A stretch of 28,329 bases of DNA, taken from a virus. The DNA lies in the IMG/VR virus record IMGVR_UViG_3300024327_000758, positions 1-28,329 of that record; one strand, given 5' to 3'. Both the position numbers and the translations under genes were made by a program. Under the pieces are notes generated by a model. That model did not search any database. It was not told the origin of the DNA and worked only from the letters and a program-made list of their open reading frames with translations. Each line of letters starts with the position of its first letter. The stretch's first letter is position 1. Shown here one piece after another: positions 1 to 28,329 of the stretch.

Positions 1-84
1 GGTCCAAGCAAAGGCTCTGGCGGTCCAAGCAAAGGCTCTGGCGGTCCAAGCAAAGGCTCTGGCGGTCCAAGCAAAGGCTCTGGC
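1..84. repeat. 21-bp tandem repeat, four perfect copies
   Basis: The unit is GGTCCAAGCAAAGGCTCTGGC on the plus strand, repeated without a mismatch from the first base, and a partial fifth copy diverges after GGTCCA. Read on the minus strand it encodes GPPEPLL in the fibre-like gene. Because 21 is a multiple of three, copy-number changes would keep the frame. The window begins inside the array, so the true copy number is unknown and assembly collapse is possible. Confidence 0.95.
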
Positions 85-215
85 GGTCCACGCATCCCTT
101 GATCGCCTTGCGAGCCAGGCAGCTCATAACCAAGGTACTCAAGATACTTGGCATATGCCGCAGCAATAAAGTCCGAATAGGTTTTAGGTTGATAAGCCAC
201 TGAGAATTCCTTCAT
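1..215 (-). CDS. Fibre-like protein with collagen-like and 7-residue repeats (partial, N-terminus only)
   Basis: The ATG is at 215-213 and the frame stays open to the window edge, giving about 71 residues. After a roughly 30-residue head rich in Tyr and Ala, the sequence runs into Gly-x-y triplets (GSQ, GDQ, GMR, GPP) and then four perfect copies of the heptad GPPEPLL. Short collagen-like stretches after a small N-terminal domain are common in phage tail fibres and other virion appendages, so a fibre or appendage protein is inferred. The start lies inside the 3' end of the upstream 746-residue gene, overlapping it by 32 bases. This fits the head-to-tail packing of the operon. A 7-residue period does not keep the Gly-x-y register, so the heptads may not form a collagen helix. 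The rest of the gene is outside the window. Confidence 0.55.
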   Translation of the reverse strand, partial: MKEFSVAYQPKTYSDFIAAAYAKYLEYLGYELPGSQGDQGMRGPPEPLLGPPEPLLGPPEPLLGPPEPLLG

Positions 216-2424
216 AAATGTCGTCTAAATTATTCTTATTTACCTTTAGCATTGAATTTAAGTCAGAGCATTCAGTTAAATCTATAATTCTAATGTTCTC
301 GTTATCTAATGATTTTACTTTTATGTAGTCTTCTGGCTCCAGTACTTTTCCGTCATAGTTGAGGGTAGTCGTACTTGTTTCTAGCTGTACGTTTTTATCA
401 GTCTCTTGGATTATCTTTTCTACCAAAGCCTTTTCTTTCCTTACGTTTTCGCAGCTTAAGCCTTCTTCAAAAAACTTTATTATAAGTCTTATGAATCTGA
501 TTAGGTGTGCGATAGCTTGCAAGTCTCCAAGTATCTTAAACTCAGAAGCTATCACCTCCCCCATAAAAGCTTGTAATGCTTTTAATGTCTGTACTACTTT
601 CGCAACTTCCTCATTCATCCATTTCTTTGTTGTGATTACAGATTCAATTATTGTCTTTTCAATAAACTGAAAAGCATCAGACTGATTTAAAGATCTCACC
701 CAACCTTTAGCTCTGTAATCGATCAGGTCTTTTGGTTGGCGATATTCATTTTTAATATCCACACCATACTTTGCAAAAGCATAATCCAAGGCGTTCCAAT
801 CGCTCTTCTTAACGCTAACGTCTCTTGCACTGACAGTATATTCAGTACCTAACCCATCAAGATCTAGATTCATCCTTTTATCAGCCTTCTTGGGCTTTTT
901 AAAATATGGAGTAGTTATTGTTTTTGTCTCAGCTACAAAGTCAAAATTAAAGAAATCCTTATTCTCTTCAATTGTCTCCTTAGCCAATGCAGCTTCGATC
1001 TTCTTCTGATACTTTTCAGCAAGTTGAAAAGAACTGTCGATATACCCTGGCAGGGCGCGCAGGGTGCCTATCTCTTTGACGAATAGAGTTACGTAATCCT
1101 TAAGAATTTCATTTCCAGGTATTTCCAAATACGTAGTAAGTTGACTTTGCATTAAGTCTGTACTAATCGGATTCCAGGGTCCAACTACAGGATCATCATA
1201 ATGGTTTACATGGAATACCCAAAATGCGAATTTATCCAATTCTTTTGGCAGTGTATTTATTTCAAACTCTTTCCTCTTCCTGGCGTCTTCTTTTAGCTGT
1301 TCTTCATACTGCTCCCGCAAGTCTTTAGACAATGCGTCATACTCCTGTTGTAAGTCTACAGAAGGTTTGTCGAACCAGCTGTCTGGCGTGACTTTTTGTA
1401 TTGCGCTACCGACCTGGTTCACAAGAGAGATCGCATCATTGGTAACTTTTTCACCAGAAGCGACAACTGCTCTTATCGCACCCATTATGGCTCTGAATGC
1501 ACTAACAATACAATCCAAGAAGGGATTGACTATTTTTGGAATCACTTCAACTGCTTGCACTAAAAAATCTAGAACAGCTTTAACCATACCTCCGAAGAGT
1601 CCCGTCCAATCAAATCTTATTTTTGCTAAGTCTAAACTGTACTTTATAAACAATGTAGGTAGTAGCAGGCTCAGCCCTATAAGGTTGCTAGGGCACATGA
1701 AGTTTGCGCCGAAGTTTAATAAGAATTTACATAGCGCATCATATAGCAATGTAGGGTCCATTGCTTTTAGCATATCGTCTAGAAGCTTTTTTATTTGGCG
1801 TAGAAATTTAGTTAAATTAAAGACGAATTCTAATGATGGTAAAGTTAAGCTCACGTTATAGTCAAGCATGCAGTCCAAGCATTCTTTTAAATCTAGCTTG
1901 TATTTTTCACCACCAATATTGACGGTGCCTGCATGATCTTCAATCCATTGGTTTGTCTTCCCGACAAACTTTCTACTATACTCGTTTGTAAATCGTTTTT
2001 TATATTCATATTCCACTGGCTTTTCGCCCATGAAATCTAGATTCTTTTTAATGACGCTTGCTTGAGGGTCCCACCACTCTTCAGCAGGATTCCCATCTTT
2101 ATCAGTTAAGGAGCATTCACTGTAGAAGTGGTCCTCCTCTTCTTCAACTATTTTAATTTCCTCCTGGGGGGTCTCCTCTTCTTGCGTATCATTGCGGCCC
2201 CCTGTGACTGAATTTACAATCTCCTCCATGGAAGCGTCTGCAGCTATCAAAGACAATGTGATTGTTGACTCAAGCCCTGTTAGTGGAGACTGGTATCCAG
2301 TAAGAAATATCTCATCAGGAGGAGCATCACTCATTCTTACGAACAAGCCCTCTTCATATGCTTTGACCAGTTCTATTACGTCAAATAGTAATAGATCATC
2401 ATCGTTTGGCATTCTATCTGTCAT
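184..2424 (-). CDS. Large probable virion or membrane-interacting protein, function unknown (746 aa)
   Basis: I do not recognise the family. Visible features are an acidic N-terminal third with a Glu-rich stretch (about residues 80-98), and Cys residues at 182 and 185. A long hydrophobic stretch spans roughly residues 230-325, with several helices that could be membrane-active. A charged, probably alpha-helical remainder follows. It lies between small structural-type genes and a fibre-like gene, so a tail, baseplate or DNA-ejection role is plausible but is inferred only from position and hydrophobicity. Its start overlaps the preceding 107-residue gene by 11 bases. An ATG at 2412, four codons in, is an alternative start, and neither has a strong Shine-Dalgarno. 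The stop lies inside the next gene. Confidence 0.75.
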   Translation of the reverse strand: MTDRMPNDDDLLLFDVIELVKAYEEGLFVRMSDAPPDEIFLTGYQSPLTGLESTITLSLIAADASMEEIVNSVTGGRNDTQEEETPQEEIKIVEEEEDHFYSECSLTDKDGNPAEEWWDPQASVIKKNLDFMGEKPVEYEYKKRFTNEYSRKFVGKTNQWIEDHAGTVNIGGEKYKLDLKECLDCMLDYNVSLTLPSLEFVFNLTKFLRQIKKLLDDMLKAMDPTLLYDALCKFLLNFGANFMCPSNLIGLSLLLPTLFIKYSLDLAKIRFDWTGLFGGMVKAVLDFLVQAVEVIPKIVNPFLDCIVSAFRAIMGAIRAVVASGEKVTNDAISLVNQVGSAIQKVTPDSWFDKPSVDLQQEYDALSKDLREQYEEQLKEDARKRKEFEINTLPKELDKFAFWVFHVNHYDDPVVGPWNPISTDLMQSQLTTYLEIPGNEILKDYVTLFVKEIGTLRALPGYIDSSFQLAEKYQKKIEAALAKETIEENKDFFNFDFVAETKTITTPYFKKPKKADKRMNLDLDGLGTEYTVSARDVSVKKSDWNALDYAFAKYGVDIKNEYRQPKDLIDYRAKGWVRSLNQSDAFQFIEKTIIESVITTKKWMNEEVAKVVQTLKALQAFMGEVIASEFKILGDLQAIAHLIRFIRLIIKFFEEGLSCENVRKEKALVEKIIQETDKNVQLETSTTTLNYDGKVLEPEDYIKVKSLDNENIRIIDLTECSDLNSMLKVNKNNLDDIYEGILSGLST

Positions 2425-2737
2425 CAGTTACATCTCTGTATTTTCGCCTCTTATTACGAGGTTGCTCTAAATTGTTTTTGTACTCAATCGCCTTTAATAT
2501 GGCGCTTTCGCTACCAACTTCAATATTTTCTTCTATCTCTTCTGCTAGCTCGGGGTTTATACGTCTAACTGCATCAATGAAAGAGTTCATTCTGTTCATA
2601 GTTTTTCTTAAGTCCTCAAGAAGTACGAAGTCTCTTGCGATCTTTTTAAACAACTGTTGATACTGCTCTTCAAGTTCTTTCTCACCACTATCGAAATCAT
2701 TATCATGGCCTTTTCGCATGTTACTAAATACGCCCAT
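2414..2737 (-). CDS. Small helical protein, unknown function (107 aa)
   Basis: This is a charged, mostly helical protein with a probable coiled coil at about residues 18-60 and a very basic C-terminus (RNKRRKYRD). There is a good Shine-Dalgarno (AGGAAGG) about 9 bases before the ATG. It overlaps the upstream 162-residue gene by 14 bases and the downstream 746-residue gene by 11. I recognise no domain. Its position between virion-type genes suggests a structural accessory or chaperone, but nothing in the sequence proves that. Confidence 0.7.
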   Translation of the reverse strand: MGVFSNMRKGHDNDFDSGEKELEEQYQQLFKKIARDFVLLEDLRKTMNRMNSFIDAVRRINPELAEEIEENIEVGSESAILKAIEYKNNLEQPRNKRRKYRDVTDDR

Positions 2738-3212
2738 TGTCTAGACCTTCCTGAATTAAATCTAGTGACTCTGACATTTCAATTAGTTTCTTCAATTCTA
2801 TTAATGCCATGTAGTCATCATATGTTATTTCTTTTTTAATTCCGCCAAATATATTTGTTGCTGATCTTTTCAGCCTGTGGCTTCTGGAGATGTCTAAAGT
2901 AAAACTGTTATTAGATCTTTTAATTTTCTCATCTAAGTTTTCTTTTCTATCTTTTATTACGCCTAATAATCTCCTCCCCTCTTCTTTAGCTTCCTCAAGT
3001 TTTGCTTTTATTATTTTAGCTTCTTTTGAAGTGAAGGGTCTCTCTGGATTTTGTCTAAAGTCATGCATCATATCTTCTAATGTTGCATCGACCATATCAA
3101 TATTCTTTAATGGTGATTCTTTTTCTTTCAGTTCTTCGTTGAAAGATTTTAATAAATCTTCCTTTTCAAAAAGGAACTTATTGTCAAAAACATCATCAAA
3201 AAAGCTTTTCAT
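2724..3212 (-). CDS. Coiled-coil protein, unknown function (162 aa)
   Basis: The protein is rich in Lys, Glu and Leu, with long predicted helices (about residues 15-40, 60-105 and 130-160) and no recognisable catalytic motif. The start codon shares one base with the stop of the upstream 145-residue gene, and GGGGTGA lies upstream as a likely ribosome binding site. This is consistent with translational coupling in the structural operon. It could be a tail-assembly chaperone or a small virion component. No family is assigned. Confidence 0.7.
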   Translation of the reverse strand: MKSFFDDVFDNKFLFEKEDLLKSFNEELKEKESPLKNIDMVDATLEDMMHDFRQNPERPFTSKEAKIIKAKLEEAKEEGRRLLGVIKDRKENLDEKIKRSNNSFTLDISRSHRLKRSATNIFGGIKKEITYDDYMALIELKKLIEMSESLDLIQEGLDNGRI

Positions 3213-3649
3213 TAAATCACCCCGTTAACTATTTTTTTATAATATTTTAAGTTTATTTTAATGTCTTCTTTGTATTGTGGATCAGTATGCCCAGGACAAA
3301 ACACTCTAGCCCATATAGGGAATAAAGATTCCGTATTTGCTACTTCAGAAGAGCCTATACCATCTGGTAATAAAAGAGTATTATTAATTAATACATCGCC
3401 CCATTCTTTCTCAGTGGGTTGTTCAGAACCATACTTTAATTTTACTGACCAGCCAGAACTACTAAAAAGATCACCTTGAGTTAAGTCGGGCATCTCTATT
3501 TTTAATTCTATGTTTTCATAATAGAATTCAGGAAACTGGTTTTTGAAATAAAACAAAAACTCCTGCTCGCCACCTGTGAAACCATTGTGTTCAGTAATGA
3601 AGGGGCCGTTAATTGGTTGCTTCTCAGCATCTAAAACAATTAAGCTCAT
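3212..3649 (-). CDS. Small beta-rich protein, possible virion decoration or tail component (145 aa)
   Basis: The composition (many aromatic and beta-branched residues, alternating polar and hydrophobic stretches, few long helices) suggests a beta-sandwich-like fold. Examples are LKIEMPDL at about residues 47-54 and INLKYYKK near the end. A strong Shine-Dalgarno (GAGGAAA) precedes the ATG, which overlaps the end of the 535-residue gene by 4 bases. Being beta-rich, small and within the virion operon, it resembles phage head-decoration or tail proteins in general style, but I cannot match it to a family. Confidence 0.7.
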   Translation of the reverse strand: MSLIVLDAEKQPINGPFITEHNGFTGGEQEFLFYFKNQFPEFYYENIELKIEMPDLTQGDLFSSSGWSVKLKYGSEQPTEKEWGDVLINNTLLLPDGIGSSEVANTESLFPIWARVFCPGHTDPQYKEDIKINLKYYKKIVNGVI

Positions 3650-5253
3650 ATTCTATTTCCTCTATGTGCATTGAAACCACGCCTATAATTTCTTTTATCA
3701 GATTGGCCTGTAAAAGCAACACCTGCAAGCATACCACCACCCAAAGTTAACAATCTATTATTCATTGCTACATTATTCTCTTTATTGGGGTCTAGCAATT
3801 TTTGCATCTTTTTCTTACCGAAACCTTTCAATCTTTCGTCATCGCCTTTCATTGCTGCAATTGATGTAAGGTTTTCACGTCTAGCCTGTGCTCCTGTTAC
3901 TTGTTCTATTGTTTCTGGTGTTGAAGAATAGCCGCCACTTGCTTTTGCCTTCAACCTAGTTTGACTGCCAGTGTGTGTTTCCACACTTGATGCAAAATCA
4001 TCCAATAAAGTGTCTCCTTGAGCAGTTCCCTTTCCTATACCTAAATCATTCAAAGTTAACCCGCTACCTTTTTCAATTGAAGACAGTTCTGTTCCTGGAG
4101 AATATTGACCTGACACTTCCTTACCAAGTGTTTTCCGAGCACCAGCAGTAACAGCATCATCCCCCAAAATACTTTTCACCATAGCATTCTCTATGTCTCC
4201 CATGCTTCCTGCAACACCCTTAGCAATAGCTCTTGCACCAAAAGCAACACCACCACCGACGGCGGCACCTTCTGTAAAGTCGCCGCCCATTGCAACATTT
4301 GCTCCACCAGCTAAACCAGCAACAGCAGCTATACCCATAGCATTACCAAATCCATGTCCAGACTCTCCACCTATAGCTCTGAGTAAAGCATTTGGACTTG
4401 CCGATGCTCCCGCACGATTAAACCCACCATACATACTGCCAAGCTCCTCTTGGTTCTTCATCATCGCTGACATACCCTCTTCACTTAGCTGGCCACCTTC
4501 ATTATCTACTTTTTGAATCTCACTTCTAAATGCACTTAAATTAGTAACTGCATCATCGCTGGCTCCGCCTCGCTTAAGCACATCTTCAAATGCATCATCA
4601 TCAGTTGCCTTCCATGCTTGCTTAAGTATATTCGATTCAACACCAGAAGCTTTTGCACTTGCCTCTCCAGCAAATACACGCTCTGCTCCTGCCATAAATT
4701 CAGCACCAGCATTAGCAGCAGCTTTTCCTGAAGTATCTCCTGCAAAGATTCGCCAAAAGCTAGAATCAGATGGTTCTAATTCAGCAGCTTGATGAGTGAG
4801 GGGAGGTGGGGTCGCTGGTGGCGCTGATGGAGGTGGGGTCGCTGGTGGCGCTGATGGAGGTGGGGTCGCTGGTGGTTGTGGTTTGAGTACAATGCTCGGA
4901 GGTTCAACCATGTTGTCGCTTTTCGCAGGGTTTTTTCCAGCTGCTTGTTTTACAATAGGTGGTGGAATTCGGGAACCGGCTTTCGCCGTCCTTTTTCTTC
5001 CCTCTATCTGTTCGCGAGAGGCCTTCTGCGGAGGCGCTGCTGATGTCGTTTGGGGCTTCTGCGATGGTAATCTTTGAGTTACATCAGGATTAAAGTTTGC
5101 TGGTAACACTTGGGTTGAATCAAAATCTGGACCACTGATCACGCGCGGTGCAGGTGACGAGGGAGCTGGGGCGCCAACTTTCGCACCTTTTGCAGCACCC
5201 GTACCAACCGCTTCCTCAAGGGCCTCTTTCGCTACTTTTATAAGTGGATTCAT
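3646..5253 (-). CDS. Gly/Ala-rich protein with Pro-rich linker, possible internal virion or ejection protein (535 aa)
   Basis: Residues 1-115 are low-complexity and probably disordered. A tandem Pro linker follows at about 122-152, with the 9-residue unit SAPPATPPP repeated. A helical middle (about 160-290) leads into a Gly/Ala-rich hydrophobic segment at about 298-350 of glycine-zipper type, and a second hydrophobic stretch sits near residues 505-517, just before a very basic C-terminus. Glycine-zipper segments occur in phage proteins that enter or cross membranes, so an ejected internal protein is a reasonable inference. The start directly follows the terminase gene, whose final codons contain the ribosome binding site GGAGG. 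The 369-residue gene on the other side of the terminase has a similar composition. Confidence 0.75.
   Translation of the reverse strand: MNPLIKVAKEALEEAVGTGAAKGAKVGAPAPSSPAPRVISGPDFDSTQVLPANFNPDVTQRLPSQKPQTTSAAPPQKASREQIEGRKRTAKAGSRIPPPIVKQAAGKNPAKSDNMVEPPSIVLKPQPPATPPPSAPPATPPPSAPPATPPPLTHQAAELEPSDSSFWRIFAGDTSGKAAANAGAEFMAGAERVFAGEASAKASGVESNILKQAWKATDDDAFEDVLKRGGASDDAVTNLSAFRSEIQKVDNEGGQLSEEGMSAMMKNQEELGSMYGGFNRAGASASPNALLRAIGGESGHGFGNAMGIAAVAGLAGGANVAMGGDFTEGAAVGGGVAFGARAIAKGVAGSMGDIENAMVKSILGDDAVTAGARKTLGKEVSGQYSPGTELSSIEKGSGLTLNDLGIGKGTAQGDTLLDDFASSVETHTGSQTRLKAKASGGYSSTPETIEQVTGAQARRENLTSIAAMKGDDERLKGFGKKKMQKLLDPNKENNVAMNNRLLTLGGGMLAGVAFTGQSDKRNYRRGFNAHRGNRI
4802..4875. repeat. 27-bp in-frame tandem repeat encoding a Pro-rich linker
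   Basis: There are two full copies (4802-4828 and 4829-4855) and about three quarters of a third. The unit is nine codons long, so the reading frame is kept whatever the copy number. It encodes SAPPATPPP-type linker in the 535-residue protein on the minus strand. Confidence 0.9.
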
Positions 5254-5256
5254 AAT

Positions 5257-7467
5257 TTACCTCCAGCTTCTTCGTTTTTTACGGCCAAAACGACCACGTT
5301 TGGGAGCATGCTGTACTTCACTTATTGGACGCATACCTTGCTCAGTACCTTGATAGGAGTTGATTCCTTCAAGTAGGGAGAACTCTTTCTCTTCTTTTAT
5401 ACTACGAGAACGACTTGATTTTCTATCATTAGGCAACAAACCTTCTCTAATATACTTTTCCCTTATCATTCTGTCTTCTTCTTCGGATCCACCACCCCGC
5501 ATTATTCGCAACACATTCAGTGCACCTGGATCAGATTGAAGTTTCTTTTGCTCATAAAGCTCTCGAATTTCATCATTCGGAGATCTATAAAGATTCTTTA
5601 TGGCTTCAACTTTATGGAAGGTAGGCATACTTGGAGTCATTTGGTTTCCAGAGTATACTGACTCTTCTAAAACCAACCCACCTAACGCTAGCATGAAAGC
5701 GTCGAGTCTATGATCTCCAACCTTTTCATTCTGCTTTCCGTATACTGGCTTGTTGTTCTGTTTGTTTCTTTTCTCTACGATGTAGTTGAAGAACTGATCT
5801 TTCAAGACAACGTCATCTACTGGAAATTTAAATAATCCGTCCTGAAGAATTCTAACTGCATTCTCAACTAAAAAATGCTTACCAGATTTTTTAATGTCCT
5901 TGTTGGTAATAGGATCTTTAAGCTTTATGTTGGAACTAAAATTAAATGATACTAAACGATCCGCTATTAAAACTGTCTCTGCCTCTTTAGCCGTCTTGTC
6001 TTGTTTGGCCCTAAGAGTATAGGATTGATATTTTATATCTTCTATGATTGTATGGCCGTATCCTTCGTCCGCATAGATATGGTCTGGTTTCCATTTATAA
6101 TTAAGATCGATTAACTCTTTTATCCACCGCCTAGCAGAGAATTCAGAGTGAGGTACGTTTACTGCATCCAATGCGATCCAAATTCTATCGCTTGGAAAAT
6201 AACCAATAACATAGAATTCAGTACCTGCATTTTTATTCCAGTCGATACCTATCGCTATGGTTCTCTCTGTTGCGGACTTTAACCCTAGTTTTTTCTGCAA
6301 ATGATGCGGAGAATAGGCTTCGTCGTATGTATAATCCAACCGAGCGCTGTAAATCCAATCTCTCTTGAACACCCCTTGAAGGTCGTCAATAAAGATTGCC
6401 ATGTACTCCGCCATGAAAGATTCTTGGGTTGAATCACGAAGTATCTCTTCTTTTATGGCTTCCCAATGCGGGATTACTGAACTAGGTAAAAAGTCTTCTC
6501 TAAAATCATCTCGCTTCAAACACCATTCGTGAAACTTACCTTTCTTACCAATTGGTGTAGATGTGGCGATTAAAATTGTATCAGGCGTTGTGGCCAGAAT
6601 AGGATTAATAACTTTATCTAATACTTCTTCTGGAATCATATCCATCTCATCCAAGTAGACGATAGATGCAGATTGACCACGCATAGTACCACCACCGCTG
6701 CCGTCAGATCTCATACCTATTCCAGAAACAAACCCTTGTATAACCGCACCGTTTTTCATTTCCATTTTAAAAGTTGGCGTCTTTATATATAAGCTATCTC
6801 CAGTACCAGAAGTAACTTCTGCTTTTAACTCTATGTTTCTCTTTAATAGTTTCTCCATCTCTTCAAAGAGATTCGTCAGTTGCGCTTGATAAGGCGTAAC
6901 GATCATTATCGCCGGCCCCATATAAACTATGTTCCCTTGCGCATCTCTACCTCTATCTAATTTAAGATTGTATGCGTAATACAATAGTTTTAATGCCATC
7001 GCAAAAGACTTACCTGAGCGACGACCTTCTCTTATTACCATCCTCTTTGAAGTGCATCTTATTTGTTCCTTCTGGTAGCTTCTTAAGAACCATTTATCAT
7101 CCCTATCAGAAAACCCAAACATTAACTCCACCCAAGATGCAGGATCTATTGAAGCCTTTAGTATTCTAGTCGCTTGTTCTTCTGGTATGTTTGTGCTTTT
7201 AGAGATCTCTTTTATTTTTGATGCAGCACCATCTGGAAGCTTTCTTGGTATGTAACTGCACTTTATCCTGTTGGTGCCATACTTCTTTATCTGCCGTATC
7301 TGACAAGTAACACAAGTCTTATGAACATCTGTCTTTAGCGAATACTCCCTCTTAAAATATGTTATTAATTCATCGGGTATTATTGCGGCAGGATCTTGAT
7401 GCTCAATCCCGTACTCGTTAACAGAATAAATATTATCATCTATTAATTGTTTTAATTTAGGATGCAT
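5257..7467 (-). CDS. terL: Terminase large subunit (packaging ATPase-nuclease, 736 aa)
   Basis: This is the DNA-packaging motor and headful/cos nuclease. The ATPase half has a Walker A at residues 147-154 (EGRRSGKS), a Walker B at about 268-274 (SIVYLDE, acidic D273/E274) and a coupling motif near 301-305 (ATSTP). The RNase H-like nuclease half shows the first acidic residue at D409 (IGIDW), the second at D467 (YADEG), and a third cluster D585/D589 (DHRLDA). All expected catalytic positions are present. An N-terminal extension with Cys52, Cys55 and Cys70 may bind a metal. The length is somewhat above the usual 450-650 residues, and a C-terminal basic tail (GRKKRRSW) follows the nuclease. The gene starts 2 bases after the stop of the 369-residue gene. 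The terminase identity is secure. Its fine subfamily is not. Confidence 0.97.
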   Translation of the reverse strand: MHPKLKQLIDDNIYSVNEYGIEHQDPAAIIPDELITYFKREYSLKTDVHKTCVTCQIRQIKKYGTNRIKCSYIPRKLPDGAASKIKEISKSTNIPEEQATRILKASIDPASWVELMFGFSDRDDKWFLRSYQKEQIRCTSKRMVIREGRRSGKSFAMALKLLYYAYNLKLDRGRDAQGNIVYMGPAIMIVTPYQAQLTNLFEEMEKLLKRNIELKAEVTSGTGDSLYIKTPTFKMEMKNGAVIQGFVSGIGMRSDGSGGGTMRGQSASIVYLDEMDMIPEEVLDKVINPILATTPDTILIATSTPIGKKGKFHEWCLKRDDFREDFLPSSVIPHWEAIKEEILRDSTQESFMAEYMAIFIDDLQGVFKRDWIYSARLDYTYDEAYSPHHLQKKLGLKSATERTIAIGIDWNKNAGTEFYVIGYFPSDRIWIALDAVNVPHSEFSARRWIKELIDLNYKWKPDHIYADEGYGHTIIEDIKYQSYTLRAKQDKTAKEAETVLIADRLVSFNFSSNIKLKDPITNKDIKKSGKHFLVENAVRILQDGLFKFPVDDVVLKDQFFNYIVEKRNKQNNKPVYGKQNEKVGDHRLDAFMLALGGLVLEESVYSGNQMTPSMPTFHKVEAIKNLYRSPNDEIRELYEQKKLQSDPGALNVLRIMRGGGSEEEDRMIREKYIREGLLPNDRKSSRSRSIKEEKEFSLLEGINSYQGTEQGMRPISEVQHAPKRGRFGRKKRRSWR

Positions 7468-7469
7468 AG

Positions 7470-8579
7470 TTATCGCCTGTATTGAGAGAATATATCTCTG
7501 TTCATGTGAACAATAGATGCTTCTTGTCCAAATGCTGATCTAGCGTTTGTATGTGACTTATGCATTGATTGTAATGCTCTCTGACGCATAGTAACAGCAT
7601 TTTGTGTAAAGTGTGCCGAAACATCTGAAGCGAAATTCAATCCTTTATTCTTATTCTCTGCTTTGAATCCAGCTTCCAAAGCCGAATAGGTTGACTTAAA
7701 TAACATTGTACCTGCCATGATACCAATACCTGCAACTCCCGCTTTAAGCGGGGTACCAAACATATATGCACCAGCCTTAGCACCTCCAGCAGCACCAAAT
7801 ATGCTACCCACCATGCCAGCTACACCTTCATTTATGTTGAGCCCAAATGCACTATTCAAAAAAGACGCACCACCTTCTGCTGCAGCTCTACCTCCGGCCA
7901 TACCTGCCATAGCTCCAATATAACCACCCATGATAGGCATTATTCTACCCAGCATTGGCGACCCTAATATTGCTCTCTGAGTAGATATACTTCCATCCTT
8001 ATAACCAGCTAAACCATCCTTTGCTACACCAAATTCTTTTGCTGCTTTACCTTCATCTAGGATATTATAAAGTATATTACTTTCTTTCATTCCATAATAG
8101 TTAGCGAAAGTATCTTGAATTAAATAATCTCTAAGTCCTTCTGCACCTTCTGTATACGCCGCATGGATACCACCAAGAGCTGTCATTCCTACAGGTAATG
8201 CTATAGACAACCCAGTTAACTTTTGTAGTCCACCTTTAGTTAATTTACCTGTTGCATTTCTTGTAAATACTTCACCTGCATCATCTGTAAAGTTGACTAT
8301 GGAATCTTTGTTGAAGAGACCACCACCACGGGTAACTCTTGCGTTAGTTTGCCCGCCTCTAACAGTGTTATCCAGCCCTGCAGCCTCCACACCTTCTTTA
8401 GAAAAGACAGGACCAAAATGTCTCTCTGCTGCATATGTTTCACCACCGGCACTATAGAACGCTCCCTGCAGCATCTTCGGACCTAGAAGATAAGCAGCCG
8501 CCAAAGCGGGGGCAACATTCCCAAGTGCAGTACCACTGCCTTGTGCCATCTCAGTTCCACTTAAAAGATCTAAATTCAT
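7470..8579 (-). CDS. Gly/Ala-rich membrane-like protein, possible ejection protein (369 aa)
   Basis: Repeated hydrophobic, small-residue-rich stretches dominate: about residues 12-45, 140-165 and 210-300, with many GxxxG and AxxxG spacings. Charged loops separate them. There is no signal peptide and no enzyme motif. A recognisable ribosome site (AGGAT) lies upstream and the gene begins 2 bases after the 1394-residue nuclease gene. The composition matches the 535-residue protein beyond the terminase, and the two could be paired internal virion or ejection proteins. That role is inferred. Confidence 0.75.
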   Translation of the reverse strand: MNLDLLSGTEMAQGSGTALGNVAPALAAAYLLGPKMLQGAFYSAGGETYAAERHFGPVFSKEGVEAAGLDNTVRGGQTNARVTRGGGLFNKDSIVNFTDDAGEVFTRNATGKLTKGGLQKLTGLSIALPVGMTALGGIHAAYTEGAEGLRDYLIQDTFANYYGMKESNILYNILDEGKAAKEFGVAKDGLAGYKDGSISTQRAILGSPMLGRIMPIMGGYIGAMAGMAGGRAAAEGGASFLNSAFGLNINEGVAGMVGSIFGAAGGAKAGAYMFGTPLKAGVAGIGIMAGTMLFKSTYSALEAGFKAENKNKGLNFASDVSAHFTQNAVTMRQRALQSMHKSHTNARSAFGQEASIVHMNRDIFSQYRR

Positions 8580-8581
8580 GA

Positions 8582-11500
8582 TTACATCCTATTGTGTCCA
8601 ATTGGAGAGTTGAACATATTCTTATTAGCGGAGAGCTGAAGGCTCTCCATCATAACTTGCCTTTTGTATTTTTGCATTTCTGCTAGCTGATTTTCTCTCT
8701 GTTTGTTAACTTTTGCAGCTTCATGTACGTTTCTTGCCGCCAAAGTATCCTTTACCATATGATAGTTGTTTTCTCTTAAAGATCTAGTATTCAATTTATA
8801 CTCGTTCTTTTTGGAGCCCCTACTCTTTATCATGCTGCCTAGATCACTTTTAATTTGATCCAAACTTGAAAGAATTGAATTGGTGTTATATCCGAAAGAT
8901 TGTAAATCCAATTCATGTGCAGAAGAAAACTTTTTATCTGGCCTAAAGATACTAGTGTTATTCTTCGATTGAGAAGCCTTAAATCTTTCAGCGGTTTGAG
9001 TAATATCTCCCATGATTTGATCAGTTACGCCACCAGCCCTATCTGCTTGATTCATTAAAGAGTAGATAGACATCAAGTTTGCATTTCTTGATACCTTAGA
9101 GATGTTCGCTAAAGTGTTGAATGTAACCGTCTCTCCACTTGCTTTAGAAATCTCCTTATAGGCTTGGAAATATCCTGTGTTCCACATTCCCCTTTTGGAT
9201 TCTTGTGCTGATTCTTGTGCATCTTCAAAAGCTTTTTGATTATATATCGGCGGCTTGCCTTTGGACTTGTATGGCAAGTAGGCAGCAGCACCACGTTTAA
9301 CTAGCTCTAAATTTAAATTCTTTCCATCCACATAGATCATACCTACTTGTCGACCATATGTAGTGTCGCCTTGTCGACCAACAAGTCTTACATCTTTTGC
9401 TTTCGCAATTAATTCGCTAGCTATCGCCTTGGCCTTTTCTGCAAAAGGCTGAGCACGTCTATCTTGGTGAGCAATCTCCGGAGAGTCGATTCCTGCTAAA
9501 CGTATAGACATTGAATCTTGACGACCAGTGCCCATAAAACTCGATAGCGGTGAATTAATATTTCCTTTTCTTTTTATTGAGACCGTATCCGCGTCCTCAA
9601 CATTTATCTCGAATCTGCTTTTATCGAACTCATATTCAATAAGATTCTTGCCTCGAACTCCAGTCCCATACCTCTCCTGGTCAATTGGTTTCGCACCACT
9701 AAAGATGATATTCCGACTCTCTTTAGATGTACCCATCTGACGTCTAAAAGCAGTGGATAGGAACCTCTTAAAGAAGAATCCAATATCACCCTGCTCTGAG
9801 AAATGTCTAACACCAAATTTTTGCTGTATGTACTTGTGTCTCTCCCTTCTTAATTTATGATCTTCTAATACTCCTTGTGTATAAGCTGGACCTTGATAGG
9901 GCGAACCAAAATCTGTAAAAGCTTTGTTTAGCATTGAGGCTAAACCAGTTTGTGGCAAACCTTCCAGTCTGCCATATTTTGCCTTAACACTATTTATGTA
10001 AGCTTCCTGATCGTTACCATAGAACTGGCTTTGTGCTTCTAAAAACTGCTCGTAGTTTGGAGCTAAAAGCTCCCCTTGCTCCTCTTTATGAGCAGTCCTG
10101 GTAGATAGGACTGCTAATGCTCCGGTTAGTATTCCATATTTACCTAAATGACTCTTGCCTATTTCTCTCAATCCTTTTGACAAAGTAGGTGACTCTGCTC
10201 TTTGAGCAGTTCTACTAACGCTCTCCGCAGCGCTACTGACCGGTGGTACAACTCTAGGTGTCGGTGGGACGCTGGGAGGTGGTGGCGGAATAGGGCCTGG
10301 TGGCTTCACCCCAGGGGTGGGTCGTGGTGGTGTGGCTGGACTTGGCGGTGTAGCTGGACCTGGTGGCTTTGCTCCAGCACCTGGAGGTGATGGGGGCACA
10401 ACCCTAGGAGTTGGAACTATGCTTCTTCTAGAGCCCCTCGGCTTCAGTGGAGGGGTGGCTGGAGTGATAGATGTTCTTTCTATATCTCTACTTCCTATAA
10501 ACATCTGTATGTTGTCCAAAAATTGCTTGGTTACTTGTCCATCTCCAAGTCGCCTTGCAAACATATCTACTACTTTGTCTGAAGCTTCAGCATCTTTTAA
10601 AGCAACTTCCCGCATGCTTCCCTTTGTGGCTTCCACTACTGTACCTGAAGCGTCAAAGAAACTACTATATTTTGTTCTCGCCTCTACAAGTGCTTGAGTC
10701 TTGTCGACATGCTTATACTCATCCAAGTTCTCAAGATGCTTAAGTACATCATCAACACTTGTAAGATGAACTTGCTTACTCTTTGGGCCTACCTGGACTT
10801 TGCTCTTCTCAGTAATGTCGCCAAGTTTCTTAACTTGCTCTACAACTCTATATCCCGGCTTCTGCTGTCTTGTGACTAAAGATTTATTCTCAGCCATCTC
10901 CACCATGCTCTTACCTATACGTTGTCGAAATCCCAACTCATCTAATCCTGCCGAGACCTCCCCGCCACTTAATTTAGCTTGTTGATTAAAATAGTTCGCC
11001 AAACTTCCATAGGCCATGTGTCGAAAGTAAGCGCCCTTACCCTCGGATGCTTGCCTAAATAATTCCTTACCTTCTGCACCACCTAAGTCCACAAGTCGCT
11101 TAGCCTCTAATTGCTCCATTGACTCGGAGAATACTCTCGCCTCTGTAACGCTAGTGTCACCTAGCGCCATGTGAGACTCTGCTTCTTTCAAAGATTTAAT
11201 AGCATCATCCATAGATAGCTGTCGACCTTCTGTTTCAGCGAGTCGCATCTGCTCTGTGAATCCATATAAGCGGCCTTGAACCTCCATTGATAACGAAGTC
11301 GGAGCCTTCTCGTCTATAATCCCCTGATTTATTAATTGAGACTGTTGTGACTTAACCAAGTCCAAGATGTCTCGTACGTCGCCTTCACCGGTATGCTTTA
11401 ATACTGCTTCATAAAGCCCAGAGTAATCTTTACTCTTTAGTGCTTGAGCTTTAATCTTGTTGTACGCCAGGTTAGTAGAATAGAATGGATCACCAGATGT

Positions 11501-12766
11501 AGCAGACACACCTTCTATCACCCCATAAAAGGGGTTCTTAGTTAGTAGCTCTTTCTTCCCTGCTTTGACTCTGTCTATATTTAAAGTATCCAACTCCTTC
11601 TCATATCTGCCGTATTGAAATCCTTTGTGAAACTTATCTCTATCTAAAGGTGCCAATCCAGTACCTATAGTTCCACGATGTGCATTTAGGGCTTCAAGTG
11701 ATTCTTCTGCTAAGTCATTTATTTGGCCACCAAATTGTTTCGCCTCAAAAGAGGCATTAGCAATCCAAGTTACTTTCCCTTTGAGTGCGCTAGCTAAATC
11801 TCCTGTCATTAAATCTTTTATTGATGAAGTGTGCTTCCAGGTTAAACCACCTGTAAATCTTTCACTAATATCGCTAAGATCTCTACCGCTCGCCTTACTG
11901 ATCATCTCTACGAGCTCGTTAGTATTTCCGACACCACCACTAGAGATTCTTTCGAATACTCGTCGCTTCTCTATACTCTCAGGAGTTAGTTTACCTGTCG
12001 CCCTGTCAGTACCAATTTTAGCAGTCTCCAACTTAGCTTCATCAGCCATTAACAACGCTTGGAACCTATCCGTCTTGATTAAGTAGTCCTCAACACCAGA
12101 GACTACATCTTTTTTGCCTGCTTCAGGAACAACACCTTCAGCCAAGTCGAATACTGATATCTTGCCTGTAGTGTACTCATTAGCAAGATTCTTTACGGTG
12201 TCACCCATAGTAGTAACATCTTCGCCAGCCTTAATCATATCTATTAAAGTGCTGGCAAACTTACCATCCTTGTGACTTTTAACATCATACCTTCTAGAGG
12301 CTAATCTGCGCCCTCTACGAGATAGTCCCTGCTCACCACCTTCTTTATCAGTAACTATCAGTTCAGGCGTGGGCCTGAACATAAGACCCTTCTTTTCGGT
12401 AGGATCATACAAAGCTATTTGATGAATAATATCTGGGCCTCTAAGGCCTGTAGTTTCTATGTCCAGGAAGACAGACTTCTTAATTATTTCATCTCTGGAT
12501 AGACTTACATTTGGCCCAACATTCTTTATATTATATTTTGGAGCACCCGTAGAGTCTGTACCGCTACGTTCCGAAGCATGAATCGAGATTATTTCAGCCT
12601 TCTTACCATAGACTGCTTTTACCTTCTGAGCTATATCTGCTTCTACTTGCTTTGGAAGTAGGGCGAAGCCGTATTCTTCCTTCTTGCCATTGACAAGTAC
12701 TTCAACAAAGACATATTGAGGACTACCACTAGTGTTGATATAGGTGTGATACTTATTCTTAATCAT
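8582..12766 (-). CDS. Dual-nuclease giant protein: DEDDh exonuclease plus SNase-like domain (1394 aa)
   Basis: The N-terminal part carries a DEDDh 3'-5' exonuclease signature. Exo I is at residues 101-107 (LDIETTG, D102/E104). Exo II is N337-A-S-F-E341, with Glu where Asp is usual. Exo III is H458-x4-D463 followed by VRDILDL. A helical region (about 480-760) and a long Pro-rich linker (about 766-845) come next, then a short hydrophobic helix (about 876-888). A staphylococcal nuclease-like domain follows at about 1050-1200, with metal-site D1058/D1060, catalytic R1089 and E1097 (RLAGIDSPE) and R1139 (TYGR), so the catalytic set is intact. The exonuclease could trim or degrade DNA and the SNase cuts DNA or RNA. 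Placement beside the terminase and membrane-like virion proteins suggests a packaged, injected enzyme, or one acting on packaged ends. This role is inferred. The start overlaps the upstream gene by 8 bases. Confidence 0.9.
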   Translation of the reverse strand: MIKNKYHTYINTSGSPQYVFVEVLVNGKKEEYGFALLPKQVEADIAQKVKAVYGKKAEIISIHASERSGTDSTGAPKYNIKNVGPNVSLSRDEIIKKSVFLDIETTGLRGPDIIHQIALYDPTEKKGLMFRPTPELIVTDKEGGEQGLSRRGRRLASRRYDVKSHKDGKFASTLIDMIKAGEDVTTMGDTVKNLANEYTTGKISVFDLAEGVVPEAGKKDVVSGVEDYLIKTDRFQALLMADEAKLETAKIGTDRATGKLTPESIEKRRVFERISSGGVGNTNELVEMISKASGRDLSDISERFTGGLTWKHTSSIKDLMTGDLASALKGKVTWIANASFEAKQFGGQINDLAEESLEALNAHRGTIGTGLAPLDRDKFHKGFQYGRYEKELDTLNIDRVKAGKKELLTKNPFYGVIEGVSATSGDPFYSTNLAYNKIKAQALKSKDYSGLYEAVLKHTGEGDVRDILDLVKSQQSQLINQGIIDEKAPTSLSMEVQGRLYGFTEQMRLAETEGRQLSMDDAIKSLKEAESHMALGDTSVTEARVFSESMEQLEAKRLVDLGGAEGKELFRQASEGKGAYFRHMAYGSLANYFNQQAKLSGGEVSAGLDELGFRQRIGKSMVEMAENKSLVTRQQKPGYRVVEQVKKLGDITEKSKVQVGPKSKQVHLTSVDDVLKHLENLDEYKHVDKTQALVEARTKYSSFFDASGTVVEATKGSMREVALKDAEASDKVVDMFARRLGDGQVTKQFLDNIQMFIGSRDIERTSITPATPPLKPRGSRRSIVPTPRVVPPSPPGAGAKPPGPATPPSPATPPRPTPGVKPPGPIPPPPPSVPPTPRVVPPVSSAAESVSRTAQRAESPTLSKGLREIGKSHLGKYGILTGALAVLSTRTAHKEEQGELLAPNYEQFLEAQSQFYGNDQEAYINSVKAKYGRLEGLPQTGLASMLNKAFTDFGSPYQGPAYTQGVLEDHKLRRERHKYIQQKFGVRHFSEQGDIGFFFKRFLSTAFRRQMGTSKESRNIIFSGAKPIDQERYGTGVRGKNLIEYEFDKSRFEINVEDADTVSIKRKGNINSPLSSFMGTGRQDSMSIRLAGIDSPEIAHQDRRAQPFAEKAKAIASELIAKAKDVRLVGRQGDTTYGRQVGMIYVDGKNLNLELVKRGAAAYLPYKSKGKPPIYNQKAFEDAQESAQESKRGMWNTGYFQAYKEISKASGETVTFNTLANISKVSRNANLMSIYSLMNQADRAGGVTDQIMGDITQTAERFKASQSKNNTSIFRPDKKFSSAHELDLQSFGYNTNSILSSLDQIKSDLGSMIKSRGSKKNEYKLNTRSLRENNYHMVKDTLAARNVHEAAKVNKQRENQLAEMQKYKRQVMMESLQLSANKNMFNSPIGHNRM
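10232..10471 (-). other. Pro-rich interdomain linker segment of the dual-nuclease gene
   Basis: About 80 codons encode almost only Pro, Ala, Gly, Val, Thr and Ser with scattered Arg and Lys, in imperfect PPTPRVVPP and ATPP units. It separates the exonuclease-helical half from the SNase half. Its base composition (G-rich on the plus strand) departs sharply from the flanking gene and creates spurious antisense open frames. Confidence 0.8.
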
Positions 12767-13514
12767 CTAAAAGAATCTCTTTCGCACCCTCAGGAGCTTC
12801 AATAGAATACAGCGCTTCTCTCAGTTTAGAGATCTCTTCCAATACTCTAGAGCTGTTATTAGATTCGCCCATCTTTAACATGAATTCTGCTTTAGTCTTT
12901 CTAGTTTGAATCAGCTTATCCAACCACTTCTCTCTACGCTTCTCCAACTTATCTATCATATCTATTACAGGGTGCAACTTAGTAGTCTCAGCCCTATCCC
13001 CATTCTCATTAAAGCCAGTAACATCTGTCATCATAAAGTCTCTACCGTCACCCTTCTTATCTCCTTGAGACAAGACCATAAGACTTCTATTCTTATATAA
13101 ATCTATTAGAGCCAATTCATTGACAATAGACATCTCCACAGGATTATTAGGGTCTACATCTAGATGCTGCAGATAGTCTACAATCTTCTGCTCTACATAA
13201 AACTTCTCCATCACACACTCCCTACCTATAGGATACTGTGAGATCTCACCAAAATCTAACTCACCACAATCATCCATATCTGGTATTGGACAGCGCTTTA
13301 CAAAAGGACACTTTTCGGGACCTAAACATATCAAAGGTGCAGATGCATGCACACCACTCTTAATTGCACTAACAGAACGTTTAACGCGCGCCAATTTTTT
13401 ATTGTCTAATCTAGCTAGATAGGTAGAGTATTCATCATTGGACTTTGTTATAGTTTCAAAAAATTCGTTCTGACGTAGCTCTTTAGAATCAACTTTAGTA
13501 AGAGTATCTTTCAT
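12759..13514 (-). CDS. Cys-cluster protein, first gene of the virion operon, possible terminase-associated factor (251 aa)
   Basis: The start is set at the ATG 13514 because a strong GGAGG lies 8 bases upstream. A longer frame beginning at a GTG at 13544 lacks any ribosome site. Five Cys residues fall at 63, 69, 75, 83 and 100 (C-x5-C-x5-C-x7-C-x16-C), within CLGPEKCPF...RCPIP...DCGEL, which looks like a metal or Fe-S binding knuckle. The C-terminal 80 residues are helical and charged. As the first gene of an operon that contains the large terminase, a small-terminase or packaging-adaptor role is possible, but I do not recognise the family. It overlaps the dual-nuclease gene by 8 bases. Confidence 0.8.
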   Translation of the reverse strand: MKDTLTKVDSKELRQNEFFETITKSNDEYSTYLARLDNKKLARVKRSVSAIKSGVHASAPLICLGPEKCPFVKRCPIPDMDDCGELDFGEISQYPIGRECVMEKFYVEQKIVDYLQHLDVDPNNPVEMSIVNELALIDLYKNRSLMVLSQGDKKGDGRDFMMTDVTGFNENGDRAETTKLHPVIDMIDKLEKRREKWLDKLIQTRKTKAEFMLKMGESNNSSRVLEEISKLREALYSIEAPEGAKEILLDD

Positions 13515-13575
13515 ATCACTGGCCTCCTGATGCTTTGACATCACTATACACCATTACATAACTCAAAGGAAAACA
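13515..13575. promoter_or_regulatory. Divergent intergenic region between the two opposed operons
   Basis: Only 61 bases separate the divergent start codons, so both operons must start here or further upstream. On the plus strand AAAGGA at 13565-13570 serves the ParB-like gene. A TTGACA hexamer lies at 13535-13540 on the plus strand, but the matching -10 (CATAAC, 16 bases on) would place transcription start almost on the ATG. On the minus strand TATAGT occurs without a convincing -35. I therefore place promoters here by topology, not by a clear match. Confidence 0.4.
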
Positions 13576-14004
13576 ATGTCTTCTACAGTATACCTACCAA
13601 AAACTGAACTATACCCATACTCAAGACAATGGAACCTATCAAACTTATGGAGGCTTAGTGAAGATTTGCCTGTAACAGAGATGTCGGTGTCTGAGCTATG
13701 GGACAATATGTACTCAAAAGTATGGTGCTGGCAAAATGAAGACGAAGTAATCAACAATGAATTCTTTCTACATCACATGAAGCGTGTCTTAGATGCAGAC
13801 TTAAACTACTCAATAATACTCTCTGAAGAAAACTATATATTTGATGGAGTGCATAGGTTGATGAAGTGTAAGTACTTAGAGATAGAGACAGTAAGTTGCG
13901 TGCAATTTACAAAAGACCCACTAAGTAACTCTGACCAATCAGAGTTAGAATTTTTAAAAAAACTACAAAAGTCTAGGAAGGCTTTTTCTGAACGTACCAC
14001 ATAA
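13576..14004 (+). CDS. ParB/Srx-like small protein (142 aa)
   Basis: The central motif D90-G-V-H-R94, followed by a helix and a beta strand (IETVSCVQF), matches the ParB/sulfiredoxin-fold signature in which DGxHR contacts a nucleotide phosphate. In phages such domains occur in DNA-modifying or kinase-like enzymes as well as in DNA-binding partition proteins. With two glycosyltransferases downstream, a role in making or decorating a modified base is possible. That is inference. The protein is shorter than full ParB and has no visible DNA-binding helix-turn-helix. AAAGGA precedes the ATG by 5 bases. Confidence 0.65.
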   Translation: MSSTVYLPKTELYPYSRQWNLSNLWRLSEDLPVTEMSVSELWDNMYSKVWCWQNEDEVINNEFFLHHMKRVLDADLNYSIILSEENYIFDGVHRLMKCKYLEIETVSCVQFTKDPLSNSDQSELEFLKKLQKSRKAFSERTT

Positions 14005-14011
14005 GGAACAA

Positions 14012-14236
14012 ATGAATTATACACAAGCGGAACTACCGAGATATGAATTATCTAAATTGAATTTAAATGAGATAAACATAGAAATAGGCGCGCATGAAAA
14101 AGTAATAGAGTTCTATGAAGACTATCTATTGCGTAAAGGAGAAGATATTTGGGTGAACCAAAGACTAACCCATTTCTATGGACAACTAAGTGAATACATG
14201 ATAGCTAGAGAGTTACATATAGAGGTATCAACATGA
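14012..14236 (+). CDS. Small unknown protein (74 aa)
   Basis: The ATG follows the previous stop by 7 bases, and the ribosome site AAGGA (14003-14007) overlaps that stop codon, so the two genes are probably translationally coupled. The protein is helical and acidic (EKVIEFYEDYLLRKGED in the middle) with no known motif. Its TGA overlaps the ATG of the next tiny gene. No function is assigned. Confidence 0.65.
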   Translation: MNYTQAELPRYELSKLNLNEINIEIGAHEKVIEFYEDYLLRKGEDIWVNQRLTHFYGQLSEYMIARELHIEVST

Positions 14237-14301
14237 TTTTCTTAGCTATATTTGTCGCCTCAATAATACTGCTGTACGTAATAGCGGAGTATATTGCATG
14301 A
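14233..14301 (+). CDS. 22-residue single-pass membrane peptide
   Basis: This frame starts with an ATGA overlap on the upstream stop and ends with an ATGA overlap on the glycosyltransferase start, so it exactly fills the gap between two genes. The peptide is almost wholly hydrophobic (Ile, Leu, Val, Ala, Phe), with one acidic residue near its C-terminus, and would span a membrane once. The double coupling supports a real gene. It could instead be only a reinitiation leader for the glycosyltransferase. It is too short to classify. Confidence 0.5.
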   Translation: MIFLAIFVASIILLYVIAEYIA

Positions 14302-15050
14302 AAAAAATCGCCTGTTTAGCCACTGTACAAGAGAGGCAAAGCTCTCTGTTGCAAACAATAGCTTCTATCTACAATCAAGTAGATGAAGTACACGTGTATT
14401 TAAACGACTACGAAAGAAAACCAGCTATACTTTACGTAAAGGTGTTTAATAACTTCAAAAACGTAAAATTACATTTTGGACCAGAATTAGCTGGTGACTT
14501 AGGTGACGCCGCTAAATTTTATTTTATAGATAAACTCCCTGAATGTTATTACTTTACATTAGACGACGACCTCTTTTATCCTCAAAACTATGTAAAAAAA
14601 CATCTAGAGTTTCAAGAATACTTTAATAATGAGATAATAACTACATATCACGGGCGCTCTCTATTTAAATTCCCTTTGAAAGGCTTTTACCACCCAGAGC
14701 TCTCTTCGGATGTAAAGTGCCTTCGTGAATCTAAATACCCGCAGTTCACTCAGTTTGGGGGCACCGGCGTAATGTGTATTCCTACTCATAAAATAAAACT
14801 CGCTTTAAACGATTTTGGTGCTGAAAGAAACATGGCAGATGTGTGGGTTGGAATATATTCACAACGCAACAATATACCAATATTAACTTTGCCTCATGCT
14901 CAGGGTGAAATAACGCACAATAAGATAGACATGAAAACCACTACATACAGTACGTGCAACAAAGCAGATGCACCTAAAGATGTTATCAATAGAGAATTAG
15001 ACGGATTGAAACTCGTGACCTACACGATGAAAGCAGATATGAAACCATGA
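14298..15050 (+). CDS. GT-A-like glycosyltransferase (250 aa)
   Basis: The protein opens with ACLATVQERQSSLLQTIASI, a typical family-2-like nucleotide-sugar entry strand and helix. It reaches an acidic metal-binding motif D89-D-D91 in YYFTLDDDLFYP, the GT-A DxD equivalent. An ADVWVG segment around residue 193 may be the acceptor-side acidic motif. It would transfer a sugar from a nucleotide donor. The acceptor (modified DNA base, capsid or host surface glycan) is unknown. GCGGAG lies 8 bases before the ATG. It is followed by a second glycosyltransferase with a 4-base overlap. Confidence 0.75.
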   Translation: MKKIACLATVQERQSSLLQTIASIYNQVDEVHVYLNDYERKPAILYVKVFNNFKNVKLHFGPELAGDLGDAAKFYFIDKLPECYYFTLDDDLFYPQNYVKKHLEFQEYFNNEIITTYHGRSLFKFPLKGFYHPELSSDVKCLRESKYPQFTQFGGTGVMCIPTHKIKLALNDFGAERNMADVWVGIYSQRNNIPILTLPHAQGEITHNKIDMKTTTYSTCNKADAPKDVINRELDGLKLVTYTMKADMKP

Positions 15051-15811
15051 AAATAATGATTGGATTGCCCGCTTGGAAAAGACCTAATGTATTAAGGGTG
15101 CACACTTACTATATGACCAAATATATAGTTCCGGAATTGAACAGAAGAGGTTTTGAGGTAGACTATTTGGTTGTAGGCAGTAGCAAGACTGAAAGAGACG
15201 TTGTCGAAAAGTTTGGTAATGTCGAATTTTACGAAATGCCAAATATATTGTCTAATAAAAATAACCATATATACAACCAAGCGAAAGCCAGGAATGTAGA
15301 CTTTTTACTTTGGCTCGGCTCTGATGACTTTGTGGCTTTAGACTTACTTCTGTTTTCAATAGAAGTCGCTATAAAGAATGAGTACTGGTCATCATTGAAG
15401 AACATGTACATGTACGATTCTTCTTTAAAAGTCATGAAGCATTTTATAGGCTATTTGCCTGGGGCCAGCCTAGTGGAGCATGGTTTGGGCGCAGGCAGGA
15501 TCTATACTAAGAAAGCATTACAAAGCCTACCTGAAGATGTTTTTGGTTACAACAAGATGAGTGGTATGGACGGCTGTCTTAAGCAAGCACTGGATCAACT
15601 CAATGTTCCAGTAAATCAAAGACTGATTACGTCCAGTCCAAATAAAACTATGTTTAGTTTTAAAACAGAGCAAAACATATGGTCGGTAAATGATTTCCCT
15701 CCGCAAATTTTACATACGATGGATTTCGATTTTAACAGTGCTAATTTTCATTGGCTGGATGATTCTGTAAAAGTGATGTTGGATATGATTGAGCCAAAAA
15801 ACCTTATGTAG
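15047..15811 (+). CDS. Second GT-A-like glycosyltransferase (254 aa)
   Basis: The N-terminus MKIMIGLPAWKRP is the usual first strand and loop of family-2-like glycosyltransferases. The motif L90-G-S-D-D94 occupies the DxD position after NVDFLLWL. Residues NIYNQAKARN-like helix features (NNHIYNQAKARN at 72-83) resemble the helix that aligns donor nucleotides. It is coupled to the first transferase by an ATGA overlap, so the two enzymes probably act in series or on the same acceptor. It is the last gene of this operon. No clear terminator follows. Confidence 0.7.
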   Translation: MKIMIGLPAWKRPNVLRVHTYYMTKYIVPELNRRGFEVDYLVVGSSKTERDVVEKFGNVEFYEMPNILSNKNNHIYNQAKARNVDFLLWLGSDDFVALDLLLFSIEVAIKNEYWSSLKNMYMYDSSLKVMKHFIGYLPGASLVEHGLGAGRIYTKKALQSLPEDVFGYNKMSGMDGCLKQALDQLNVPVNQRLITSSPNKTMFSFKTEQNIWSVNDFPPQILHTMDFDFNSANFHWLDDSVKVMLDMIEPKNLM

Positions 15812-16082
15812 AAAAATAAATTATTAAATTAAATATTTTAGAAACGCGTTTTTTTAATACGGGTCAAAATGTTGGCCGCAAAAAGTATAATAGTAGGGGT
15901 AGGGACAATATACAGGCTGTTAAATGATAAGTATGGATTATGTTTAGGGATAAGTTAAGCCTATTAGGGGAAGATAGTTATATAGATTATATTTAGGGGT
16001 ATTTATATTAATGGTAGTTTTGCACTTTTAAAGTTGCGAGCCTACCCCCGTTTGAGCATGGGTTAAGCTTACCCCCTACACG
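15812..16082. other. ORF-free intergenic region with TAGGG-type motifs
   Basis: This 271-base AT-rich stretch separates the glycosyltransferase operon from the region 3 genes. It contains at least four plus-strand TAGGG/TAGGGG motifs (near 15892, 15946, 15964 and 15992), and two on the other strand (16043 and 16072). A near-palindrome GGGTTAAGCTTACCC lies near 16060. The 10-base palindrome AAACGCGTTT at 15842-15851 runs into T residues but has no loop. No promoter is convincing. The cluster could be protein-binding iterons. Confidence 0.4.
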
Positions 16083-16119
16083 TCAGTGATAAATCAAACA
16101 CCTACATCACTGATTTTTT
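16083..16119 (+). terminator. Rho-independent terminator
   Basis: An 8-bp perfect stem TCAGTGAT (16083-16090) and ATCACTGA (16106-16113), with a 15-base AT-rich loop, is followed immediately by six T residues. It ends transcription entering region 3 from the left and lies only 20 bases before the next ATG, so it may also act as an attenuator for that gene. Confidence 0.8.
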
Positions 16120-16139
16120 GTCCCAGAAAGGACATTATT

Positions 16140-16673
16140 ATGGATACTTGGCAAATCATCGTCACAAGCATCATCATCTTTTATATTGCGTTCTTCACTC
16201 AATACTTATTCTTAGGATGCTCTATTTTGGAATTCATCGAGAATAAGAAAATTGAAGCTGAGAACCAAGCCTTCCAGGCATGGAAGCTTGGCTTCATCGC
16301 CCCTGGGAAGCTTGCTTACATAAATGCAATCGCGTCTCAGCCCTTCTACCTCTTTGAGGTAGCAACCTGGGAGCGAGTACAAGTCTTTCATCACGTTGAT
16401 GAAGAGTGGTACGATATTGGCGCTCATGCCTTGAGAGGTTACGTGAAGATCAACAAAGAAGGTGTAATTGGCCTCTCTAAAGGTCGGCATCTCGTGGAGA
16501 GTAAGTGTCGTATCATGATTCGAGTTAATGAGGGTGGGCCTTGCTATATCCTGGACCCTTCACTCAAGGAGGGTGAGAGGAACACGTGGCATGAGCGTTA
16601 CAAGCCTTATCGTGTGGAGCGCAGGTTCCAACGTCAGCAGTGGCCAAATCGTTGGGGCGGAACGTCCATCTAA
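16140..16673 (+). CDS. Small membrane-anchored protein (177 aa)
   Basis: The ATG at 16140 is preferred over an in-frame GTG at 16086 because AAAGGAC lies at the right distance and the GTG falls inside the terminator. A single hydrophobic segment spans about residues 5-27 (WQIIVTSIIIFYIAFFTQYLF region), leaving a 150-residue soluble part. That part mixes beta-like stretches with a basic, Trp/Arg-rich tail (RRFQRQQWPNRWGG). I know no family. Its own terminator follows, so it forms a one-gene unit. It may share a membrane site with the two downstream proteins that also begin with hydrophobic segments. Confidence 0.7.
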   Translation: MDTWQIIVTSIIIFYIAFFTQYLFLGCSILEFIENKKIEAENQAFQAWKLGFIAPGKLAYINAIASQPFYLFEVATWERVQVFHHVDEEWYDIGAHALRGYVKINKEGVIGLSKGRHLVESKCRIMIRVNEGGPCYILDPSLKEGERNTWHERYKPYRVERRFQRQQWPNRWGGTSI

Positions 16674-16674
16674 T

Positions 16675-16714
16675 CCCCCGCTTATGTTTTTTGGAACCCT
16701 TCGGGGGCTTTTTT
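16675..16714 (+). terminator. Rho-independent terminator after the 177-aa gene
   Basis: CCCCCG at 16675-16680 can pair with CGGGGG at 16702-16707, or a tighter CCC-TTCG-GGG hairpin can form just before the T run at 16709-16714. The structure begins one base after the stop codon. Confidence 0.75.
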
Positions 16715-16751
16715 AATTTACCCTACTTTAATGGATGATCTAAGCACATCC
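16715..16751 (+). promoter_or_regulatory. Conserved promoter-like box followed by 5' hairpin (copy 1)
   Basis: Right after the terminator T run comes AATTTA, then CCCTACTTTAAT, then GG. The copy at 18032 has AATTTA, TTCCCTTTAAT, GG in the same place. In both cases the GG starts a hairpin of different sequence but equal position: here GGATG (16733-16737) pairs with CATCC (16747-16751). Conserved upstream bases plus a structure kept by different bases fit a promoter with transcription starting at GG and a protective 5' stem-loop. The recognising polymerase is unknown. The candidate phage RNA polymerase downstream is an obvious possibility. Confidence 0.55.
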
Positions 16752-16826
16752 ATCTCTCATGTTGAGGGTAAAGCACATTAGTGCAATGCTTCTACGCAAA
16801 CTCTAGTTGTCGAAAAGGACATCATC

Positions 16827-17948
16827 ATGCGTAACTTATCTATTCTGGCCTTCATTGGCTTCTCTATCATCTTTAGTGGCTGTGGTACAATCCGTACCGC
16901 AGCCATTGCGATTCACCATGACACCTGTATCGCACACTACAACATGTTTGTGTGCGCTACTCCTGCGCCACCTGCTGCCATCGAGAGCGATAAACCGTGT
17001 GTTGGCACTGCTGTACGTAGCAGTACCAGTGCCACTATGACGACCTTCGGGTCAGTGGGCACTAAGGGTTGTAAACTCCTTCATCAACAACTACAGATAA
17101 AATCCCTTAAGAGTAAGGCAGGGACGAAGTGCAGCATCAACAACAACCAAGAAGTTGTATGCGCTGGGCTGAACGGTCCCATTGCGTTGGCATTCCTTCT
17201 TCTTTTCGCTCTCGGTAGAGTATTCCCCCGTACAAGAGTAGCGTGCGGTGTTATCGCTATGGTTATTGGCATTGTAACATGTGTGTCAGATGCTAATGCC
17301 AAGTGCACTGAGCTCTCATCATTTGAAGAGGCCCACAAAACAGGTGACATGTTTGCTCCCATGCGTTTTAATGCTACCGCAAGCATTGCAAAACCGATGC
17401 TAGATATGATGTTGAACGAAGACGCACAACCGTCAATTCGTAAATTTGCAATTAAAATGATTAACGACCATTATTTTTGCAATGTGGGTAACGACCCTAA
17501 GGCGATCATGGAGAAAATAACAGCAACCAAAGATTTCCTTAATCTAGAGTGTAAGAAAGAAGGCGATGAAGTTAAGTGTGCCGGCCTTAACCATCCTGGA
17601 GCTCTCTTACTCGTTTTATTCTTCTTCCTGTTAGCTCGATTGGAGGGCAACAGGTCTGTATCCGTAATTGTTCTCAGTGTTATGGGATGCTTGGTGGCTT
17701 CTTTTGCCGATGCGGCAACAAAAGACGGCTGCACCCTCAATAATGAGAGGGTCTATGAGGCTATCGAGAATTCCTGCACGCCTGACATCCTGATGAGCCT
17801 GATCGAGGAGGTCGATCTTGAGTGTACTGAGGAGCACCGTATGGAGGGCGCTTCACTATCCATGGCTGCTGCTGCGGGTGGCCTGCTCCCAAAAGCAGAT
17901 CTTCGTTTACGCTTTTTAGAAGCGCTTTGTTGGAAAATGCAACCGTAG
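16827..17948 (+). CDS. Modular lipoprotein-like membrane protein with repeated Cys/TM units (373 aa)
   Basis: The N-terminus has a hydrophobic core ending in F-S-G-C19, resembling a lipoprotein signal with its acylated Cys. Three related modules follow. Each ends in a Cys-bounded motif: C102...EVVC112-AGLNGP, L240-E-C242...EVKC251-AGLNHP, and a degenerate L331-E-C333...MEGASLS. The first two lead into pairs of hydrophobic helices (about 117-131/137-153 and 256-270/278-294), and each pair ends in an Ala-x-Ala stretch like a signal peptidase site (SDANA, FADAA). This reads as an internally duplicated protein with Cys-rich exported domains between membrane hairpins. The family is unknown. AAAGGAC precedes the ATG, and a terminator follows the stop. 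Confidence 0.75.
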   Translation: MRNLSILAFIGFSIIFSGCGTIRTAAIAIHHDTCIAHYNMFVCATPAPPAAIESDKPCVGTAVRSSTSATMTTFGSVGTKGCKLLHQQLQIKSLKSKAGTKCSINNNQEVVCAGLNGPIALAFLLLFALGRVFPRTRVACGVIAMVIGIVTCVSDANAKCTELSSFEEAHKTGDMFAPMRFNATASIAKPMLDMMLNEDAQPSIRKFAIKMINDHYFCNVGNDPKAIMEKITATKDFLNLECKKEGDEVKCAGLNHPGALLLVLFFFLLARLEGNRSVSVIVLSVMGCLVASFADAATKDGCTLNNERVYEAIENSCTPDILMSLIEEVDLECTEEHRMEGASLSMAAAAGGLLPKADLRLRFLEALCWKMQP

Positions 17949-17993
17949 TTGCTCTACTAGTCTTTGAAAGCACACGATTAAGAGACACCTGAA

Positions 17994-18031
17994 GCCCTGA
18001 AGTGCACCACTGCACTCCGGGGCATTTTTTT
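17994..18031 (+). terminator. Rho-independent terminator after the lipoprotein-like gene
   Basis: The outer stem GCCCTG (17994-17999) pairs with CGGGGC (18018-18023), and the inner stem GTGCA pairs with TGCAC. Seven T residues follow. This is a strong intrinsic terminator, with one T-G pair favouring plus-strand use. Confidence 0.85.
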
Positions 18032-18133
18032 AATTTATTCCCTTTAATGGAGAGCTTATAGCGACTCTCCAACCTTCTACCAGAAGGTGCCAATTCTGGC
18101 GAGCTATACACCACCAAAGAAAGGGACGAGAAA
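18032..18133 (+). promoter_or_regulatory. Promoter-like box (copy 2) and structured leader of the giant gene
   Basis: AATTTA (18032-18037), TTCCCTTTAAT and GG match copy 1 at 16715. The 5' hairpin is GGAGAG (18049-18054) with CTCTCC (18065-18070). Two more hairpins follow: CCTTCT/AGAAGG, and GCCA/TGGC around an ATTC loop. The leader ends in AAAGGGACG before the ATG of the 2175-residue gene. The leader is about 85 bases if transcription starts at GG. Confidence 0.5.
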
Positions 18134-21100
18134 ATGCGTAACGCCATTATCTCATTCTTCTTCGGCCTGCTGTGGACTACTGTATGCTATTCAGTGTATG
18201 TAGCCCCACAAGCAGCGTCTGTGTCCGTCGTGGATGCAGCGCCAACTTATGTAGCAGAGGCTCCAAAGTCTCTTGCTACCAACCGCACCACACCAGCAAC
18301 CGTTAAGATTGACCATCTTCGCAGTACTACCATTAACAGTGGAAGCTCTACCCCTAGTCAGAGTACCTTCCCCATCAACCACAGCGCATTACGTCCTAAT
18401 AATTGTCGTATTGTGCGCCGTAGAAAGTTGAAGTCACGAAAAGGTAATCACCTGATTGGTGATGTCTTTATCAAGTTCATTTTCAGTTACCACCGTGTAA
18501 CTTACATGAGCGACAACTGGTTATGTTATGAAGAGACGCCTTACACAGAGGCAGACTTCAAAGTGAGCGACCCAGCTAAGGCCCGCAAGAAAGCAAAGAA
18601 ATCCTGGCGGCAGCTAAAGGGTGAGGCAACACGTCTTTACCAGAAAGCTGCGGTTTTACGTTTGCGCAATCCAGAATATCCGCCTGCAATAGCTCGTGCG
18701 GTGTTTGCCAAAGCACAAAAACTTCATCACCGCGCAAATGTTATGAAGAAGGCACTCAAAGAGTCTCAACCAACGGCGCGTCAACAGCGTCTATTCAGAC
18801 GAGAGCTCTTCAGGGCACAAGCAAAAACTTGCCAGCAGTTCATTAAAGCTGAGATGGTGAGTAACGTTGATGAAGCCAATGAGCTGATTCAAAAGGTTCT
18901 CAGCGGTGATACTAATGGAACTGCATTGAGACTATTACAAAAGAATCAATTAGGCCGTATTTACATAAAGCATGGCCTACTGCAAGTAGCGGCAAAAGAG
19001 GAAAAGGTTGAGAGACCTACGAATCCACGAGTCGTACACCACAAAGTAAAGCAAGAAGAAACACCTGTAAGAGTGTGGACGCCATTGATGCGTGCTGCTA
19101 TCGTTCTTGTCGCACCACTTATGTTAGGCATGAGTGCAGACGCAGGTACCCTAGTAGAAGTTGCTTACGCGGGTGCAACCACAGCGACAATACTGAAGAT
19201 GACCTTGCAGAACATCTTGAACACTCCAGCACGTAAGCGTGAAGCGGCGCAAGACGGGTACAATCGCTATGCTGAGCAGTCTATCAAGTCTGCAAAGAGT
19301 AGTGAGTGGGATGTCTTCTCGCTTATGCGCTTTAGCCGTAGTGGCAAGGGTGGAGTGAATCCCAACGGTAAAGCTCACTTAACCGACAAACAAAAGGGCA
19401 GATGTGTTCGTATCGTCCAAGACAGCATTGGTGGAGCTTACTGTCCGAAGGTAAAGTCATTCGCCAAGATGCTCGGCATTGAGCTCGGCGTTGATAATTG
19501 TCTTCGCTACGAGATCGATGATCAAATGGATGAGGTACTAAAAGCTGACGTAGTAGAGATACTTATGGCAGCTCGCTTTATTATTCTGTGTGATGGTTTT
19601 GCTGTCCACGAGAGTATTGCTCGTCCATTCATTGAGTACGGTGAGGCGATGTTTGAGAACGCAGTAGGTGTAAGATCTTACTTCCGCTCTTTAGTCACTA
19701 CACCGTCTTTATACGTGGTCAACGAAGATCTACCCATCTTCTTGGCTGACCTAGCCACTTTAATGGGTTGGGTTGAAAACGATGGTGGTGCAGTGCACAC
19801 GAACCGCCTTTCGATCTCGATGCAGTTTAGAGGAATTGCTAAGGTACTCGAGAAGAAATACCATGTTCTCAGTAAGGGCATTTCTACAGGTGCCAAGGTG
19901 ATCGCTGACATCACTGACGGTATTGATAAGCCTAGTTTCGTTAACTACGAGGGCGATGAGCCAGGCCACGTCAAGGGTGAGGTCCGCCTAAGCAAAAAGG
20001 TAGACGAATGCATTCGTGTTGCAGTCGAAGAAGAGTTCAATGCTCTCCACGCTGTGAATGCTGCAACAGAACAACAACTGTGTCTCGTCCATGGCATTGG
20101 GATTGAGACCGCCAAGAAGATCATCAAAGCACGAGTAGATGCAGGGGGACGATTTACAGACATGGACGCTTTCTACGGTGTGTCTAAACGTCTCGATCCT
20201 AATAACCCCGATGCCCTTAAAGTATTACGCTGGACCTTTGGTCACAAAGAGCGTGTATATAGTGTGGGCTTGTTCCTTGATAAATCTACATTGAAAGGGG
20301 CAGATAAAAATGCCTGGGATTTTGATAAGCTCAACCTTTTCGGCATCAATGGGCAAAATGTTGATTTCTGGGCTATCGCTATCGATCAAATAGGTGGTGA
20401 GATTTCATTGGGATGGCAAGTTGTTCAGCTATTAGATGCCGACTTCATCGGTGGATTGTTTCAGAACCTTGATGGTAGCTATGGGATTGCAGCTGAGAAA
20501 TTAGCAAAGCAAATTGACAATGCTATTGAAGCAGAGCACCCGCTGGTAAAGAAACTCATTAATGCTATCGATGATGAAGGTGGTGAATACGAAGACCTTA
20601 TGCCAGCTGTGAAGGCCATCTCTGTCTTGCAGGGCCTTGGCAAGACCGCGTCCAAGCGCATCAGCAATGGTCTCGGTGCAAAGGCGGGCTCCTACTATGT
20701 CCAGATGATCGACATGGGTGGCGACTGGGTCATCATCAAAACACCCAAAGCTAAGGACGGTAAAGGCTTTAAGCGCTGGGCTGCATGTTTCTTCGGCCGC
20801 ACGCCGAACCAGGGACATGAAACTGTGCGTGCTCCCATGGCACTTTCACCATCTTATGTTGGCGCATTCTTGAGGGATTACCTCAAAGATGGACTTGAAG
20901 GAGTTGAGAAACATGGCAAACAAGCAGAGCAGTTTTGCATGAAACTGAATATTAATTGCGGTCATGACAATGATGCAACTCGTTTACGCTGTCGTGCGAT
21001 CTTGACTATGTTACCGGGTGTTATTGATGGCATTGCTCTCGTTGACAGCACTCTTCAACAAAAAGTGTGTGGAGATAACGACGGTGATAGAAATATGATC

Positions 21101-24100
21101 AGCTTCGATAAGATGCTGGTCAGCATCGCCAAGCATATCACCCGTAAACATCCGGCTACGTTCCCTGCGCGTGAGCAGTCAAAGAAATTTGTACTGAACA
21201 CGTTCGATGACGTGGTCTTGGAGAAGGGTGGTTGGCTTCGTAGCTTTGATGAATATATGAACACCGGAGACTCTTCAGAGTTACTTCTAGTCTCCAAGTT
21301 CCTTTCTGCCCCTGGTGGGACTCCAGGACAGGGGAACGTCGGTGGTGTGACGCAATGTGCTGCTGCACCCATGTTGTTCTGCGAATGGCACTGGGTTAAG
21401 AAAGGTGGCAAAGACGTTTATGAGCCTGTCAATCCAGCTGCTCGTAAGTTAGTCAACTATCTCTATCTGTGTCAGCAGATTGCAATTGATAGGCAGAAAT
21501 ATTACTACCTAGCACCGTCACTTCTATTCTGGTTCCTTGCTGACTTGACTGTTGGTGAGGCAGTCATTAAGCAGCTGAAAGCAGGTGGCCATGTAGACTC
21601 TAAGTGGCTTCACAGTCATTACCCTATTCAGGGTGCTGCTGATATGTCGTTCGAAGAATACCAACAGGCTTGGGAGAATGGTACTCTACCAGAGATCTCA
21701 GAAGTAATACCCGGTATGGGTAAGGGCGCTCTTGGTGGAGAGTCTGTCGCTCCAATGATGTATAATAACGGTCCGCTTTATGTGCACACGGCATGGCAGG
21801 TTAATGCCATCAACCTCGGCTTCGGTTACTTTGACGAGAAAATGATGACTGAGCTTTCTGAGTTCTTCGATAAAGAGACCGCTCAGACTGCTAATTGGGG
21901 AGCCATTGTCAAACACCTTGGTCTCACCATCTCAGCTGAAAAACTGGAAGAAATGTGGGTTTGGCCTAGCTACATCACAGGGTGGGTTGGACTCAATTTC
22001 CGGAGCAATCAAGATTTAGCTCCAGAAACATTCCAATCAGCCCGAATCCACGCAAATAATGTGTGGTTAGAAAAGATGGCAAAAGCTGGACTGAATGCAG
22101 ATCCTGCAGTTACATTGTCTGAAAGTCCTCTTGCTGAGGTTCTGAAAGAAGAAGCCGGTGATTACGCTATTGAAATGAAACCGTGGGCTACTCGTTTGCT
22201 TGCGACTACTATATACCGTTCATATGTCGGTGAAAGTTCAAACGCGGTTGAAGCGATGAGTCAAAGCGCTAGAACCCAAACCGATCATCACGCATCAGGT
22301 GCGGACAAGTTGTCGTTCCTTCGTGCAGCGTTGACATCACGTGACATGAACGTAGAAGTCGCAGATATGTCCGTGATGGATAAGATCAAGAACCTTCGTT
22401 TCATCTGGGCTAAAGCTCTTCAGAATGACAAAATGTCAGATGAGCGACGCTATCAAGTGCTCTGTGCAATGATGCACTTCGGTATCTGTGTAATTAAAGA
22501 TTGTCTTGATGACATAGAAAACGATAAGACCAGTGTTATCGCCACAAATGTGATCTGGGCACTTGAGGATCATACCATTGCTGACATTGCCAAGCTAACT
22601 ACAAGCGAGGCGTGGAGAGCATGGCGCAATGAGAACGATGCAGACCGCAGTACTGCAGTAGCAAAAGAGCGGCGTGAAGCGATGGACAGTGTTCGCAAGT
22701 TGATGAATAAAGATGGATTTTACCATTGGATTTCAGAGCAAAACCTTAGCACCTTAAAGGCTGAGGATATCGCTACTTGGCTCATCATGGACGGCGAAGA
22801 AAGCCACAGTAAGATCATCGACTTCATCGGTAGCGATTTCTTTGGTGCTATTGGAGAAGGTTGGGATCGTCAAGAGCTCAAAGAATCTCGCAATAGTGTT
22901 GAAGAAGAACTTAACGGTGCTTTGCAGCATTTGAAGAAAATTCCCGTTGATGACAATTTCATGGATGGGGTTGAAACATATGCTCGAGATCTGATTCAAT
23001 GGATCCGAGACGATGAGCTAGAAGCTCAAAGTGGTGAGAAGACTGACGAGGCTCAAATGGCGTGGTATTCTTTGAATGCACGTGAATATGAGCGTGAGGT
23101 TGCGTCAATCACTCGACCAATCACTTCGATGATTCGTCTTGTGAAGCATCAGATGAGAATCCTCGTTCATAATGTTAACAATGGTGTTAACTTCGAGGAC
23201 GAGGAAGCAGCTTTCTGGCCTGCAATCGAAGGAGCCCTCTTCGGCACTCATAAGGAGTTGAATGAGGAAACTGGAGAATGGGAAGAAGTAACTCACGTAG
23301 AAAGCCGCATCGTTTACGAATTACCAGAGCAACATCTCGCAGAAATGAACCTAGCTGCACTTGAGCAAGGTTATGATGTGGAGATTTTGGTGAATATGAT
23401 AAATGGTGCTCGCAACTTCTACGCAGATGATGAGGGTGAGATTGAGTATCCATCAGAGCCTGAAGAGTATTATCTTACACGAAAAGGGTACATCCATTTG
23501 AGCTCTATTATGACGCAAATGGTTCTTGGAACTAAAAGTCGTGAAGATGTATTGGTATGGCTACTTGCCCAATTTAAAGGCGGTGTAGGTCATGTTACTA
23601 CTAGTCAACACCTCACTATGGCGTATGGTCCTGCTGAAGGGCGTGACCACTTCTGGTTCGTAACTTTGGAGCAGTATCCTCAGTTCCACAACGACCTTGT
23701 CGTTTGTGAAGTGCAAGCAGCGTTCGAAGAGTGCTACCCAGAACGTGTGGCTATCGAGTACTTCCATGACGACGATGAAGAGACCCTTGATGCGTTGGAA
23801 TGCTTTGGTGATCCTCAAAATCACAGTGAAGATGATGCGGAGTACTACGAGAATTACTATCGTGAACGATTCGAAGTAGAGCTTTACCTACCACCACTAT
23901 TTGGTGGCCGTTCTAACTGGGATGAGTTGTACGATGGTAAGTACAGTAAGTTCTATGACCAGCAGCTCGTTATGACCCCTTATAAGATGCTACGTACGTA
24001 TGCATTCATGATGGAGGGTAAAGATGTGTCTCAAATGAGCCTTCCTACTGAAGTGCGTGATTTCCAGAATGACGTCTTTGGCTACACTGTTGGTGACAGT

Positions 24101-24661
24101 AAAAAGCAAGATAAGTCACAGCAAAGTAGAGAAGCTGACAAACGTACTGGACGTAAGCCTAAACACACAGCTCTAAAGAACAACATGACTAAGAAGTCTT
24201 GTGCTACTTGGACATGGGCTGGAGTTGAGAAACCAATCACTTCAGATCTTGATGTTGATTTTAACGGTTCTGACAACTTGCAGGAGAGTAACAATTTCTG
24301 TGATATCAGTGTCCGTGGTTACGATAACCATCAGTATGATGAGTGTTGGCGTGGTGCTTACAGCTTGGTGCGTTTTACACCAAGTTTATTGTGGAGCTTC
24401 GCTAATGTTATGGAGAGCGGCGACTTCCAAGAAATCAATGCACGATCTATTGCCAAGGTTGGTACGTCCTCTGTTCGTCGCTACTGTGTGGGTTTCCGTA
24501 AGGCTAACTTCACTCAAATGGTCAAGGGCGTCACAGTAAAGTCTGTAGAGATGAATTCGACAGTGGTACGCGCCCTCTTTGATATCCTTGCGAATGAAGA
24601 AGAGTTGGAAATCGGTATGGATGCCTTAGGTGGTCCTGACCGTCCATTCACTGTGGATTGA
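18134..24661 (+). CDS. Giant protein, candidate single-chain two-barrel RNA polymerase (2175 aa)
   Basis: The key signature is D981-N-D983-G-D985, followed by RNM-I-S-F-D992. This has the same spacing as the D-x-D-G-D...W/F-D catalytic loop of QDE-1-type RNA polymerases. Upstream, P961-GVIDGIAL aligns in spacing with the P-VLIEGKAI strand of cellular beta-prime. R889-T-P891 could be the substrate-contacting RxP. Downstream lie a Gly-rich segment (about 1061-1074) like the bridge region, and Q1114-x3-I-D119-type QQIAIDRQK (1114-1122), resembling the I-D-x-x-K of YonO/RDR-like enzymes. The length is close to crAss-like virion polymerase gp66 (about 2180). Also visible are a hydrophobic N-terminus (5-30), another hydrophobic stretch (about 318-338), and two helix-hairpin-helix-like motifs (about 646-667 and 828-850). 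I could not locate the beta-like barrel lysines. The start is set by AAAGGGACG. The RNA polymerase call rests on motif reading only. Confidence 0.65.
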   Translation: MRNAIISFFFGLLWTTVCYSVYVAPQAASVSVVDAAPTYVAEAPKSLATNRTTPATVKIDHLRSTTINSGSSTPSQSTFPINHSALRPNNCRIVRRRKLKSRKGNHLIGDVFIKFIFSYHRVTYMSDNWLCYEETPYTEADFKVSDPAKARKKAKKSWRQLKGEATRLYQKAAVLRLRNPEYPPAIARAVFAKAQKLHHRANVMKKALKESQPTARQQRLFRRELFRAQAKTCQQFIKAEMVSNVDEANELIQKVLSGDTNGTALRLLQKNQLGRIYIKHGLLQVAAKEEKVERPTNPRVVHHKVKQEETPVRVWTPLMRAAIVLVAPLMLGMSADAGTLVEVAYAGATTATILKMTLQNILNTPARKREAAQDGYNRYAEQSIKSAKSSEWDVFSLMRFSRSGKGGVNPNGKAHLTDKQKGRCVRIVQDSIGGAYCPKVKSFAKMLGIELGVDNCLRYEIDDQMDEVLKADVVEILMAARFIILCDGFAVHESIARPFIEYGEAMFENAVGVRSYFRSLVTTPSLYVVNEDLPIFLADLATLMGWVENDGGAVHTNRLSISMQFRGIAKVLEKKYHVLSKGISTGAKVIADITDGIDKPSFVNYEGDEPGHVKGEVRLSKKVDECIRVAVEEEFNALHAVNAATEQQLCLVHGIGIETAKKIIKARVDAGGRFTDMDAFYGVSKRLDPNNPDALKVLRWTFGHKERVYSVGLFLDKSTLKGADKNAWDFDKLNLFGINGQNVDFWAIAIDQIGGEISLGWQVVQLLDADFIGGLFQNLDGSYGIAAEKLAKQIDNAIEAEHPLVKKLINAIDDEGGEYEDLMPAVKAISVLQGLGKTASKRISNGLGAKAGSYYVQMIDMGGDWVIIKTPKAKDGKGFKRWAACFFGRTPNQGHETVRAPMALSPSYVGAFLRDYLKDGLEGVEKHGKQAEQFCMKLNINCGHDNDATRLRCRAILTMLPGVIDGIALVDSTLQQKVCGDNDGDRNMISFDKMLVSIAKHITRKHPATFPAREQSKKFVLNTFDDVVLEKGGWLRSFDEYMNTGDSSELLLVSKFLSAPGGTPGQGNVGGVTQCAAAPMLFCEWHWVKKGGKDVYEPVNPAARKLVNYLYLCQQIAIDRQKYYYLAPSLLFWFLADLTVGEAVIKQLKAGGHVDSKWLHSHYPIQGAADMSFEEYQQAWENGTLPEISEVIPGMGKGALGGESVAPMMYNNGPLYVHTAWQVNAINLGFGYFDEKMMTELSEFFDKETAQTANWGAIVKHLGLTISAEKLEEMWVWPSYITGWVGLNFRSNQDLAPETFQSARIHANNVWLEKMAKAGLNADPAVTLSESPLAEVLKEEAGDYAIEMKPWATRLLATTIYRSYVGESSNAVEAMSQSARTQTDHHASGADKLSFLRAALTSRDMNVEVADMSVMDKIKNLRFIWAKALQNDKMSDERRYQVLCAMMHFGICVIKDCLDDIENDKTSVIATNVIWALEDHTIADIAKLTTSEAWRAWRNENDADRSTAVAKERREAMDSVRKLMNKDGFYHWISEQNLSTLKAEDIATWLIMDGEESHSKIIDFIGSDFFGAIGEGWDRQELKESRNSVEEELNGALQHLKKIPVDDNFMDGVETYARDLIQWIRDDELEAQSGEKTDEAQMAWYSLNAREYEREVASITRPITSMIRLVKHQMRILVHNVNNGVNFEDEEAAFWPAIEGALFGTHKELNEETGEWEEVTHVESRIVYELPEQHLAEMNLAALEQGYDVEILVNMINGARNFYADDEGEIEYPSEPEEYYLTRKGYIHLSSIMTQMVLGTKSREDVLVWLLAQFKGGVGHVTTSQHLTMAYGPAEGRDHFWFVTLEQYPQFHNDLVVCEVQAAFEECYPERVAIEYFHDDDEETLDALECFGDPQNHSEDDAEYYENYYRERFEVELYLPPLFGGRSNWDELYDGKYSKFYDQQLVMTPYKMLRTYAFMMEGKDVSQMSLPTEVRDFQNDVFGYTVGDSKKQDKSQQSREADKRTGRKPKHTALKNNMTKKSCATWTWAGVEKPITSDLDVDFNGSDNLQESNNFCDISVRGYDNHQYDECWRGAYSLVRFTPSLLWSFANVMESGDFQEINARSIAKVGTSSVRRYCVGFRKANFTQMVKGVTVKSVEMNSTVVRALFDILANEEELEIGMDALGGPDRPFTVD

Positions 24662-24828
24662 TACACAGTAGGGGTTGAAATTCCTCTATAGCCTTATTGA
24701 GTTGTGCGTTACCAACTTGATGGTGAATGTTTAGCATGAGTAAGGGGTTCACGTCCCGCTAAGCGTCTAATGCAGACTTACTCAAATTCGTCTTAATCAA
24801 CCAGCTTGCAACATGAAAGGTTATACCC
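24662..24828 (+). other. Structured leader or gap with a tRNA-like minihelix
   Basis: This 167-base gap holds two competing folds. GTTTAGC (24729-24735) pairs with GCTAAGC (24758-24764) over seven positions, with a GGG-GTTCACGT-CCC arm inside, much like an acceptor plus T-arm minihelix without CCA. Alternatively GAGTAAG (24738-24744) pairs with CTTACTC (24777-24783), enclosing two small hairpins. No promoter box like those at 16715 and 18032 is present, so the next gene may be read from upstream. Confidence 0.35.
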
Positions 24829-25257
24829 ATGCAAGAACTACAAGACAAAACCCTGCTGGAGATTGCTAAAGCTTTCAAAGGCTCCTTCATCTACGCCCCA
24901 GGTGGCACAGTCAATATTGGCTGTACTATCTTTGACGGGCCAGCACCTAAAAAGAAAGCTACTCAAGCTCCCAGTGAGGCCCCATCAACACCTAGACGTC
25001 GTCATCACAAGAAGGGGGAGGAAGTTACTGTCCCTCCCAAGGGTCAATCGACCCCACCCCCTTCTTGTGAAAGCGACGAAGATGATAATGGTGTAGAAGC
25101 TACCTCTGCTTCTGAAGAGAATAACAACTCTGCAGGAAACGAGGCTAGCGAGAACTCTGATGCGTCTAATACTAATGCGTCAGCTCCTCCCTTTAGTGCT
25201 TGGGGTGCTCGTCGTCCTCGTAGTACTCGTAGAGTACCCCCAGCCGGGTCGGCTTAA
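24829..25257 (+). CDS. Mostly disordered low-complexity protein (142 aa)
   Basis: Only the first 35 residues look folded (helix, then the beta-like VNIGCTIF). The rest is low complexity: a Lys/Arg/His and Pro stretch (about 42-78), an acidic Ser/Asn/Glu stretch (about 80-122), and an Arg/Pro tail. Such charge-segregated disorder is seen in nucleic-acid-binding or scaffold-like proteins, but no family is recognisable. The ATG follows a weak AAAGG at 24815-24819. No stop-codon overlap links it to neighbours. Confidence 0.6.
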   Translation: MQELQDKTLLEIAKAFKGSFIYAPGGTVNIGCTIFDGPAPKKKATQAPSEAPSTPRRRHHKKGEEVTVPPKGQSTPPPSCESDEDDNGVEATSASEENNNSAGNEASENSDASNTNASAPPFSAWGARRPRSTRRVPPAGSA

Positions 25258-25487
25258 TGCCTTGACTTCTTGCCCTCAACTTCAACCGCTCCACCTTCAT
25301 AATTGATTTTAACCGCTCCACTTTCGACTCTCTATAAGCTTTATAACTAGCTGTTAGCTTATAGTTTCAATTCAAATAGCTTCTTCATCTTTTGCTACAT
25401 CATCCAGATTCAATACTCCGCCAGTATAGCTGACTCCGCACGCGGAGCCTGGGTTGCAAGCAACCCGCGCTCGCAAGCTCGCTTGCC
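25258..25487. other. Intergenic region with strong hairpins
   Basis: There is no gene. Near 25424-25485 several tight inverted repeats are packed together: CTCCGC/GCGGAG with a 2-base loop (about 25434-25447), GGGTTGC/GCAACCC (25451-25466), and GC-rich partial pairs in the GCTCGCAAGC stretch. None is followed by a T run, so they are more likely structural or protein-binding than terminators. The earlier part holds a near-repeat, AACCGCTCCAC, at about 25288 and 25311. Confidence 0.5.
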
Positions 25488-25516
25488 TTGGAGTAAAGCA
25501 AGGTGATTATTATAAT
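25488..25516 (+). promoter_or_regulatory. Sigma70-like promoter for the 156-aa gene
   Basis: TTGGAG at 25488-25493 and a perfect TATAAT at 25511-25516 are separated by 17 bases. A start near 25523 would give a leader of about 55 bases. That leader contains ATTTATTC and a hairpin TTAAGAAG (25540-25547) with CTTTTTTAA (25554-25562), loosely echoing the box-plus-hairpin pattern at 16715 and 18032. AAAAGGAG follows as the ribosome site. Confidence 0.5.
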
Positions 25517-25578
25517 CTTTTTTTTATTTATTCTAAATATTAAGAAGATTCAACTTTTTTAAGTAAAAGGAGACAGAA

Positions 25579-26049
25579 ATGTCTGATCAATTAAAACTTC
25601 ACGATGACGCAAATGAGTTAAGTTTACCCGAGGCACGATTGACACGGCTAAAGGTTTTACGCGACAAGGTTAATGAGAAAGCGGCATGGAATGGACGAGG
25701 TGATAAAAAGCCTGCACGTTCTCTGTTGGTTGTTGATGGTTCTGACGCAGTGCAAATTGCTTCATACCTCGCAGCTAAAGCTCAATCGTCAACAGTTACC
25801 TTTGAGGTAGCTGAGCACAAGCTCCGTGGCATCTTTGATGACCACATCCGTGAGCTTGAGCGTCAAATCGCTGACGCGGAGAAGGCCAACCAGCCCGATC
25901 CAATGCAGGCCGTTCGAGAGATGCAAGCAGCAATGCAAGCACAGCAAGCCCAATTCATGCAAATGATGGTGGGCATGATGAGTGGTACTTCTCCCGAGGC
26001 TCCTGCTCCTGTCGAAACTGCTCCCGAGGAAACTCCTGCTGAGTCGTGA
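25579..26049 (+). CDS. Coiled-coil protein with Gln/Met-rich tail (156 aa)
   Basis: A strong AAAAGGAG ribosome site precedes the ATG. Residues 1-75 look globular and charged, with a short hydrophobic strand (SLLVVDGSDAVQIASYLAA at about 48-66). A helix of about 80-105 follows, then a Met/Gln-rich amphipathic stretch (about 109-136, with repeated MQA and MQ units), then an acidic Pro/Ala/Thr tail. The shape suggests an oligomerising small protein, possibly a scaffold. I do not recognise the family. It is the last protein gene before the large RNA region, and a UUCG hairpin starts just after its stop. Confidence 0.75.
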   Translation: MSDQLKLHDDANELSLPEARLTRLKVLRDKVNEKAAWNGRGDKKPARSLLVVDGSDAVQIASYLAAKAQSSTVTFEVAEHKLRGIFDDHIRELERQIADAEKANQPDPMQAVREMQAAMQAQQAQFMQMMVGMMSGTSPEAPAPVETAPEETPAES

Positions 26050-26249
26050 TTTTAGCGAAAGCTGCTCTTCGGAGCAGTTAGTAGTAATCTCGTAACACTT
26101 AGGCGTGACGAGACGAGACGTAAAGTCTCAAGCCATATACTTATATATTAAGGCTTAAAACTAATATATATGATTTAGACTTTTATCATAAAAAAGTCGG
26201 CAAAATCTTAGTTGATGCAAACGGACGTAATGTCGCCAGTTAAATCATT
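26050..26249 (+). other. Spacer between the last protein gene and the structured RNA
   Basis: It opens with a CTGCTC-TTCG-GAGCAG hairpin (26062-26077) without a T run, then becomes very AT-rich. GACTTTT (26178-26184) can pair with AAAAGTC (26192-26198). The AT-rich part (26130-26180) could hold the RNA's promoter, for example a TATATT-like box near 26140, but no convincing -35 or copy of the AATTTA box is present. Confidence 0.35.
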
Positions 26250-28115
26250 GAGTAATGTCGTGCCGGATCCCTATGTGGACGAGGTGCTTGATGAGTCTAC
26301 GAGTGTTGAGATACACTTGCAGCATCCATTCTAAATGGATGTCTCTCCGGAGAACGAAACATTTGGATGTAGAAATACATCAGCGCTTGGGGAAGCGCAA
26401 TAGAAATATCCAACCAAAGCACCAACAGAAAGGGAAAAAATGTTGTAGTGTTTTTGATAGGTGGGACTCGAGGCCTCTTCACTGAGGTAATGATATCCAC
26501 CGTCAGCCGAAATGCTGACCGCTTAGCACCCTAAGGCTAAGTAGACTTGAGAAGTTTTTGGGTTTCATCACCTAACTGGTATCCTCTACCAGTAAATAAA
26601 ACAGAGGTTTTGGAGAATAGTTTAGGGCTATTCTAGGGTTTGCAGCTATATTGCCGCCCACCATTTAAAATAAGTAGTGAATACCCGCTGGAGAGATTAA
26701 GCATCTCCAGTCTGCCTTACACAGTCTGATTAGTGTATGAGGTAGGAAGGGGAGTGACTCTTAAAGTCAAAAGTGCCAACCGAACAGATAGGTTGGTTCC
26801 GAGTTCTCATGCTTGGAGGTAAGTCATAGTTAATGGGTGCCATCTCTCAGGATCGAGTGCGATGGTAGAAGCGGAGTTAGCAGTAGAGCGATCTTACGGT
26901 GTGCGCACACCAAACTGCTATAAAGACTCTGTGGAGGAAAGTGTAGTTGAGATGAAAGTCTTGATGAACAACCTCGTTAAAACAATGTAGGCATGACGTC
27001 CTGAATACTCTTCTGAGTGAATGGGCCTGATGTGTTGCTTTCGGGCAACGAATCATGACGAGTTACCAATCTCATTAAAATTGGTTCCATGAGCTACGAG
27101 AATGGCAACATGGGTAATTAGCTAGGGTGTGCAAGCCGAAGCTGCGGAGAAGGAACTCCGTCAAATCAAACGTCCCGGTATTCATATACAATTGACGCCC
27201 GCAACCTGATTGTGGAAATCGAAAGGTATGATAAGAACCGGGGCTATTAGATACGTAACAACGTACTAGCTCATCATTCGGATGAGCAGGTAGTCAACAA
27301 CTTCTCAGGGACCATATGGTGTGTGCACGCACCTCCCTACCGTTATTTCCTAGGAATAACGACAATAAGGTATAGCTTCTAAGGAATATATAAGAAGCTG
27401 AACGGATTTAACTCAAAGCGGTTTGAGTTTCGTCTGAAAAAAGATCCCCATCATGTAAGATCCTACCAGGTCTAAAGGATGGGGGGACGAAGTAGTCAAG
27501 GGTTTAAAAACCCCAGTCCCAGCTACTTCAAACAAGGTGTGTTGGAGGGGTGGAAGAACTGCAAGTATACTTGTGGATCTTCCACCTCAGAAGGCATATC
27601 TTGGGCTCAAGCTGTAATACAGCCTAAGCCACCCCGTCGCCAACGGGGTCAATAAATCGCATAAGGTTCGCTTTATGTTATTCATTGACCTTCTTGGTCA
27701 TTAATCATGCAGTAGGACCTCCCTTGACAAGGAGGGCGATCTGCACCAGCGACAGAAGTCAACTGTCCCTGGTTGAGTGGTGGAAAGCTCCCTTTTTATA
27801 GCTGAACAATTCCACTCTGTGATAGGGTCCTCCCGAGAAAAGGAGCATCTTTGGACCGACCACCCCATATTATATTGTGGGATCTGGAAGGCGACAAGGT
27901 GAAGACCCGAACGAGCGCCACGATCAAAGTGGCCTCACCTATCAAGCCCCGCATCGAAGTGATGTGGGCCGGAGTAGAGTTCCCCAGTTAGGGTAGAGCT
28001 CCTCCGATGAGAAATGTGCGATTAGAGCGCGCAGAGTGGGGTAAGGTCCAGCTGATTTAGGGCCCAGGGAGAAAGTCAAAATGTGCGTTTAAAGCACGTG
28101 AGAACTGTTTTCCTA
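26250..28115 (+). ncRNA. Giant, highly structured non-coding RNA region
   Basis: About 1.9 kb has no plausible coding sequence but is covered with stable hairpins. Examples are 26323-26341 (8 bp), 26383-26398, 26575-26593, 26688-26710, 27269-27287, 27341-27361, 27410-27429 (8 bp), 27549-27586 (9 bp), 27632-27648, 27948-27968 and 28081-28099. Several are nested: 26879-26919 encloses GGTGTGCGCACACC, 27307-27338 encloses another, and 27897-27940 encloses GCCAC/GTGGC. Others are 27174-27242 and 27489-27529. Strand is set by wobble pairs: in the stems at 27318-27333, 27948-27968, 28015-28033 and 28081-28099 a T-G pair is fine in plus-strand RNA but would be a C-A mismatch on the other strand. The style resembles ornate phage RNAs such as GOLLD and ROOL. 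The length exceeds those, so it may be several RNAs in tandem. Ends are approximate, and no terminator or promoter is certain. Confidence 0.7.
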
Positions 28116-28266
28116 GGGGGTAGAGACTTATTATTTTGGCCAAAAATGACGAGATGTGACAATTTACTTGTCTTTCCTTGTCATAATGAGGTTAAAAGTA
28201 GCTATAAATACCTAATATATAAGGGTTTATAGTTATAAAGATAGAAAGTCGGGGTGCACCTAGTCA
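28116..28266. other. AT-rich spacer after the RNA region
   Basis: It contains TGACAA/TTGTCA at roughly 28157-28186 and a 7-bp stem CTATAAA (28202-28208) with TTTATAG (28226-28232). A GGGGGTAG motif lies at its left edge. I see no gene. It may be the 3' domain of the RNA or the start of another locus. Confidence 0.35.
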
Positions 28267-28321
28267 AACCCTAGTCCAGCCCTACTCCAACCCTACCTCA
28301 GCCCTAGTCCAACCCTACCTC
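28267..28321. repeat. 11-bp CCCTA-containing tandem repeat
   Basis: There are five consecutive 11-base units of the type A-A/G-CCCTA-G/C-T/C-C/T-C, alternating so that a 22-base higher-order unit appears (28278-28299 and 28300-28321 differ at one base). On the minus strand each unit carries TAGGG. The array reaches nearly to the window end, so it may continue. Confidence 0.85.
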
Positions 28322-28329
28322 AAAGCTAG

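Follow-up and report, generated by a model that had tools for sequence, protein, structure and literature searches.

A putative, highly divergent single-chain RNA polymerase of the two-barrel type, nearest to YonO, in a marine phage genome

The open reading frame and its conserved motifs

The window, a stretch of 28,329 nucleotides from an uncultured marine phage (IMG/VR record IMGVR_UViG_3300024327_000758), contains an ATG-started open reading frame (ORF) at 18134..24661 that runs without an internal stop; this and all other features described here lie on the plus strand. The product, a putative single-chain two-barrel RNA polymerase of 2175 residues, belongs to a family of four known records, the window included, in which L001 and L002 encode an identical protein sequence; the homologs compared here are P0002 (79% identity) and P0007 (30% identity). 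The N-terminal region (residues 1–124; 18134..18505) has a hydrophobic start, but its coding status is doubtful and the start codon ambiguous: substitutions at the three codon positions are 0.226/0.137/0.258 here, as against 0.103/0.060/0.477 for residues 860–1140.

The sequence-only reading had listed a series of polymerase motifs, all of which are present in the ORF and in the claimed order: RTP (889–891), PGVIDGIAL (961–969), DNDGD (981–985), a Gly-rich stretch (1061–1074; GGTPGQGNVGGVTQ) and I-D-x-x-K, here IDRQK (1118–1122). RTP lies within GRTPNQGH (888–895; 20795..20818), where RxP was matched by eye to RIPNQGQ of gp66 and RSPH of YonO; the window family's invariant columns were already known when this by-eye mapping was done, and in the MAFFT alignment RxP is 10–30 columns out of register with the YonO family. 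D981-N-D983-G-D985 (21074..21088) is proposed, from its conservation and the YonO alignments, to be the catalytic Mg2+ triad: the three Asp residues are identical in both relatives, and align in register with D535, D537 and D539 of YonO. Further downstream, VGGVTQ (1069–1074; 21338..21355) aligns to IGEYSN of YonO (592–597), and I1118-D1119-R-Q-K1122 (21485..21499) to IDFAK of YonO (624–628), with VDRQK as the equivalent in gp64. By itself, DxDGD is too common to be telling, arising in 172 of 5000 residue shuffles of the protein; it is conservation that raises the motif above chance. RTP, DNDGD and IDxxK are retained in both relatives, and the best two 15-residue segments of the three-way alignment (mean identity 0.24) are 885–899 (RTPNQGH) and 973–987 (GDNDGD), each with 13 identical positions.

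Between RxP and LPGVIDG lies an insertion of ~53 residues (905–957; 20846..21004), predicted to be partly helical. An insertion of roughly 55 residues had been claimed here, and it is real, since P891 and P961 are separated by 70 residues, compared with ~18 in gp66 (counted by eye). Residues 910–949 also form the best-scoring stretch of the structure model. Overall, AlphaFold gave pLDDT values of 31.8 with a three-row alignment and 44.5 with a 40-row alignment, and no barrel was resolved in either of these low-confidence models.

The β-like barrel, which the sequence-only reading had left unlocated, can be placed at about residues 545–755 by unguided alignment with the YonO family, and would be split by a helix-hairpin-helix domain. 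At its proposed start is NDGG (549–552; 19778..19789), with D550-G551 falling on D249-G250 of YonO; R566 and K581-G582 follow (19829..19879), aligned to R266 and K271-G272. The helix-hairpin-helix domain (641–684; 20054..20185) sits between the KG and K721 motifs, and matches Pfam HHH_3 in both the window protein (E 3.6e-5) and P0007 (E 6.5e-6), in each case slightly below the Pfam cut-off score. Beyond it, FLDKSTLK (714–721; 20273..20296) places K721 on K316 of YonO (SxxK), and ISLGWQVVQLLDADF (757–771; 20402..20446) places Q762 and Q765 on Q355 and Q358 (YQxLQ). The basic residues R566, K581 and K721, aligned with R266, K271 and K316 of YonO, are invariant.

Profile and database comparisons

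When aligned by hhalign to a YonO profile built from 44 members, the profile of the family scored 32.3 for residues 380–1260 (E 0.0089) and 32.9 at full length (E 0.016); 40 column shuffles of the core reached at most 28.5, and the reversed core 21.7. The unguided full-length comparison superposed DNDGD on DNDGD, NVGGVT on NIGEYS and AIDRQK on TIDFAK. For the gp66 profile, the scores were 20.8–20.9, the level of the shuffles; thus, of the profile searches that had been proposed, the one against YonO gave a signal and the one against gp66 did not, and membership of the gp66 family was rejected. YonO and gp66, both proven polymerases, score just 18.6 against each other. With shallow profiles, the YonO score was 21.1 (E 0.17), and gp66 likewise gave E 0.17, out of register. 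When 88 phage ORFs of at least 300 residues were ranked as single sequences against the YonO profile, the window protein came second (27.3) and P0007 third (26.8), both with DNDGD on DNDGD; the highest, a relative of gp66 (28.9), was aligned out of register, so single-sequence scores of about 27 also arise without register.

An unguided MAFFT alignment of residues 540–1140 of three relatives with 44 YonO-family fragments showed zero offset to YonO invariants at DG550, R566, KG581, K721, Q762, Q765, D981, G1070 and D1119. Columns invariant across the 40 rows of alignment A15 include D550, G551, G552, R566, K581, G582, K721, Q762, Q765, D981, D983, G984, D985, P1011, G1070, I1118, D1119 and K1122; the identity of the window core to the 37 YonO-family rows is just 15–22%. 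Conserved YonO columns were matched at 27 of 63 positions; the highest count was 25 among 128 column shuffles, but 29 among 168 block shuffles. The alignment-match statistic lay above all 128 column shuffles, while among the 168 block shuffles the one-row count was reached in one and the three-row count in two. We regard the support from the YonO profile and alignments as moderate, at about the 1% level. In a genome search, a five-row YonO profile found no match in G001 at E values up to 10 (the SPbeta positive control gave 3e-302); the protein is therefore read as YonO-like at the superfamily level rather than as a member of the YonO family.

By sequence, no RNA polymerase match was found in Pfam, PHROGs or the PDB; YonO, gp66 and gp64 themselves also lack a Pfam match. 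The PDB searches (phmmer and profile) returned a nanobody at E 1.3 and otherwise helix-hairpin-helix proteins and chance matches. A tblastn search of 50,697 phage records with the whole protein gave no match, and with the core gave five records, all of them a single weak marine/cyanophage match (E 1). Of two scans of genome contigs for homologs, one found none and the other a single match, L136, which was discarded because it looked like an overprinted frame within what is apparently a gene of SpoT/RelA type. None of the terminase relatives ME3, MTATph1 and KLEB27-3 gave a match to the window profile or to that of YonO (0/3 each). PF05183 (QDE-1 and eukaryotic RNA-dependent RNA polymerases) matched none of the three relatives' records at E values up to 10, in a search where B. 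subtilis was the only control to give a signal, itself below the cut-off; PF00940 (T7-like polymerase) was silent throughout, every control included, and is therefore uninformative. No β′ homolog was detectable in the phage. Sigma-70-like promoters were not in excess (21 versus 26.4 expected), and the regions upstream of 53 ORFs yielded no repeated promoter motif, only words resembling ribosome-binding sites.

Proposed mechanism and rival readings

We put at about 0.85 the probability that the 2175-residue protein is a new, very divergent single-chain two-barrel DNA-dependent RNA polymerase, nearest to YonO. The residues that matter most in a one-piece RNA polymerase follow one another as expected, so the phage probably carries a transcription apparatus of its own. 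The earlier proposal of such an enzyme is supported by the conserved motifs in order and the similarity to the YonO profile, with the correction that the nearest family is YonO and not gp66. Lineage-specific inserts are also present in other RNA polymerases at the corresponding place upstream of the triad. From the sequence, we infer the fold, the residue roles and the transcription of phage genes as follows. The β-like double-psi barrel would supply the basic residues K581, K721 and perhaps R566, and the β′-like barrel (about 850–1000) the Mg2+-binding triad D981/D983/D985, with the helical insertion presumably accommodated in this second barrel upstream of the triad; the segment 1060–1125 (VGGVT ... 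IDRQK) would be the counterpart of the conserved YonO elements downstream of it. The helix-hairpin-helix within the first barrel probably contacts the DNA backbone, and the large N- and C-terminal parts may form clamp or accessory domains. In YonO, replacement of the Asp triad by Asn abolished RNA extension, according to the published account (PMC5467207).

DNDGD could instead be a calcium-binding loop like those of EF-hands, dockerins or thrombospondin-3, which would make the giant protein a structural one or an adhesin; the loop is Asp-rich, the size and novelty of the protein would suit a virion component, and such repeats (DNDGDG...DPDDDNDG) do occur in a separate protein of a sister phage. 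Calcium loops, however, take the form DxDxDG, with Gly at position 6, whereas in this protein Gly occupies position 4 and the third Asp is followed by Arg, as in RNA polymerases; moreover, there is one motif only, conserved alongside RTPNQGH, NVGG and IDxxK, and loop position 12 in the homolog is Asn instead of Asp. No calcium-binding family, a match to which the sequence-only reading had named as damaging to its case, appeared in the Pfam results at E values up to 10, and we rejected this very improbable assignment. Still less credence is due to chance, that is, an unrelated large protein carrying DxDGD and some look-alike motifs: the frequency of DxDGD in shuffles, statistics at about the 1% level and the lack of a structure speak for it, but one would then have to accept that a chance motif is conserved more strongly than any other part of the protein in a 30% identical homolog, and that two alignment programs, run unguided, both brought it into register with YonO.

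Helix-hairpin-helix domains are frequent among DNA repair and replication proteins, and the presence of one here would suit a two-barrel enzyme other than a transcriptase, such as a DNA polymerase D-like or primase-like protein, or an inactive structural derivative. The protein is also two to three times the size of YonO, and PolD has the two-barrel active site as well, as described in PMC10770324. We nevertheless consider this reading unlikely, as the set and order of motifs are those of YonO, a proven RNA polymerase, and retention of the three Asp and the basic residues across 30% identity argues against a dead enzyme.

The sister phage and comparison with known polymerases

No simpler relatives of the transcription enzyme common to all cells are known than the two-barrel polymerases made of a single chain, of which, to our knowledge, just a handful have been characterized. 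If the polymerase reading is correct, so divergent a family, carrying domain insertions in each of the two proposed barrels, would extend what is known of the variation in the active-site scaffold, and would explain how transcription could proceed in a marine phage that has no detectable β′ homolog. In the sister phage, the late-strand proteins are 51–87% identical to those of the window, but the polymerase just 28%. A bolder reading, less likely than not, is that of a new phage RNA polymerase family with a helix-hairpin-helix DNA-binding domain built into its β-like catalytic barrel and with the enzyme moving between sister phages as a module; within one lineage, phages would then replace their transcription system, and presumably the promoter code, but keep the virion. 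The sister phage also encodes a 2434-residue protein with DYDID, which was considered as a possible second polymerase.

Among known enzymes, QDE-1 and the eukaryotic RNA-dependent RNA polymerases share the overall motif scheme. Thermus phage P23-45 offers GADYDGD and AVDRQK in gp64 and GVDFDGD in gp96, although neither has profile similarity to the window protein detectable by hhalign, and gp96 is fused to a tape measure protein, a fusion not seen here. The crAss-like phage phi14:2 gp66 (structure PDB 6VR4, as given in PMC10770324) is likewise a giant single chain, its 2180 residues agreeing with the earlier estimate, and shows RIPNQGQ ... LPEAMGD ... DxD, with RxPNQG common to both proteins; however, its triad motif is DFDID (GSDFDIDK) rather than the D-x-D-G-D previously attributed to it. 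The closest known enzyme is YonO of Bacillus phage SPbeta, a single-chain DNA-dependent RNA polymerase of 839 residues, compared with 2175, which presents in the same order DG...R...KG, K316, YQxLQ, DNDGD-K/R-xx-I, an IGxxSN-like element and IDxxK, whereas the window protein differs in having the helix-hairpin-helix and the ~53-residue insertion.

The putative polymerase gene and its neighbours

The window is an IMG/VR virus record of 28,329 bases. The open reading frame at 18134–24661, together with its RTP (residues 889–891), PGVIDGIAL (961–969), DNDGD (981–985) and IDRQK (1118–1122) motifs and a Gly-rich stretch (1061–1074), is present as the sequence-only reading described. The gene lies on the plus strand, divergent from a minus-strand gene block encoding a T4-type large terminase (5257–7467; PF03237, E = 1.2e-9) and a 1394-residue protein with a staphylococcal nuclease-like domain at residues 1088–1196 (8582–12766; PF00565, E = 5.6e-21), the latter two genes away from the terminase. 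Immediately upstream of the polymerase is a gene at 16827–17948, and in the gap between the two genes a hairpin with a trailing run of T, resembling a terminator, is visible by eye (17994–18031); a computational scan did not list it.

Comparison with L001, one of the two closest relatives, gives substitution rates by codon position of 0.103/0.060/0.477 for residues 860–1140 and 0.226/0.137/0.258 for residues 1–124 (18134–18505); the latter stretch has almost no coding periodicity. The true start is ambiguous: the periodicity is weak here, yet 18134 is preceded by a credible ribosome-binding sequence (AAAGGGAC), whereas Met125 has no obvious one. Translation may begin at a different codon, or this segment may be under some other constraint. 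The hydrophobic N-terminal residues are at most a candidate signal peptide.

Relatives, conservation and exchange

L001 and L002 encode one identical protein, 79% identical to the window protein over its full length. A 2175-residue homolog is encoded at locus L028 of G001, a sister-phage record of 161,781 bases; its identity is 30% overall, rising to 45–46% in the part aligned to window residues 836–1135. Scans of viral contigs (including one DNA-pattern search, one for terminase and one for YonO) and of genome contigs found no further true relatives. When all three sequences are aligned, conservation peaks in six windows starting at 885, 973, 757, 1809, 1065 and 1011, and five of these fall inside the proposed polymerase core. 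Residues 1809–1823 (WLLAQFKGGVGHVTT; 23558–23602), which rank within the top four for conservation, are likely to mark a second functional domain; the segment lies ∼700 residues past the catalytic core.

Nine minus-strand proteins are 51–87% identical between the window and G001 (loci L037 and L038; terminase 87%, nuclease-domain protein 63%), whereas the polymerase is 28% identical (1955 aligned columns) and the product of the gene directly upstream of it 26%; against L001, the corresponding values for the nuclease-domain protein, the polymerase and the upstream protein are 61%, 78% and 43%. Because the nuclease-domain protein is equally diverged in both comparisons but the polymerase very unequally, replacement of the polymerase by a distant allele, or recombination, is suggested, on the basis of few genes and without a tree. 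Set against the minus-strand genes, the polymerase and its preceding gene look like an exchanged module.

The β′ domain 2 (PF00623) was absent from all three related records and detected in all 14 control genomes. Across 160 kb of G001 (a possibly incomplete record; open reading frames of at least 250 residues surveyed for DxDxD-like motifs), GDNDGD with an upstream RTP-type (RxP) motif occurs only in the L028 homolog. A 2434-residue late protein at L040:1239–8540 carries GDDYDIDDFF (DYDID), and is possibly a second DxDxD polymerase, or else unrelated. The product of L039:12214–13809, also from G001, contains thrombospondin-3-like Asp repeats (PDNDGDGLPNVLDPDDDNDG), a calcium-loop look-alike.

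Proposed barrels and predicted structure

The β-like barrel, which the sequence-only reading had left unlocated, can now be placed at residues ∼545–755 through alignment of DG550, R566, KG581, K721 and Q762/Q765. Between KG and K721 is a helix-hairpin-helix (residues 641–684; 577–616 in the L028 homolog), and a further insertion (∼905–957) sits ahead of the proposed catalytic triad, in the other putative barrel. A literature search found no paper combining helix-hairpin-helix, double-psi, RNA polymerase and phage, and nothing specific on this phage or on marine YonO-like enzymes. AlphaFold returned a pLDDT of 31.8 for residues 380–1260 (3 rows), and of 44.5, with no barrel, for residues 540–1140 (40 rows: 3 family members and 37 YonO relatives), the latter run being partly circular because its alignment presupposes homology. 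The best-predicted part of the second model comprises helices at ∼910–949.

Comparison with known polymerases

Reference proteins (gp66, gp64, YonO and residues 1–1200 of gp96) were translated from public records. With hhalign, the two-row window family placed residues 959–1001 on 516–555 of the single YonO sequence (E = 0.0073). With gp66, gp64 and gp96 it produced no in-register alignment. Shallow profiles against the known families gave no significant result for the window family, and the known families compared with one another reached best E-values of only 0.0041 to 0.19; similarly, section 12 of PMC10770324 describes many polymerase families without significant mutual similarity outside the DxDxD region. 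Given this weak signal, even between known families, a deeper YonO family was collected (79 loci; 44 sequences kept, namely, YonO and 43 others selected at 85% redundancy from 71 candidates) and the test was repeated. The window family then scored 32.3–32.9, against a maximum of 28.5 in 40 column shuffles; the full-length run brought three motifs into register unguided, whereas the alignment from the core run was confined to the IDxxK region and what follows it. When 88 stop-to-stop open reading frames of at least 300 residues (both strands, 13 sources) were ranked singly against the YonO profile, the window protein came second (979–1002 on YonO 533–556) and the L028 homolog third (922–949 of its open frame on 528–555); a gp66 relative, aligned out of register, came first, and gp96, in register, eighth.

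MAFFT alignment of window residues 540–1140 with YonO 240–640 placed nine selected positions at zero offset (auto and localpair), with RxP out of register and, under genafpair, K721 also displaced. As these positions were picked once the invariant columns were known, the count was extended to every YonO column at the 90% conservation level, 63 in total, using 23 of the 44 YonO rows. The window protein matched 27 of these and all three relatives 20, against maxima of 25 and 18, respectively, in 128 column shuffles; with 10-column block shuffles, at least 27 was reached in 1 of 168 and at least 20 in 2 of 168. We take this as support at about the 1% level, in agreement with hhalign.

Overall, we predict, with a probability of about 0.85, that the window protein belongs to the single-chain two-barrel polymerases and most likely transcribes genes of the phage. 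In its residues it resembles YonO, but we keep it out of the YonO family because a genome search with a YonO profile failed to pick it up. The window terminase resembles those of phages MTATph1, ME3 and KLEB27-3 (E = 1e-32 to 6e-22). A note in the ME3 record ties that phage to Bacillus phage 0305phi8-36, which has a YonO-like single-chain polymerase (PMC7824862).

Follow-up and report, generated by a model that had tools for sequence, protein, structure and literature searches.

The plus strand of a 28,329-base IMG/VR record, analysed as a whole and called the window below, probably encodes a single giant phage RNA with a motif resembling a self-cutting ribozyme, ends that may pair and an apparently exchangeable interior. 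Comparison of three phages shows a region that is evidently non-coding, structured and co-located in all of them, with covarying ends and an apparently exchanged interior. It would be one structured non-coding RNA gene that, together with its two relatives, founds a family not yet catalogued.

Genomic context and homologous loci

The window encodes a T4-type terminase large subunit (5257-7467, minus strand) for which the best match in a named phage shows about 28% identity, and the RNA-bearing lineage is a tailed dsDNA phage. Two genes from the terminase, a gene at 8582-12766 encodes a protein of 1394 aa that has a staphylococcal-nuclease domain close to the C-terminus. The left end of the record consists of a 21-base tandem repeat (1-94), and the right end of an imperfect 11-base tandem repeat resembling CCCTAGTCCAA (28258-28328).

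The RNA region sits downstream of two genes whose products have 2175 and 156 aa. Searches with the two proteins yielded two near-identical contigs (L003/L004), and a 19-base pattern taken from the conserved 5′ element of the RNA led to a third phage (L008). The L008 contig (genome G001, 161,781 bases) has a direct repeat at both ends and therefore looks complete; its terminase is 87% identical to that of the window. Both phages carry a homologue of the RNA at the equivalent position (~1.4 kb in L003/L004 and ~1.35 kb in L008), and the comparison covers three phages, for two of which only partial contigs are available. Viral sequence searches with the RNA or its neighbour proteins found no relatives beyond these, the viral search with the terminase added one further 4.3-kb contig, and distant blastn of phage and plasmid collections found nothing relevant. 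Eight stretches from a pattern scan of a genome collection were judged to be chance, the remainder of the element being absent from them.

An earlier note on this DNA had placed the RNA at 26250-28115, which was nearly correct: by homology, the unit extends from 26172 to about 28125. The length of ~1.9 kb is not constant across the class, the distance between the shared ends being 1976 nt in the window, 1406 nt in L003 and 1349 nt in L008. Common to all three are the 5′ element, the hammerhead-like region after it and the 3′ domain. The first ~90 nt are near letter-identical except for the strands of helix P_up, and the last ~200 nt are also shared. The features of the locus are as follows.

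18134-24661, plus strand: 2175-aa protein with an HHH motif and a DxDGD motif, the syntenic partner of the RNA
26106-26119, plus strand: flanking repeat TGACGAGACGAGAC, found again at 28147-28160; the RNA is bordered by repeats of this type in each of the three phages
26172-26252, plus strand: conserved 5′ element, near-identical in three phages
26178-26198, plus strand: A/U-rich hairpin of the 5′ element, invariant across three phages
26199 onwards, plus strand: GGC of a candidate pseudoknot with GCC in the invariant block 26221-26240, invariant across three phages
26207-26212/26247-26252, plus strand: helix P_up, double changes between phages
26254-26363, plus strand: hammerhead-like ribozyme motif of type III layout, with equivalent layout and position in L003 and L008
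26254-26258/26359-26363, plus strand: stem III, one double-change position
26259/26260, plus strand: cleavage site after C26259, predicted from the hammerhead layout
26260-26287, plus strand: stem I, two double-change positions
26288-26294, plus strand: hammerhead core UUGAUGA (consensus CUGANGA)
26295-26355, plus strand: stem II region
26322-26342, plus strand: hairpin b, part of the stem II region, two double-change positions versus the relatives
26343-26355, plus strand: 5′ strand of the proposed long-range helix Y, pairing with 28107-28119 and lying just 5′ of GAAA
26356-26359, plus strand: GAAA
26364-27940, plus strand: variable interior with many predicted hairpins and strong plus-strand folding
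27948-27955/27961-27968, plus strand: helix P3a of the 3′ domain
27970-27974/28002-28006, plus strand: helix P3b of the 3′ domain
27977-27982/27996-28001, plus strand: helix P3c of the 3′ domain
28012-28031, plus strand: additional hairpin, a direct repeat (D2) that copies the P3d region at 85% identity and has no counterpart in the relatives
28079-28098, plus strand: hairpin P3d (stem 28083-28086/28094-28097), loop GNUUAAA conserved
28107-28119, plus strand: conserved 3′ end GUUUUCCUAGGGG, the 3′ strand of helix Y, conserved in three phages

In each of the three phages the large gene is next to the RNA. In the L008 genome its protein is only 30-35% identical, and the 156-aa protein has no recognisable copy. 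The string VCGDNDGDRNM, which contains DxDGD, is invariant in the three copies of the large protein, and DxDGD is the pattern of multi-subunit RNA polymerases. Profile searches of the 2175-aa protein (Pfam, PDB-sequence) found helix-hairpin-helix only, and the AlphaFold model of its core (pLDDT 32.5) lent a polymerase no support either. The earlier note had the RNA adjoining a candidate RNA polymerase: the adjacency stands, as synteny in all three phages, and the polymerase identity has the DxDGD motif as its sole basis. A candidate single-chain RNA polymerase is a motif-level guess.

Shortly downstream of the RNA lies TATAAATACCTAATATATAAGG (28203-28224), which is conserved among the three phages and whose core pattern has a single occurrence in the 161.8 kb of G001. 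It is a possible promoter for the downstream gene block, similar to the T4 late TATAAATA.

Genome G001 has two tRNA-like elements (L043:13459-13572 and ~13850-13960, both on the minus strand) between normal tRNAs (Met, Arg), with 7-bp acceptor-like stems, T-arms and an overlong middle. Rfam gave only a weak tRNA-Sec match for the first one; possibly they are intron-bearing or degenerate tRNAs. DNA polymerase III alpha is divided among separate ORFs (L042:3306-4925 and L042:5953-7323, both on the minus strand), with the break around position 100 of the NTPase domain. Past the finger domain there is a match to intein splicing (E 1.5e-4) that falls short of the curated cut-off, and an interruption of this phage replicase by inteins or an intron is possible.

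Non-coding character and base pairing

The claim that the region lacks coding capacity was borne out: 26172-28125 contains no credible ORF, the longest (76 aa, 26255-26485) having no family match above the cut-off. Sigma-70 promoters and terminators within the RNA region showed no excess over chance. Folding energies were scored as z against dinucleotide-preserving shuffles. In 200-nt windows the mean z was −3.0 (plus strand) and −2.2 (minus strand) in the RNA region, compared with −0.8 and −0.3 in the neighbouring coding region used as a control. The two parts of the RNA behaved differently, with z of −4.0 on both strands at 26250-27100 and of −11.3 (plus) versus −6.1 (minus) at 27101-28100. 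The plus-strand preference mainly arises in the 3′ half.

The extensive structure claimed in the earlier note is confirmed by these z-scores and more strongly by the comparison of pairing in the three phages, which appears to be the weightier evidence. Ten helices were drawn by hand with the sequences already in view, a bias that the slide control leaves in place; three of about 180 pair cells were non-canonical, and 16 positions were double changes keeping the pairing. The table of these ten helices leaves out the bulged A of window helix X (GUCU/AGAC), an invariant helix that is bulged in the window and absent from the joined-end model prediction and was dropped. The collection of homologues and the test of pairing that had been suggested for this region gave two homologues and, for nine helices placed by coordinate, 175 canonical cells out of 178 (98%) with 16 compensatory double-change positions among 65 aligned ones, counts that rest on three distinct sequences, two of them with a common interior block. 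When the 3′ strands were slid by 1-3 bases, 40-49% of cells were canonical and zero or one position was a double change. Hand choice probably inflates the canonical fraction and would not easily produce the double changes.

A dyad-rich DNA element, such as an origin or a packaging region, would fit the repeats TGACGAGAC on both sides and the strong folding of the first half on the minus strand as well. As an explanation of the whole region it is highly improbable, in view of the plus-strand excess in the 3′ half, the G-U-consistent changes and compensatory pairs, and a hammerhead layout found on the plus strand only. The invariant hairpin at 26178-26198, taken by itself, could alternatively be a DNA element.

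The hammerhead-like motif and the proposed pairing of the ends

Right after the 5′ element, each copy contains the string N4-UC / stem I / YUGAUGA-G ... C-GAAA-N4′. L003 and L008 have the canonical core CUGAUGA and agree exactly with the type III hammerhead core. The core of the window carries C3->U (UUGAUGA), because of which the activity of its copy is doubtful. The layout arose in none of 4000 shuffles of L003, none of 4000 of L008 and two of 4000 of the window, and a scan of both strands of the window, G002 and the first 40 kb of G001 found no second occurrence. Covariation is seen in stem III (AAUG/CAUU against AGUG/CACU), and stems I and III show double changes at two and one positions, respectively, without a broken pair across the three sequences. 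Rfam Hammerhead_3 aligns the same bases of L003 with 17.8 bits (per-genome E 0.0095), under the gathering cut-off of 48.5 bits; the long stem II insert is expected to depress this score.

The motif resembles the type III hammerhead (RF00008) in the UH cleavage dinucleotide, the closed stems I and II, the open stem III and, in two of the three phage copies, the CUGANGA/GAAA core. It differs in the ~60-nt multi-hairpin stem II, the C3->U of the window, the sub-cut-off Rfam score and the fusion to an RNA of kilobase size, the 3′ end of which is able to pair with stem II. Stem II proper would have two pairs only (GU/AC), which close several hairpins. Active natural hammerheads with a stem II of one or two pairs occur, and intergenic hammerheads are known in phages (PMC3088659). 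The layout supports a 5′ end of the RNA that would lie at G26260.

It is conceivable that the giant RNA is real and that the motif is non-catalytic, a relic or a structural three-way junction, with a promoter in the 5′ element setting the 5′ end. The core mismatch of the window and the score under the Rfam cut-off are consistent with this. So are the folding results: the hammerhead fold lies 6-8 kcal/mol above the best local fold, in an energy model that ignores the tertiary stability of the core, and the L003/L008 core CUGAUGAG is able to pair with CUCAUCA shortly downstream and be sequestered. The canonical core in both relatives, the pairing of stems I and III kept through double changes and the natural hammerheads with a stem II of 1-2 bp (PMC3088659) speak for catalysis, and a non-catalytic motif, a substantial possibility, is not what we expect on balance.

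In the 3′ domain, helices P3a-P3c (27948-28006) have seven compensatory double-change positions across the three sequences and no broken pair, and the stem of P3d covaries from GUGC/GCAC to GCGC/GCGC. The conserved 3′ end is suggested to pair, as helix Y, with a strand of the hammerhead domain. In L008 all 13 pairs can form (16 contiguous; matched by 2 of 2000 shuffles), and in L003, 12 of 13 (25 of 2000). The window has 11 of 13, one pair having changed in a compensatory way and two neighbouring positions being mismatched, and taken alone is not significant in the contiguous-run shuffle test. When both ends were folded as one short molecule, helix Y was present in the window (probability 0.82, 7-bp core) and in L008 (~0.74) and absent in L003; thermodynamic folding at full length did not form it (near-zero probability). 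Both strands contain self-complementary stretches, UCUCCGGAGA at 26344-26353 and CCUAGG at 28111-28116, at which kissing or dimerisation could take place.

It had been proposed earlier that the region might hold two or three adjacent RNAs. Independent elements, namely a 5′ ribozyme or leader, an interior RNA and a 3′ element, would explain why the 5′ and 3′ blocks are conserved and the interiors differ, the interior having been swapped separately, and why global folding does not join the ends. Such an arrangement seems unlikely: both homologues keep the 5′ element and the 3′ domain around a variable interior, the blocks always occur together in constant order and orientation, the proposed helix Y links the ends in all three phages with a compensatory change in the window, and no terminator above chance lies between the blocks. 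Since all three phages share the 5′ element and the 3′ domain, a single RNA whose ends are conserved and whose interior varies is most likely.

The apparently exchanged interior and the probable place of the RNA among giant phage RNAs

The interior of the window has no sequence similarity to the interiors of the relatives. L003 and L008 share an interior block of 419 nt with three differences (99.3% identity), whereas the other DNA shared between them is mostly 65-79% identical, with short stretches up to 92%; for this reason, the block was probably exchanged as a cassette. Two of the differences are the partners of one compensatory pair (C-G -> U-A), and the third preserves pairing (G-U/G-C). 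The interior is probably a recently exchanged cassette under selection for base pairing. Outside the block, RNAalifold of the whole L003/L008 pair was unreliable, owing to the unreliable alignment there. T-arm-like hairpins within L003 and L008 were not recognised as tRNA by Rfam, and tRNA identity is not claimed for them.

The Rfam scan proposed in the earlier note found no family in the window at the gathering threshold. With cmscan at E<=10, the window region, L003 and L008 gave no relevant family except the weak Hammerhead_3 in L003; GOLLD, ROOL, OLE, group I/II introns and rRNA were all without a match. The suggestion that this may be a new class is thereby strengthened, the Rfam-wide search having given no known giant-RNA family. 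Matches to mir-674 in the window region and to lncRNA/snoRNA in L008 at relaxed E-values were considered chance. Direct searches of G000-G002 with GOLLD (RF02032) found nothing, nor did the direct search with ROOL (RF03087), run without a positive control; HOLDH (RF02997) gave one chance-level match, in an unrelated part of G001.

GOLLD and ROOL form RNA-only cages and are located near tRNA genes (PMC12286853). A tRNA lies 300 nt downstream of the RNA in L003; in the L008 genome the nearest one, tRNA-Lys, is ~7.6 kb away, and the window contig ends soon after the RNA. Like GOLLD, the new RNA is a giant phage-encoded structured RNA without a known protein-coding role; it may also share the tRNA association (close in L003), and its conserved-end design can be likened to the one conserved end domain and less conserved remainder of GOLLD. 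Unlike GOLLD (~0.8 kb), it measures 1.35-2.0 kb, lacks a covariance-model match, has a 5′ hammerhead-like motif, is conserved at both ends and apparently exchanges interior cassettes. With ROOL, which is often near tRNA genes, it shares the character of a large many-helix phage RNA; size and end motifs differ, and no model match was found. HOLDH (~400 nt) is likewise a large structured RNA candidate, to which there is no significant match.

That the RNA is a divergent representative of a giant RNA family already described, or else a self-splicing intron, would be in keeping with the size, the phage context, the tRNA downstream in L003 and the T-arm-like hairpins, which recall GOLLD/ROOL (PMC12286853). 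The cmscan at E<=10 without an intron, GOLLD, ROOL, OLE or HOLDH match, together with the outcome of the direct searches, leaves this very little probability. The best reading is an uncatalogued family within the giant phage RNAs, analogous to GOLLD/ROOL without sequence kinship.

In the reading preferred here, a single RNA, the transcript would pass through the conserved 5′ element into the hammerhead-type motif, which would cut between C26259 and G26260 in the relatives and perhaps weakly in the window. The released RNA would be ~1.86 kb long in the window and ~1.3 kb in the relatives. Its conserved 3′ end would fold back onto the stem-II strand and hold the ends together, and the large interior between them would consist of exchangeable helical cassettes. 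By analogy with GOLLD/ROOL, its role is most likely structural in lytic growth, as an RNA-only assembly or a scaffold or sponge. A bolder proposal, which we consider a long shot, is that the far 3′ end organises or locks stem II, coupling cutting to completion of the transcript, with the interior as a swap-in cassette between phages. If true, the RNA assemblies would differ in content and have a constant framework in common.

To our knowledge, no more than a handful of classes of giant phage RNA have been described, and no function has been assigned to any of them. Another class, of up to twice the length and with a ribozyme-like front end and a recombining interior, would show repeated origin of such RNAs in phages, and this RNA would bring a 5′ end that is defined and an interior that can be swapped to the probing of giant-RNA function.
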